Source: an uncultured Pelagibacteraceae bacterium (lineage in GTDB: Bacteria > Pseudomonadota > Alphaproteobacteria > Pelagibacterales > Pelagibacteraceae). Taken from it: a stretch of DNA of 64,000 bases. Below, piece after piece: positions 1 through 64,000 of the stretch (position 1 is its first letter; each line of letters opens with the position of its first letter). The notes under the pieces are model-generated. The model had not been told where the DNA came from and ran no database searches. It saw only the letters and a list, made by a program, of their open reading frames with translations. A program made the translations under genes and the position numbers. Location of the stretch: positions 1-64,000 of the forward strand of contig CACPOD010000002.1 in NCBI GenBank assembly GCA_902635515.1. Direction: 5' to 3'.

Positions 1-677
1 AGGCTTGCATCCTTACCAACTTCAAAATTTTGAACAAATTCAATTCCTCCATCCTTTAAGAGTTTTGTTCTTCGCTCTACAACTTCTTTTTCTAATTTAA
101 AATTTGGAATTCCATAAATTAATAATCCTCCTGCTCTATCATATCTATCGTAGACAGTAATTTTATACCCATTTTTTCTTAATTGCTCTGCAGCAGCTAA
201 ACCAGCAGGACCTGCTCCTATAATTCCTACGCTTTGATTTTTTTCATTGATTACCTTAATTGGTTTTACCCAGCCCTGAGCCCAAGCATTATCTGTAATA
301 TATTTTTCTACTGATCCAATAGTTACTGTTCCATGACCAGACTGTTCAATTACACAATTTCCCTCGCATAACCTATCTTGGGGGCAAATTCGGCCACACA
401 CTTCAGGCATATTGTTTGTGCTTTGGGATAATTCATACGCCTCTTTTAATCTTCCCTCAGCTGTGAGTTTAAGCCAATCTGGAATGTTGTTACTTAAAGG
501 ACAATGAACTTGGCAGAAAGGTACTCCACATTGCGAGCACCTACTCGACTGTTCTTTAGCTTTTTCATTGATATACTCGTCATAGATTTCCTTAAAATCT
601 TCCTTTCTTGTATCAACTTCTCTTTTAGGTGGAGTTTGTTGACCTATTTTAACAAATTTAAGCATTTTATCTGGCAT
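1..677 (-). CDS. gltD: Glutamate synthase small subunit (NADPH), N-terminal part; gene runs off the window start
   Basis: Reverse-strand translation from ATG at 677 gives MPDKMLKFVKIGQQTPPKREVDTRKEDF...CSQCGVPFCQVHCPLSNNIPDWL...NMPEVCGRICPQDRLCEGNCV...VGIIGAGPAGLAAAEQLRKNGYKITVYDRYDRAGGLLIYGIPNFKLEKEVV, typical of GltD (Fe-S motifs plus FAD GxGxxG). Confidence 0.93.
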   Translation of the reverse strand, partial: MPDKMLKFVKIGQQTPPKREVDTRKEDFKEIYDEYINEKAKEQSSRCSQCGVPFCQVHCPLSNNIPDWLKLTAEGRLKEAYELSQSTNNMPEVCGRICPQDRLCEGNCVIEQSGHGTVTIGSVEKYITDNAWAQGWVKPIKVINEKNQSVGIIGAGPAGLAAAEQLRKNGYKITVYDRYDRAGGLLIYGIPNFKLEKEVVERRTKLLKDGGIEFVQNFEVGKDAS

Positions 678-860
678 AATATTATTTAAGTTCCGGCAAA
701 ATATACCCTGATTTATGTATATAAAGCATAAAATAGGTCATATATATTGACCTTAATTTTTAAATTATTACCGCTAATACACAAGTTTTTAATTATTGCA
801 TAGCTATTATGCTTAAATCGAATTGTTTTAAATAAATACTTTATAAGTTACGTAGAAATA

Positions 861-1625
861 ATGTTTCAAAATATTATAGAAGTTTTAATTCTCTCTGCAA
901 TTCAAGGAATATCTGAATTTCTTCCTATTAGCTCCTCTGCTCATTTAATTTTGGTTTCTACTTTATATGAATTTAAATCTAGTTCTTTGCTTATTGATAT
1001 CAGCCTCCATCTAGGTTCTCTAATAGCAATAATTTATTTTTTTAGGTATGAACTATTTGATGCTAGAAAAAATAAAAGATTTTTAAGTTTAATTATACTT
1101 GGATCTATTCCGTTAATAATTGTTGGATACATACTTTATAGTACAAATTTAATTTATCAGTTTAGAAATATAGAAATTATAGCATGGACTACTTTAATAT
1201 TCGCAATTATTTTATACATCTCAGACAAAAATCGATTTGATAAAAAAATTTCTTCAAATTTAAATTTTCAGTCAATAATATTTATAGGTATTTTCCAAAT
1301 TTTCTCTCTTGTTCCTGGAGTGAGTAGGGCAGGAATTACTATAACGGCTGCGAGAATTTTAAAATTTAATAGAGTAGACTCAAGTAAGATATCTTTTTTG
1401 CTTTCAATCCCAGCATTAGTTGGAGCAAGTGTCTTAAGCTTAAAAGATGTTTTTGAACAGTCAATTCAGTTTAATTACTTAGTTGTTATCGCAATTATAT
1501 CTTCTTTTATTTTTTCTTTTCTAACAGTTAAATTCTTTTTAATTTATATAAATAAATTTTCAATGAATGCGTTTGTAATTTATAGAATAATAATTGCTTT
1601 AATTTTATTTAGTTTAATTTATTAA
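861..1625 (+). CDS. uppP: Undecaprenyl-diphosphatase
   Basis: 254 aa; motifs AIQGISEFLPISSSAHL and PGVSRAGITITAAR characteristic of UppP/BacA. Confidence 0.95.
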   Translation: MFQNIIEVLILSAIQGISEFLPISSSAHLILVSTLYEFKSSSLLIDISLHLGSLIAIIYFFRYELFDARKNKRFLSLIILGSIPLIIVGYILYSTNLIYQFRNIEIIAWTTLIFAIILYISDKNRFDKKISSNLNFQSIIFIGIFQIFSLVPGVSRAGITITAARILKFNRVDSSKISFLLSIPALVGASVLSLKDVFEQSIQFNYLVVIAIISSFIFSFLTVKFFLIYINKFSMNAFVIYRIIIALILFSLIY

Positions 1626-2515
1626 GTATATTTTTTTTTAATTAAAGGTAGTAATTGAGACAAGAGAACTCCACATAGAATAAAAAAGCATCCAAGTAAA
1701 TTATTAACATCTAGAATTTGATTTAAAATAAACCAAGCAGCTATAGTCGCAAATACACCTTCAAGAGAAAAAATTATAGCTGCAGGTGCTGGAGTAATAT
1801 TACGCTGGGCATAAATTTGTAATACAAATGCGAATCCACCAGATAATATACCTGCATATAAAATTGAATAAATTTCCATTAAAATATTACTTAAAATAAA
1901 TTCTTCATAAATAATTCCAATTATAAATGAAAGAATTGCCACAATTAAAGTCTGCGCAGCTCCTAAAGTAAGTGGTAGACTGTATTTTGTTATAATGATC
2001 CCAGTAAAAATGATATGAGTACTCCAAAATAGAGCTCCTAGAACAACTAAAGTATCTCCTAATCTTACTGTTGCATCATGAAAATTTGTTAATAAATATC
2101 CTCCAATTAAACATAGAACTACAGAAGGCCATACACTCCAATGCATTGATTTTTTACCAAACAAAAAAATGATAATCGGTACCATTGGAACATAAAAAAT
2201 TGTAAAAAAAGCAGCATTTGCAACATCTGTATAAAGCAAAGCAACTTGTTGTAGTGCTGAGCCTAAGAATAAAGAAATTCCAATTAATAATGAATAAATT
2301 ATGAAAGTTTTTTTATCTAATTTAAATTCTGATTTAAAATTTTTTAATTCAAATAAAATCATAAGTGGAATTATGGCTAGAAAACCAACAAAAAACCTCA
2401 CAGCATTAAATGTAAAAGGGCCAATATTATCCATGCCCGTGTCTTGGGCAATGAAAGTTGTTCCCCAAATAAAAGTGCACAATAAGGCACTAAATAATGA
2501 TATGGATTTACTCAT
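1622..2515 (-). CDS. DMT-family (EamA domain) transporter
   Basis: 297 aa, about 10 hydrophobic segments; AALLCTFIWGTTFIAQ... and C-terminal SLEGVFATIAAWFILNQ repeat typical of EamA. Confidence 0.88.
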   Translation of the reverse strand: MSKSISLFSALLCTFIWGTTFIAQDTGMDNIGPFTFNAVRFFVGFLAIIPLMILFELKNFKSEFKLDKKTFIIYSLLIGISLFLGSALQQVALLYTDVANAAFFTIFYVPMVPIIIFLFGKKSMHWSVWPSVVLCLIGGYLLTNFHDATVRLGDTLVVLGALFWSTHIIFTGIIITKYSLPLTLGAAQTLIVAILSFIIGIIYEEFILSNILMEIYSILYAGILSGGFAFVLQIYAQRNITPAPAAIIFSLEGVFATIAAWFILNQILDVNNLLGCFFILCGVLLSQLLPLIKKKYT

Positions 2516-2521
2516 TTTTAA

Positions 2522-3784
2522 TTAGACAGCTAGTTTATAGGCAAAATTTTTGCCTAAGTTTTCTTTTAGATCATTATTAAACCTGGCTGCTTCTGCACCA
2601 TCAATAATTCTGTGATCATAAGATAAAGAAATTGGCAGCATAGTCCTAGTTTGGAACTTTCCATTCATAAAAATTTGTTTTTTTTCTGATCTTCCCACTC
2701 CTAATATAGCAACTTCAGGATAATTAATTATAGGAGTAAAAAATGAACCTCCTATGCCACCTAAACTCGTAATCGTCATCGAGCCGCCAAATAATTCTTT
2801 TTTATCAATTTTTAAATTTCTACAAAGTTCGCTTACCTCTTTTAATTCTTTACTTATCAGGGAAATTTTTTTGTTATTTGCATTTCTTATTTTTGGAACC
2901 ATTAATCCATTTGGTGTGTCAACTGCTATCCCGATATGGTAATATTTTTTTAAAGTCATTTTTCCAGTCTCAATTTCGTCGATAGAAGAATTAAAACTAG
3001 GAAATTTCTTAAGAGATGCAACTAAAGCCTTTATTATAAATGCTAGAGGTGTAATTTTAATTTTTTCTCCCGTATACATATCTGTTAATGAGCTTCTAAA
3101 ACTTTCCATCTCCGTTATGTCGGCTTCATCATGATTTGTAACATGAGGAATTGTTGTCCATGAAGTTGTAAGATATTTTGATGATAATTTCTTTACTCTT
3201 GGTATATCTTTAATTTCTATTTCACCAAAATCAGAATGTTCAAATTCGTTTTTAATTTTATCTGGTTTACTATCTTTTACTACAACGTTATTTTTTGAAT
3301 TAGATGAAACAAATTTTTTAATATCATCTTCAACAACTCTGCCATCTTTCTGACTTCCTGCTACCTGATTTATATCTACACCAAGTTCTCTAGCAAATTT
3401 TCTAGCTTTTGGGCTAGCAGATGAAATGTCTGAAATATTTTTTTTAGAAAATATTTTTTCTTGGATTTCAGGTTTTATTATTTCAATATTTTTTGACTCT
3501 TTTTCAATTTCTGGTTTTTCTTTAACCTCTTCCTTTTTAACTTCTGAGTCACTATCTAAAGTTAAAATTACGTCACCCTCAGAAACTTTGTCTCCTACTT
3601 TTATTTTTAAATTTTTAATTTTACCTTCTAAATTTGATGGTATTTCTACGCTAGATTTATCACTTTCAATTGTTATTAGAGCATCATTTTTTTTAATTGA
3701 TTGACCTTCAGAAACTAATACCTCTATAACCTCGACATCTTTAAAATCTCCAATATTAGGTACTTTAATCTCAGTTTCTGACAT
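2522..3784 (-). CDS. aceF: Pyruvate dehydrogenase complex E2, dihydrolipoamide acetyltransferase (single lipoyl domain)
   Basis: Lipoyl domain (TIESDKSSVEIPS), E3-binding domain (SPKARKFARELGVDINQVAGSQKDGRVVEDDI), catalytic domain ending LSYDHRIIDGAEAARF. Confidence 0.95.
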   Translation of the reverse strand: MSETEIKVPNIGDFKDVEVIEVLVSEGQSIKKNDALITIESDKSSVEIPSNLEGKIKNLKIKVGDKVSEGDVILTLDSDSEVKKEEVKEKPEIEKESKNIEIIKPEIQEKIFSKKNISDISSASPKARKFARELGVDINQVAGSQKDGRVVEDDIKKFVSSNSKNNVVVKDSKPDKIKNEFEHSDFGEIEIKDIPRVKKLSSKYLTTSWTTIPHVTNHDEADITEMESFRSSLTDMYTGEKIKITPLAFIIKALVASLKKFPSFNSSIDEIETGKMTLKKYYHIGIAVDTPNGLMVPKIRNANNKKISLISKELKEVSELCRNLKIDKKELFGGSMTITSLGGIGGSFFTPIINYPEVAILGVGRSEKKQIFMNGKFQTRTMLPISLSYDHRIIDGAEAARFNNDLKENLGKNFAYKLAV

Positions 3785-6700
3785 TATAATTTTGTTGGCA
3801 TTGGTTTGTTAGTATCGATATTGTACTTCTTCATTGCATCTTTTGCATGTTTGGAAGTAATAAGCTGTTCTTTTGCTAAAATACTTAAACCATAAGCAAC
3901 CAAATGTTCTTTATCTACCTCAAAAAATTTTCTTAAATTTTTCCTTGTATCACTTCTTCCAAAACCATCTGCTCCTAATGAATAAAAGCTTTTATTAGTG
4001 TAAGGTCTGATTTGATCTGAATTCATTCTCATATAATCAGATGCAGCCATAATTGGGCCCTCTGTTTGGCCCAGGCATTGCTCAACATAGGATTTTTTAG
4101 GTTCTTTATCTGGATTCAAAAGATTATATCTTTCTACCTCCATCCCATCTTTTCTTAATTCATTAAAACTTGTTACACTCCATATCTCACTGTCAATTTG
4201 ATAATCATTTTGTAAAATCTCTGCAGCAGACATCATTTCCCTTAAGATTGTTCCTGATCCTAAAAGTTGAATTTTAGTTTTTTTGTATTTATTAAATTCT
4301 TTTATTTTATACATACCCTTTAAAATGCCTTCCTCACAATTTTTATCTTTTGGCATTTCTGGATGTGAGTAATTTTCATTCATTGTTGTAATATAATAAA
4401 AAACATTCTCATTTTTCTCGTGCATTCTTCTTAAACCTTCTCGAAAAATTACCGCTAATTCATAATGAAATGTAGGATCATAAGTTACACAATTTGGAAT
4501 AGTTGATGCAATTAAATGACTATGCCCATCCTGGTGTTGTAAACCTTCTCCAGCTAATGTTGTTCTTCCAGCTGTTGCGCCTACCAAAAATCCTCTAGCC
4601 TGACTATCCCCAGCTGCCCATGCTAAATCTCCTATCCTTTGGAAACCAAACATTGAGTAAAAAATATAAATTGGGATCATTTCGATATCATGATTAGTGT
4701 ATGCTGTGGCAGCAGCAATCCATGAAGACATAGCACCTGCTTCATTGATACCCTCCTCTAAAACTTGACCACTTTTATCTTCTCTATAAGAACTTAATTG
4801 AGCTGCATCTTCAGGTTCATATTTTTGCCCCTCATGTGCATAAATTCCAATTTTTTGAAAAAAACCTTCCATTCCAAAAGTTCTGGCTTCATCAGGAATA
4901 ATTGGAACTAATCTAGGAGATATATTTTTATCTCTTAATAAATTAGTTAGCATTCTCACAAGTGCCATTGTAGTGGACATTTCTTTTTCACCAGTCGATA
5001 CTTTCATAAAATCAAAAATATCTTTGGTTGGTGCTTTTATTGGTTTTGCAAAAGTAGATCGTTCAGGTAAAAATCCACCTAATTTAATTCTTCTTTCTTT
5101 AAGATATTTTATTTCGGGTGATTTTTCATCAGGCTTAAAATATTCAATATTTCTTACCTGTTCATCTGTTAAAGGAACATCAAATCGATCTCTATAATAC
5201 ATCAAGTCATCAACATCTAATTTTTTAGTTTGATGAGTAGTATTTACACTTTCACCTGATTTTCCCATTCCATAACCTTTAATAGTTTTAGCAATAATTA
5301 CTGTTGGGCTTCCTTTATTTTTAGTTGCCTTATCATATGCTGCAAAAACTTTATGAGGATCATGTCCGCCTCTGTTTAGCCGCCATATATCTTTATCAGA
5401 CATGCTTGAAACTAATTCCAATGTTTCAGAAGATTTTCCAAAAAACTTTTCTCTTACATAAGCACCATCTCTTGCTTTCATTGCTTGATATTCACCATCT
5501 ACGGTTTCATTCATAATTTGAACCAAGTGACCAGTTTTATCATTAGCAAGCAATGAGTCCCAATATGATCCCCAAATAACTTTTATTACATTCCAACCAG
5601 CGCCTCTAAAACTTCCTTCAAGTTCTTGAATAATTTTTCCATTACCTCTAACTGGACCATCCAATCTTTGAAGGTTGCAATTGACTACAAAAATTAAATT
5701 ATCTAAATTTTCTCTTGCAGCCAGCCCAATTGCCCCCATTGACTCTGGCTCATCCATTTCTCCATCACCTAAAAAAGCCCATACTTTTCTTCCTTCATCT
5801 TTAATCAAACCTCTATTGATTAAATATTTCATGTATCTAGCTTGATATATAGCAAGCATAGGACCTAACCCCATGGATACTGTGGGGAACTGCCAAAATT
5901 TTGGCATTAACCATGGGTGTGGATATGAAGATAAACCTCCAGGCTTTACCTCTTGTCTAAAACTATCTAATTGTTTCTCATTTAATCTGCCTTCTAAGAA
6001 GGCTCTTGCATACATTCCTGGAGCACTATGTCCTTGGAAATATATTAAATCTCCACCAAATTTATTATTTTTTGCTCTCCAAAAATGATTCATACCAACA
6101 TCATATAATGTTGCAGCAGATGCAAATGTACCGATGTGTCCACCAAGCTCAGGATATTTTTTATTTGCTCGAACTACCATTGCTGCTGCATTCCATCTAA
6201 TTAACGATCTAATTCTTCTTTCAATATTTTGGTCACCACTAGACTTTAATTCAGCTTCAGGAGGTATTGTATTAATGTATGGAGTATTTTGAGTATAAGG
6301 AATATTCGCACCTTCACGATAAGCTTTGTTAATTAGTTCTTTAATTAAAAAATGAGCTCTTTGATTTCCATCTTTCGAAATAACTGCAGATAAAGACTCT
6401 AACCAATCTTGGGTTTCAAGTGGATCAATATCAGTCCCATTAACTACTTGAATTGTGGATTGTTTTTTCTCAATTATAGGTTCAGATATAATTTTTTTTT
6501 CCTCTTTTTTTTCAGCTATTGCTTCTTCAGCTTGTTTAATTATATTTTCTGTATCTTTAGGAATATTGCTTTCTGATGATGTTTTTGATGATGATTTAAG
6601 ATTAAGCAACAAATCTCCTTTAGAAACTTTATCACCAACTTTAACTGCTAAACTATCTACTGTCCCAGCCACTGTAGAAGGAATTTCAACGCTTGATTTA

Positions 6701-6822
6701 TCACTTTCAATTGTGACTAATGGATCATTTTCTTTAATTTGATCACCAGGTTTGACAAGTATCTCTATAACCTCAACATTTTCAAAGTCACCAATGTCAG
6801 GTACAAGTAATTTTTCGCTCAT
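3784..6822 (-). CDS. aceE: Pyruvate dehydrogenase E1 (homodimeric AceE type) with N-terminal lipoyl domain
   Basis: 1012 aa; residues ~1-80 are a lipoyl domain (LVTIESDKSSVEIPS), followed by a linker and an AceE-type E1 (LGDGEMDEPESMGAIGLAARENLDNLIFVVNCNLQRLDGPVRGNGKIIQELEGSFRGAGWNVIKVIWG). Confidence 0.95.
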   Translation of the reverse strand: MSEKLLVPDIGDFENVEVIEILVKPGDQIKENDPLVTIESDKSSVEIPSTVAGTVDSLAVKVGDKVSKGDLLLNLKSSSKTSSESNIPKDTENIIKQAEEAIAEKKEEKKIISEPIIEKKQSTIQVVNGTDIDPLETQDWLESLSAVISKDGNQRAHFLIKELINKAYREGANIPYTQNTPYINTIPPEAELKSSGDQNIERRIRSLIRWNAAAMVVRANKKYPELGGHIGTFASAATLYDVGMNHFWRAKNNKFGGDLIYFQGHSAPGMYARAFLEGRLNEKQLDSFRQEVKPGGLSSYPHPWLMPKFWQFPTVSMGLGPMLAIYQARYMKYLINRGLIKDEGRKVWAFLGDGEMDEPESMGAIGLAARENLDNLIFVVNCNLQRLDGPVRGNGKIIQELEGSFRGAGWNVIKVIWGSYWDSLLANDKTGHLVQIMNETVDGEYQAMKARDGAYVREKFFGKSSETLELVSSMSDKDIWRLNRGGHDPHKVFAAYDKATKNKGSPTVIIAKTIKGYGMGKSGESVNTTHQTKKLDVDDLMYYRDRFDVPLTDEQVRNIEYFKPDEKSPEIKYLKERRIKLGGFLPERSTFAKPIKAPTKDIFDFMKVSTGEKEMSTTMALVRMLTNLLRDKNISPRLVPIIPDEARTFGMEGFFQKIGIYAHEGQKYEPEDAAQLSSYREDKSGQVLEEGINEAGAMSSWIAAATAYTNHDIEMIPIYIFYSMFGFQRIGDLAWAAGDSQARGFLVGATAGRTTLAGEGLQHQDGHSHLIASTIPNCVTYDPTFHYELAVIFREGLRRMHEKNENVFYYITTMNENYSHPEMPKDKNCEEGILKGMYKIKEFNKYKKTKIQLLGSGTILREMMSAAEILQNDYQIDSEIWSVTSFNELRKDGMEVERYNLLNPDKEPKKSYVEQCLGQTEGPIMAASDYMRMNSDQIRPYTNKSFYSLGADGFGRSDTRKNLRKFFEVDKEHLVAYGLSILAKEQLITSKHAKDAMKKYNIDTNKPMPTKL

Positions 6823-6950
6823 TTTTTAAAATGTTTTATATACCCAAAAAAACATTATTGAATTTTATTTTAACACATTAATAAGGTTTTTTCGTTAATC
6901 TTGTATTTTTATTGTACAAAAAATAAAAAAATAAATGAATTTTAAGCTTT

Positions 6951-8138
6951 TTAGCTTCTCTCAATACACATAGCTATCCCCATACCACCACCAATACAGA
7001 GTGCCGCACAACCTTTTTTTTTATCTTGCTTAATCATTTCATGGACAAGTGTAACCAAAATTCTTGTCCCAGAAGCTCCAATCGGATGACCTAAAGCGAT
7101 TGCTCCTCCATTAACATTAACTTTTTGTTCAGGGATTTTTAATTCTTTAATTACCGCAATACTTTGTGCTGCAAAAGCCTCATTAATTTCAAATAAATCC
7201 ACTTCATCTATTTTCCAATTTGCTTTAGATAATGCTCCTTGAATTGAAGGTATGGGTCCTAGTCCCATTAATGAAGGCTCAACCCCACAAGTTGCCCAAG
7301 ATACAATTTTAACTAATGACTCTAATGATTTTTTTTCTGCTTGCTCTCTAGACATTAAAACTAAGGCCGCAGCACCATCATTTATACCTGAAGAATTTCC
7401 AGGAGTTACAGTCCCATTTTCTTTAAATACTGTTTTTAATTTTTTTAGATCATCTATACTTAAATTTTCTCTAGGATGTTCATCTTTTTCAAAAATAAAT
7501 TTTTTATCACCATCTTCAATTTGTAATTTAATCAGCTCATCTTTAAATTTATTTTCACTATAAGCTCTTTCTGTTTTTTTTTGAGAAATTAAAGAAAAAT
7601 TATCTTGTTCATCTCTAGAAATTTTATATTTTTCGGCAACATTCTCAGCTGTAACACCCATATGATAATCATTAAATGAATCGAGTAGACCATCTTTTAT
7701 CATTGTGTCTACTAATTTGTTTTCAGAAAATTTTTTATCTTCTCTATAATAAATTGCATGACTTGCTCGAGACATGTTTTCTTGACCACCTGCAATGACT
7801 ATCTTATTTTCTCCCAAACTTATTGATTGATATCCTGAAACAACAGATCTTAATCCAGATCCACAAACCTGATTAACAATATGAGCAGGTTTAGAAACCG
7901 GTACTCCTGCACCGATTGAAGCTTGCCTAGCAGGGTTTTGACCAAGTCCAGAAGTTAAAACGTGCCCCATAATTACTTCATCAATCTGCTCTAAATCTAA
8001 TTTTGATTTATAAATTACCTCTTTAATTGCTATTGATCCTAATTTTGATGCGCTAAGATTTTTTAACGACCCTTTGTATTTTCCAATTGGAGTTCTTAAT
8101 GCGGAAGTAATAACAACATCGCTAGAATTTTTGCTCAT
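6951..8138 (-). CDS. Acetyl-CoA C-acetyltransferase (thiolase)
   Basis: 395 aa; VCGSGLRSV active-site Cys, NVNGGAIALGHPIGASGTRILVTL and CIGGGMGIAMCIE thiolase signatures. Confidence 0.95.
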   Translation of the reverse strand: MSKNSSDVVITSALRTPIGKYKGSLKNLSASKLGSIAIKEVIYKSKLDLEQIDEVIMGHVLTSGLGQNPARQASIGAGVPVSKPAHIVNQVCGSGLRSVVSGYQSISLGENKIVIAGGQENMSRASHAIYYREDKKFSENKLVDTMIKDGLLDSFNDYHMGVTAENVAEKYKISRDEQDNFSLISQKKTERAYSENKFKDELIKLQIEDGDKKFIFEKDEHPRENLSIDDLKKLKTVFKENGTVTPGNSSGINDGAAALVLMSREQAEKKSLESLVKIVSWATCGVEPSLMGLGPIPSIQGALSKANWKIDEVDLFEINEAFAAQSIAVIKELKIPEQKVNVNGGAIALGHPIGASGTRILVTLVHEMIKQDKKKGCAALCIGGGMGIAMCIERS

Positions 8139-8211
8139 AAAGTAATTAACATAATATTTTATAAGTTAAATTACATCAAAAACTTTGATATATGGGATAT
8201 ATTATTTAAAA

Positions 8212-8288
8212 GGACCGCTGGCCAAATTGGATAAGGCGCTCGGCTACGAACCGGGAGATTCCAGATTCGAGTTCTGGGCGGTCCACCA
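8212..8288 (+). tRNA. tRNA-Arg (anticodon ACG), CCA encoded
   Basis: GGACCGC...GCGGTCC acceptor pairing, anticodon stem/loop CTCGG-CTACGAA-CCGGG, T-loop GTTCTGG region TTCGAGT, 3' ACCA. Confidence 0.95.
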
Positions 8289-8302
8289 AAATGGAAAGAA
8301 AA

Positions 8303-8401
8303 ATGTTTAATTGGCTTTTGAACGCATCTTTACAAAAATCGGTAATTTATTTTTTTATAATTATTTTAATTATTTTATTAATTTTAACTTTTGTATTATA
8401 A
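8303..8401 (+). CDS. Putative small single-pass membrane protein (32 aa, or 36 aa from ATG 8291)
   Basis: ORF MFNWLLNASLQKSVIYFFIIILIILLILTFVL, SD-like GGAAAG about 6 nt upstream of ATG 8303; begins just after the tRNA CCA and ends 6 nt before the next CDS. Not in the supplied ORF track. Confidence 0.5.
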   Translation: MFNWLLNASLQKSVIYFFIIILIILLILTFVL

Positions 8402-8407
8402 AAAATT

Positions 8408-8833
8408 ATGAGCAATGAATTTGAGCAAATAAGTATTAAACCTGGATTTATGAAACACAATGGAGGTGTTTTATTTAGAGCTATTTCAGAAAATGAATAT
8501 GAATTTAAATCTATAATTAATGAAAATCATCTGAATGCTGCAGGAATAACTCACGGGGGGTATTTATCTGCATTAATAGATGCGGGAGCAGGAACAGCTG
8601 CACATAGAGCTGCCGGAAATGCTCCATGTGTAACTATCTCTTTAGATATAAAATTTATAGGCGCTTCAAAAGTTGGAGATGAAATTATTGGACATACAAA
8701 AATTTTAAAAAAAACAAAGACACTTGTCTTTTTATTTTGTGAACTTAAGTGTAACGATAAAATTATCACTTCTGCGTCTGGAGTATGGAAGATTTTAAAA
8801 ATAAATCCGTCTAATTTTGGACCTGGAGGGTAA
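8408..8833 (+). CDS. PaaI/hotdog-fold acyl-CoA thioesterase family protein
   Basis: 141 aa; LNAAGITHGGYLSALIDAGAGTAA hotdog thioesterase motif (HGG...D). Confidence 0.88.
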   Translation: MSNEFEQISIKPGFMKHNGGVLFRAISENEYEFKSIINENHLNAAGITHGGYLSALIDAGAGTAAHRAAGNAPCVTISLDIKFIGASKVGDEIIGHTKILKKTKTLVFLFCELKCNDKIITSASGVWKILKINPSNFGPGG

Positions 8834-8838
8834 AAAAT

Positions 8839-10824
8839 TTATTTTTTTAGTTGTAAAAAAAGTATCGGAGATATTAAAAACAATCCTAAAATAGAACTCT
8901 CAATTCCTGGAGCAATAAAAAATAAAGAGTTCACACCTAAATACCAACGTTGATAAATTGGTACATTTTTTAACCAATAACCAGAAAAACTTATTCCTAT
9001 TAATCCTATTCCTATCATTGCAGAGATTAAAGTTTGAAAAAAAATGTATATATCAAAACCTTGGGCTACCAATAATAAGGATGGTGAATAAACAAAAACA
9101 AATGGAACTAAAGCCTTAGCAATACCTAATCTAAATGCTGTGTTTCCTGTTTTAAAAGGATTAGAACCTGCTATTCCTGCAGCAGCATAAGCAGCAAGAG
9201 CTACTGGAGGAGTTATGTCTGCTAAAACACCGTAATAAAAAACAAAGAAATGAGAAACAATCGGTTCAATATTTAATTGTGTTAATGCTGGTGCAGCGAC
9301 AGCTACTAAAATTATATAAGTTGCAGTTGTTGGAACACCAGTACCCATAAAAATACAAGAAAACGCTATTAGTAATAATGAAAAAAAAAGTGTCAAATCC
9401 TCAATCGTAAACAAATCAAATGGAATAAAATTAATAAAAAAACCTCCTATGTCGCCTGCTGTTTGAATTACAACATATCCTAATCGAAATCCAACACCAG
9501 TTAGTGTTACAACACCAACTATAATTCCAATTGCTGCGGCTGCGGCTCCAACAGCTAAAGTATTTTTTGCTCCTTGCGATAAACACTGAACGAGATCTTT
9601 AATTGTAAGTCTATTTGTTTTTTTTACAAAACCAATTAATACGCATGCTATAATTGAAATTACTGCGGCATAGTCAGGTGTACGACCAATCAAAATTAAA
9701 TAAACTAAAAGTATTAATGGTGCTAATGACAACCAGTTATCTTTAACTACTGATAAAAATTTTGGTACTTCTTCATCTGTTAACCCTCTAAGGCCTAGCT
9801 TTTTAGCTTCCAGGTGAACCATTATAAATATGCCAAAATAATGAAGTAAAGCTGGAATAAGTGCTGCTGCTAAAATATCTCTAAGTGGAACTTCTAAATA
9901 TTCTACCATTATAAATGCTGCAGCTCCGAGTATTGGAGGTGTAATTTGGCCACCTGTAGAAGCTGTTGCTTCTACAGCTCCAGAAAAATGTGGTGGATAG
10001 CCAACTTTTTTCATTGCTGGAATTGTTAAAGATCCGGTCGTAACAGTATTAGCGATAGATGAACCAGAAATAGTTCCTAAAAAAGCTGATGAAAAAATCG
10101 CAACTTTTGCTGGACCACCAGAGTATTTTCCCGCTATAACCATTGCTAGATCAATAAAAAGCTGGCCCAATCCAATTCTTGTTGCAAGCACACCAAATAA
10201 TATAAATAAAAAAACATATTGAGCCATAACCCCGACAGCAATTCCATAAATTCCTTGATTAGTAAGATAAATATGATTTACAAAACCAACCCAACTAGCG
10301 CCACCATGTTTTAAAGCACCAGGAAAATAAGGTCCAAAAATAGCAAACAAAATAAAGAGCACACAAATAAAAGGTAGAGTAAAACCAATTGATCTTCTTG
10401 CAGCCTCTAAAGTTAATACTATCAAGAAAGATCCCATTATAATGTCTACATTTTCAGGATTACCAACCCTCGGAGCTAAAACCTCTGGAGGTAGTAAGGG
10501 TAAATATAAGGCTGAAATAACTACTAAAATTGAAAGAATTATATCAATAAAAGGTGTGTTAAAATTTTTTTTACTATGATCAATTTTTTTCCAACTATAA
10601 AAAATAAAAACTAAACCTACAACGAAAGAGATATGTATTCCTCTATGCAAAATTTCTCTAATTGTACCAAAACCAGAAGCATAGAAATGATAAACAGACA
10701 TTAATGCTAAAACTAAAAAAGCAAAAGATTTTAAAAATTTTCTTAATTCCCTCTCATTAGTTTTAACTTCATATCTTTTTTGTAAATCAGAAACTTTTTT
10801 TTGTGGAATATTAAACTGAGACAT
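8839..10824 (-). CDS. TRAP transporter permease, fused small/large membrane subunits (TAXI type)
   Basis: 661 aa multi-TM; TRAP large-subunit motifs GTISGSSIANTVTTGSLTIPAMKKVGYPPHFSGAVEATASTGGQITPPILGAAAF. Confidence 0.94.
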   Translation of the reverse strand: MSQFNIPQKKVSDLQKRYEVKTNERELRKFLKSFAFLVLALMSVYHFYASGFGTIREILHRGIHISFVVGLVFIFYSWKKIDHSKKNFNTPFIDIILSILVVISALYLPLLPPEVLAPRVGNPENVDIIMGSFLIVLTLEAARRSIGFTLPFICVLFILFAIFGPYFPGALKHGGASWVGFVNHIYLTNQGIYGIAVGVMAQYVFLFILFGVLATRIGLGQLFIDLAMVIAGKYSGGPAKVAIFSSAFLGTISGSSIANTVTTGSLTIPAMKKVGYPPHFSGAVEATASTGGQITPPILGAAAFIMVEYLEVPLRDILAAALIPALLHYFGIFIMVHLEAKKLGLRGLTDEEVPKFLSVVKDNWLSLAPLILLVYLILIGRTPDYAAVISIIACVLIGFVKKTNRLTIKDLVQCLSQGAKNTLAVGAAAAAIGIIVGVVTLTGVGFRLGYVVIQTAGDIGGFFINFIPFDLFTIEDLTLFFSLLLIAFSCIFMGTGVPTTATYIILVAVAAPALTQLNIEPIVSHFFVFYYGVLADITPPVALAAYAAAGIAGSNPFKTGNTAFRLGIAKALVPFVFVYSPSLLLVAQGFDIYIFFQTLISAMIGIGLIGISFSGYWLKNVPIYQRWYLGVNSLFFIAPGIESSILGLFLISPILFLQLKK

Positions 10825-10831
10825 GAAAAAA

Positions 10832-10859
10832 TGCCCTAGATCAAAATAGATCTAGGGCA
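10832..10859. terminator. Perfect 11-bp inverted repeat between TAXI solute-binding gene and permease gene; U-tract on minus strand
   Basis: TGCCCTAGATC-AAAATA-GATCTAGGGCA; on the minus strand followed by TTTTTT then C-ATG of the permease. Confidence 0.85.
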
Positions 10860-10874
10860 GTATATTTTTTTTAA

Positions 10875-11882
10875 TTATTTTATTAGTCCTGCTTCTTTAT
10901 AGAACTTTTCTGCACCAGGATGTAATGGTACTCCTACTCCCGAAAGGGCTGTATCAGGTGTAATTGTTTTTCCTTTTGCATGTCCTACATCCATTAACTT
11001 TCTAGATTCCTTATTCCACAAAGCTTTTGTTATTTTATATATTAAATCAGTGTCTTCTTTTGCAGATGTAAACCACTGAGCACCAACAGCTACAGTATTA
11101 ACTGCATCTACGCCTTCATAAGTTCCTGATGGTATCGGGCTTTCAGAGAAGAACCCATATTTTGAAGTTAGAGCTTTTGCTCCAGCACCATCAATTGGCA
11201 CTAATTTAATATCAACTGCAGATGCAAGCTCAACAATTGCACCTGTTGGATAACCAGCTACAACGAAAATAGCATCAACTTTACCATTTCTTAAAGCATC
11301 AGTTGCAGCTTTTCCCTTTAAAGCCTCTGCTTTAACATCTTTAGTGCTTAATCCATTTGATTCTAAGATTAATTTAGCATCTACATATGTACCAGAACCT
11401 GGCTCATCTAAAGATACTCTTTTTCCTTTTAAGTCTTTAACTGAATTAATATTACTTTTTTTTAAAGCTACTAAATGAATATGTTCCTGGAATAAAGCAG
11501 CAATAGTTCTCAAATCTTTTGCAGGTTCTTTACCTTCCATTGTTCCTGTTCCAGTGTAAGCCCAATAAGCAACATCAGATTGTGCAAATCCAGAATTTCT
11601 TAATCCTGAAATAATAGCGTTTACATTGTCAACCGAACCTCTAGAAGAAACAGCCGATGCAATCAAACCATCAACTCCACAACTTCCACCTTTTCCACAT
11701 TCCCTTGATCCTGGAGGTTTTGAAATAGCATTGGCTATCATTCCTCCTACTGGATAATAGGTATATGCAGTTCCTCCAGTACCAATCGTAAAGAAAGTCA
11801 ATTCATTAGAAATTGCTTTCCCTACAAAAGAGCTTGAAAGAAATAAAAAAACTGCAAATGTTCTAAATAATTTTTTAAACAT
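10875..11882 (-). CDS. TAXI-family TRAP transporter solute-binding subunit
   Basis: 335 aa with signal peptide; FFTIGTGGTAYTYYPVGGMIANAIS and SLDEPGSGTYVDA typical of the TAXI family. Confidence 0.94.
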   Translation of the reverse strand: MFKKLFRTFAVFLFLSSSFVGKAISNELTFFTIGTGGTAYTYYPVGGMIANAISKPPGSRECGKGGSCGVDGLIASAVSSRGSVDNVNAIISGLRNSGFAQSDVAYWAYTGTGTMEGKEPAKDLRTIAALFQEHIHLVALKKSNINSVKDLKGKRVSLDEPGSGTYVDAKLILESNGLSTKDVKAEALKGKAATDALRNGKVDAIFVVAGYPTGAIVELASAVDIKLVPIDGAGAKALTSKYGFFSESPIPSGTYEGVDAVNTVAVGAQWFTSAKEDTDLIYKITKALWNKESRKLMDVGHAKGKTITPDTALSGVGVPLHPGAEKFYKEAGLIK

Positions 11883-11962
11883 AAATCTCCTTTTATTTCA
11901 TATTTTTATTAATAATTATTCAAGCATATCATCTAAGAATATCGAATTCTAATAGTTTATAT

Positions 11963-13924
11963 TTAGAAACCTAATTCTTTTAAATTGCTATATTGTTCAA
12001 GGGCTTCTGGATTTGCTAAGGCTTCGATGTTTTTAATTTCACTTCCTTCTATCTTGCTTTTAACTGCAAGTTCAACTATTTTGCCACTTTTTGTTCGAGG
12101 TATATCTTTTACAACAATAATTTTACTTGGAACATGTCTAGGAGATGCATTTTTTTTTATTTGTAATTTAATTTTGTTTATTAATTTTGCTGTTAGTGAA
12201 TAATTTTTGCTCATAACAATAAATAAAACTATTCTAATATCATTATCCCATGATTGTCCTACAACAATAGACTCTTTTATTTCTTTAAACTTTTCAACTT
12301 CTGAATATATCTCTGCTGTTCCAAGTCTTACACCTCCTGGATTTAAGGTGGTATCTGATCTTCCATGAATTATATATCCACCACTATTTTTTATCTCTGC
12401 GTAATCTCCATGGTGCCATATATTTTTAAATCTATTAAAATAAGCACTCTTAAATTTAATATCATTTTTATCATTCCAAAACTTTAAAGGCATAGATGGA
12501 AAAGGATTTTTACAGACAAGTTCTCCTTTACTATTTTTTAAAGACTTCCCTTTATCACTTAAAACATCTACATCTAAAGCCAAACCATTGTTTTGTATTT
12601 CTCCTATATTTACTGGCTGATATAAATTTCCTAACACAAAGCACGAAACAATATCGGTACCACCAGAAATAGATGACAGATGCACATTTTTTTTAATATG
12701 CTTATAAACATATTTAAAACTTTCTTCTGAAAGAGGTGAGCCAGTTGAACAAATTGTTCTTAGTTTATTTAGTTTAAATTTATATTTTAATTTTGGTTTA
12801 AATTTTCTTAAAGCATCCACATACTTCGCACTTATTCCAAATAAAGTTATTTTTTCTCTTTGTGCTATTTTCAAAAGCAAATCAGCAGATTTAAACATTG
12901 GAGATCCATCAAAAAGAACAATAGATGCCTTCGAAGCTAATGAACTAACTAACCAATTCCACATCATCCATCCACATGTGGTAAAATAAAAAACATTATC
13001 ATTTTCTTTAATATTACAATGTAATTGATGTTCCTTCATATGCTGGATCAAAACACCACCAGATCGATGACAAATGCATTTAGGTTTTCCAGTAGTTCCA
13101 CTTGAATATAATATTGCTAACTCTGTTTCAAAATCAAATCTTTTGAAATCAATTTTTTCAGTATTAGTTTGCATTAATTCATTCCATTTAAATAAATTAA
13201 TTTTTTTAAATTTATATTTATTTTTAATAAACTTTTTTCCAGGATAGTTACTAATTACAACACTTTTAATTGATGGGATTAATTTTAAAATCTCTGGAAG
13301 TCTATTTAAAATATCTATTTTTTTTCCATTATAAAAATACTGATCTGTAATGAATAAAACTTTTGGATTAATTTGAGAAAATCTTTCTATAACACCTTTA
13401 GATCCAAAATCAGGACTACAAGAAGACCAAATACCTCCCAAAGAAGTTGTAGCAATGAATGCTTCAACAGTTTCAATAGTATTTGGCATATATGCAGCTA
13501 CTCTATCTCCTTTTTTAATATTTATTTTTTTTAGAAACTTTGAAATTTTATTAGTATTTAAATTTAATTGTCTCCATGATCTTTCTTCTCTAAATCTATT
13601 TTCACTAATAAAGGTTACTGCTTTTTCATTGTTGTTTTTAGATAATAAATTTTCAGCAAAATTTAGTCTGCTACCTGGTAAAAATAAATTTTTATAAAAA
13701 GTCTTTGATTTTCTGAAATTTTTATTACTTTTAAATCCCTTTATTTTGCTAAAATCCCAAAATCTACTCCAAAACTCAGGTGAATTTTTAATACTCCAAT
13801 TTAATAATTTTTTATAATTTCTATTAAATTTTATTTTTAATTTTTTTGAAATGTAATTTTCAAAAGCAAATAAATTTGAATTTTTTTTTACAATTAGAGA
13901 AGGTTGCCAAAGTTTTTTACTCAT
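11963..13924 (-). CDS. Acetoacetate--CoA ligase (acetoacetyl-CoA synthetase)
   Basis: 653 aa ANL enzyme; LYSSGTTGKPKCICHRSGGVLIQHMKEH and long N-terminal extension typical of acetoacetyl-CoA synthetase. Confidence 0.92.
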   Translation of the reverse strand: MSKKLWQPSLIVKKNSNLFAFENYISKKLKIKFNRNYKKLLNWSIKNSPEFWSRFWDFSKIKGFKSNKNFRKSKTFYKNLFLPGSRLNFAENLLSKNNNEKAVTFISENRFREERSWRQLNLNTNKISKFLKKINIKKGDRVAAYMPNTIETVEAFIATTSLGGIWSSCSPDFGSKGVIERFSQINPKVLFITDQYFYNGKKIDILNRLPEILKLIPSIKSVVISNYPGKKFIKNKYKFKKINLFKWNELMQTNTEKIDFKRFDFETELAILYSSGTTGKPKCICHRSGGVLIQHMKEHQLHCNIKENDNVFYFTTCGWMMWNWLVSSLASKASIVLFDGSPMFKSADLLLKIAQREKITLFGISAKYVDALRKFKPKLKYKFKLNKLRTICSTGSPLSEESFKYVYKHIKKNVHLSSISGGTDIVSCFVLGNLYQPVNIGEIQNNGLALDVDVLSDKGKSLKNSKGELVCKNPFPSMPLKFWNDKNDIKFKSAYFNRFKNIWHHGDYAEIKNSGGYIIHGRSDTTLNPGGVRLGTAEIYSEVEKFKEIKESIVVGQSWDNDIRIVLFIVMSKNYSLTAKLINKIKLQIKKNASPRHVPSKIIVVKDIPRTKSGKIVELAVKSKIEGSEIKNIEALANPEALEQYSNLKELGF

Positions 13925-14097
13925 TTAATTAAATTAAATAACTATTATAGAATTAATCTTATTTATGATAATCTCACTAACATTTAAAAGAAAATGAGAA
14001 CTTTTTACCCTCCGATTCGGTCATGTTTTAGTCTATTTTTGTTCTTTAGCAGTAACAATATCTGGTAGGTAAAAAAAAAGAAGCACAAAAGATAGAA

Positions 14098-16578
14098 ATG
14101 ACTAAAAATAAAATTACAGCTGTTCTCGGTCCTACAAATACAGGCAAAACCCATCTTGCTATCGAAACCATGCTTTCTTTTGAGAGTGGCATGATTGGAT
14201 TTCCACTTAGATTACTTGCAAGAGAAGTATATGACAAAGTAATAAAGAAAATAAGTTTAGATAAAGTTGCACTTATAACTGGAGAAGAAAAAATAATCCC
14301 ATCTAATGCAAAATATTTTTTATGTACAGTTGAGTCTATGCCAATTGACAAACATCTTGAGTTTGTTGGCGTAGACGAGATTCAAATGTGCTCTGATCAT
14401 GAAAGAGGTCATATTTTTACTGATAGACTTTTGAATATGAGGGGAGAAAAACTTACAATGCTAATGGGTTCAAGTACTATTAAAAATATTATTTCAAAAT
14501 TAGATGGGGATATTGAATTTATAAATAGAGAAAGACTATCTAAACTTACCTATGCTGGTCATAAAAAAGTATCAAGAATTGATAGAAAAACGGCAATCAT
14601 TGCGTTTTCAGCAGAGGAGGTTTATGCCATTGCTGAGTTAATAAGAAGACAAAAGGGTGGTGCCGCTATTGTAATGGGATCACTAAGTCCAAAAACAAGA
14701 AATGCTCAAGTTGAATTATATCAATCTGGAGATGTTGATTTCCTAGTTGCAACAGATGCAATTGGGATGGGAATAAACATGGATTTAGATTTTGTTTATT
14801 TTTCAAATGTTAAAAAATTTGATGGAAAAAAATTAAGAAGATTAAATTTATCTGAATTAGGTCAAATAGCCGGTAGAGCTGGTCGATACCTTAACGATGG
14901 AAGTTTCGGTATAACTGGTGATTGTAAAGAAATATCTCCAGAAGAGGTAGAATTATTAGAAAATCATAAATTTGAAGAAATAAGAACTTTGTTTTGGAGA
15001 AATTCAAATCTTAATTTCAATAACCCAATTAGTTTAATTAAAAGTTTAGAGGAAAAACCTCAGGTGGAATGGCTAAGAAAAATTCATGAATGTGAGGATG
15101 AAAAAGCACTTAAATATTTTTTAAAAGATCAAAAAATTTTAAATAAAGAATTTGATGAGAAAACTTTAATGCTCTTGTGGGAATGTTGCCAAATACCTGA
15201 TTTTGTTAAAAAAACTTATGGAAATCATTTTGAAGTTATTGGAAATGTATTTAAGTTTTTAACTAGCAAAAAAGGACTAATTTCTGAAGATTATATGAGA
15301 TTACAGCTCATGAAACTAGATAAATTAGATGGAAATGTAGATTCTTTATCAAATAGAATTGCAAATGTCAGGACTTGGTCATATGTTTCGAATAAAAATA
15401 ATTGGGTAGAAAATCAAAGTTATTGGATTGAAAAAACTAAACACTTAGAAGATAGACTTTCAGACAGATTACATGAAGAACTTACTAAAACTTTTATTGA
15501 CAAAAGAGCAAGCGTGCTCGCTAGAGGTTTAAAACAAGATATGGAATTTAAAACTGAAATTTTACAAAACAATGATGTTAAAATTGACGATCAATTCATC
15601 GGAAAGATAAAAGGGCTAAAATTAGAACTAGATTTAAAAAAAGGTGCTTTGGAAACTGATATTAAATCTTTAAAAAAAGCTGCAAGACAAACTATTGGTC
15701 CGGAATTAGAAAAACGTGTTCAATCAATAATTGATACAGGATTAATTAGTTTGAATGAAGATTTTAAAATTTACTGGAATACTTTCCCGATTGCCAAATT
15801 AACAACGGGTAATGATTATTTAAATCCTAATTTTGATTTAATCGTTGATGATATCATCGAACAAAACACTAAACAGAAATTAAATGACTATGTTAATAAA
15901 TGGATACATTTAAAAATAAATAACGTTCTTAAAAGTTTAATTGATTTAAAAAATATAAAAGAAAATAATTCATCAATTAAAGCACTGGCATACCAACTCT
16001 ATGAAAATAATGGAGTATTAAAGAGAGATCAAGTTTCTGAATACCTAAAAAACTTAGAACAAAATGAAAGAAAAATTCTTAGAGACTTAGGAGTAAAATT
16101 TGGGAGATATCATGTTTTCCTTTATCAATTAATTAAACCAGAAGCAGTATCTTTGCGAACATTATTGTGGAAAAATTTTTATCAAAAATTTCATAATTTA
16201 AAACCACCTACCTTTGGTTTGAATTTTTTAGACGATAAAGAAATAAAAAATAAAAACTTTATGCTTTTGTGTGGATTTGAAAGATTTGATAATTTTTTTG
16301 TAAGAATTGATATTTTGGAGAGATTATTTGTATTAATAATAAATTCTAGTTCAAAGGAAAATTCTGAAATAAAATTAGTTCCAGAAATGTTAAATCTTTT
16401 AGGATGTAGTAAAGATAATTTTAAAAAATTACTTCAAAAAATGAATTATAAAATATTTGAAAAAGAAAATGAAACATTTTTTAAATATAGTCCTAATAAA
16501 AAATTTAAAAAAATTACAACAAAGAAGATCTCAAACGAAAATCCATTTAAAATATTAAAGAATTTAAATTTAAATTAA
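14098..16578 (+). CDS. Suv3-like ATP-dependent RNA helicase
   Basis: 826 aa; LGPTNTGKTHLAIETML (Walker A), VDEIQM (motif II), GQIAGRAGRY (motif VI), as in mitochondrial SUV3 and alphaproteobacterial homologues. Confidence 0.9.
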   Translation: MTKNKITAVLGPTNTGKTHLAIETMLSFESGMIGFPLRLLAREVYDKVIKKISLDKVALITGEEKIIPSNAKYFLCTVESMPIDKHLEFVGVDEIQMCSDHERGHIFTDRLLNMRGEKLTMLMGSSTIKNIISKLDGDIEFINRERLSKLTYAGHKKVSRIDRKTAIIAFSAEEVYAIAELIRRQKGGAAIVMGSLSPKTRNAQVELYQSGDVDFLVATDAIGMGINMDLDFVYFSNVKKFDGKKLRRLNLSELGQIAGRAGRYLNDGSFGITGDCKEISPEEVELLENHKFEEIRTLFWRNSNLNFNNPISLIKSLEEKPQVEWLRKIHECEDEKALKYFLKDQKILNKEFDEKTLMLLWECCQIPDFVKKTYGNHFEVIGNVFKFLTSKKGLISEDYMRLQLMKLDKLDGNVDSLSNRIANVRTWSYVSNKNNWVENQSYWIEKTKHLEDRLSDRLHEELTKTFIDKRASVLARGLKQDMEFKTEILQNNDVKIDDQFIGKIKGLKLELDLKKGALETDIKSLKKAARQTIGPELEKRVQSIIDTGLISLNEDFKIYWNTFPIAKLTTGNDYLNPNFDLIVDDIIEQNTKQKLNDYVNKWIHLKINNVLKSLIDLKNIKENNSSIKALAYQLYENNGVLKRDQVSEYLKNLEQNERKILRDLGVKFGRYHVFLYQLIKPEAVSLRTLLWKNFYQKFHNLKPPTFGLNFLDDKEIKNKNFMLLCGFERFDNFFVRIDILERLFVLIINSSSKENSEIKLVPEMLNLLGCSKDNFKKLLQKMNYKIFEKENETFFKYSPNKKFKKITTKKISNENPFKILKNLNLN

Positions 16579-16579
16579 A

Positions 16580-16990
16580 ATGTTTTTTAAAAAAGAAGAA
16601 ACAAAAAATAATAATTTTCTCACAAAAGTTTGTGCTTTATTAATTCATGCTGCAAAAATAGATGAGAACTATACAGATAAAGAAGAAGAAATTATTAAAA
16701 GAACACTTAATGAGCTAGGTATAGAAAATGAAAATGTTTCTAAAACAATTGAAGAAGCAAAAAAAATTGAAGAAAGCTCAAATCAAATTTTAGATTTTAC
16801 TAGAGAAGTAAAAAATTTACCTGAACAGGACAAAATTAAAATCGTAGAGGCTTTATGGTCTATAATCTATTCAAACAAAGATGCTGATATATATGAAACT
16901 AATTTAATGAGACGACTTGCGGGCTTACTTTATATTGACAATAAAACAATGGGCGATATTAAAGAAAAAATTAAACAAAATTTAGAATGA
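16580..16990 (+). CDS. TerB-family (tellurite resistance/DjlA-like) protein
   Basis: 136 aa; [25 protein letters not shown]...[28 protein letters not shown] TerB-like helical pattern. Confidence 0.82.
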
Positions 16991-17313
16991 CATATATCGT
17001 TAACGACAATTGTATTAAGTGTAAGCTAACAGACTGTGTTGATGTTTGCCCAGTTGATTGCTTTTACGAAGGTAAAAATATGCTTGTAATTAAACCCGAT
17101 GAGTGTATAGATTGTGGCGTTTGCGAGCCAGAATGTCCTGTCGATGCCATAAAAGCAGACACCGAACCTGGAAGTGAAAAATGGTTAGAAATCAATAAAA
17201 AATATTCTGAAATCTGGCCTAACATAAGTGAAAAAAAAGATCCACCAGCGGATCACGAGAAATTTAAAAATGAGCAAAATAAGTACGAAAAATATTTTAA
17301 AGAAAATCTTTAA
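16987..17313 (+). CDS. fdxA: Ferredoxin FdxA-type (7Fe)
   Basis: [29 protein letters not shown]...[16 protein letters not shown], typical FdxA cysteine spacing. Confidence 0.95.
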
Positions 17314-18157
17314 AAGCAAAACAGACAAAAAAGTGAAAAAAAAAGTTTCTAAAAAGAAAGTTGTAAAAACTAAAAAAGCTAAAAAAGCTAAAAAAATAAT
17401 TTCAAAAAAAACCAAAAAAGTTGTTAAAAAAGTTACACCTAAATTAACTAAAACAAAAAAAGCTGTTAAAATTACAGAAACGACAGCTGAACCTAAAGTA
17501 GATAATTTAAGAATTTCAAAAACAAATGAGGTTAAGCCTGAAATAAAAAAAGTTAAAAAACAAGAAACTGAAAAAAGAGAATACAAAATTAAAGATCATG
17601 TTGTTTATCCAAAGCATGGGGTAGGGCAAATTACTGAATTTAAAAAGATCAATATTGGTGGAATTGATGTTGAAACGTATGTTATTAAATTTGAAAAAGA
17701 TAAAGCTAACGGAATGGTCCCTGTAAACAAGCAGTCTCACTTGAGGCCGTTAGCAACTATTAATCAAGTTAACAAGTGTATTTCAATTTTAAAAAGTAAA
17801 CCAAAAATTAAAAGATCAATGTGGAGTCGAAGAGCACAAGAATATGAAGCAAAAATATCTTCTGGAAAAATATATGAATTAGCTGAGGTTGTCAGAGATC
17901 TAAACAAGGGTGATGACCTTATGGTTGACCAGTCTTATAGTGAGAGACAATTATTTGAAAAAGCTTATGAAAGAATTTTGTCTGAATTTCAGATTGTTTT
18001 GAATGTATCATTAGAAGATACTCAAAAAAAATTGGATAAAGCACTAAAAAGAAACTTAGGTGGGCAGCCTCAACCAGCAGCACCTGCAAAAACGCCAACT
18101 AGTGAACTACCTGTAGACGAGCCAATTTCTGATAACGACGAACCAATTGACGAGTAA
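17270..18157 (+). CDS. carD: CarD-family transcriptional regulator with Lys-rich N-terminal extension
   Basis: CarD/CdnL domain [48 protein letters not shown]; likely start [12 protein letters not shown] at 17270 (track gives 17228). About 90 aa Lys/Val/Ala-rich N-terminal tail. Confidence 0.9.
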
Positions 18158-18165
18158 AAAAAAAC

Positions 18166-18203
18166 GCCTCTCACACACTACTGTAATGAGAAGCGTTTTT
18201 TGT
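18166..18203. terminator. Bidirectional intrinsic terminator between convergent carD and small basic peptide gene
   Basis: aaaaaacgcCTCTCAcacactactgtaaTGAGaagcgttttttt: stem with one mismatch, A-tract on one side and T-tract on the other. Confidence 0.75.
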
Positions 18204-18219
18204 AAAGAATACTAAGTTA

Positions 18220-18312
18220 CTATTTTCTTCTTCTTTTTTTTGCTTTTTTCTTAGCTTTTTTCTTAGCTTTTTTCTTAGTTTTCTTTGCCGCTTTTTTTCT
18301 TTTCTTAGGCAT
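18220..18312 (-). CDS. 30-aa extremely basic Lys/Ala peptide, histone-H1/Hc1-tail-like
   Basis: ATG 18312 to TAG 18220: MPKKRKKAAKKTKKKAKKKAKKKAKKRRRK; upstream GGGAG SD 6-7 nt before ATG (AAAAAAGGGAGCTAAAGATG). Absent from the supplied ORF track because of its length. Confidence 0.8.
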   Translation of the reverse strand: MPKKRKKAAKKTKKKAKKKAKKKAKKRRRK

Positions 18313-18336
18313 CTTTAGCTCCCTTTTTTAGTTAAA

Positions 18337-18393
18337 CGAATCAAATTGATTCGCTGTTAACATATTTTTATTTTTTTCTATAAGTTATGTCAA
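18337..18393 (-). promoter_or_regulatory. Candidate promoter with palindrome for the small basic peptide gene
   Basis: Minus strand TTGACA (18393-18388), 17-nt spacer, TAAAAA (18370-18365); then inverted repeat CGAATCA-N3-TGATTCG (18337-18353) between promoter and SD. Confidence 0.45.
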
Positions 18394-18512
18394 TTCTTTA
18401 ATTAAAAGTTAAATTTTATAAAAATTTTTTTAAACTTTTTATTTTTATAAAACTTTTTTTTATTAATTTAGTTAATGTTTATGCGGTTAATAAACAACTT
18501 AAATTAAATATT

Positions 18513-20243
18513 TTAATAAAGGTTTTCTAGCTGATTTCTATATTTTTCTGCAACTTTTTTTCTTTTTACTTTCATAGTTGGTGTCATTAAACCATTTTCA
18601 ATAGAAAAATTTTCATCTATTAATTGAATTTTTTTTATCTTTTCTAATAAAGTTAATTTTTTATTTATTTTTTCAATTACTTTATTTATTTTTTCTTTTT
18701 CATTTAAAAAATCTTTATTAGGAACAATTAAAGCAACTAAGTAATTTTTTTTGTCACCATAAACCATACATTGATCAATCTCTGGTTCATTCGTAATCAT
18801 ATTTTCAATTTTAGCAGGTGAAATGTTATCTCCGCCAGCACTTACTATGATATCTTTTTTTCTATCAGTAATTTTTAAATAACCATCATTTGGATCTATC
18901 TCTCCAATATCACCTGTATGTAACCATCCATTTATAATTACTTTTTCAGTTTCTTCTTTTTTGTTCCAATATCCTAGCATTACATTTTCGCCTTTAACTA
19001 AAATCTCTCCATCTTCAGCAATTTTAACTTCATTTCCTTTAAATGGAGGTCCTACAGTTTCCACTTTAATTTTATGTATTGGATTGCAACTTACTACTGG
19101 TGATGTTTCTGTTAAGCCGTATCCCTGAAGTGTCGGTAATCCTATAGCATTTAAAAATTCACCTATTTCTTTATCTAAAGCACCACCACCTGAAACGAAG
19201 GCTTTCAAATTCCCACCGAACTGTTTTTTAATTTTTTTTCTAACTAATCTATCAACTACAAAATTAAGTAATTTTTCAGAAAAAGTCATTTTTTGATTTA
19301 ATAGTTTTTTTCTTCCCAAACGAATTGTTGCATCAATTAATTTTGCTTTTAAACCTGTCTGTTTTTTTAAATTCATGTTTATTTTATTGTAAAGGTTTTG
19401 GTAGAACCTAGGGACAGCTGCCATAATTGTAGGCTTTGCTTCAGATATATTTTCTAGAAGTTTTTCAATTTTTTCAGCATAGAATACTCTAGCTCCTACT
19501 GCTATCTGCACGAATTGAAGACAGTGCTCATAAGAGTGTGAAAGAGGAAGCCAAGTTAAAAATACTGGTCTTGAATTAAATAATGGTTTTGTAATTTCAC
19601 ACGATCCCACAACATTATTCAAAATTCCACCATGACTTAAGATTACTCCCTTAGGATTACCGCCAGTACCAGAAGTATAAATAATACATGCAGGAGAATT
19701 TCTTTTTAATTTGTTATTTTCAATTTTATCTGCTGTTAATAAATTATTTTCTATAATTGAATTAAAATCTAAATATTTTTCTTTATTAATTATATTTAAA
19801 TTATTTGTTACCTTAGCTATTTCATCTAAAGTTATGACTTTTTTAATAAAATCTTTTTCATTAATTATATTGTTTAATTTTCGTAGCATTTCATTATTTG
19901 AAACTATAACTAAGTTAGGTTCACAATCTTCTATCAAATATTTATAATCATCTTCTATATAAGTTGTATATGCTGGAACTGTAATTCCACCAGCTAACAT
20001 TATAGCTAAATCAGAAACAAACCACTCAGGTCTATTTTCCGAAACTAAAAGACATCTATCGCCTTCTTTTATATTTTCTTTAATAACTTTTGATAATTTT
20101 AATATATTCTTTTCAGTTTGTTCCCATGTGTATGTTTTTTTATTGTTTGGATTTAGCCATTCTAAAAAAATATCTTTTTTATTTTGTTTATTTGCTTGAT
20201 TAACAAATAATTCGATCAAATTATTTAAATTATTTAAATTCAT
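18513..20243 (-). CDS. AMP-dependent long-chain fatty acid--CoA ligase
   Basis: 576 aa; IIYTSGTGGNPKGVILSHGGILNN, GYGLTETSPVVSCNP, GWLHTGDIGEID...ITDRKKDIIVSAGGDNISPAKIE. Confidence 0.93.
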   Translation of the reverse strand: MNLNNLNNLIELFVNQANKQNKKDIFLEWLNPNNKKTYTWEQTEKNILKLSKVIKENIKEGDRCLLVSENRPEWFVSDLAIMLAGGITVPAYTTYIEDDYKYLIEDCEPNLVIVSNNEMLRKLNNIINEKDFIKKVITLDEIAKVTNNLNIINKEKYLDFNSIIENNLLTADKIENNKLKRNSPACIIYTSGTGGNPKGVILSHGGILNNVVGSCEITKPLFNSRPVFLTWLPLSHSYEHCLQFVQIAVGARVFYAEKIEKLLENISEAKPTIMAAVPRFYQNLYNKINMNLKKQTGLKAKLIDATIRLGRKKLLNQKMTFSEKLLNFVVDRLVRKKIKKQFGGNLKAFVSGGGALDKEIGEFLNAIGLPTLQGYGLTETSPVVSCNPIHKIKVETVGPPFKGNEVKIAEDGEILVKGENVMLGYWNKKEETEKVIINGWLHTGDIGEIDPNDGYLKITDRKKDIIVSAGGDNISPAKIENMITNEPEIDQCMVYGDKKNYLVALIVPNKDFLNEKEKINKVIEKINKKLTLLEKIKKIQLIDENFSIENGLMTPTMKVKRKKVAEKYRNQLENLY

Positions 20244-20250
20244 AGTTACT

Positions 20251-20335
20251 TGGTGGGCGAAGAGAGAATCGAACTCTCACTTCTTGCGAAACACGATTTT
20301 GAGTCGTGCGCGTCTACCAGTTCCGCCATTCGCCC
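20251..20335 (-). tRNA. tRNA-Leu (anticodon CAA), CCA encoded
   Basis: Reverse complement GGGCGAATGGCGGAACTGGTAGACGCGCACGACTCAAAATCGTG...GAGAGTTCGATTCTCTCTTCGCCCACCA; anticodon loop CTCAAAA, long variable arm. Confidence 0.95.
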
Positions 20336-20397
20336 TAGGTATTCAATTAAATTATATTTAAATAGTATAAGAACTAAATTTATATTAAAACCAAAAA

Positions 20398-21003
20398 ATG
20401 TTTCAAAGACTTTACAAAAAATGTTTAGAATTAGCCGCACATAAAAGTTCAAATTTTTATTTAGGGCTTGTATCTTTTGTAGAAAGTTCTTTTTTTCCTA
20501 TACCCCCAGATGCAATGATAATCCCAATGGTTATTGCTAAAAAAAAAGAATATCTAAAAATATTTTTAATAGCATCAATATTTTCAGTTCTTGGCGGAAT
20601 CTTTGGATATTTGATAGGTTATTTATTTTTTGATTTAGCAATGTATTTAATCGAATTTTATGGTTATCAAAACAAAGTTGAAAATTTAAAATTAAGCATG
20701 TCTCAAGGGAGTGGATTACTCGCATGGCTGAGTATTCTTTTTTTAGCTGGCTTTACTCCGTTACCCTATAAAGCCTTTACGATTTCAAGTGGTTTAATTG
20801 CTTTTAATCTTCCTATTTTTATAATTGTTAGTTTAATTTCAAGAAGCCTGAGATTTTTTATAGTTGCTTATTTATCCTTTAAATTTGGAGAATTATTTAC
20901 AGACTATATGGAAAAACATGGATCAAAATGGTTCACTATAATTGGAATTATTATAGTTATAATATTTATTATTATTTATTTATTTTTTAAATTTAATGGT
21001 TGA
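20398..21003 (+). CDS. YqaA/DedA-like inner-membrane protein
   Basis: 201 aa; FVESSFFPIPPDAMIIPMV and AGFTPLPYKAFTISSGL as in YqaA/SNARE-associated family. Confidence 0.88.
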   Translation: MFQRLYKKCLELAAHKSSNFYLGLVSFVESSFFPIPPDAMIIPMVIAKKKEYLKIFLIASIFSVLGGIFGYLIGYLFFDLAMYLIEFYGYQNKVENLKLSMSQGSGLLAWLSILFLAGFTPLPYKAFTISSGLIAFNLPIFIIVSLISRSLRFFIVAYLSFKFGELFTDYMEKHGSKWFTIIGIIIVIIFIIIYLFFKFNG

Positions 21004-21481
21004 GATTAACAAAACAATTACATTAAAGTTAATTTTTTTAATTAGTACTATTGCTTTATCTTCAGCATTTTTTATTGAATATGTTTTAGGTCATCAACCT
21101 TGTAACTTGTGTGTACTGGAAAGAATTCCATACCTATTAGCATTAATAATTATTGTATTAAATTATAAATTTATTAATCTTGAAAAATATTTCATTCTTT
21201 CTCTTATTTTAATTTTTTTAGCAGCTACTATTTTATCTTTATATCATTTAGGTATTGAGCAAGGTTTTATTGAAGAATCATTAGTTTGCGATTTAAAAAA
21301 TGGCGCCAATTTACTATCAAAAGAAGACATATTAAGACAGTTACAAGAAAAAAATGTAAGCTGCAAAGATGTTACATTTAAAATTTTAGGATTATCGCTT
21401 ACAAGTTACAATATTATAATATCAATATTAATAGTATATTTTACAACAAGAGCTTATTTAAGTTATGAAAACAATAAGTAA
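20996..21481 (+). CDS. dsbB: Disulfide bond formation protein B
   Basis: GHQPCNLCVLERIPYLLAL (CxxC) plus periplasmic Cys pair; four TM segments. Confidence 0.9.
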   Translation: MVEINKTITLKLIFLISTIALSSAFFIEYVLGHQPCNLCVLERIPYLLALIIIVLNYKFINLEKYFILSLILIFLAATILSLYHLGIEQGFIEESLVCDLKNGANLLSKEDILRQLQEKNVSCKDVTFKILGLSLTSYNIIISILIVYFTTRAYLSYENNK

Positions 21482-21998
21482 AAAGAAAATAGAAGAATTT
21501 ATTAGAGTTGATCATGCTGGGGAGCGTGGTGCTGTTAAAATTTATGAGGGACAGTTGCTTGCTCTAAACACATTAATTAAAGATGAAGCCTTAAAAAAAA
21601 CAATCGAAGAAATGAAAGTTCATGAAAAAGAACATTCTAATTTTTTTGAAGAAGAAATTAAAAAAAGAAATATAAAACCAACAAAATTTTTACCCTTATG
21701 GGATTTATTAGGTGTAGGGTTAGGTTTTGGTTCAACTTTACTTGGTAAGAAAGCGGCTATGGTTTGCACTGCTTCCGTTGAAGAAGTGATAGATGAGCAT
21801 TATTTAAACCAAATAAAACAACTTGATAATAGTGAATCAAAACTTAAAAAAAAAATAATTAAATTTAGAGAAGATGAATTAAATCATAAAGATATTGCCT
21901 ATGAAAAGGGTGCTACAAAAGAAGGTCCATACTCTATATTAGATAAAATTATTAAAACTGGATCAAAAATTGCAATAAATATTTCTGAGAAAATTTAG
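21465..21998 (+). CDS. coq7: Demethoxyubiquinone hydroxylase
   Basis: FIRVDHAGERGAVKIYEGQ, EMKVHEKEHSNFF, CTASVEEVIDEHY, FREDELNHKDIA di-iron motifs. Confidence 0.95.
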   Translation: MKTISKKKIEEFIRVDHAGERGAVKIYEGQLLALNTLIKDEALKKTIEEMKVHEKEHSNFFEEEIKKRNIKPTKFLPLWDLLGVGLGFGSTLLGKKAAMVCTASVEEVIDEHYLNQIKQLDNSESKLKKKIIKFREDELNHKDIAYEKGATKEGPYSILDKIIKTGSKIAINISEKI

Positions 21999-22564
21999 GA
22001 CTCTAACTCTACATCCCAATATAAGTAATCCATCCAGCTTTTATGTAAAAAATTTGGCGGAAAATTTTTACCATTTTTGTGTAGATCCTCCGTTGATGGT
22101 CGATAAGGATACTGATGCAACTTCATCCCTGAATGTTTTAATAGTTTTCCGCCCTTTTTCACATTGCATGCAGAACAAGCTGTTACAACATTATCCCAAT
22201 TAGTTTCGCCTCCTTTTGATCTAGGTAATAGGTGATCAAAAGTTAACTCCTCATTGCTTCCACAATATTGACAGGAAAATTTATCTCTTAAAAACACATT
22301 AAATCTAGTAAAACTTGGCTTGCTTTGAGGTACAATATAATCCTTTAATGCGATGACACTTGGTAATTTCATGTTAAATGATGGACTTCTTATAGTTCTA
22401 TCGTAATTACTAACAATAATAACTCGATCAAGAAAAACTGATTTAACAGTATCCTGCCATGACCATAAAGACAAAGGGTAGTAACTCAAAGGTCTATAGT
22501 CTGCATTGAGTACTAGCGCAGGACACTTTTCTAATGAAACATTTTGTTCAATAAAATTGTTCAT
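21995..22564 (-). CDS. HNH endonuclease family protein
   Basis: FSCQYCGSNEELTFDHLLPRSKGGETNWDNVVTACSACNVKKGGKL HNH/zinc motif. Confidence 0.92.
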   Translation of the reverse strand: MNNFIEQNVSLEKCPALVLNADYRPLSYYPLSLWSWQDTVKSVFLDRVIIVSNYDRTIRSPSFNMKLPSVIALKDYIVPQSKPSFTRFNVFLRDKFSCQYCGSNEELTFDHLLPRSKGGETNWDNVVTACSACNVKKGGKLLKHSGMKLHQYPYRPSTEDLHKNGKNFPPNFLHKSWMDYLYWDVELES

Positions 22565-22611
22565 TAAATAATTTTAACTTAGTTAAACAAATTTATCAAT
22601 AATAAGAGATG

Positions 22612-23262
22612 TTAAATTTTTTTTAAAATAAAATTTAAAGCTGTACTTGATGCTTCAATAGGAATATGATGATCACAATTTTTTACTAATAATGTATCAA
22701 CTTTAACATTATTTCTAATTAAAAAATCCTTTGCTTCTAGTAAATGTGTTGATGAGACAATTTGATCTGCTTCACCGTGTATAAGTAATGTTTCGGTATT
22801 ATTTTTAATTCTGTTTTTCAAATCTTTTTGATTAATTATTTTTCCAGAAAAACCAACTATACATAAAAATTTTTCTTCAGATGTAAGGCCAACATTTAAA
22901 GACATCATGCAGCCCTGACTGAAACCTGATAAACAGATTTGATTATTTGATAACTTAAACTCTTTTTTTATTTCATTAATAAATTTTTTTAGAACTTTTT
23001 CAGCTTTAATTGATTGCTCTAATATGTGCTCAGAGTCCTCTTTAGTTAAATCAAACCACTGATAACCTGAAGGATTTATAGCGCATGGCTCGTGACCATT
23101 TGGACAAATAAAAACTGTATTGGGCATATGTCTTTTCCAGTTTAAAGACAACATGCTAATATCCTTTCCATCACCTCCATAACCATGAAGTAAAATAATC
23201 GCATTTTTAATTTCAATACCATTTTCTGGTTTAATAATTATGGAATCTAGGCAAAATGTCAT
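22612..23262 (-). CDS. Alpha/beta hydrolase, phospholipase/carboxylesterase family
   Basis: ILLHGYGGDGKDI, CLSGFSQGCMMSLNVGL (GxSxG), LLIHGEADQIVS. Confidence 0.9.
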   Translation of the reverse strand: MTFCLDSIIIKPENGIEIKNAIILLHGYGGDGKDISMLSLNWKRHMPNTVFICPNGHEPCAINPSGYQWFDLTKEDSEHILEQSIKAEKVLKKFINEIKKEFKLSNNQICLSGFSQGCMMSLNVGLTSEEKFLCIVGFSGKIINQKDLKNRIKNNTETLLIHGEADQIVSSTHLLEAKDFLIRNNVKVDTLLVKNCDHHIPIEASSTALNFILKKI

Positions 23263-23312
23263 AGTAGATAAATTATGTTTTTTATGTCAAAACACAATCT
23301 AAAATAAAAAAT

Positions 23313-23516
23313 ATGATTTCAGGAATATTAGTAAAAGTTTTATCAATAGCCCTTTTGATAGCTGTAGGTATAGTTTTAATCTTAGGTATTGGGACCCTTT
23401 TTAAGGGAGGAGAGACAAGTAAAAAATATTCGAATAAATTAATGCAGTTGAGAGTTATTTTACAGTTTATTGCTATTATTGCTTTAGTTGGCTTCGCTTA
23501 TTTTTTTAAAAATTAG
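23313..23516 (+). CDS. HIG1-domain twin-transmembrane protein
   Basis: 67 aa, two TM segments, LFKGGETSKKYSNKLMQLRVILQFIAII HIG_1_N signature. Confidence 0.85.
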   Translation: MISGILVKVLSIALLIAVGIVLILGIGTLFKGGETSKKYSNKLMQLRVILQFIAIIALVGFAYFFKN

Positions 23517-24022
23517 TTATATTTTTTTATCCAACTAACAAAATTTTCATCCTCAAAATCAATTGAACCAATTATCCTAGCAAATTCTTGACCCTCTTTA
23601 TTAATTAAAATTGATGTAGGGACACCTCTTAAAGAAAACATTTTTGCTAATGTAGAAGGTGGATCAAAATAAGGTTCGAAATTTTTGACATTAAAATCTT
23701 TAAAAAATTTATTAACTTTATCTAAATTTTCTTTACCAATATTGATTGCAAAAATTTTAATTTTATCCAATTCTGGATTAGCTTGAAGTTTGTCTAATGA
23801 TGGCATTTCCTCTTTACAAGGTTCACACCAAGTTGCCCAAAAGTTTAATACCAATAAGTTGCCTCTATATTCATTGATATTAATTTTTTGATCTTTTTTG
23901 TCTAAAAAAATAACATTATCATATGTTTTTGGTGCTTTATGGATAACAATATTTTTAATTCCAGGTAGTTCTTCAGCTACAACATTTGTTATCAAAAAAA
24001 TAAATATTATTAAAAATCTCAT
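23513..24022 (-). CDS. TlpA-family thiol:disulfide oxidoreductase
   Basis: Signal peptide plus NFWATWCEPCKEEMPSLDKL and RGVPTSILINKEG. Confidence 0.93.
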   Translation of the reverse strand: MRFLIIFIFLITNVVAEELPGIKNIVIHKAPKTYDNVIFLDKKDQKININEYRGNLLVLNFWATWCEPCKEEMPSLDKLQANPELDKIKIFAINIGKENLDKVNKFFKDFNVKNFEPYFDPPSTLAKMFSLRGVPTSILINKEGQEFARIIGSIDFEDENFVSWIKKYN

Positions 24023-24046
24023 GTTAAATAGGTATAATTAAATATC

Positions 24047-25438
24047 ATGGCAAAAAATAAAAACAACCAAGCAATCTGGACCACGCGGATTAAAAAAAAT
24101 ACATCAAGCTTATTTCAAAAAGTCGGTAATTCAATAGATATTGATAAAAGACTTTATAAAGAAGACATACAGGGGTCAATTGCTCATGTTGAGATGCTTT
24201 TTAAACAAAAAATAATTTCATTCAAAATAAAAAATAAAATTATTTACGGACTAACAAAAATTAATAAGGAAATAACAAACAATAAATTTGAGTTTAATAA
24301 AAAATATGAAGATATTCATATCAATATCGAAAAGAGACTTTTTCAAATTATAGGTGAAGAAGCTGGCTACGTTCACACTGCAAGATCAAGAAATGATCAA
24401 GTAATTACTGATTTTAAAATTTGGATGAAAAATTCAACCAACGAAATAAATAATAACATTAATAAAGTTATTAAGAGTACAATTAAGTTAGCTGAAAAAA
24501 ACGTTGAGACCATTATGCCTGGATTTACACATCTTAAAAATGCTCAAGCTATTTCTTTTGCACATTATTTAATGTCTTATGTGGAAATGTTTAATAGAGA
24601 CAAAAAGAGATTTTCTAATAATTTAGACAGTTTAAATGAAAATCCCTTAGGTGTTGCTGCTTTAGCAGGAACATCATTTAATATAGATAGAAATTATACA
24701 ACCAAAAAACTTGGTTTTAAAATACCTACAAATAATTCTATTGATACAGTTTCAGATAGAGATTTTGTTTTAGATTTTTTATATGCTTCATCTGTGTGTG
24801 CTATGCATATTTCTAGAATTGCTGAAGAGTTAATTATTTGGAATTCAGATGCTTTTAACTTGATCAATTTATCTGATAAAGTTGTTACCGGATCTTCTAT
24901 AATGCCTCAAAAGAAAAATCCTGATCTTTTAGAGTACTTGCGTGGAAAATCGGGAAGCGCCTATGGAAATTTATTTTCAATGCTTACAATTTTAAAAGGC
25001 TTACCACTGTCATATTTTAAAGATCTACAAGACGATAAGGAGATTGTTTTTAAATCAAACGACAATCTAAATAATTGTTTAAAAATTTGCGATGAAATAC
25101 TAAAAAATTGTAATCCCAATAAGAGTAAAATGTTAGAACTTGCTAATTCTGGATATATTACAGCCACCGATTTAGCTGACTATCTTGTGAAAAATCACTC
25201 AATGTCTTTTAGAAAAGCATACCAAAAAACTGCTGCAGTAGTTAATTTGGCTGAAAAAAGAAAAAAGAAGTTAAATGAATTAACTTTAGATGAGTTAAAG
25301 AAAATTGAACCCAAACTTAAAGAAGATGTATTAAAAGTATTTAATTTAAAAAATTCAATTAATTCGAAAAAATCTTATGGTGGAACTTCTTTTGATAATA
25401 TTAAAAAAATGATAATGAAATATAAAAGAGAAAAATGA
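24047..25438 (+). CDS. argH: Argininosuccinate lyase
   Basis: GEEAGYVHTARSRNDQV, GSSIMPQKKNPD signatures. Confidence 0.97.
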   Translation: MAKNKNNQAIWTTRIKKNTSSLFQKVGNSIDIDKRLYKEDIQGSIAHVEMLFKQKIISFKIKNKIIYGLTKINKEITNNKFEFNKKYEDIHINIEKRLFQIIGEEAGYVHTARSRNDQVITDFKIWMKNSTNEINNNINKVIKSTIKLAEKNVETIMPGFTHLKNAQAISFAHYLMSYVEMFNRDKKRFSNNLDSLNENPLGVAALAGTSFNIDRNYTTKKLGFKIPTNNSIDTVSDRDFVLDFLYASSVCAMHISRIAEELIIWNSDAFNLINLSDKVVTGSSIMPQKKNPDLLEYLRGKSGSAYGNLFSMLTILKGLPLSYFKDLQDDKEIVFKSNDNLNNCLKICDEILKNCNPNKSKMLELANSGYITATDLADYLVKNHSMSFRKAYQKTAAVVNLAEKRKKKLNELTLDELKKIEPKLKEDVLKVFNLKNSINSKKSYGGTSFDNIKKMIMKYKREK

Positions 25439-25566
25439 TAAAAAAATTTACCATAATTATATTTTTATTTTGTGCCGTTATTTCTTGTGGAAAAAAAGGT
25501 GATCCTAAATACATAGACCCAGATAAAAAAGCAGAAATAAAAAAAATTTCAGTTAACTTAGCTTAA
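25435..25566 (+). CDS. lptM: Small lipoprotein, LptM-like
   Basis: 43-aa ORF MIKKFTIIIFLFCAVISCGKKGDPKYIDPDKKAEIKKISVNLA; lipobox VISC, CGKKGDP motif; start overlaps argH stop, stop overlaps lysA start. Confidence 0.8.
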   Translation: MIKKFTIIIFLFCAVISCGKKGDPKYIDPDKKAEIKKISVNLA

Positions 25567-26780
25567 TGAAATACATAAATAAAACACTAACGATAGAAAA
25601 AATTAATCTCCAAAAAATTGCCAATAAATTTGGAACTCCATTTTATTCTTACTCCTATTCTAAATTAAAAGAAAATATTAATAATTTTAAAAAAAACTTC
25701 AGATCTTTTTCACCACTTATCTGCTTTGCGGTTAAATCCAACACAAATATTAATATAATTAGAGAAATTAAAAAATTTGGATTAGGTGCTGATGTTGTTT
25801 CAGTAGGAGAACTGATGATGGCACTAAAAGCAGGAATTAATCCAAGCAAAATAGTATTTTCTGGTGTTGGTAAAACGACAAGTGAAATAAACTTTGCTAT
25901 TGATAAAAAAATTTTGCTTATTAACGCTGAGTCTTTAAGTGAAATAAAAGAAATAAATCGAATAGCAAAATCAAAAAATAAAAGAGTAAAAATTGGTGTG
26001 AGACTAAACCCCAACACAGATGCAAAAACATTAAGTCAAATATCCACTGGGAAAAAAGAAAATAAATTTGGTGTAAATAAAAATACATTCTATGAAATTA
26101 TAAATTATTGCAAAAATTCAAATAATATTGATTTAAAATGTCTAAGTGTTCATATAGGCAGTCAAATTTTAGACCATAGACCTTATGAAAAAATGCTTAA
26201 AGCGGTCAGTCAAATTCTAAGTAAAACAAATCATAAATTTGAATTTATAGATTTAGGTGGAGGTATGGGCATTACTTACACTGATAAAAATAAAAAACTT
26301 AATTATAAAAAATACAACACAGCTATTCTCAAATTTTTAAGAAAACATAAAGCTAAAATTATATTTGAGCCAGGTAGATCAATTATTGGCGATACCGGGA
26401 CATTAGTATCAAAAATAATCTATATTAAAGATAGTGGAAGTAAAAAATTTATAATTTTAGATGCCGCAATGAATGATTTAATGAGACCTGCTTTGTATGG
26501 TGCATTTCATAAAACTTTACCTGTTACAAAATCTAACAAAACATCTAAAAAACCATATGAATTTGTAGGTCCTATTTGCGAAAGTACAGATAAATTTGTT
26601 ACATTAAAAAAATTTCAAGTATTGAATGAAAAAGATTTAATAGCAATATGTGATGTGGGGGCTTATGGAATGTCACTTAGCTCAAATTATAATTTAAGAC
26701 CTAAACCAATAGAATTATTAATAAAAGGATCAAAAATTAAAGTAATAAGAAAAAGACAAAAGCATAAAGATATAATTTAG
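25566..26780 (+). CDS. lysA: Diaminopimelate decarboxylase
   Basis: FCFAVKSNTN-type PLP Lys motif (ICFAVKSNTN), HIGSQI, GGGMGI, EPGRSIIGDTG, CDVGAYGMSLSSNYN. Confidence 0.97.
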   Translation: MKYINKTLTIEKINLQKIANKFGTPFYSYSYSKLKENINNFKKNFRSFSPLICFAVKSNTNINIIREIKKFGLGADVVSVGELMMALKAGINPSKIVFSGVGKTTSEINFAIDKKILLINAESLSEIKEINRIAKSKNKRVKIGVRLNPNTDAKTLSQISTGKKENKFGVNKNTFYEIINYCKNSNNIDLKCLSVHIGSQILDHRPYEKMLKAVSQILSKTNHKFEFIDLGGGMGITYTDKNKKLNYKKYNTAILKFLRKHKAKIIFEPGRSIIGDTGTLVSKIIYIKDSGSKKFIILDAAMNDLMRPALYGAFHKTLPVTKSNKTSKKPYEFVGPICESTDKFVTLKKFQVLNEKDLIAICDVGAYGMSLSSNYNLRPKPIELLIKGSKIKVIRKRQKHKDII

Positions 26781-26783
26781 CTT

Positions 26784-27494
26784 TTGACAAAAATGATAAG
26801 AAACTTTTTATTTTCAATATTGTTTTTCACTGGAATCATTTTTATTTCGATAATTTTTTTACCCTCATTTTTTTTGCCAAAAAAAGTTGTTTTGATGGGA
26901 GGTAAATTAATGGGCCATTGGGCCAGTTTTTGTTTAAGGTTTGTTCTATCAGTAAAAATTTCAATCAAAGGAAGAGAAAATATTATTAATAATGAAAAAT
27001 TTTTTATAGCGGCGTCTCATCAATCAATGTTTGAAACTTTTTATTTACAAACTATCTTTAACTCACCTGTATTTATTCTAAAAAAAGAATTATTGTTAAT
27101 TCCAATATTTGGTTGGTACTTAAAAAAAATAGGATCAATTTCAATAAAAAGAAACAAAGTTACAAAAGATAACTTGGGTTTTTTCGATGATATTTCAAAA
27201 ATGATGGCCACTTCTAATAGGCCTTTAATTATTTTTCCTCAAGGAACTAGAGTTCTTCCAAATGAAAGGCCACCTTTTAAAAAAGGTGCTTCAAGAATTT
27301 ATGAACAGCTAAATGTTACTTGTCAGCCAGTTGCAATTAACTCTGGATATGTATGGCCTAAAAAAGCTGAAAAAAAATCTAATAGAACTATTACAATCTC
27401 TATTCTAAAACCAATTCCTTCTGGGCTAACAAAAGAAAATTTTATTCAAATTCTTGAAAAAAATATTTATTCAGAGTTAGATTTAATTAATTAA
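26784..27494 (+). CDS. plsC: 1-acyl-sn-glycerol-3-phosphate acyltransferase
   Basis: AASHQSMFETF (HxxxxD/E motif), IIFPQGTRVLPNERPPFKKG. Confidence 0.92.
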   Translation: MTKMIRNFLFSILFFTGIIFISIIFLPSFFLPKKVVLMGGKLMGHWASFCLRFVLSVKISIKGRENIINNEKFFIAASHQSMFETFYLQTIFNSPVFILKKELLLIPIFGWYLKKIGSISIKRNKVTKDNLGFFDDISKMMATSNRPLIIFPQGTRVLPNERPPFKKGASRIYEQLNVTCQPVAINSGYVWPKKAEKKSNRTITISILKPIPSGLTKENFIQILEKNIYSELDLIN

Positions 27495-28603
27495 CCCTTC
27501 ATTGGCATAACCACAAAAATACTATCAAAATCACCAGGATCTTTTATAAGTGCTGGTGAACCAGTATCATTAAAAAAAATTTCAACTCTTTCTCCATCTA
27601 GTTGTGAAGCAACATCTATCAAATATCTAGAGTTAAAACTTATCTCTAAGTCATGATTAAACTTAACATTTAAAGTTTCTTTACCATCACCACTGTTGGT
27701 ATTATTTACCGAAAGATCTAGAGTGTCTTTAGACAAATTGAATTTCACACCATCTTTTTTATCTAATGAAACAGATGCTACTCTATCAACAGAATTTAAA
27801 AATAATTTTAAGTCTATTTCTAATTTTTTTTGATTATTTTTAGGTATAACTTGAATGTAATTAGGAAATTTTCCGTCAATAAGTTTTGAAATTAAAATAC
27901 TATTATTTAATTCAAATTTTATTTTTGATTTCACATTTGAAACTTTTACATCTCCATCATAGCTATCTAATAAAGAGCAGAGTTGAAAAATTGTTTTTTT
28001 AGGTAAAATTATTGGATCAAAATCAATTTTTTCCTCTAATCTAATTTTTGAAATAGACATTCTATGACTATCAGTAGCAACTGCTGTTAAATAATTTTTA
28101 TCTTCAACTTCTGTCTGATGAAAATAAATTCCACTTAGGTAATGCCTTGTTTCGTCATTAGAAACTGAAAATTTACATTTATTTAATAATTTCAAAAGTT
28201 GTTTTGATTTAATTATAAATTCATTTTGATTAAAATTTTCATCTGTCAGTGGAAACTCTGTTGCGCTTATACAATTCAAATTAAAAATAGATTTTTCAGA
28301 CTCTACTTGTAATTTACTAATATCTGTTAGAGAAAGATTTATTTTTTTTCCTGAATTAAACTTTCTTATAATATCATACATTATTGAGGATGTTGTAGTT
28401 GTTTTTCCCTCCTCTAATATTTCTACATTGTTTAACTGGTGTATAAATATTAAATCTAGATCAGTTGCTGTAATAGTAAGTTTTGAGTTACTTGCATCTA
28501 ACAGAATGTTTGAAAGAATTGGTAGTGTGCTTCTTTTCTCAATAACACCTTGGCAATAATTTAAAGCTTGCTGAAGGTCTTGTTGATTTACGTTAAATTT
28601 CAT
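27491..28603 (-). CDS. dnaN: DNA polymerase III subunit beta
   Basis: 370 aa sliding clamp, C-terminal SPALIKDPGDFDSIFVVMPMKG. Confidence 0.96.
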   Translation of the reverse strand: MKFNVNQQDLQQALNYCQGVIEKRSTLPILSNILLDASNSKLTITATDLDLIFIHQLNNVEILEEGKTTTTSSIMYDIIRKFNSGKKINLSLTDISKLQVESEKSIFNLNCISATEFPLTDENFNQNEFIIKSKQLLKLLNKCKFSVSNDETRHYLSGIYFHQTEVEDKNYLTAVATDSHRMSISKIRLEEKIDFDPIILPKKTIFQLCSLLDSYDGDVKVSNVKSKIKFELNNSILISKLIDGKFPNYIQVIPKNNQKKLEIDLKLFLNSVDRVASVSLDKKDGVKFNLSKDTLDLSVNNTNSGDGKETLNVKFNHDLEISFNSRYLIDVASQLDGERVEIFFNDTGSPALIKDPGDFDSIFVVMPMKG

Positions 28604-30011
28604 TTTCTTTATTATTATATAAAATCTGATTTTTTAATTTATTGATATTATCAACCATCTCAGGATCTTTTTCTTTTATCTTTTCAATTGTTTTTACTGA
28701 ATGAATTATTGTTGTATGGTCTCGGTTAGAAAATTCTCTTCCAATTTCAGGTAATGATTTAGAAGTCAAAATTTTAGTTAAATAAATTGCCGTTTGTCTA
28801 GGTCTTACTAAATATCTTGATCTTCTTGATGATAGCATTTCATTTTTGCTTATTTTGAAAAACTTACAAACAATTGTCTGAATTAGATCTATTGTAACCT
28901 TATTTTCTGCTAAATTTAATAAATCCTTTAATACTACTTTAGTTTCAGCAAGATTTGGGACTTTGTTGTAAATTCTTGAAAATGAAACAACCCGGTTTAT
29001 TGCTCCAACTAGTTCCCTTACGCTTCCAGTTATCTCATTACTTATAAAATCTTGAATTTCTATAGAAACTTGTAATTGATCACTATACAAAGCATTCAAT
29101 TCTTCAGTTTTTTTTTCAACTATTTTTTTTCTTAGCTCAAGGTCTGGCTTTTGAATATCAACAACTAACCCGCCAGAAAATCTTGATTTAATTCTTTCTT
29201 GAATCCTTGATAATTTGTTTGGTGATCGATCAGCTGATACAATTATTTGAGATCCCTTATCAAGTAATGCATTAAATGTATGAAAAAACTCCTCCTGCAT
29301 AGCCTCTTTTCCACTTATAAACTGGATATCATCAATTAATAAAATATCTGTATTTCTAAAATATTCTTTAAACTTAACCATGTCGTTTGATTTAATTGAT
29401 TTTACAAACTGATACATGAAACGTTCGGCTGAAATAAACATTACTTTATTATTTTTTTTAAGCTCTAAACCTATTGAATTTAATAAGTGAGTTTTTCCCA
29501 TCCCAACTCCACCATAAATATAAAGTGGATTATAATGAGATATATTTTCTGAAACTTTTAAAGAAGCTTCGTAAGCTAATTTGTTACTTGAACCTGTAAT
29601 AAAATTATCAAATCTTTTATTTGGATCAATTCGATTATACTGAAGGTAAGAGTCTTTTATAAATGAAACTTTTTCATTAGTATTATTCTCTTTAATATTA
29701 TTTTCTTTTAAGGTGATATCTTGAGCTTTCTCAACTATTTTGAACTCAATTCTAATAATGTCTTTTTTATATACCTTAATTATCTGTAATATTTGGTCTA
29801 AATACCTTGATGTAATCCAATCTCTGATAAATCTTGTTGGAACTGACAATAATAAGTAATTATTGAATTCCTCAACAAAAGAAATCTTTTTTAACCAGCT
29901 CTCATAAACTTCTAAGCCTAGTTTATTTTTCATTTCATTCTGTACTTGCTTCCATTCGAAACTTTCAGAAGAAAAATTATTAATATTTTTTGTATTTGTT
30001 AATTTATTCAT
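28593..30011 (-). CDS. dnaA: Chromosomal replication initiator DnaA
   Basis: YGGVGMGKTHLLNSIG, LLIDDIQFISGKEAMQEEFFHTFN, C-terminal FSNRDHTTIIHSVKTIE. Confidence 0.97.
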   Translation of the reverse strand: MNKLTNTKNINNFSSESFEWKQVQNEMKNKLGLEVYESWLKKISFVEEFNNYLLLSVPTRFIRDWITSRYLDQILQIIKVYKKDIIRIEFKIVEKAQDITLKENNIKENNTNEKVSFIKDSYLQYNRIDPNKRFDNFITGSSNKLAYEASLKVSENISHYNPLYIYGGVGMGKTHLLNSIGLELKKNNKVMFISAERFMYQFVKSIKSNDMVKFKEYFRNTDILLIDDIQFISGKEAMQEEFFHTFNALLDKGSQIIVSADRSPNKLSRIQERIKSRFSGGLVVDIQKPDLELRKKIVEKKTEELNALYSDQLQVSIEIQDFISNEITGSVRELVGAINRVVSFSRIYNKVPNLAETKVVLKDLLNLAENKVTIDLIQTIVCKFFKISKNEMLSSRRSRYLVRPRQTAIYLTKILTSKSLPEIGREFSNRDHTTIIHSVKTIEKIKEKDPEMVDNINKLKNQILYNNKENEI

Positions 30012-30156
30012 AACTTAAGAGGAAATCTCAGTTAGAACTATTTAAAAAAATTTGCAACAAGTTAATAAAGAAATATAAAAAAAAATAAAATCTATGATTG
30101 TGATTTATATTTTAAAAAATAATTCTAAATTAAACTTAATTTAAAATTATAAATTG

Positions 30157-30219
30157 AATCGAATATAGATTGAATCAATTAATTGATTGAATTAAAATTA
30201 AATCAAATATAGATTGAAT
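30157..30219. repeat. Two 19-bp near-identical direct repeats flanking a 16-bp perfect palindrome, upstream of dnaA
   Basis: AATCGAATATAGATTGAAT (30157-30175) and AATCAAATATAGATTGAAT (30201-30219), one mismatch; palindrome AATCAATTAATTGATT (30173-30188). Confidence 0.8.
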
Positions 30220-30322
30220 GGAGATAATCCAAATATTTACTAAATCTAAATATAGTAACTTAATACAAAACTTAAATATATAATGTGGATATCAGGAGTT
30301 GTTTGAAAATTTAAACTAACGT

Positions 30323-30583
30323 TTAGATTGCAGAAATTTTTTTTGTTATTCTAGAAACATTTCTAGAAGCATTTTGTTTTTTTATTATTCCTGTTTTTGC
30401 AATTTTCATCAACTCAGAGTTTAACTTCGGTAGAAATTTAAGAGCTTCATCTTTCTTTTTACCATCAATTAGAAGGTTCATTTTCTTAAGAGCATTTCTA
30501 AACCTGCTCTTTCTAGCTTTATTTACTGCTGTTTGTTTAGAAATTCTTCTAATTCTCTTAATTGCTGATTTTGTGTTTGCCAT
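30323..30583 (-). CDS. rpsT: 30S ribosomal protein S20
   Basis: MANTKSAIKRIRRISKQTAVNKARKSRFRNALKK; real start at 30583 rather than the longer ORF start. Confidence 0.94.
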   Translation of the reverse strand: MANTKSAIKRIRRISKQTAVNKARKSRFRNALKKMNLLIDGKKKDEALKFLPKLNSELMKIAKTGIIKKQNASRNVSRITKKISAI

Positions 30584-30633
30584 CTGCGCAGGGGTATAGC
30601 TTGAGAATTTAAAGTGGTCAACTAAATATTTGA

Positions 30634-31497
30634 CTATTTTTGACAAGAAATACAAAAAAAAGTTGATCTATTTGATGTTATTTTTTTTTTTATAATACCG
30701 TTGCAATGCTTACGCTTACAACTGGTACCGTCTTGCTGATAAACTTTAAACTCTTTTTGAAAGTTACCTTTGTTACCTGAAATATCTTTAAAATCTCTTA
30801 TACTTGAACCTCCCTTATTAATTGCCTGTTTAAGTATTTTCTTAGAATTTAAAATAATATTTAAACATTCATTTTTGTTAAGTCTTTTTGCCTTTTTAAA
30901 TGGATTTATTTTACTAGCGAAAAGAATTTCACTTGCATAAATATTACCTATTCCAGAAACAAATCTCTGATCAAGTAAGAAACTTTTTATATCCTTATTT
31001 TTTTTCTTAAAATAATTAACTACATAATTTAAGTTAAATTTGTCACTAAATGGTTCAGGTCCCATTGATTTAAATCTTCTCTGTAGATCTTGATAATTTT
31101 TAATTATTTCAAAAAATCCAAAACGTCTCGGATCATTATAAATTACTTTCAAGCTATCAAATACAAACACTGCATGATTGTGTTTTTTAGGTAAAAAAGG
31201 GGAATGATAAAAACTAGTATTCGTAAATTTTAGAGGCTTTTTCTTATCAAGAATATGAATTGTTCCTGACATTCCTAAATGTATTAAACAATAATCTTCA
31301 TTTTGAAAATGGATAATCAAATATTTAGAAAATCTACTAACTTCAATTATTTTTTTATTTTTAAGAAAACTTTCAAAATCACTTGGTATTTTAAACCTTA
31401 AATTCCTGTTTCTGATTATTACTTTTTTTATGCTTTTTTTTTTGATCTTTTTATGAAGGGATTGTCTAACAATTTCTACTTCTGGTAATTCTGGCAT
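30634..31497 (-). CDS. mutM: Formamidopyrimidine-DNA glycosylase
   Basis: MPELPEVEIVRQSL N-terminus, GIGNIYASEILF, C-terminal zinc finger CKRKHCNGIIKKKITSNRSTFFCISCQK. Confidence 0.97.
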   Translation of the reverse strand: MPELPEVEIVRQSLHKKIKKKSIKKVIIRNRNLRFKIPSDFESFLKNKKIIEVSRFSKYLIIHFQNEDYCLIHLGMSGTIHILDKKKPLKFTNTSFYHSPFLPKKHNHAVFVFDSLKVIYNDPRRFGFFEIIKNYQDLQRRFKSMGPEPFSDKFNLNYVVNYFKKKNKDIKSFLLDQRFVSGIGNIYASEILFASKINPFKKAKRLNKNECLNIILNSKKILKQAINKGGSSIRDFKDISGNKGNFQKEFKVYQQDGTSCKRKHCNGIIKKKITSNRSTFFCISCQK

Positions 31498-31526
31498 TTG
31501 ATACTATATTCAATATATATTTTTTT

Positions 31527-32231
31527 ATGCAACAAAATCTTCAAAATAAAAAAGGACTTGTAGAAAATGTGTTTAATCAGGTCTACAACAAATATGACTT
31601 GATGAATGACTTTATGTCTATGGGTGTACATAGATATTGGAAAAAAAGTTTAATCAATATGATGAATCCGAGAGTTAATAGAAAATTAATAGATGTTGCG
31701 TGTGGGACGGGGGATATTGGAAAGTTATTTTTAGATAGCACAAATAAAGAGGCTGAAATTACTTGTGTAGATCCTAATAAAGGAATGGTTAGTCAAGGAA
31801 AGCAAAAATTATCTAATTACAAAAATATAAAATGGGTTATTTCTCCAGCAGAAAAATTACCAATAACAGACAATTCATTTGATTATTACACTATTAGCTT
31901 TGGGCTAAGAAATACAATAAATTTAAATAAAGCACTTTCAGAAGCCTATAGAGTTTTGAAGCCTGGTGGACGCTATCTATGTCTGGAATTTTCTAAGATT
32001 CAAAATTCAAATCTTGATTTTGTATATAAAAATTATTCAAAACTCATTCCTATTATTGGTCAGTTTGTAGTTGGAGAAAAAGAACCTTACGAATATCTAA
32101 TCAAAAGTATTGAACAATTTATTAATCAAGATGAATTAATAGAGTTGATGGAAAAAAATAATTTTCATAAATGTTCTTATAGAAATATTTCTGGTGGTAT
32201 TGTTTCAATTCATAGTGGTTGGAAAATTTAA
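31527..32231 (+). CDS. ubiE: Ubiquinone/menaquinone biosynthesis C-methyltransferase
   Basis: VFNQVYNKYDLMNDFMSMGVHRYWKK, DVACGTGDIG, ISFGLRNTIN. Confidence 0.96.
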   Translation: MQQNLQNKKGLVENVFNQVYNKYDLMNDFMSMGVHRYWKKSLINMMNPRVNRKLIDVACGTGDIGKLFLDSTNKEAEITCVDPNKGMVSQGKQKLSNYKNIKWVISPAEKLPITDNSFDYYTISFGLRNTINLNKALSEAYRVLKPGGRYLCLEFSKIQNSNLDFVYKNYSKLIPIIGQFVVGEKEPYEYLIKSIEQFINQDELIELMEKNNFHKCSYRNISGGIVSIHSGWKI

Positions 32232-33799
32232 TGATTAAAAAACTTATTACTTTATTTAAATTAGGAAGAAAAATTGCAAAATCAGATATTTTAAAAATTG
32301 CATCAAAATTTAAAAAACCTCCTTTAGCTGTAACAATATTATTCCAAATTTTATCTATTTCATTTGAAAAAAAGGAACAAAGTAATTTAATTGAAGATGA
32401 TGGTGAAAGACTATCTAGGTCATTAGAATCTATGGGTACAACTTTCATCAAACTTGGTCAATTTCTTGCTACTAGACCAGATATAATTGGAGAAGAATTA
32501 TCTTTAAAGCTAGAAAAACTTCAAGATCGATTACCACCTTTTTCAATTCATGAAGCAAAAGAAATTATTAAAGAAGATCTTGGAGTTGATGCATTTAATT
32601 CAATAATTGATTTAAGTGAACCAGTTGCTGCTGCATCAATTGCACAAGTTCATAAAGCAAAAATAAATGATAATGGAACAATTAAAGATGTAGCAATAAA
32701 AATTTTAAGACCAAATATAAAAAAAATATTCAATGAGGAAATAGATGCAATGATGTTATTTGCATTTATTATTGAGTCATTTGTAAAAAAAACAAAAAGA
32801 TTAAAACTTGTTGAAGTTGTTTTTTTACTTAAAGAAATAACTAATCTTGAAATGGATTTAAGATTCGAAGCTGCTGCGGCTAATGAATATGCTGAAAACA
32901 CTAAAAATGATGCTGGATTTAAAGTTCCTGAAATTTATTGGAATTTTACTAGTGAAAATGTAATGACTTTGGATTGGATAGATGGAATTTCAATAAGAGA
33001 AGCTGAGGAGCTAAAGAAAAGAAATTTAGATACTAATAAAATAGCTGAAGATATTATCCAACATTTTTTAAGACATGCTGTAAGAGATGGTTTTTTTCAT
33101 GCAGATATGCATCAAGGAAATATTTTTGTTGATAATAGTGGCCAAATTGTACCTATAGATTTTGGGATTATGGGCAGGTTAGATAAACTTAGTAAAAGGT
33201 TTTTAGCAGAAATTTTATTTGGATTTATTCAAAGAGATTATCGTAAGGTAGCTGAAGTTCATTTAGTGGCTGGATTAGTTCCAAAAGAAGTACCAATCGA
33301 TGATCTAGCTCAAGCTTTGAGATCAATTGGTGAGCCTATATTTGGTCAGGAAGTAAAAGATATTTCGGGAGGTAAATTACTCAAACAATTGTTTGATGTA
33401 ACAGAAAAGTTTAATATGCAAACTCAACCTCAATTATTAATGTTGCAAAAAACTATGGTTGTTGTTGAAGGTGTAGCAAGAAAGTTAAATCCAAACACAA
33501 ATATTTGGACAACTTCAAAGCCTGTACTAGAAAATTGGCTTAAAGAAACCAAAGATCCAATTAATAATTTAAATGAAACTTTAAAAAATACATCTGAAGT
33601 GATTAAACGTTTACCAGAATTTCCTGAGATTATGGATAAAGCAAATCAAGCATTAACGTTTTTAGCTAGTGGTCAAATTCCACAAAATTCAAATTCTTAC
33701 ACCGCTCTGAATGATAAGAAATCAGAAATGATAGCATTTAGAAATCAATCTATTATTGGTTTATTACTTCTTGTAATTTTTGGCCTTATAGTATTTTAA
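32231..33799 (+). CDS. ubiB: Ubiquinone biosynthesis kinase-like protein UbiB
   Basis: GTTFIKLGQFLATRPD, FFHADMHQGNIFVD; start MIKKLITLFKLGRKI overlaps ubiE stop. Confidence 0.95.
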   Translation: MIKKLITLFKLGRKIAKSDILKIASKFKKPPLAVTILFQILSISFEKKEQSNLIEDDGERLSRSLESMGTTFIKLGQFLATRPDIIGEELSLKLEKLQDRLPPFSIHEAKEIIKEDLGVDAFNSIIDLSEPVAAASIAQVHKAKINDNGTIKDVAIKILRPNIKKIFNEEIDAMMLFAFIIESFVKKTKRLKLVEVVFLLKEITNLEMDLRFEAAAANEYAENTKNDAGFKVPEIYWNFTSENVMTLDWIDGISIREAEELKKRNLDTNKIAEDIIQHFLRHAVRDGFFHADMHQGNIFVDNSGQIVPIDFGIMGRLDKLSKRFLAEILFGFIQRDYRKVAEVHLVAGLVPKEVPIDDLAQALRSIGEPIFGQEVKDISGGKLLKQLFDVTEKFNMQTQPQLLMLQKTMVVVEGVARKLNPNTNIWTTSKPVLENWLKETKDPINNLNETLKNTSEVIKRLPEFPEIMDKANQALTFLASGQIPQNSNSYTALNDKKSEMIAFRNQSIIGLLLLVIFGLIVF

Positions 33800-33807
33800 T
33801 TCTGCAG

Positions 33808-35013
33808 ATGAAAAATTTGTTAAATAAAAAAATACTATTTATTATCTGTGGAGGAATATCTGCTTATAAAAGTCTTGAAACAATTAGGCTTTTTAAAAAA
33901 AATGGTGCAGAAATAAAGACAATTCTCACAACAAGTGCAAAAGAGTTTGTAACTCCACTTTCAATAACATCACTTTCTCAAGGTAAAGTTTATAGTGATT
34001 TATTTAGTGTAGAAAATGAGGCTGAAATGGATCATATTTCACTTTCAAGATGGGCAGATATAATTGTAATTGCACCTGCAACGGCAAATACAATTTCGAA
34101 ACTGGCTCAAGGAACAACTGATGATTTGGCATCTACTGTTGTTTTGGCATCAGATAAAGACATTATTTTAGCACCAGCAATGAATGTAAGAATGTGGAAG
34201 CATCCAACTACTAAAACAAATATAAAAAAATTAATAGGGTTTGGTTATAAACTAATAGGTCCAGAGGTTGGTGATATGGCATGTGGTGAATATGGAGAGG
34301 GTAAAATGTCAGACCCATCAGTAATTGCTGAAGAAGTTGATAAATATTTCTTAACTCAAAAAAATAACAAAAAATTTAAAGCATTAGTTACAGCAGGTCC
34401 AACTAATGAGTACATAGATCCAGTTCGTTTTATTACAAATAAATCAAGTGGCAAACAAGGATATGAATTAGCAAAATCATTATCCAAAAAAGGTTTTGAT
34501 ACAACATTAATATCAGGTCCAACTAATCTTGAAATAACTAAAGATATTAATCTTATAAAAGTTGAAACAGCAGATGAAATGTTAGTTGCTACTCAAGAAA
34601 ATTTACCTGTTGATGTAGCAATTTTCTCTGCTGCGGTAGCTGATTTTAAAATTAACAAAAAGTATGAAAATAAAATTAAAAAACAAGAGAATTTAAACTT
34701 AAATTTAGAAAAGAATGTAGATATACTTCATTATGTGTCTAACCATAACTCTATGAGACCTGAACTTGTCATTGGATTTGCAGCAGAAACTAATGAGATT
34801 GATAAAAATGCAGAGGAAAAATTAAATAAGAAAAGTTGTGACTGGATTATTTCTAATGATGTATCAAATAAAGATATAGGATTTAATTCTGATTATAATG
34901 AAGTAACAATTCATTATAAAAACAAAGACGTTAAAAAAGAAAAACTTTCGTACAAAAAAAAATCTGGAATTTCTGATGAAATAGTTGATAGAATAATTTA
35001 TCAATTAAATTAA
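33808..35013 (+). CDS. coaBC: Bifunctional phosphopantothenoylcysteine decarboxylase/phosphopantothenate--cysteine ligase
   Basis: GGISAYKSLETIR, PAMNVRMW, VTAGPTNEYIDPVRFITNKSSGKQGYELA. Confidence 0.96.
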   Translation: MKNLLNKKILFIICGGISAYKSLETIRLFKKNGAEIKTILTTSAKEFVTPLSITSLSQGKVYSDLFSVENEAEMDHISLSRWADIIVIAPATANTISKLAQGTTDDLASTVVLASDKDIILAPAMNVRMWKHPTTKTNIKKLIGFGYKLIGPEVGDMACGEYGEGKMSDPSVIAEEVDKYFLTQKNNKKFKALVTAGPTNEYIDPVRFITNKSSGKQGYELAKSLSKKGFDTTLISGPTNLEITKDINLIKVETADEMLVATQENLPVDVAIFSAAVADFKINKKYENKIKKQENLNLNLEKNVDILHYVSNHNSMRPELVIGFAAETNEIDKNAEEKLNKKSCDWIISNDVSNKDIGFNSDYNEVTIHYKNKDVKKEKLSYKKKSGISDEIVDRIIYQLN

Positions 35014-35450
35014 TGGCAAAAGTTCTTATCAAAAAGTTAGACCCTGCGGTTGAATTACCCGCTTACAAAACAGAAGGTGCATCAGGTATGGATTTGATGG
35101 CATTATTAAAAGAGCCTATTAATCTTAAAGCAAACTCATCATGCTTAGTACCAACAGGGCTTGCTGTTGCATTTTCAAGTGATTTCGAAATCCAAATAAG
35201 ACCAAGATCTGGTTTAGCTGCAAAAAACAACATTAGTGTTTTAAATACACCTGGAACTATTGATAGTGATTACAGGGGAGAAATAAAAGTAATCCTTTTT
35301 AATCACGGAAAAAGTGATTTTTTAATAAATAACAAGGATAGAATAGCACAAATGATTTTAACTCCTGTAATTAAAATGGATCTTGAGGAAACTGATAATC
35401 TACCAGAAACAATTAGAGGAGAAGGTGGGTTTGGCTCAACAGGAAAATGA
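35013..35450 (+). CDS. dut: dUTP diphosphatase
   Basis: GASGMDLMA, RPRSGLAAKN, NTPGTIDSDYRGEI, GEGGFGSTGK. Confidence 0.96.
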   Translation: MAKVLIKKLDPAVELPAYKTEGASGMDLMALLKEPINLKANSSCLVPTGLAVAFSSDFEIQIRPRSGLAAKNNISVLNTPGTIDSDYRGEIKVILFNHGKSDFLINNKDRIAQMILTPVIKMDLEETDNLPETIRGEGGFGSTGK

Positions 35451-36202
35451 GCAAAAATTTAAACAAAAAAGAAATAGAGAAATTCTCGAGGCAAATAATT
35501 CTTAAAAATATTGGTGCAACGGGTCAAAAAAAAATTTTATCTTCAAAAGTATTGATAGTTGGTATGGGTGGTCTAGGTTGCCCAGTAGCAGAATTTTTAA
35601 CTAGATCGGGTATTGGTACACTTGGGATTGCAGATCGTGATACTGTAAGTCTCTCTAATATCCACAGACAAAGCCTGTATAATGAAAAAGATATAAATCA
35701 ATCCAAAGTAAAGATTGCAAAAAAAAAATTAAATAAAATTAATCCAAAGACAAAAATAAATATTTTTAATTTAAAATTAAATAAAACTACATTTGAAAAA
35801 ATTATTAAAAATTATGATTATATTGTTGATGGGACTGATAACTTTGAAAGTAAATTTTTAATAAATGATTTAAGTCTAAAATATAAAAAATTTTTAGTTA
35901 CTGGTGCTATAAGTAAGTTTGATGGTCACATTTTTACTTTTAATTTTACCAACAAAAAAGATCCTTGCTTGAGATGTTTTTATCAAGAAGAAACAATATC
36001 TGATGAAATTTTAAATTGTGAATATGGGGGAATTTTAGGAACCGTTGCAGGAATAATAGGTACTTTACAAGCTAATGAAGTTTTAAAAAAAATATTAAAT
36101 ATTGGACAAAATTTAAATGGATACATTCTAATTCTAGATCTATTAAATTTAAATTTCAGAAAAGCAAAAATTAATAAAAGAAAAAAATGCTTATGCAAAT
36201 AA
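35447..36202 (+). CDS. HesA/MoeB/ThiF-family adenylyltransferase
   Basis: VLIVGMGGLGCPVAEFLTRSGIGTLGIADRDTVSLSNIHRQSLY, GTDNFESKFLINDLSL. Confidence 0.92.
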   Translation: MSKNLNKKEIEKFSRQIILKNIGATGQKKILSSKVLIVGMGGLGCPVAEFLTRSGIGTLGIADRDTVSLSNIHRQSLYNEKDINQSKVKIAKKKLNKINPKTKINIFNLKLNKTTFEKIIKNYDYIVDGTDNFESKFLINDLSLKYKKFLVTGAISKFDGHIFTFNFTNKKDPCLRCFYQEETISDEILNCEYGGILGTVAGIIGTLQANEVLKKILNIGQNLNGYILILDLLNLNFRKAKINKRKKCLCK

Positions 36203-36639
36203 TAAAAAAAATTTATATAGTATTTTTTTTGTTATTTTTTACTCACATTTCGTTTGCTAATGAAATTTTTGTCTCTCTTAAAAAAAATAAAGTAAACGTT
36301 CGTTACGGACCAAGTTTTGAATCTGATATTAAATACGTTTATAAAAAAATAAATCTTCCATTAAAACAAATCGATAAAAAAGAGAATTTCAGGCGAATTA
36401 TAGATTTAAAAAATAACAGTGGGTGGATTCATATCTCTCAATTAAAAAAAAGTAATTCTGTAATAGCTACGAAAGATAAAGTTTTATTTAAAAAACCTAC
36501 ATCTTTTGCTAAACCAATTGCTCAAATAAAAGAGGGAAGATTATTAATTATAGAAAAATGTGAAAAAAATTGGTGTAAAATTATATCAGAAGAATTTGAA
36601 GGGTGGATTAAAACAGAAAATATTTGGGGACTAAATTAA
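36187..36639 (+). CDS. SH3-domain secreted protein
   Basis: Signal peptide; KVNVRYGPSFESDIKYVYKKINLPLKQID...GWIHISQLKK bacterial SH3 pattern. Confidence 0.82.
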   Translation: MLMQIIKKIYIVFFLLFFTHISFANEIFVSLKKNKVNVRYGPSFESDIKYVYKKINLPLKQIDKKENFRRIIDLKNNSGWIHISQLKKSNSVIATKDKVLFKKPTSFAKPIAQIKEGRLLIIEKCEKNWCKIISEEFEGWIKTENIWGLN

Positions 36640-37235
36640 CTAAAATCATTAGATAAAGAGGCTATATTTTCTTTAGATAATTTTGTGCTATGAGAATACT
36701 CTTTATGGTCAATTCCAAGCTCAATTTCTGAGCTATTAGATTGAAATTTTTCTATTTGATCATCAGTAAAATTAAAATGAATAAACTGTACTGATGAAGC
36801 TTTTCCTTCAGAAGAAGTTCTATCAACATCTTCTTCGGGAACTGCTTTAATTTTCTCACCATTTATTTTCATAAATACTGTTTCTTCTATTCCACCAACT
36901 TTTCCAAGAAAAGCAGCCCTTGAGATAGGATTATCTATTTCAAACATTAAAGTTGCTGTTAGTTCTTTGCCGTTAGGTATTAAAGGATTGTACGCAGATA
37001 ACTCATCCTGAAGTTGCTCATCACCACCTTTTTCAATGTATAGCATTTCTTGTACTTGAGCTAACATTGTTTCATAACTTTCAAAATAAAAAGTAGCATA
37101 AGGCCCTAAAGCAACTCTTCTATTTTTTTTATAATCAACAATACTTTTTCTTAATTCACGTCTCTTTTCTATGTAAACATCTAAAGGCATGACGTCTTCT
37201 TTTTGAATTTCTCTTTTTTCTCTAGGCATGATCAT
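36636..37235 (-). CDS. DUF3501 family protein
   Basis: YIEKRRELRKSIVDYKKNRRVALGPYATFYFESYETMLAQVQEMLYIEKGG; adjacent to Fe-S oxidoreductase and rubrerythrin as in known clusters. Confidence 0.85.
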   Translation of the reverse strand: MIMPREKREIQKEDVMPLDVYIEKRRELRKSIVDYKKNRRVALGPYATFYFESYETMLAQVQEMLYIEKGGDEQLQDELSAYNPLIPNGKELTATLMFEIDNPISRAAFLGKVGGIEETVFMKINGEKIKAVPEEDVDRTSSEGKASSVQFIHFNFTDDQIEKFQSNSSEIELGIDHKEYSHSTKLSKENIASLSNDFS

Positions 37236-38563
37236 AAGTTATAACTTTTTGCCATCAATTCGATAGGGTGTAGTGCCTCATCATTAGATATATTTGTATC
37301 AACTTCTAACTGTTTTAAATGTTTACCAGCTAAGGGACAATCAGAAGCCATATACTTATTATTTTTAGTTTTTATTTGTCTAGCTGTAGGTCTTCCAACT
37401 TTATTTGCTAAATCATGAGTTTCTTTCATTACTCCAAAAGTTCCTCCATGACCTGCACATCTTTCAACTACATCAATTTTAACGTTTGGTATCAATTTTA
37501 ACATATCTCTTGCTTTAATACCCATATTCTGTGCTCTAGCATGACAAGCATGATGCACGGTTACTCCTCCATCAATCTCATTTAATCCTTCTGCTAATCC
37601 CTCATTGTTTGCAATGTCCACAACATACTCATCAATATCCATAACATTTGAAGATAATTTTTTTATTTTTTCATCGTTTGGTAATAACAAGGGCCATTCG
37701 AATTTTAACATCAATCCACAACTAGCTGTTAAGGTTACTACTTTATATCCTTTATCAATCCATTCGATTAAATCCTTAGAAACTTTTTTTGCTTGTTCAA
37801 CAACTTTTGGCAGATCTGCTTGCTCTAAAAATGGCATCCCACAACAACCAGGATAAGCTTCTTGAACCTCTACACCATTTTTTTTCAAAACTTTTAATGC
37901 AGCAACACCCGTATTTTTTTTATTAAAATTTACAAAACAAGTTGAATAAATAACTACTTTTCTATCTTTAGAAGGTGTTTGATAATTTATCTTATCTCTA
38001 TTTTTTTTGAAAAAATTAGAAAAAGTTTCTGAGTTATATTTTGGTAACTGAACTCTTTTATCTATTCCAGTAATTAATTCTAAGATTTTTCTAATTAATT
38101 TATTTTTAATATTTGATGCCCAGTTAACTATTTTAGAGAACAAGACACCAATTTTAGCGTTTCGGTCTATTTGAGCTAATTGTGTTGGTACACTTGATAA
38201 TTTACCTAATTTTTTTTGAGCTGTTCTATATCGCAGCATTAAATGTGGAAAATCTAAATCAAAATCATGAGGTGGAACATATGGGCATTTAGTCATAAAA
38301 CACATATCACACAATGTACATGCATCAACTACAGGGGCAAATTGATCGCTAGATAAGCTTTCAACATCCTCATTTTTAGATTCATCAATCATGTCAAATA
38401 GCTTTGGGAAAGAGTCACAAAGATTAAAACATCTCCTGCATCCATGACAAATATCAAACACTCTTCTCATTTCGGCGTCTAACTTTTCAGGATTTAAAAA
38501 ATCAGGATGCTCAAAATCTATAGGATGTCTTATAGGTGCACCTAAACTTCCTTCTTTGCTCAT
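37232..38563 (-). CDS. GlpC/heterodisulfide-reductase-like Fe-S oxidoreductase
   Basis: CHGCRRCFNLCDSFPKLFD and CTLCDMCFMTKCPYVPP 4Fe-4S motifs; CCG motifs YPGCCGMPF and CAGHGGTFG. Confidence 0.9.
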   Translation of the reverse strand: MSKEGSLGAPIRHPIDFEHPDFLNPEKLDAEMRRVFDICHGCRRCFNLCDSFPKLFDMIDESKNEDVESLSSDQFAPVVDACTLCDMCFMTKCPYVPPHDFDLDFPHLMLRYRTAQKKLGKLSSVPTQLAQIDRNAKIGVLFSKIVNWASNIKNKLIRKILELITGIDKRVQLPKYNSETFSNFFKKNRDKINYQTPSKDRKVVIYSTCFVNFNKKNTGVAALKVLKKNGVEVQEAYPGCCGMPFLEQADLPKVVEQAKKVSKDLIEWIDKGYKVVTLTASCGLMLKFEWPLLLPNDEKIKKLSSNVMDIDEYVVDIANNEGLAEGLNEIDGGVTVHHACHARAQNMGIKARDMLKLIPNVKIDVVERCAGHGGTFGVMKETHDLANKVGRPTARQIKTKNNKYMASDCPLAGKHLKQLEVDTNISNDEALHPIELMAKSYNL

Positions 38564-38594
38564 ATAATTAAGTTTTTTGGAATTCTGATTGTTT

Positions 38595-38619
38595 TTAGTG
38601 GGCGACTAACGCCCACTAA
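38595..38619. other. Strong intercistronic hairpin (no U-tract) between rubrerythrin and Fe-S oxidoreductase genes
   Basis: TTAGTGGGCG-ACTAA-CGCCCACTAA, perfect 10-bp stem. Confidence 0.8.
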
Positions 38620-38628
38620 GAAATTTGA

Positions 38629-39045
38629 TTAGCTAATAGACTCTAAAGTTTTTTGAAATTTACCAGCGTGTGATTTTTCAGCTTTAGCTAAAGTTTCAAA
38701 CCAGTCAGCAATTTCTTCAAAGCCTTCTTCTCTAGCTGTTTTAGCCATACCAGGGTACATATCAGTATACTCATGAGTTTCGCCTTGTACTGCCGAAGCT
38801 AAATTTGCTTTTGTTTCACCAATTGGCATACCAGTTCCTGGATCACCAACTTCTTCTAGATACTCCAAATGACCATGTGCATGACCAGTTTCACCTTCGG
38901 CTGTTGATCTAAAAACTGCAGCTACATCATTGTAACCTTCTATGTCAGCTTTTTGTGCGAAATAAAGATATCTTCTGTTTGCTTGACTTTCACCAGCAAA
39001 CGCTTCTTTTAAATTTTCTTCTGTTTTACTTCCTTTTAAAGACAT
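38629..39045 (-). CDS. Rubrerythrin
   Basis: 138 aa; [53 protein letters not shown] di-iron motifs; lacks a C-terminal rubredoxin domain. Confidence 0.93.
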
Positions 39046-39103
39046 TTTTTCTCCTTTTTAATATTATCAAACCATATAATGCATATTGATAGTATGTCAA
39101 TAG

Positions 39104-39119
39104 TTTAGAATTATTATAA
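39104..39119. promoter_or_regulatory. Irr/ICE-like box upstream of rubrerythrin
   Basis: TTTAGAATTATTATAA on the + strand, one mismatch to TTAGAA-N3-TTCTAA. Confidence 0.5.
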
Positions 39120-39149
39120 TGTAGATTTTAAGTGTATGATTTAATTAAA

Positions 39150-39578
39150 TTATTTTTGAGTTTGATTATCACTCGCAACTCTAACCAACACTTCAACAGA
39201 ATTTATTTTTTTTCCTGTAATATTTTTTCTAATATTAATTTTATCTATATCGCTCTCATCGCAATCAATTAGCTCATGCGTATCTTCATCAAAAAAATGA
39301 TGATGTGCTGATGTGTTTGTATCAAAATAACTTTTGTGACTATCGATCGAAATTTCTTTTAAATATCCTTTTTTTTCAAATGCATGAACTGTGTTATAAA
39401 CTGTGGCTAGAGATATCTTTTCATTCATTTTTTCAGATATCATTTTAACAAGATCATTAATTGTGAAATGGAAAGTTTTTTCTCTATTATACAAAACTTC
39501 ACACATTTTTATTCTTTGCTTGGTCGGTCTAAGCCCAACTTCTCTTAATTTTTCAATAAAATTACAGTTTTTTGGCAT
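39150..39578 (-). CDS. irr: Fur-family regulator, Irr type
   Basis: GLRPTKQRIKMCEVL, SLATVYNTVHAFEKKGYLKEISID, KSYFDTNTSAHHHFFDEDTHELIDCDE; adjacent to fabA-fabB-fabI as irr commonly is in alphaproteobacteria. Confidence 0.88.
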   Translation of the reverse strand: MPKNCNFIEKLREVGLRPTKQRIKMCEVLYNREKTFHFTINDLVKMISEKMNEKISLATVYNTVHAFEKKGYLKEISIDSHKSYFDTNTSAHHHFFDEDTHELIDCDESDIDKINIRKNITGKKINSVEVLVRVASDNQTQK

Positions 39579-39584
39579 TGTTTT

Positions 39585-39600
39585 TTATAATTATTCTAAA
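39585..39600. promoter_or_regulatory. Irr/ICE-like box upstream of irr and fabA
   Basis: Minus strand TTTAGAATAATTATAA (plus: TTATAATTATTCTAAA); 15/16 identical to the box at 39104-39119. Confidence 0.5.
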
Positions 39601-39669
39601 GTATGAATAAAAATATAGTGTTTTATTATATTATATTAGGATTAAATCAAGTATTAAGGGTGCTCGAAT

Positions 39670-40170
39670 ATGAAAAAAAACTCATACTCCTATGATGATC
39701 TAATAACTTGTGGGAATGGTGATCTTTTTGGTCCTGGTAATGCAAAATTACCACTCCCGCCAATGCTTATGTTTGACAGAATAACTGAAATCAATGAAAA
39801 TAATGGTACATTTAATAAGGGCTCTTTAAAAGCTGAATTAGATATTAAAGATGATCTTTGGTTTTTTGATTGTCATTTTAAAAAAGATCCGGTTATGCCA
39901 GGATGCTTAGGTTTAGATGCAATGTGGCAACTGGTAGGATTTTTTCTAGGTTGGCTAGGAAATCCTGGAAAAGGAAGAGCTTTAGGAGTTGGTACTGTAA
40001 AATTTACTGGCGAAGTTTTACAGAGTGTAAAAAATGTAAGATATGAAATAGATATGAAGAAAATTATGTCTCCAGGAGGAACAACTGTTGGGCTTGCAAA
40101 TGGAATTGTTCTTGCAGATAATAAAAAAATATATTCAGCTGAAAGTTTAAAAGTAGGGTTATTTAAATAA
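39670..40170 (+). CDS. fabA: 3-hydroxydecanoyl-ACP dehydratase/isomerase
   Basis: [59 protein letters not shown]. Confidence 0.96.
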
Positions 40171-41381
40171 TGAGAAGAGTAGTTATTACAGGTTTAGGAG
40201 TTGTCTCTTGTTTAGGAAACAATCAAGAAGAAGTTCATCAGTCTTTATTGAATTCAAAATCAGGAATCTCTTTTGCAGAAGAATACAAAGAGCATAATTT
40301 AAAAAGTCATGTTCATGGTAAACCAAATATTAAACTAGAGGATCATATAGATAGAAAAACAATAAGATTTATGGGTTCAGGTTCAGCTTATAATTATATA
40401 GCTATGAAGGAGGCTATTGAAGATTCAGGGTTAGAAGAAAATGAAGTGAGTAATTTTAAAACTGGGATTGTAATGGGTTCCGGTGGCCCATCAATTGAAA
40501 ACGTAATACTTGCAGCAGACAAAACTAGAGCTAAAACTCCAAAACTAATGGGGCCCTTTATTGTTCCAAGAACAATGGCTAGTACTGCCTCAGCAACACT
40601 TGCAGTACCATTTAAAATTAAAGGAACCAACTACACTATGAGTTCTGCATGTGCAACAAGTGGACACTGTATTGGTAATTCAATGGAATTAATTCAAATG
40701 GGCAAACAAGATGTTGTTTTTGCAGGTGGAAGTGAAGAAGTTCATTGGGCAATGACGGCAATGTTTGATGCAATGACTGCTTTATCATCAAAATATAATG
40801 ATGCACCTGAAACAGCATCAAGAGCATATGACAAAACAAGAGATGGTTTTGTAATTGCAGGTGGTGCAGGTGTGCTAGTGCTTGAGGAATACGAACATGC
40901 TAAAGCGAGAGGTGCTAAAATATACGCAGAATTAACTGGTTATGGAGCAACTTCAGATGGATACGATATGGTAGCTCCATCTGGTGAAGGAGCTGTAAGA
41001 TGTATGCAAATGGCAATGTCTACTGCTAAAAATAAAATTGATTATATTAATACTCATGGAACTTCTACTCCAGTTGGAGATATTACAGAACTAAATGCTG
41101 TTAAAAATACTTTTGGAGACAATATTCCAAAAATTAGTTCAACAAAATCTTTATCAGGACATCCACTAGGTGCTGCTTCGGTTCATGAAGCAATCTATTG
41201 TTTAATAATGATGAAAAATAATTTCATTGCTGGCTCTGCAAACATTAGTGAGATGGATGAAGAAGCTAAAAAATTTCCAATAGTTTCAAAAACTGAAACT
41301 GGTGCAACTTTAAATACAGTAATGTCTAATAGTTTTGGTTTCGGTGGAACTAACGCTGCTTTAATTTTTGAAAAGGTTTAA
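40170..41381 (+). CDS. fabB: Beta-ketoacyl-ACP synthase I
   Basis: [62 protein letters not shown]. Confidence 0.96.
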
Positions 41382-41384
41382 ACT

Positions 41385-42170
41385 ATGAGTTTGATGAAAG
41401 GTAAAAAAGGATTAATCATGGGAGTTGCCAATGAAAGATCTATTGCTTGGGGTATTTCTCAAAAACTTGCAGAGGCTGGAGCTGAGTTAGCATTTACTTA
41501 TTTGGGTGATGCTTTAAAAAAAAGAGTAGTTCCTTTAGCAGAAAAATTAAATTCAAATGTTACATTTAGTTGTGATGTTGAAAAAAAAGAAGAAGTTGTA
41601 AAATTATTTGAGGATATCAAATCCCAATGGGGTGAAATTGATTTTGTAGTTCATGCAGTTGCTTTCTCTGATAAATCAGAGTTATCAGGTGAATATTTAA
41701 ATACGACTAGAGAAAACTTTTTAAGAAGTATGTTAATCTCATGCTTTTCATTTACTGAAGTAGCAAAAGAAGCTTCAAAGGTAATGAAACAAGGTGGAAG
41801 CTTATTAACTTTAACTTACGAGTCTACTAAAGCAATTCCAAATTATAACGTAATGGGTGTTTGTAAATCAGCTTTAGAGGCCAGTGTTAAATATTTAGCT
41901 AGAGATTTGGGTGCTAAAGGTATGAGAGTAAATGCTATAAGTGCAGGACCTATCAAGACATTGGCTGCCTCTGCAATTGGAGACGCAAAATTCTTATATA
42001 AATGGAATGAAGACCATTCTTTCCTTAAGAGAAATGTGGATATCCATGATGTTGGAAATTCAGCTTTATATCTATTAAGTGAACTTGCAAATGGTGTTAC
42101 TGGTGAAATTCACTATGTAGATGCTGGATATAACAAGGTTGGGATGCCAGATCCTAAAAATATAACCTAA
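41385..42170 (+). CDS. fabI: Enoyl-ACP reductase (NADH)
   Basis: GKKGLIMGVANERSIAWGIS; YNVMGVCKSALEASVKYLARDLG; SAGPIKTLAASAIGD. Confidence 0.96.
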   Translation: MSLMKGKKGLIMGVANERSIAWGISQKLAEAGAELAFTYLGDALKKRVVPLAEKLNSNVTFSCDVEKKEEVVKLFEDIKSQWGEIDFVVHAVAFSDKSELSGEYLNTTRENFLRSMLISCFSFTEVAKEASKVMKQGGSLLTLTYESTKAIPNYNVMGVCKSALEASVKYLARDLGAKGMRVNAISAGPIKTLAASAIGDAKFLYKWNEDHSFLKRNVDIHDVGNSALYLLSELANGVTGEIHYVDAGYNKVGMPDPKNIT

Positions 42171-42197
42171 AATTTAGTTAAATTTAGTTAAAAATAT

Positions 42198-42404
42198 ATG
42201 AAGGGATACAGATTTATTACTGATGATGATACAGCAAGATTTTGTAATCGAGTAACTGAGGCATTATCGAATGGATGGAAATTATACGGTGAACCCAAAA
42301 TGACATTTGATAAAAAACGAGGAATAATGCGTTGTGGCCAAGCAGTTATAAAAAATGTTCCAAATAAAAAATACTCAAAAAAAATAAATTTATCTTCAAT
42401 ATAA
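42198..42404 (+). CDS. DUF1737-like small protein
   Basis: 68 aa; YRFITDDDTARFCNRVTEALSNGWKLYGEPKMTFDKKRGIMRCGQAVI. Confidence 0.75.
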   Translation: MKGYRFITDDDTARFCNRVTEALSNGWKLYGEPKMTFDKKRGIMRCGQAVIKNVPNKKYSKKINLSSI

Positions 42405-42440
42405 AAAACCCCCAGAACTCTCATTCCAGGGGTTTAAAAA
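42405..42440. terminator. Bidirectional terminator between DUF1737-like gene and pnp
   Basis: aaaaaaCCCCcagaactctcattccaGGGGtttaaaaattttaa: G/C stem flanked by A- and T-rich tracts. Confidence 0.7.
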
Positions 42441-42459
42441 TTTTAATTTAAGTTATAGA

Positions 42460-44532
42460 TTATTCAGCAGCTTGTTTCATAGAAAGTTTAACTTTACCTC
42501 TATCGAAACCAATCACTTTAACTTTTACTTCGTCACCCTCTTTGACAACGTCAGTAACTTTAGCTACTCTTTTATCTGCAAGTTCTGAGATATGAACTAG
42601 TCCATCTTGTTTTCCTAAGAAATTAACAAATGCACCAAACTCCATAATCTTCATTACTTTACCTGAATAAATTTTGTTTAATTCAGCTTTTGCAGTGATG
42701 TCTTTAATCATTTGCATTGCGATGTTTCTAGATTCTTCATCAGGAGCAGCAACTGTTACTACACCTTCGTCATTTACATCTACTTTTGCACCTGATTTTT
42801 CAACAATCTCTCTAATCGTTGCTCCACCTTTTCCAATCACAGCTGCAATGTCTTTTTTATCAACATTAACTTGTTCCATTTTTGGAGTGTGTTTTCCAAC
42901 ATCTTCTCTTGAAGCTGATAATGCTTTATTCATTTCACCTAAGATATGAACTCTTCCATCTTTAGCTTGGCTCAATGCCTGCTCCATAATTTCAAAGGTA
43001 ATACCTGTAATTTTGATATCCATTTGAAGAGAAGTAATTCCATCTTTGGTTCCAGCAACTTTAAAGTCCATATCACCTAAATGATCTTCATCCCCTAAAA
43101 TGTCTGATAAGACACTAAAATCATCACCTTCTTTAATCAAACCCATTGCTATACCTGCAACTGGCTCTTTAATTGGTACTCCCGCATCCATTAATGCTAA
43201 AGAAGTTCCACAAACAGTAGCCATTGAAGAAGAACCATTAGACTCAGTAATCTCTGAAACTACTCTAAAAGTATATGGAAATGCTTCTTTTGTAGGTAAT
43301 GAAGAGTTAATTGCTCTCCAAGCTAATTTACCATGTCCAATTTCTCTTCTACCTGTTCCAATTCTTCCAGTTTCTCCAACTGAAAAAGGAGGAAAATTAT
43401 AGTGAAGCATAAATCGCTCTCTTTGTAATCCATCTAAACTTTCAATTCTTTGCTCGTCATCAGATGTTCCTAGAGTTGCTACAACAATTGCTTGGGTTTC
43501 TCCTCTAGTAAATAAAGCAGAACCATGTGCTCTTGGTAAAACGCCTACTTCACATTCAATAGGTCTTACATCTGACAATCCTCGACCATCAATTCTATTT
43601 TTATTTTTTAGAATATCAGTTCTAACAATTGATTTTTCAAGATTTTTTAACTGACTGTTAACATCAAGATCTGTGTAGTTTTCATCTTCCTCATAAAGCT
43701 TTTTAGCTTTATCAGTGATTTCAGAAATTTGATTTGATCTATCCTGTTTATCTCTTGTTGCAAAAGCTTTCTTAAGATCTTCCGTAAAAGTTTCCTCAAG
43801 TTTTTTCTTAACCTCTGATAAATCTTTCTTTTCAACAGTCCACTCAGGTTTTCTGCATTCTTTTGCAAGTTCCTCGATCATTTCAATTACTGGAACAAAT
43901 CCTTCATGTCCAAATTTAACTGCATTTAACATTTCTTCTTCTGTTAAACCGCTTGCTTCAGACTCAACCATAAGCACAGCATCTTTTGTACCTGCTACAA
44001 CTAGGTCTAATTTTGATTTTTCTAATTCTGATTTAGATGGGTTTAAAACATATTTTCCATCTATAAAACCTACTCTTGAAGCTCCTACAGGACCCATAAA
44101 TGGCATACCTGATATAGCTAATGCTGCTGATGATGCAATAATTGATAAAATATCTGGTTCATTTTCTTTATCGTATGAAATTACCGTTGGTAATAACTGA
44201 ACTTCATTTTTAAATTCATCAGGAAACAAAGGTCTGATTGGTCTATCAATTAATCTAGAGATTAATGTTTCACTTTCAGTTGGTCTTGCTTCTCTTTTAA
44301 AATATCCACCTGGGATTTTTCCTGCTGCATAATATTTTTCTTGATAATTTACAGATAAAGGAAAGTAATCCATATCAGGATTTACTTTTTTTGCTCCAAC
44401 TACTGTTGCTAGTACGACTGTCTCTCCACATGTTGCGATTATTGCACCGTCTGCCTGTCTTGCTACTTTACCTGTTTCTAAACTTATCTTCTTTCCTGCT
44501 ACTTCAATTTCCTTCTTATATACTTTAAACAT
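42460..44532 (-). CDS. pnp: Polyribonucleotide nucleotidyltransferase
   Basis: 690 aa; [40 protein letters not shown] ([11 protein letters not shown]) and S1 domains. Confidence 0.97.
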
Positions 44533-44588
44533 TTCATTTCCATTTCGTTTCGTTCGTTTCGTTCCATTCTATCTATCTATCTTGACTT

Positions 44589-44837
44589 CTATTTTCTTAA
44601 ATTCAATTTCGACAGTACATTTTTGTAAGAATCCATTTTATTTTTCTTTAGGTATTCTAACAATTTCTTTCTTCTATTTACCGCTCTCAACAATCCAACA
44701 GATGAATGTTTATCCTTTTTGAATTGCTTAATATGTTTAGAGAGAGTTTCAATTTTCTCTGTTAGCAAAGCGATCTGTATCTCTGAAGATCCCGTATCTT
44801 TATCGTGCATTGCTAATTCTTGTGCCTTTTTGTTCAT
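44589..44837 (-). CDS. rpsO: 30S ribosomal protein S15
   Basis: DTGSSEIQIALLTEKIETLSKHIKQFKKDKHSSVGLLRAVNRRKKLLEYLKK. Confidence 0.97.
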   Translation of the reverse strand: MNKKAQELAMHDKDTGSSEIQIALLTEKIETLSKHIKQFKKDKHSSVGLLRAVNRRKKLLEYLKKNKMDSYKNVLSKLNLRK

Positions 44838-44849
44838 GCCTCTTTCTTC

Positions 44850-45221
44850 CTATTTATTTGTTTGTTTTATTAAGTTTTCTATTTTTTCCGCATACTCAAA
44901 AGATTCGTCTTTTCTAAAAAGTAATTTTGGTAAAAATTTCATAACCACTTTTTGTGATAAAATTTTTCTAATTAAAAATGAATATTCCTTTAGAACATTA
45001 ATTGTTTCCTCCGCATCTTTTCCACCCAATGGAAGAACATATGCTTTAGCAATTTTTAAATCAGGACTCATTCTAACCTCAGTAACCGTTATAGTGTTTG
45101 TTTCTAAATTCGGCACCTTAGCCTCATTTCTAATAAAAATCATGCTTAAAGACTGCTTAATCATCTCACCTACTCTAAGCTGTCTTTGTGAAACTGGTTT
45201 TCCTATTCTATCTGCCATCAA
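44850..45221 (-). CDS. rbfA: Ribosome-binding factor A
   Basis: GKPVSQRQLRVGEMIKQSLSMIF...VTEVRMSPDLKIAKAYVLPLG. Confidence 0.93.
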   Translation of the reverse strand: MMADRIGKPVSQRQLRVGEMIKQSLSMIFIRNEAKVPNLETNTITVTEVRMSPDLKIAKAYVLPLGGKDAEETINVLKEYSFLIRKILSQKVVMKFLPKLLFRKDESFEYAEKIENLIKQTNK

Positions 45222-47437
45222 ATTGACCTCTCTGTAGATGTAACACTAAAAGCCTCTATTGTGTCATTTTTTTGGAAATCCATATAATCTTTAACGGTTA
45301 TTCCACATTCTTGACCATCACTTACCTGTTTAACTTGGTTTTTTTCTCTAAATATTGTCGAAACTTTTCCAGTATAAATAATAGCACCATCTCTAATAAT
45401 TCTCACATCTGAAGTACTATTAATTTCTCCCTCCATTACTTTTGAGCCAGCAACTTTTCCTGCACCTGAAACTTTAAATATCTCTAAAATTTGTGCGGTA
45501 CCAGTAATTTTTTCTTGGACATCAGGCGCCAATAATCCTGACATTCTTTGTTTTATATAATCTAGAACTTCATAAATAATATTGTATGAAGATATTTTTA
45601 TCTTTTCATTTTCAGCAAGTTTTTTTGCTTCTTTACTTGGTTTAACATTGAAAGCAATTAATACAGCATTTGATGCCTTCGCTAACGTAACATCTGTCTC
45701 AGTTACCATTCCAATATCTGCTAAAATTATTTTAGGTTTAACTTCATCATGCTTGATTTGACTAATTGCATTTTTAATTGCTTCAGATGATCCATGCACA
45801 TCAGATTTAATTATTAAATTTAATTCTTCTGTAGATTTATCTGAAAAAGCAGAGTCTTGTGTTGCAAAAGTTAATGGATTCTTTCCATCCTTACTTTCTT
45901 GAGCTCTATTTTCACTCAATGTCTTAGCTTCTTTTTCTGTATCAAGAACAATAAAGTCATCTCCAGCTTTTGCTGCACCATTTATTCCTAATATTTCAAC
46001 AGGAGTAGAAGGTAAAGCTTCATTAATATTTTGACCTTTGTCATTAATAATTGCTCTTACTTTTCCCCATTTTAAACCGCTAACAAAAAAATCACCTCTC
46101 TTGAGAGTTCCAGTAGTGACAATTATATTTGCTACTGGACCTCTACCAACATCAATTTTGGACTCTAATACAATACCTGTAGCTTTAGATTCATAATCTG
46201 TTTTAAGATCTAAAATCTCTGCTTGAAGTATTATAGACTCTACTAATTTATCTAAGTTTTGTTTTGTTTTAGTTGAAATTTCAACCATTAAAGTATCACC
46301 AGATAAATCTTCAGCGATTAATTCGTGTTCTAATAATTGATTTTTTATTTTCTGAGGATCTGCCTCTGGTAGATCGCATTTATTTATAGCTACAACAATT
46401 GGAACCTTTGCTGCTTTAGCATGTTTAATAGACTCAACAGTTTGAGGTTTAACTCCATCATCTGCAGCAACCACTAAAACAACCACATCCGTTAACTTTG
46501 ATCCTCTAGCTCTCATTTCTGTAAAAGCAGCATGTCCTGGTGTATCAATAAATGTTAATTTATTATCTTGGCTTTCAATTTGATAAGCTCCAATATGTTG
46601 AGTTATTCCACCAAATTCACCTGAAACTACATTTGCACTTCTAAGAACATCTAACACTGATGTCTTACCATGATCAACATGTCCCATAACTGTAACTATT
46701 GGTGGTCGGTTTTTTAAATTTTCAGCTCTTGAAGCTTTTATTTTTTGAATTATTTCTTCTGCTTTCTCCTCCCTAATTGGATTATGACCAAATTCTTTAA
46801 CTAAATATTCTGCAGTATCTGCAGCTAATGTTTGATTGATAGTCACAGTAACACCCATACCAAATAAATGCTTAATTACATTACTTGATTGTTCAGCCAT
46901 TCTATTTGCAAGTTCTCTTACTGTGATTGCTTCAGGAATATTAATATCTCTTTTAATAGTTTTTAAATTTTCTTGAGAAACATCTTTTGTAGCATTTTTA
47001 ATTTCTTTTTGTCTTGCTCTCTTTACTGATGCTAAACTTCTTTGTTTTGCATCAATCTCATCACTTAGCGCTCTTGATACAGTTAACTTTAGCTCTCTCT
47101 TCTTAGTTCCTGCTTTTAAAGTTTTTTTATCTTTGTTTTCAGTATCTCCTTTAAGTCTTTTAGTGGCTCTTTGCTCTGCAAGTTTTCTCTTTTCAAAATC
47201 GTTTGTTATAGGGGGTGATTTAGGATGAAATGAAGGTTTTAATGGCGCTCCTCGATTGAAATTTGAAGATGTTCTTGGCTTATTCGTACTAGATCTAAAT
47301 GATCCACCTCTACTCGCAGATTTTCCAGTTTGTTTTTCAATTACTACAGAATTTTTTCCTTGGCTTTTAGCAATCTCAATGTTTTTGATTGATTTTTTGG
47401 CTGAGCCTGAAACTGTTAATTTTGTTTTTTTCTCCAT
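45218..47437 (-). CDS. infB: Translation initiation factor IF-2
   Basis: RPPIVTVMGHVDHGKTSVLDVLRSANVVSGEFGGITQHIGAYQ; FIDTPGHAAFTEMRARG. Confidence 0.97.
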   Translation of the reverse strand: MEKKTKLTVSGSAKKSIKNIEIAKSQGKNSVVIEKQTGKSASRGGSFRSSTNKPRTSSNFNRGAPLKPSFHPKSPPITNDFEKRKLAEQRATKRLKGDTENKDKKTLKAGTKKRELKLTVSRALSDEIDAKQRSLASVKRARQKEIKNATKDVSQENLKTIKRDINIPEAITVRELANRMAEQSSNVIKHLFGMGVTVTINQTLAADTAEYLVKEFGHNPIREEKAEEIIQKIKASRAENLKNRPPIVTVMGHVDHGKTSVLDVLRSANVVSGEFGGITQHIGAYQIESQDNKLTFIDTPGHAAFTEMRARGSKLTDVVVLVVAADDGVKPQTVESIKHAKAAKVPIVVAINKCDLPEADPQKIKNQLLEHELIAEDLSGDTLMVEISTKTKQNLDKLVESIILQAEILDLKTDYESKATGIVLESKIDVGRGPVANIIVTTGTLKRGDFFVSGLKWGKVRAIINDKGQNINEALPSTPVEILGINGAAKAGDDFIVLDTEKEAKTLSENRAQESKDGKNPLTFATQDSAFSDKSTEELNLIIKSDVHGSSEAIKNAISQIKHDEVKPKIILADIGMVTETDVTLAKASNAVLIAFNVKPSKEAKKLAENEKIKISSYNIIYEVLDYIKQRMSGLLAPDVQEKITGTAQILEIFKVSGAGKVAGSKVMEGEINSTSDVRIIRDGAIIYTGKVSTIFREKNQVKQVSDGQECGITVKDYMDFQKNDTIEAFSVTSTERSI

Positions 47438-47447
47438 ACCTCATCAC

Positions 47448-49001
47448 TCAATCTTTATAAACAATATTTCGTGCAGACATAATTAGTTCATCCGCTTCAT
47501 CTTTTGATAGAGCAAAATCTTCAAGATAACCTTGGATTTTTACTCTCTCACCTTTAACCACATCATAACCACCAGTTAATTCATCAGATGCTAAATCTGC
47601 GAAATCTTCTAAAGTTAGAATTTTTTGTTCACCAAGTGTTACTAACATTCCTGGGGTTAATCCTTTTAGATTAATCAATGCATCTTCAAGACCTAATTCT
47701 TTAATTCTCTGAGAAATATCCTCTTGGTCTTTTTTGTGAAACTCTTTAGCTCTTTCTATCAATGCTTTAGCAGTATCTTCTTCTATACCTTCTATTTTCA
47801 TTAGATTTTCAGATGAACTATCCTTGATGTCATCAATAGTCGAAAAACCTTCGGCAACAAGTAGCTGACCCAATGTTTCGTCTAACTCTAAATTTTTTAC
47901 AAAGTTCTCTGTTTTTTCTTTAAATTCTAATTGTCTTCTTTCGGAGTCCTCTGCATCTGTCATTATATTAATTTCATAATTTAAGAGTTTTGTCGCAAGT
48001 CTTACATTTTGACCTCTTCTACCAATTGCTTTACTTAAATTTTCTTCAGTAAGAATTACATCAAGTTTTTTTCTTTCACTATCAACGTTAACTCTTTGTA
48101 CTTCAGCAGGGGATAACGCATTTGAAACCAAGAGAGCAGGGTCTTCTGACCAATTAACTATATCAATTTTCTCTCCTTGAAGTTCATTTACAACAGCTTG
48201 AACTCTTGAACCTCTCATACCTACACAAGCACCTACTGGATCTAAAGATGTATCAACTGCTTTAACACATATTTTAGCTCTACTTCCAGGATCTCTTGAA
48301 GAAGATTTAATTTCTATTAGTCCATCATAAATTTCGGGAACTTCTTGAACAAAAAGCTTTTCCATAAATTTAGGATGAGCTCTCGATAAAAATATTTGTT
48401 GCCCTCTAGGTTCTCTTCTAACATCATAACAATAAGCTTTTATTCGATCACCTGCTTTAATATTTTCACGAGGTATTAATTCATTTTTTTGAATTATTGC
48501 TTCAGTTCTTCCTAAATCAACAATTACATTTCCAAATTCTAATCTCTTTACAATTCCACTTAAAATAGAATCTTTCTTGTCAATAAAATCATTAAATTGT
48601 CTTTCTCTTTCAGCTTCTCTTACATTAAAACTAATCACCTGCTTTGCAGTTTGCGCAGCTATTCTTCCAAAATCAAATGAAGGAAGTGGCTGTAAAACTT
48701 CGTCACCAATAGATTTATCTTTATTTAATTCATTTAAACTAATTGCATCTTCCAATTTTATCTCCGTATTCGCGTTTTCAGGATTTTCAGCAATTATCAA
48801 TTTTCTAAAAAGCTCAATATCTCCGTTGTCTCTATTAATAGAAACTTTAATTTCATTTTCCTGACCAAATTTTGATTTTGCAGCTTTAGCGATACCAGTT
48901 TCCATAGAACTTATAATTAATTCTTTATCAATTGATTTTTCTAAAGCTACAGCTTCAGCAATTCTTAATAATTCAAGTTTATCTGCTCTTTTATTTAACA
49001 T
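47448..49001 (-). CDS. nusA: Transcription termination/antitermination factor NusA
   Basis: MLNKRADKLELLRIAEAVALEKSIDKELIISSMETGIAKAAKSKFG; S1 and KH domains; start at 49001 preferred over 49040, which lies in the hairpin. Confidence 0.95.
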   Translation of the reverse strand: MLNKRADKLELLRIAEAVALEKSIDKELIISSMETGIAKAAKSKFGQENEIKVSINRDNGDIELFRKLIIAENPENANTEIKLEDAISLNELNKDKSIGDEVLQPLPSFDFGRIAAQTAKQVISFNVREAERERQFNDFIDKKDSILSGIVKRLEFGNVIVDLGRTEAIIQKNELIPRENIKAGDRIKAYCYDVRREPRGQQIFLSRAHPKFMEKLFVQEVPEIYDGLIEIKSSSRDPGSRAKICVKAVDTSLDPVGACVGMRGSRVQAVVNELQGEKIDIVNWSEDPALLVSNALSPAEVQRVNVDSERKKLDVILTEENLSKAIGRRGQNVRLATKLLNYEINIMTDAEDSERRQLEFKEKTENFVKNLELDETLGQLLVAEGFSTIDDIKDSSSENLMKIEGIEEDTAKALIERAKEFHKKDQEDISQRIKELGLEDALINLKGLTPGMLVTLGEQKILTLEDFADLASDELTGGYDVVKGERVKIQGYLEDFALSKDEADELIMSARNIVYKD

Positions 49002-49016
49002 AATTTTGTTTGCTCC

Positions 49017-49043
49017 AAAAAAAAATGGGCTAGAGCCCATTTT
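49017..49043 (-). terminator. Intrinsic terminator between metK and nusA
   Basis: Minus strand AAAATGGGC-TCTA-GCCCATTTTTTTTT: 9-bp stem, tetraloop, 9 consecutive T, ending 15 nt before the nusA ATG. Confidence 0.88.
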
Positions 49044-49100
49044 GTAAAGTTCAACAATGTAGTTGCAATATAGTAAAGTTTTTTTTTAATTCAACAGAAA

Positions 49101-50270
49101 CTATTTAGAAAAAACATTAGTTTTATCAGTTTTTTCCCATGAAAATGAGCCATTTTCTTCAGGTGCTCTACCGAAATGACCATAGGCGGCTGTTTTTTCA
49201 TATATTGGTTTATTTAAATTCAACATTTCTCTGATACCTCTAGGGCTCAAATCAAAATTTTCTTTGATCTTTTCTACAACAAATTTATTTTTATCTAGAT
49301 CGTTATCAAATAAATCGACATAAATAGATAATGGTTTTGATACGCCAATTGCATAAGCTAACTGTATTAAACATTTTTCAGCAATTTTAGAACCAACAAC
49401 ATTTTTAGCAATATATCTTGCCGCATAAGCTGCCGATCTATCAACTTTAGTTGGATCTTTTCCTGAAAAAGCACCGCCACCATGAGGTGCGGCTCCACCA
49501 TAAGTATCAACAATAATTTTTCTACCTGTCAAACCACAATCTCCATCTGGACCACCAATCACAAAATTACCTGTAGGATTTACATAAAACTCATCCTCAT
49601 TGAAACCATTAAGAAAATTTTCAGGAATAGACTTTAACATATAAGGTCTAAGTAAATCTCTGACTTGTGCTTGATTAACATCAGCTGAATGTTGTGAAGA
49701 TATTACTACTGATTTGACTTTTGAAGGTTTCCCATCAACATATTCGAATGTTACCTGACTTTTTGAATCTGGTTCAATATTTTGTAACTTCCCTGACTTT
49801 CTATCTTCCGCCATCAATCTTAAAATTTTATGAGAATAATGAATTGGTGCTGGCATTAAAACATCTGTTTCATTACATGCGTATCCAAACATGATACCTT
49901 GATCTCCGGCACCTTCATCTTTATTACCAGAAGAATCTACACCCATAGCAATATCAGCTGATTGAGAATGTAAATGGCTTTCAATTTTTGTGGCTTCTTT
50001 CCAGGTAAAGCCTTCTTGATCATAACCAATGTCTTTTATACAATTTCTTACTTTTTCAATTAATTCGTCTTTTTTTATTTCAGGCCCTCTTACTTCTCCA
50101 GCTAAAACAACTTTATTTGTCGTAGTAAGTGTTTCGCAAGCAACTCTAGAGTATGGATCTCCAGAAATAAAACTATCAACGACCATATCTGAAATCCTGT
50201 CAGATACTTTATCTGGATGACCTTCAGAAACAGACTCGCTTGTGAAAAGATAATTTTTTAAATTACTCAT
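49101..50270 (-). CDS. metK: S-adenosylmethionine synthetase
   Basis: [55 protein letters not shown]. Confidence 0.97.
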
Positions 50271-51807
50271 TTTTAAGTTTCTTAAATGAAAATATTAAAA
50301 AAATATACAACAAAATTATAAATCCGAAAATTTTATTTCCAAATTTTGCAAATAGAGTCATCTCTATTTTCCTAGATTCACTTAAATCTATATAACCAGA
50401 TTTATTTATATCAACTTTTTGCTCAATAACTCCCATTGGGTTGATAATTGCTGTTGTCCCATTATTTGCAGATCTTAAAACATATTTCCCAGTCTCTATG
50501 GCTCTAAAAATACTATGAGTAAAATGTTGTTCTGGGCCAATTGATTTACCAAACCAACCATCTTCAGAAATATTTACAATATATTCAAAATTACTGTTAG
50601 TGAAAATTTTACCTGAATAAATTATTTCGTAACAAATAAGGGGCAATATTTTCACTGATAAATTATTATATGTAAGATCAATTATGTTTCTTTCTTCACC
50701 TTTTGAATATGATTGGTAGTCATTAGTAATTGTTTTTAAGCCAATACTTTTTAATAATTTTTCAAAAGGTAAAAATTCTCCAAAAGGGACAAGATTAATT
50801 TTTTTATATGAATTTATTACATTGAGGTGATGGTCAAAAATAGATAATGAATTAAAATATTTTACAGTCTTATTTTTATCTTCTTTGCTATTAATTCCAA
50901 TTGCTAATAAATGATTTTCGTTAAATTTATTTTCAAATAACCATTTGTATTCTTTTAGTTGGTCTTGTGAAATACCTGGAATAATACCTTCTGGCCAAAT
51001 AAAAATTATTTTTTCACTTTTTTTAGGTGAGCTAATTCCAATTAGTTCTTCTATTGCAGTTATAGGATCAATATTGTTGTAAAATCTATCTATACTTATA
51101 TTTGAACTCAAAATTCTTATTTTATAGTCAAGATTTTTTACATCTTGATTGTTAAATTTTTCTAAATTTTGTGAACCAAAAACATAAAATGACATTGTTG
51201 TAATAAGAAACGCAACACAGACACTAATATCTTTTTTATTTTCTCTTAAGATAAATATTGATGGACTTGTAAATAATGAAATACAAAAAAGATTAAAGCT
51301 GTAGGTACCTACGATTGAAGTAATATTTAAAATTTCGATTTGATTAGAGAAACTATAAGCGATTAAATTCCAAGGAAAACCAGTTAGTATTGATCCTCGT
51401 ATAAATTCTACTATTCCAAATATCAAAGAAAAAAGAAAAAATGAGCTCAAATTTTTATTTGGTTTTAAAACTACAAATAAATAAGCAACTAAACCATAAA
51501 ACAAGGCCAAGAAAGCAGGTATTAAAAATATTGTAAAAGGTATTAAAAACTTAAAATTTTGATCAAACGTTAATGATATTGAGATCCAATATAGATTACT
51601 TACAAAATAACCGAATCCAAACAACCAACCATAAAGAAAAAATATTCTTTTATTTTTATAAAACTCAATTTTTTTTATTAAAAATATATAAAATAAACTA
51701 AAAGTTAAAAAATTTATTACAACATAATTAAATGGAGGCAAACTTAAGGAAGTAAGCACTCCTAATAAAATTAAATAAATTAATTCAATATAAAATTTAT
51801 TTTTCAA
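50263..51807 (-). CDS. lnt: Apolipoprotein N-acyltransferase
   Basis: 514 aa; [54 protein letters not shown] nitrilase motifs. Confidence 0.95.
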
Positions 51808-51808
51808 T

Positions 51809-52270
51809 TTAATTTATTTTTGATTGTACAGATTTAAATAATAGATTTTCCTCTTTTAACATTTTGGAATAATCTTTATTTTTTTTATGATCAAAACCTA
51901 AAAGATGAAGAAAACCATGTATGAACAATTTAGTAACTTTTTCTTTAAAAGATTTTAAATCTTGTGATCTTGGTTTGTCTAGATAATTATAGCTAATGAT
52001 AATGTCTCCCAAATAAGTATTTTTTGAAAATTTTATTTTTTTATCTAATGGAAAAGATAAAATATCGGTAGATTTATTTTTTTTTCTAAAAACCTTATTT
52101 AATTTTTTAATATTCTTATTGTTAGAAAGTAATAGTGTGAAGGTTACTTTTTTATTCAAAAATTTATATTTTTTTGGAAAGGCTTTACATATTTTTTTAA
52201 AAAAAATATCTTTATTTTTAAGCCTTTTTGACCAAGCCTTCTCCTCAGAGAAGACATTAATACTAATCAT
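51809..52270 (-). CDS. ybeY: Endoribonuclease YbeY
   Basis: STDILSFPL, LGDIIIS, FIHGFLHLLGFDHKKNKDY (HGxLHLxGYDH). Confidence 0.95.
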   Translation of the reverse strand: MISINVFSEEKAWSKRLKNKDIFFKKICKAFPKKYKFLNKKVTFTLLLSNNKNIKKLNKVFRKKNKSTDILSFPLDKKIKFSKNTYLGDIIISYNYLDKPRSQDLKSFKEKVTKLFIHGFLHLLGFDHKKNKDYSKMLKEENLLFKSVQSKIN

Positions 52271-53258
52271 TATTTGAGTATGCTTTAACTATTTTAGAAA
52301 CAAGTGGATGTCTAACTACATCTGAGTGATCAAAATCAACTATGGATATTTCCTTTAAATGCCCAAGCAACTCTTTTGATCGGACTAATCCTGACATACT
52401 TTTATTTGGTAAATCAATTTGAGAAGGATCTCCATTAACGACTATTTTTGAATTTTCTCCAATACGTGTTAAAAACATTTTAATCTGTGTATCCGTAGCA
52501 TTTTGCGCCTCATCTAAAATTGCAAAGGAATTTTTAAGAGTTCTACCTCTCATAAATGCTAAAGGCGCAATCTCAATATCTCCAATCTCAATCATTCTCT
52601 GTATTTTCTCAAAGTCGAAGAGATCATATAAAGAATCATATAAAGGTCTAAGATAAGGATCTACTTTTTCCTTCATATCACCTGGTAAAAATCCCAAACG
52701 CTCACCCGCTTCTACAGCTGGTCTTGAAAGAATAATTCTCTCAATCTTTTTCTCTAAAAGCATAGTTAAACCTACAGCTACTGCCAAAAAAGTTTTTCCT
52801 GTTCCCGCTGGTCCAGCTGAAATTATAATATCACTTTCTCTCAAAGCTCTCACATAGCTTTTTTGTTTTTCAGATCTAGGAATTATAGATTTCTTAGGAG
52901 TTTTGATAATGTCTGTAACATTATTATTTTTTACTTTTTCTTTAATCATAAAGTTATCAACTGATGAAAGTATATCTTTATTCTCTATACTTCCATTATT
53001 AATAAACTGATTAGCCAAAAATTGAATAGCGTTTTTAATTTTTTCATTCTTTTCAAGTGTTGATTTGATTAAAATTGAATTTCCTCTTGAATATAGACTG
53101 CAATTTGTAATTTTTTCTAATTCTTGTAGATTTTTATTAAATTCTCCAACAACACCCATTAACAAGTTGTTGTCATGAAATATAACACTTAAAGAATTGT
53201 TATCTGAATAAACAAATTTTAAAGATTGATCGATATTTTTTTTTTTAATTTCACTCAA
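52263..53258 (-). CDS. ybeZ: PhoH-family ATPase
   Basis: AGPAGTGKTFLAVAVGLTMLLEKKIERIILSRPAVEAGERLGFLPGDMKEKVDPYLRPLYDSL. Confidence 0.95.
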   Translation of the reverse strand: MSEIKKKNIDQSLKFVYSDNNSLSVIFHDNNLLMGVVGEFNKNLQELEKITNCSLYSRGNSILIKSTLEKNEKIKNAIQFLANQFINNGSIENKDILSSVDNFMIKEKVKNNNVTDIIKTPKKSIIPRSEKQKSYVRALRESDIIISAGPAGTGKTFLAVAVGLTMLLEKKIERIILSRPAVEAGERLGFLPGDMKEKVDPYLRPLYDSLYDLFDFEKIQRMIEIGDIEIAPLAFMRGRTLKNSFAILDEAQNATDTQIKMFLTRIGENSKIVVNGDPSQIDLPNKSMSGLVRSKELLGHLKEISIVDFDHSDVVRHPLVSKIVKAYSNND

Positions 53259-53261
53259 GTT

Positions 53262-54590
53262 TTAAGCAACCTTCTGATCCGAATTAGTTATAATTTCACC
53301 GAATAAAGTATTTCTATTACTATCTTTAATTCTTATTTGCACTATTTTTCCAATATCACTCTTTTTACCATTAAAAATTACAGATGTCATATACTCAGAT
53401 CTGCCAAAAGCTTTGCTTTTATCATCGGTTAAATTTTCAACCAAAACATCTATAACTTTTCCCTTCAATGAGTTGTTCATTTGGATTTGATTTTCGAATA
53501 AAACATTTTGAATTTTTTCTAATCTTTCAATAGAAATTTTTTTTTCAATTAAGTCTAAATTTTCAGCTACTGTTCCAGGTCTTGGGCTAAAGATGAAAGA
53601 GTAAGAGTTAATAAATTTAACCCTTTCAATTAAATTAAAGGTATCTTTAAAATCCTGATCTTCTTCACCGGGATAACCTATAATAAAATCACTTGAAAAT
53701 TCTATCTTTGGATTAATTTCTTTTAATTTATCAAAAGTATTTAGATATTCCTCAATAGTATGTTTTCTATTCATTGAGTTTAAAATTTTATTAGATCCAC
53801 TTTGGACAGGTAAATGCACAAGTGGCATTAACTTTTTAGAAGTTTTATAAACTTCAATCAAATCCTCAGTCATATCTTTTGGGTGAGATGTTGTGTATCT
53901 AACTCTTTTAATTTCAGATATTTTTTCAATATTTAAAATTAAATCTGATAGTCTGTATCCTTCATTATCATAAGCATTTACATTTTGACCAAGTAAAATT
54001 ATTTCTTTTGCACCATTATCAGCTAAATATTTTGCTTCATCCAAAATTTGATTAAATGGTCGAGAATATTCTGGTCCTCTTGTGTATGGAACTACACAAA
54101 AATGACAAAACTTATCACATCCTTCTTGAATGGTTAAAAAAGATGATACTTTTCCAGCTTCATTTTTTATTTTACTTAAATATTTAAATTTAGAAACTGC
54201 ATCAAACTCAGTCTCTTCTATCTTTTTCTTTTTTTCAGTATAATTTATAATTGTATCATTAATTTTATGATAAGCTTGAGGACCAATTACTAAATCTATA
54301 TAGGGTTCTCTTTTAAGCATTTCTTGGTTTTCTGCTTGAGCAACACACCCTGCAATAATCACCAATGGTTTTTTTTTAGATCTAAAAATTTTTTTTACTC
54401 TACCTATTTCATGATAAACTTTTTCTTTTGCTTTATCCCTAATGTGACATGTGTTTAAAAGATAACAATTTGCTTCTTCGTATTTTTCTGTTTTTTCATA
54501 ACCAATTTTTTTAACTGAATCAAATATCCTATTAGAGTCATACTCATTCATTTGACATCCAAAAGTTTTAATAAATATTTTTTGATTCAT
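53262..54590 (-). CDS. miaB: tRNA-2-methylthio-N6-dimethylallyladenosine synthase
   Basis: FIKTFGCQMNEYDSNR; QEGCDKFCHFCVVPYTRGPEYSRP radical-SAM motif; TRAM domain. Confidence 0.97.
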   Translation of the reverse strand: MNQKIFIKTFGCQMNEYDSNRIFDSVKKIGYEKTEKYEEANCYLLNTCHIRDKAKEKVYHEIGRVKKIFRSKKKPLVIIAGCVAQAENQEMLKREPYIDLVIGPQAYHKINDTIINYTEKKKKIEETEFDAVSKFKYLSKIKNEAGKVSSFLTIQEGCDKFCHFCVVPYTRGPEYSRPFNQILDEAKYLADNGAKEIILLGQNVNAYDNEGYRLSDLILNIEKISEIKRVRYTTSHPKDMTEDLIEVYKTSKKLMPLVHLPVQSGSNKILNSMNRKHTIEEYLNTFDKLKEINPKIEFSSDFIIGYPGEEDQDFKDTFNLIERVKFINSYSFIFSPRPGTVAENLDLIEKKISIERLEKIQNVLFENQIQMNNSLKGKVIDVLVENLTDDKSKAFGRSEYMTSVIFNGKKSDIGKIVQIRIKDSNRNTLFGEIITNSDQKVA

Positions 54591-54592
54591 AA

Positions 54593-55006
54593 TTATTGGG
54601 ATTTTTTCTTAACCCCATATAATTCTAATTTATGGTCTACTAATTTGTATCCATATTTTTCTGCAACTTTTTTTTGCAACTTTTCAATTTCTTCGTCTAC
54701 AAATTCTATAATCTCACCAGTTTTCACATCTATTAAATGATCGTGATGGCCTTCATTTAATTCTTCATATCTAGCTTTTCCACCTTTAAACTCATGCTTT
54801 GTTAATATTCCAGATTCTTCAAATAGTTTTACTGTTCTATAAACAGTTGCAATACTTATTTTTGGATCAATTTTAGACACTCTATTATAAAGTTCATCTA
54901 CATCCGGATGGTCAGAAGACTCGGACATTACTTGTGCAATTACTCTTCTTTGATCAGTTAATTTAACTCCTTTTGCTATACATTTTTGCTCAATTGTTTC
55001 TGACAT
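54593..55006 (-). CDS. fur: Fur-family transcriptional regulator (Fur/Mur type)
   Basis: GVKLTDQRRVIAQVM; ISIATVYRTVKLFEESGILTKHEF; NEGHHDHLIDVKTGEIIEF. Confidence 0.92.
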   Translation of the reverse strand: MSETIEQKCIAKGVKLTDQRRVIAQVMSESSDHPDVDELYNRVSKIDPKISIATVYRTVKLFEESGILTKHEFKGGKARYEELNEGHHDHLIDVKTGEIIEFVDEEIEKLQKKVAEKYGYKLVDHKLELYGVKKKSQ

Positions 55007-55015
55007 AAAATAATT

Positions 55016-55402
55016 TTAACTTAAATAAATAGGGTTAATCAAATTTTTTTTAATATTAAATTTATCGCACAAATGAGGGATATTTTCATATTTTATGTCT
55101 TTTTCACCTTTAAAATCTTGAATGCTATAACAATAGTAATCAATATTATTAGTTAAATTAAATGCTTTAACTATAGAAAATGAATTTCTGATTCCTGCAA
55201 AACTTCCAGGCCCTCTATTTAAATAAATTGTATTAATATCTTTCAAGTTTAATTGATGAGAATTTAAAAAATCATTAATAATTAAAGTTAATTTTTCATA
55301 ATTAATTTTAGTATTCTCTTTAGTAATATTATAAATATCATTACTAGTTATGATCATTAAAAAAATTTTTTCACTGGCTACATCAATTATCAGTTTATTC
55401 AT
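55016..55402 (-). CDS. tsaB: Shortened TsaB-like protein (tRNA t6A synthesis)
   Basis: MNKLIIDVASEKIFLMIITSND...TIYLNRGPGSFAGIRNSFSIVKAFNLT...INPIYLS, about 128 aa; GPGSFxGxR is the TsaB motif; central/C-terminal region much shorter than usual (about 220-230 aa). Confidence 0.85.
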   Translation of the reverse strand: MNKLIIDVASEKIFLMIITSNDIYNITKENTKINYEKLTLIINDFLNSHQLNLKDINTIYLNRGPGSFAGIRNSFSIVKAFNLTNNIDYYCYSIQDFKGEKDIKYENIPHLCDKFNIKKNLINPIYLS

Positions 55403-56411
55403 AATTATTTTATTTTCTAATATCAGTTCTAAATCAGATGAAAATAATATCAAATACTATTCCAATGATGAAGGAATTCTATCAATTATGTATCATCGTT
55501 TTAATGAGAATAAGTACCCCTCAACCAATATTAAAATGGATATATTTGAGGAACATATAAATATTATTAAGAACTCAGATTTTAATTTTCATAATCCAAA
55601 TAATTTTGATGAACAGTTTAATAAACCAAAACAAAAAAAAGAAATTCTTATAACTATCGATGATGCTTTTGAATCTTTTTATACTGAGGCATGGCCTTAT
55701 CTAAAAGAAAATAAAATTCCATTTATTTTATTTGTTTCAACTGAACCAGTGGGAAAAAGAGGTTACATGACTTGGGAGCAAATTAAAGAGGTTGAAGGTA
55801 ATGAATTTGCAAATATAGGACATCATTCTCATACTCATGAATATCTCATAGATGTAAGCAATGAAGAGTTTATTTTAGATATTGAAACGGCTAATAAAAT
55901 TTTTCTAAAGGAACTTGGTTATATCCCTAACCTATTCTCATATCCCTTTGGAGAATACTCTAAATTTATGAAAGACTATATTTCAAAAAATTTCAAATAT
56001 GCTTTTGGTCAGCATTCTGGTGTTATTGATTTAAATAAAGATAAATTTGAGTTACCTAGATTTCCAATTAATGAAAAATATGGAAAAATAAAAAGATTTA
56101 AATCAATAATAAATTATTTTCCACTTGAATATAAAAGAATACTTCCAGAGGAAAAACAATTATTCGAAAATACAAACCCTCCAAATTTCAAAGTTGAATT
56201 TTTCAAAGAGCAAAAAAATTTATCTAATATTAATTGCTATTCTAATGAGGGAGATATTTGGGACAAATCAAAAACAACATTTGCTAACAACTCTTTAACG
56301 ATTGAATTTAGAGAACCATTCAAACCAAGAAGAGGAAGAATTAATTGTTCTCTGAATGATGATGGAAAATGGAGATGGTTTGGTGTGCAATTTCCTATAA
56401 AAGAAAATTAA
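55350..56411 (+). CDS. Polysaccharide deacetylase-family secreted protein
   Basis: Signal peptide MIIKKIFSLATSIISLFIIILFSNISS; SIMYHRF, LITIDDAFESFYTEAWPYL, NIGHHSHTHEYL, LFSYPFGEYS NodB motifs. Confidence 0.92.
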   Translation: MIIKKIFSLATSIISLFIIILFSNISSKSDENNIKYYSNDEGILSIMYHRFNENKYPSTNIKMDIFEEHINIIKNSDFNFHNPNNFDEQFNKPKQKKEILITIDDAFESFYTEAWPYLKENKIPFILFVSTEPVGKRGYMTWEQIKEVEGNEFANIGHHSHTHEYLIDVSNEEFILDIETANKIFLKELGYIPNLFSYPFGEYSKFMKDYISKNFKYAFGQHSGVIDLNKDKFELPRFPINEKYGKIKRFKSIINYFPLEYKRILPEEKQLFENTNPPNFKVEFFKEQKNLSNINCYSNEGDIWDKSKTTFANNSLTIEFREPFKPRRGRINCSLNDDGKWRWFGVQFPIKEN

Positions 56412-57472
56412 ATTAAACTCTCTAAATCTTTGCTTGATGGCAACAATCTCGCTTCATCAAAATCTTTTAAGTTATTTTGTTCAATAATTTTTTGTAAAAC
56501 CTCTATATATTGATTTCCTGTTTCTGCATATTTATCTAAATGTTTAGACAAAATTAGACTATCTAAAGGTTTATTTTGATTTCTAAGTTCTGTTCTTGCT
56601 TTCCTTAAATTTTTATATGTTGAGTGTGTATTTAAATTTCTTAAATATGCTCTTACAGATAATTGTAAGCTATGAAATTTCATAACTTTATGATCTTTGC
56701 CTTCATCTGCATTTTTAGGTTTTAACCCTTCTCCAGACCAAGTCCATTGTCCAAATAAAGCATTTCCCTTTAAAGCAAATCTTGAAGTGCCCCAACCGGT
56801 TTCTTTAGCAGCTTGAGCTATTGCTAATGAAACTGGTATTTCATCCATTCTTACTTTCAAAGTCGATAAATCATTTTTTCTTACACCATATTGTTTATAC
56901 TTTTTTTCTAACCATTTTTTTTCAATATCAGTATTGCTATTTTTATTTAAAATTGTGAATAATCTTTTTCTATCAACTCTAATTTTATTGTTTTCCTTAA
57001 CTATTAGAGGGAGAACAATTTTTATAAACATATCTTTTCTTTTTTTAGTGTTAGCTATGTTTTTAATTTCATTCGGAAGAAGACCAATATCTATTGGTTT
57101 AACTAGTTTTGTATCCCTTACATCTTTTAAATTATAATTTACCTCTTTAAATAAAGAGTCAATCTCAGATGTTGTATATCTAACTAGATTAATTTCAGAG
57201 TTATTTTCTTCTAAAATATCATATAATAAATCTCTTTCATCAGCATCTGCTGCTGAGTCTTCCTCAATAAATTTATCTTTATTTAAAGTATTATTTAAAA
57301 TACTTTTTGAATTATTGGTAAATTCTTTTTTTTGAAAATTTTTATCTGCAAAATTAATAATTATCGGCGCTACATAAAAGAATGAAATTACAATAAAAGA
57401 ACTTAAAAAAAACCGTGAAACTATATTAAAGCTCTTATTTTTTAAAAAACCTGATTTTTTAAATTTTTTCAT
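56408..57472 (-). CDS. Bax-like glucosaminidase domain protein
   Basis: SLAIAQAAKETGWGTSRFALKGNALFGQWTWSGEGLKPKNADEGKDHKVMKFHSLQLSVRAYLRNLNTHSTYKNLR. Confidence 0.9.
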   Translation of the reverse strand: MKKFKKSGFLKNKSFNIVSRFFLSSFIVISFFYVAPIIINFADKNFQKKEFTNNSKSILNNTLNKDKFIEEDSAADADERDLLYDILEENNSEINLVRYTTSEIDSLFKEVNYNLKDVRDTKLVKPIDIGLLPNEIKNIANTKKRKDMFIKIVLPLIVKENNKIRVDRKRLFTILNKNSNTDIEKKWLEKKYKQYGVRKNDLSTLKVRMDEIPVSLAIAQAAKETGWGTSRFALKGNALFGQWTWSGEGLKPKNADEGKDHKVMKFHSLQLSVRAYLRNLNTHSTYKNLRKARTELRNQNKPLDSLILSKHLDKYAETGNQYIEVLQKIIEQNNLKDFDEARLLPSSKDLESLI

Positions 57473-57478
57473 ACTTAA

Positions 57479-58021
57479 TTATTGTATTGCAACAACCTCT
57501 TTTACCTCTGGTATATAGTGACATAAAAGATTTTGAACACCTTGTTTTAAAGTCATTGTTGAACTAGGGCAGCCTGAACAACTCCCTTGTAATTGAACCT
57601 TAACAATTCCATCCTTAAACTCCTTAAATTTTATATCACCCCCATCTCTAGCAACAGCTGGTCTTATTTTTTCTTCTAAAATTTTTACTATTTTTGATTC
57701 AATTTCGCTTAAATCCAAATCTTCTTCTTTTATATTTTCGTCAATAACAAACTCTTTACCATCTGCGTAAAAATCATTTATTAGAGAAATTACGATATGT
57801 TTTATTTCGTCCCAATTAATGTTTTCATTCTTATTTACTGAAATAAAATCTTGACCTAAAAAAATGCCCTCAACACCATTTATTGACAAAATATTTCTCA
57901 CCAATTCATTTTGCATATCTTCTTTATTTGTAATTTCATAAGGACCACTGTTTGAAACTTTCTTCCCAGGAAGAAATTTTAAAGAATTTGGATTTGGTGT
58001 TACTTCAGTTTGAACGAACAT
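57479..58021 (-). CDS. NifU-family Fe-S scaffold protein (NFU)
   Basis: N-terminal Nfu_N (TPNPNSLKFLPGK) and C-terminal VKVQLQGSCSGCPSSTMTLKQGVQNLL. Confidence 0.95.
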   Translation of the reverse strand: MFVQTEVTPNPNSLKFLPGKKVSNSGPYEITNKEDMQNELVRNILSINGVEGIFLGQDFISVNKNENINWDEIKHIVISLINDFYADGKEFVIDENIKEEDLDLSEIESKIVKILEEKIRPAVARDGGDIKFKEFKDGIVKVQLQGSCSGCPSSTMTLKQGVQNLLCHYIPEVKEVVAIQ

Positions 58022-58070
58022 AAATTATATATAGTGAATATTTCAAAAATTAAAACTTGATAATAAATTT

Positions 58071-59075
58071 TTATAAAAAACCTACTATTTCTTTAATTCT
58101 TTCAATCTTTTTAGAGGCAATCATATTTGCTTTTTCAACTCCATCTAGAAGAATTTCATCAAGAAATTTTTTGTCTTCCAAAAGTTTTTTTATCTCATTG
58201 GAAATAGGTTCAATTTTTTTTACAAGCTCTTCAGATAATTGTTCTTTAAATTCTGAAAAGTTTTTACCTGCAAAATTTTTTAGTGAATTTTCTAATGTAG
58301 AATTAGTCAAGCTTGAATAAATTCCTAAAAGGTTTCTTGCTTCTAATCTTTCATCAAGTTCCTTTATATCATGCGGCATAGGCAAAGGATCTGTTTTTGC
58401 CTTTTTTATTTTGTTTATTATTTCATCTTTATCGTCTGTTAAATTTATTCGACTTAAATCTGATAATTCTGATTTACTCATTTTTTTTGAACCATCTTTT
58501 AAACTCATTATTCTTGAGAATTCTTTTTGAATAAGAGGTTCTGGAACTTGAAGAAAATTTTCTACATCAAAATCATTATTAAATTTTTGGGCTATATCTC
58601 TACACAACTCTAAATGTTGTTTTTGATCATCACCTACAGGAACATGAGTAGCATCGTATAAAAGAATATCTGCCGCCATTAGAACTGGATAAGAGTATAA
58701 TCCAATACTAGCTTTCTCCTTATCTTTTCCAGCTTTCTCTTTGAATTGGGTCATTCTATTTAACCAACCCATTCTAGCAACACAGCTTAATATCCATGCT
58801 CCTTCTGAATGAGCAGCTACTCTAGATTGATTAAAAATTATACTTTTTTTAGGATCAATTCCACTTGCAATAAAAGTTGCAACAGTTTCCCGTATATTAT
58901 TTTTTAATTCTTTGGGATTTTGCCTTACTGTAATGGCATGTAAATCGACTACACAAAAAATACATTTGTTATCTTTGTCATTATTTAGGTCTACAAAGTT
59001 TTTTATAGCACCTAAATAATTTCCAAGATGAAGATTACCTGTAGGCTGAACACCAGAGAATATTTTTTTTCCCAT
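58071..59075 (-). CDS. trpS: Tryptophanyl-tRNA synthetase
   Basis: [35 protein letters not shown] (KMSKS). Confidence 0.97.
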
Positions 59076-59079
59076 AAAA

Positions 59080-60609
59080 TTAATACCTTAATTTAATATC
59101 ATTCATTTGAAAAGCTTTGATCAGGTAACTCACAATAAAATAAAACAATAATCCTAATATAACAGATAAAACTAAATAAAAAGATTTAATTGATTGATTA
59201 AATGCTAATTCGTTTTGGAAAAAATTTAACATAAATTTAAAAAATAAACCCATCATAATTGATGCAAAAATTATTTTAATAAATTTAATAAAAAATATTT
59301 TATTAAAATAAAATAATTGTCGTTTTTTTAAGAATAAAAATAACAATATTGAATTAAACCAAGATGAAATAGATGTGGCTATTGGAATTATTATAAAACC
59401 AACTTCACTAAAATAATACAAACTGATAAAAATATTAACCAATACCGAGATTAAAGAAATATAAAAAGGAGTCTTGGTATCATGGTTTGCAAAGAAAAAA
59501 CTCGAAAAAACTTTTATCAATGCAAAAGCGGGTAGACCTAAAGCAAAATAATATAAAGCTAAGCTTGAGTTGCTTACTGAACTTTCATTGAAAGACCCAT
59601 AACCAAATAAAGCTGAAATAATTTGTTCTGACCCGATGATTAAAGCGATAGTTGCTGGAAGACTTAAAAATAAACTTAATTCAAGAGCTTTATTTTGTAT
59701 AAATAAAATCTTATTTTTTTTTCTAGATTGAATATGTTTTGAAAGCTGTGGAAGTATTACAATACCAATCGCGATCCCAGCTATAGCTAGGTTAATTTGA
59801 TAAATTCTATCAGCATAATACAAATAAGAAACTGCACTTGCTTGAAATGATGCAATTATTGTTCCAATTAAAATATTAACTTGAGTAACACCTGATGAAA
59901 AAATACTTGGTAAAAGTTTTTTAAAAAAGAATTTAACTTTATTACTTACTTTTAGTTCAAAACTAAATTTAAGTGAATAATATCTTGATACATATTTATA
60001 TAAAAATATTAATTGTAAAAAACCAGCTAAAGAAACCCCATAAGATAAATAATATACTAACTGGTCACCTAGATGTTTTGAAAAAATTAATATTAAAATT
60101 AAAACAATATTCAATATTATTGGGGCTGCAGCAGCAGCTGCAAATTTATTGTGTGAATTTAAGATTGCAGAAAAAAATGAGGCTAAACAAATAAAAAATA
60201 AAAAAGGAAAAGTAATTCTTGTTAAATTTATTGCTACCTCCATTTTTTCTAAATCACCCACAAATCCTGGAGCAATAATTGAAACAAATGCAGGCATGAA
60301 AATCTCAATTATTATTGTTAAAAATAATAATCCTAAAAAAAGAAGATTAAAAATATTATTAGCAAATTTGTTTGATTTTTTTTTTCCCTTAGTAATTTCT
60401 GATGAATAACTTGGAACGAATGCTGCGTTAAAGGTGCCTTCAGCAAACAATCTTCTAAAAGTATTTGGAATTCTAAATGCTACAAAAAAAGCATCGGCCA
60501 ACATCCCTGTTCCTAGAAAAATTGCTATTAAAATATCTCTTAAATAACCCAGCAATCTACTAATGATAGTATAAAAACCAAATGTGCCTGTTGACTTAAG
60601 TAAGTTCAT
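59080..60609 (-). CDS. murJ: Lipid II flippase MurJ (MviN)
   Basis: [57 protein letters not shown]. Confidence 0.96.
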
Positions 60610-60661
60610 AAATCATATTAGTCTTAATTTTACCCCAATTGTACACTTATTGTTATCAGAA

Positions 60662-62947
60662 ATGAAAAAAACAAAAATTGATCATTACACAGATAAAGAA
60701 GCTTTAGATTTTCATAAAGACAAAAAACCTGGCAAGATTGAGATTATTTCTTCAAAAAATATGACAACTAAGCGTGATCTCGCTTTAGCATATTCTCCAG
60801 GAGTTGCTGCTCCTGTAAAAAAGATAAGTGAAAACCCAGAAGCAGCTTATGATTACACAAGTAAAGGAAACCTTGTTGCTGTAATAAGTAATGGTTCAGC
60901 AATATTGGGCATGGGAAATTTAGGTGCTCTTGCATCAAAGCCTGTGATGGAAGGAAAGGCTGTTTTATTTAAAAGATTTGCTGATATCGATTCGATAGAT
61001 TTAGAGATTGATTGCAAAGATTCGGACGAAATCATAAATTCAATTAAAAATTTTGCACCTAGCTTTGGTGGAATAAATTTAGAAGACATAGCAGCCCCAG
61101 ATTGTTTTATAATAGAGCAAAAATTAAAAGAAATTTTGGATATTCCTGTTTTCCACGATGATCAACACGGAACAGCGATTATAACAACTGCAGCATTAAT
61201 TAATGCTTTGGATATTTGTGGTAAATCAATAAAAGAAATTAAAGTTGTAGTTAATGGTGCAGGAGCTTCAGCACAAGCTTGTACTGAGTTATTTAAAAAC
61301 TCAGGAGTAAAATCTGAAAATATAATAATGCTAGATAGGAAGGGAGTTATTTATGAAGGAAGAACTGAGGGAATTGATCAATGGAAATCCAGATATGCAG
61401 TTAAAACTAAACATAGAACTTTAGAGGATGCAATTAGAGGTGCGGATGTTTTTTTAGGATTGTCTGCAAAAGGTGTTCTAAAAAAAGAGATGGTTAAATC
61501 TATGGCAAAAAATCCAATTATATTTGCTTGTGCTAATCCTGATCCAGAAATTACTCCAGAGGAAATTTCCGAGGTTAGAAATGATGCAATTGTTGCAACA
61601 GGGAGATCAGATTATCCCAATCAAGTAAATAATTTAATTGGATTTCCTTACATTTTTAGAGGTGCTTTAGATGTTCGATCTAAAACTATAAATGAAGAAA
61701 TGAAAGTTGCTGCAGCAAAAGCAATAGCTAAGCTTGCAAGAGAAGATGTTCCTGATGAAGTGGTTGCAGCTATGGGTGGAGAAAGACCTCATTATGGTAA
61801 AGATTATATTATTCCATCTACATTTGATCCAAGATTAATTAGTGTGATACCAGCGGCTGTAGCAAAAGCAGCTATAGATAGTGGAGTAGCTAGAAAAAAT
61901 ATAGATGATTTTGATGCTTATAAAGATCAATTAAAACAAAGACTAGACCCAACAGTAACCATCATGCAAGGTATAAATTCATTTATCAAGAAAAATCAGA
62001 AAAGAATTGTTTTTGCAGATGGTGAAGATGAAAATACTTTAAAAGCTGCAATTGCATTTAAAAATTCAAAATTAGGTATTCCAATTTTAGTTGGGAAAGA
62101 AAGTAAAATTAAAGAACAGATTAAAAATATTGGTTATAGTGAAAATTTTGATATTGAAATTGTTAATTCAAAAGATGAGGAAAAAAGAAAAAGATACGTT
62201 AAACATTTATTTGAAAAATTACAAAGAGAGCAAGGATTATTAGAACGAGATTGTGACAGAATGATCAGAAATGATAGAGTTGTTTGGGCTACTAGTATGG
62301 TTGCCTGTGGCGATGCTGATGGTGCTGTAACAGGTAATACAAGACGATTTGGTGCTTCATTTGAAAAAATTAAGCAAGTTGTTGATGTAAGAAGAGGTGA
62401 AATTATGTTTGGATTAAACATGATCGTTCATAAAGGAAGAACTATTTTTGTTGGTGATACAAGTGTCCATGAATATCCAACTTCTGAACAAATGGCTGAA
62501 ATTGCTATATCAACAGCTAGAGTAGTAAGACTTTTTGGATTTGATCCTAAAGTTGCTTTTGTATCCCACTCTACATTTGGACAACCACTTACTAGTAGAA
62601 CAAAACATATTCGAAACGCTGTTGAGATATTAAAAGAAAAAAAAGTAGACTTTGAATTTGATGGAGATATGCAGCCTGATGTTGCTCTTAATCCAGAATA
62701 TGAAGAGCTTTATCCTTTTGCAAAGATAGTTGGTAAAGCAAATATTTTAATAATGCCTGGACAGCATAGCGCAGCAATTTCATATAAACTGATGAAAACA
62801 ATTGGAGACACAAAAGTTATTGGACCATTATTAATTGGACTTGGGCTTCCGATAGAAATTGCACCCTTAAGGTCATCAACTTCTGAGATACTTAACCTAG
62901 CGTCAATTGCTGCTTATTCTTCTCAAGTGATTGATTACAAAAAATAA
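60662..62947 (+). CDS. maeB: NADP-dependent malic enzyme with C-terminal phosphotransacetylase-like domain
   Basis: LAYSPGVAAPVKKISENPEAAYDYTSKGNLVAVISNGSAILGMGNLGALASKPVMEGKAVLFK; C-terminal PTA-like region. Start at 60662 favoured over 60584, which overlaps murJ. Confidence 0.95.
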   Translation: MKKTKIDHYTDKEALDFHKDKKPGKIEIISSKNMTTKRDLALAYSPGVAAPVKKISENPEAAYDYTSKGNLVAVISNGSAILGMGNLGALASKPVMEGKAVLFKRFADIDSIDLEIDCKDSDEIINSIKNFAPSFGGINLEDIAAPDCFIIEQKLKEILDIPVFHDDQHGTAIITTAALINALDICGKSIKEIKVVVNGAGASAQACTELFKNSGVKSENIIMLDRKGVIYEGRTEGIDQWKSRYAVKTKHRTLEDAIRGADVFLGLSAKGVLKKEMVKSMAKNPIIFACANPDPEITPEEISEVRNDAIVATGRSDYPNQVNNLIGFPYIFRGALDVRSKTINEEMKVAAAKAIAKLAREDVPDEVVAAMGGERPHYGKDYIIPSTFDPRLISVIPAAVAKAAIDSGVARKNIDDFDAYKDQLKQRLDPTVTIMQGINSFIKKNQKRIVFADGEDENTLKAAIAFKNSKLGIPILVGKESKIKEQIKNIGYSENFDIEIVNSKDEEKRKRYVKHLFEKLQREQGLLERDCDRMIRNDRVVWATSMVACGDADGAVTGNTRRFGASFEKIKQVVDVRRGEIMFGLNMIVHKGRTIFVGDTSVHEYPTSEQMAEIAISTARVVRLFGFDPKVAFVSHSTFGQPLTSRTKHIRNAVEILKEKKVDFEFDGDMQPDVALNPEYEELYPFAKIVGKANILIMPGQHSAAISYKLMKTIGDTKVIGPLLIGLGLPIEIAPLRSSTSEILNLASIAAYSSQVIDYKK

Positions 62948-63541
62948 TTACTCTCTTTGAATTCTTAAGTCTTCGACAAGAATGATACTAGCAACCACAT
63001 CTTCGACATCAAGTATTTCTTTTGCTTCACTTATAACTAAATCTTTTTCTTCAGTAGTTAAAGCAATTCCATAAATATAAATTTTTTTCTTATAGGTATC
63101 TATTTGATAATTGGTTGCCTTGATATTTTTATTTACAATTAAAGCTGTTCTTAACTGAGAAGTAATAAGCAAATCTTTTGCAGATTGTTTAAAGTTAAAT
63201 TCTTCTTTAATTTTAATATCATTTCTAACTGATCTAGCACCTTTAGTTTCCCATGCTAATTTTGTAATCTTTAATTTCTCTTCTGGATTATCTACTTTTC
63301 CAGTAACAAAAATTCTACCATCAATTACTTTAGTTTTAACTGTTAAAAGATATTTTTTATCTTTTGATAAAATTTTTGCAGTTATGCTTTTTTCCATAAT
63401 TGAATCATCTATCTGAGTACCAACTGTTCTGGGATCTAAAGCAACTGAAACACCAGTTCCAAAAAGACCTTTAGAACTAACACCAGCACATCCTGTTAAG
63501 ACAAAACTAAGTAAGATAAAAATTAATAATTTATTTTTCAT
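62948..63541 (-). CDS. BON-domain lipoprotein (DolP/OsmY-like)
   Basis: Lipobox LTGCAG; tandem BON segments KVIDGRIFVTGKVDNPEEKLKITKLAWETKGARSVRNDI and YKKKIYIYGIALTTEEKDLVISEAKEILDVEDVVASI; next to rsmI. Confidence 0.88.
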   Translation of the reverse strand: MKNKLLIFILLSFVLTGCAGVSSKGLFGTGVSVALDPRTVGTQIDDSIMEKSITAKILSKDKKYLLTVKTKVIDGRIFVTGKVDNPEEKLKITKLAWETKGARSVRNDIKIKEEFNFKQSAKDLLITSQLRTALIVNKNIKATNYQIDTYKKKIYIYGIALTTEEKDLVISEAKEILDVEDVVASIILVEDLRIQRE

Positions 63542-64000
63542 TTTTAAATTTTATACAATAATTATAAATTTCTTTTTTGGACACGTTGGTTCTTTGGCTC
63601 AAAATATCTGTAATTTCTTTAGTTGACAATTTATTAATCATTTTTTTTATTATATTCTTATCTGATTCAGTTAATTTTTCAGATATATTTTTATTTATTT
63701 TTTTTTCAGAAATAACAACTGTAAGTTCACCTTTTAGTTCTTTTTCAAATAATTCTAGTTCATCTATATTTTTTCTAATAAATTCTTCATAAATTTTTGA
63801 TATTTCTCTGCAAAAGACTATCTTTCTTCCAGTAAAATTCTTTTTTATTTCAGGTATGATTTTGTTAATTTTTTTAGGAGAAATAAAAAAAACTAAAGAA
63901 TTTTCAAAGTTTGAATATTTTTTTAATTCATTAGATAATTGCTGCTTTTTTTCTGGGAAAAAACCACAAAACAAAAATTTATCTGAAAATCCACTGATTG
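63531..64000 (-). CDS. rsmI: 16S rRNA (cytidine1402-2'-O)-methyltransferase, C-terminal part; runs off window end
   Basis: In-frame extension beyond track ORF: ISGFSDKFLFCGFFPEKKQQLSNELKKY...GRKIVFCREISKIYEEFIR...LKGELTVVISEK. Confidence 0.88.
   Translation of the reverse strand, partial: ISGFSDKFLFCGFFPEKKQQLSNELKKYSNFENSLVFFISPKKINKIIPEIKKNFTGRKIVFCREISKIYEEFIRKNIDELELFEKELKGELTVVISEKKINKNISEKLTESDKNIIKKMINKLSTKEITDILSQRTNVSKKEIYNYCIKFKNEK

Follow-up and report, generated by a model that had tools for sequence, protein, structure and literature searches.

A 30-residue, strongly basic micro-protein encoded next to carD in SAR11 bacteria is probably controlled at its start codon by a small RNA encoded elsewhere in the genome. 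From comparative sequence analysis, we propose, with a probability of about 0.72, that the trans-encoded small RNA RF01814 represses translation of a small histone H1-like, nucleic acid–binding protein. The DNA analyzed (the window) is a 64,000-nucleotide stretch from an uncultured Pelagibacteraceae bacterium, and it holds the target of RF01814, not the RNA itself. The features of the window that concern the micro-protein gene are as follows.

17264–18157, plus strand: carD, with a lysine-rich N-terminal extension of ~110 residues (Pfam CarD_TRCF_RID and CarD_C); the constant syntenic neighbor
18160–18201, no strand assigned: bidirectional terminator hairpin common to carD and the micro-ORF, seen in the alignment and folding as a long stem
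18220–18312, minus strand: micro-protein ORF of 30 amino acids, 73% Lys plus Arg, stop codon included (ORF list, orthologs, and coding test)
18318–18323, minus strand: Shine-Dalgarno region GGGAGC, of which GGGAG is invariant in all genus orthologs
18335–18355, minus strand: 5′-UTR hairpin around CGAATC-N5-GATTCG (two GANTC sites), in 85 of 87 distinct upstream sequences and by folding
18364–18370, minus strand: −10-like region TAAAAAT (promoter check and alignment)
18388–18393, minus strand: −35 box TTGACA, in 87 of 87 distinct upstream sequences
18471–18486, minus strand: distal conserved block CCGCATAAACATTAAC, between the ligase stop codon and the promoter (alignment)

Read from the minus strand (18312 to 18220), the micro-ORF encodes MPKKRKKAAKKTKKKAKKKAKKKAKKRRRK, with 18 Lys, 4 Arg, and 5 Ala among its 30 residues and without a hydrophobic stretch; the initial annotation had placed it there with the same composition. 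It had also described a GGGAG Shine-Dalgarno sequence at proper spacing, which we located 6 nt 5′ of the ATG, an upstream TTGACA, which was found at 18393–18388 with 10 of 12 promoter letters, and a 355-bp gap, which agrees with the distance measured from the carD stop at 18157 to the acyl-CoA ligase stop at 18513. The terminator claimed to serve both carD and the ORF is present as judged by folding and alignment; a simple terminator scan returned none.

We searched for CarD in 60 relatives and obtained 29 further same-genus loci, of which 27 carry the micro-ORF, the other two (L023 and L032) ending near a contig edge. Among the named Pelagibacteraceae loci of the genome collection, 60 of 61 have it, and the exception stops within carD. 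Taken together, the micro-ORF is present at all 87 other same-genus loci that have sequence 3′ of carD (88 with the window). After later loci were added, the set comprised 108 target rows, with some genomes reached twice, and held 57 distinct micro-ORF DNA sequences and 36 peptides, with no frameshift. The placement is constant: single-copy, syntenic, and convergent with carD. The SAR11 (Pelagibacteraceae) consensus is M[AP]KRRKKA..KKKAKKRRRR, with lengths of 21–35 amino acids that change in-frame only. The initial annotation had named conservation of the ATG, Shine-Dalgarno sequence, and stop codon in relatives as the test of its claim of a conserved, translated micro-protein; all three are kept without frameshifts, and the claim is strongly supported by this. 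In 88 close DNA pairs, we counted 132 synonymous versus 57 nonsynonymous codon differences, where 18% would be expected to be synonymous, giving a dN/dS-like ratio of 0.10, and the nonsynonymous differences are for the most part between Lys and Arg or between Ala and Pro. At a genome GC content of ~28%, runs of AAA and AAG open easily, and the micro-ORF might on that account be an A-rich frame that is open by chance and has no product. Against this stand the conserved start, Shine-Dalgarno sequence, and stop, the synonymous bias, the strictly in-frame length changes, and the observation that no comparable ORF arises by chance: at a threshold of at least 60% Lys/Arg, the micro-ORF is the only such ORF in the 64-kb window, as is its ortholog over 400 kb of a complete relative. 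A chance frame has thus already been refuted by the comparative data, and we assign it a negligible probability. We conclude that, by sequence comparison, the micro-ORF is confirmed as a real gene; it is absent from the annotation and from family libraries.

The sequences around the ORF are also conserved. The ribosome site is GGGAGCTAAA(G/A), and TTGACA, the 5′-UTR hairpin, and the shared terminator are likewise kept. In L115, one of the two exceptions to the hairpin, the stem is held by a G·U pair, which is easier to reconcile with a hairpin formed by RNA than with a site that acts only as DNA. The predicted micro-ORF mRNA folds better than shuffled sequences (z = −4.6), and its ribosome site is open in the centroid structure. 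Because the hairpin region contains two GANTC sites and SAR11 has a CcrM homolog (PMC3973325), methylation control of the promoter region is possible. The distal block between the ligase stop and the promoter, GCGCATAAACATTAAC, is conserved as well.

The entry point to a second locus was the invariant GGGAGCTAAAG-ATG-GCTAA of the micro-ORF. An Rfam scan of the window region gave a sub-threshold match to RF01814 (27 bits; cut-off, 55) on the strand opposite the micro-ORF start. RF01814 itself is found above the cut-off in 28 of 37 same-genus genomes, on a different contig from the micro-ORF or, in the genome G012, ~260 kb away from it. The part common to RF01814 and the micro-ORF start is CUUAGCCAUCUUUAGCUCCC, the reverse complement of GGGAGCTAAAGATGGCTAAG. 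When aligned, RF01814 is a hairpin, GATAGTCCT / AGGACTATC, with the antisense sequence in its loop; the loop reads UUAGCCAUCUUUAGCUCCC and is complementary to the part of the micro-ORF mRNA that holds the Shine-Dalgarno sequence and the ATG. The pattern GGGAGNTAAARATG is present in 142 of 151 genus genomes (reversed-pattern control, near zero); the 22 genomes that are at least 90% complete have two copies in 16 cases, three in 2, and one in 4. Where the sequences were read, one copy was at the micro-ORF start and the other in the RF01814 loop; any additional copies apparently lie within other genes. A search for the RF01814 locus in the window's own assembly, which is 83% complete, did not find it; the nearest relative, G022, has a peptide identical to that of the window (L008) and an RF01814 RNA (L169).

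The segment of the window to which the loop is complementary is the following.

18304–18323, minus strand: antisense target GGGAGCUAAAGAUG plus CUAAG, complementary to the RF01814 loop with one C·C mismatch at 18309

In G012, the duplex between the loop and the micro-ORF start has a predicted energy of −36.9 kcal/mol; the 521 start regions of a complete relative have a mean of −8.6 kcal/mol (S.D. 3.6), and the next best reaches −24.3 kcal/mol. The window's own micro-ORF start gives −35.4 kcal/mol, the best of 93 window starts. In genomes whose peptide begins MP- as opposed to MA-, the window among them, the duplex contains one internal mismatch. We noted that GGGAGCTAAAAATG, with the same G-to-A change, occurs at both unlinked loci in G286, G252, G366, G369, and G370, of which G252 and G366 are possibly one genome. 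Because the A variants form two separate clades in a tree of CarD and acyl-CoA ligase, this double change happened at least twice. For a further A-type target (G281), the hairpin partner was sought in its assembly and not found. A C-to-U change in one target (L105/G368) is still paired, as G·U, and one hairpin (L236, G378) has a mismatch close to the end of the match. The A/G change is tolerable through G·U pairing in one direction, and the co-variation amounts to two independent events. As is typical of a trans-encoded antisense RNA, RF01814 occupies a separate locus, and its complementarity over the ribosome-binding site is kept by co-variation. We conclude that pairing of the RF01814 loop with the micro-ORF start is well supported by these comparisons.

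The direction in which RF01814 is transcribed can be judged from its stem. In 47 stems, all nine non-Watson-Crick cells are G·U on the Rfam strand and A·C or C·A on the other; in the 19 distinct hairpins, 100% of stem cells are paired, and two pairs have changed on both sides, the stem changes representing only a handful of independent events. Further, a promoter-like block, TAATGCA..TGnTATAwT, lies 5′ of the hairpin on the Rfam strand at a near-constant distance from the stem. Together, the wobbles and this block fit the Rfam (antisense) strand as the putative RNA. A run of U follows the stem in only 10 of 47 loci, and the 3′ end of the RNA is therefore poorly defined in most genomes. RNAs that mimic ribosome-binding sites, like CsrB, are known, and on the strand opposite to the Rfam one both loci carry the identical sense sequence; an RNA from that strand could accordingly imitate the ribosome site and titrate a common binding protein. 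We consider this highly improbable, because the stem would then carry the nine mismatches that the Rfam strand lacks, the identity runs up to 19 nt, codons included, and is longer than expected of a protein site, and in the aligned RF01814 loci we noticed no block of conservation upstream on that strand. That the opposite strand of RF01814 encodes a second micro-ORF was also considered and rejected: the frame is unconserved and stops after 3–28 codons, in many genomes after 3.

The rhtB element (RF01814) was reported in 2009 as a candidate RNA with no target assigned, among the less well supported ones (PMC2704228), and our literature search found no report of any RF01814 target. RF01814 might be a cis-acting leader of rhtB that the micro-ORF mRNA opens in trans, or the two mRNAs might regulate each other. 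In 34 of 47 loci, the rhtB start codon follows the end of the hairpin by 4–14 nt, and the stem holds AGGA 12–15 nt 5′ of that start. RhtB's annotation as a LysE-type translocator (PMC2704228) is also suggestive in view of the high lysine content of the micro-ORF product. The remaining 13 loci, without a close rhtB, have proC, an OmpW-like gene, or opposite-strand genes downstream, and there the hairpin, loop, and promoter-like block remain, which makes a cis leader improbable in our view. Because the downstream genes vary, RF01814 is not tied to rhtB. The divergent genes upstream encode a conserved small protein and a glutaredoxin-like protein, and the surroundings as a whole fit a free-standing RNA gene, as far as gene order can indicate. 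The gene 3′ of RF01814 has been exchanged several times (rhtB, proC, OmpW-like, and others; L158–L185, L167, L192, L209, and L213), making the downstream side a small insertion hot spot adjoining a conserved RNA.

Orthologs outside the genus bear on what the peptide may do. G152, from another genus of Pelagibacteraceae, encodes MAKRRKKAKKATKKKAKKATKKKGKKKKATKRRKKR (36 amino acids) at the equivalent position, and a sister family of the order has, in equivalent position and orientation, MEELKVIFAKARKKAKKKAAPKKK.. proteins of 40–91 amino acids with AAPKKK repeats. Inspection of the CarD loci in 19 named alphaproteobacteria turned up no lysine-rich ORF, and among 17 other genomes of the class only genus g5 had one. 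The KKKA and AAPKKK repeats resemble the H1-like lysine-alanine tails of Hc1, Hc2, and AlgP, the genus form having no acidic residues; unlike those tails, no ortholog has a Pfam or NCBIfam match above cut-off, whether the peptide or the longer orthologs were searched and with the Hc1 and Hc2 profiles included. No report of the peptide was found in a literature search. From its composition and the H1-like repeats of the sister family, we infer that the peptide binds nucleic acid; a role like that of an H1 tail is plausible, the more so because the sister-family orthologs are longer and have AAPKKK repeats. The peptide could instead be a small ribosomal or ribosome-associated protein and not a nucleoid protein. 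The ribosomal proteins bTHX, bL37, and eL41 are similar in size (~25 residues) and are very rich in Lys and Arg, as is the micro-peptide, which is single-copy, occurs in every genome checked, and has a strong conserved leader. Its length and repeat number, however, vary freely (21–35 amino acids in the genus and 40–91 in the sister family), which is unusual for a fixed ribosome site, and a PDB sequence search with the peptide gave no match at E up to 10, a weak test with a low-complexity query. We therefore regard a ribosomal role as unlikely, if still worth considering, and favor the H1-like nucleic acid binder.

In the mechanism we propose, the ORF would give rise to a polycationic micro-protein, most likely a minimal histone H1-like nucleic acid binder, from its own mRNA of roughly 200 nt, in a unit consisting of the promoter, the 5′ hairpin, an open ribosome site, the ORF, and the terminator. 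The second locus would produce RF01814, a small hairpin RNA whose loop would pair with 18–20 nt of this mRNA that include both the Shine-Dalgarno sequence and the AUG. With both covered, the ribosome would be kept off and translation repressed, and RF01814 would therefore set the timing and amount of the basic peptide. We infer that both RNAs are expressed together, that their pairing represses translation, and that the peptide binds DNA or RNA. A type I toxin-antitoxin pair, in which a toxic cationic peptide is restrained by antisense RNA, would likewise combine a small peptide with an RNA antisense to its ribosome site and start, and overexpression of HctA is lethal in E. coli (PMC3469542). 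The peptide is not hydrophobic, as a membrane-active toxin would be; it is always single-copy and syntenic throughout the genus, and the sister family has the protein but no detectable matching RNA. We give a toxin-antitoxin system very little credence.

The closest functional precedent for RF01814 as a translational repressor is HctA (Hc1) and IhtA of Chlamydia, in which loop 1 of IhtA occludes the hctA start codon (PMC4355289). In both cases, a small RNA encoded in trans uses, or would use, its loop to cover the translation start of a small, very basic H1-like protein (PMC4355289, PMC3469542). In contrast to the chlamydial pair, to which no sequence relation was found, the SAR11 peptide has only 21–36 amino acids and no counterpart of the N-terminal domain of Hc1, RF01814 forms a single hairpin whose match of 18–20 nt includes the Shine-Dalgarno sequence (IhtA has three stem-loops and a 7-nt core), and the SAR11 host is free-living. 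The resemblance would thus be one of working principle only, and it suggests that H1-like proteins came under small RNA control at the start codon in lineages other than Chlamydia as well. The rhtB RNA of Rfam is the proposed regulator itself; its target and antisense mechanism are new here, and its link to rhtB is inconstant. A likely target and mechanism are in this way offered for an RNA family described without one, and a micro-protein is added that family libraries lack. Post-transcriptional control is thought to be important in SAR11, one of the most abundant bacterial groups of the ocean, because its transcription regulators are few. We lean, with less assurance than for the repression itself, toward a genus-wide SAR11 switch in which RF01814 controls a polycationic peptide that adjusts the state of the nucleoid or the ribosome, and the rhtB link may couple this to amino acid export.

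A matching RNA was also sought in the sister family, where most genomes contain a single perfect copy of the leader GGGGAGATAATTATG and a second copy does not recur consistently; a weak RF01814 match in G054 was set aside as apparently lying within a coding region, and a second copy in genus g5 turned out to be an unrelated gene start. No matching RNA was detectable in the sister family or g5, both of which have the protein, so the protein probably predates its control by RNA.

Pelagibacterales CarD proteins, encoded by the neighboring gene, have an N-terminal extension of ~90–130 residues that is 40–45% Lys/Arg (17264–17590 in the window), where most other alphaproteobacterial CarD proteins that we read have only 11–15 residues, although a small number of them also bear basic extensions. 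In the genus, CarD also has an acidic C-terminal tail.
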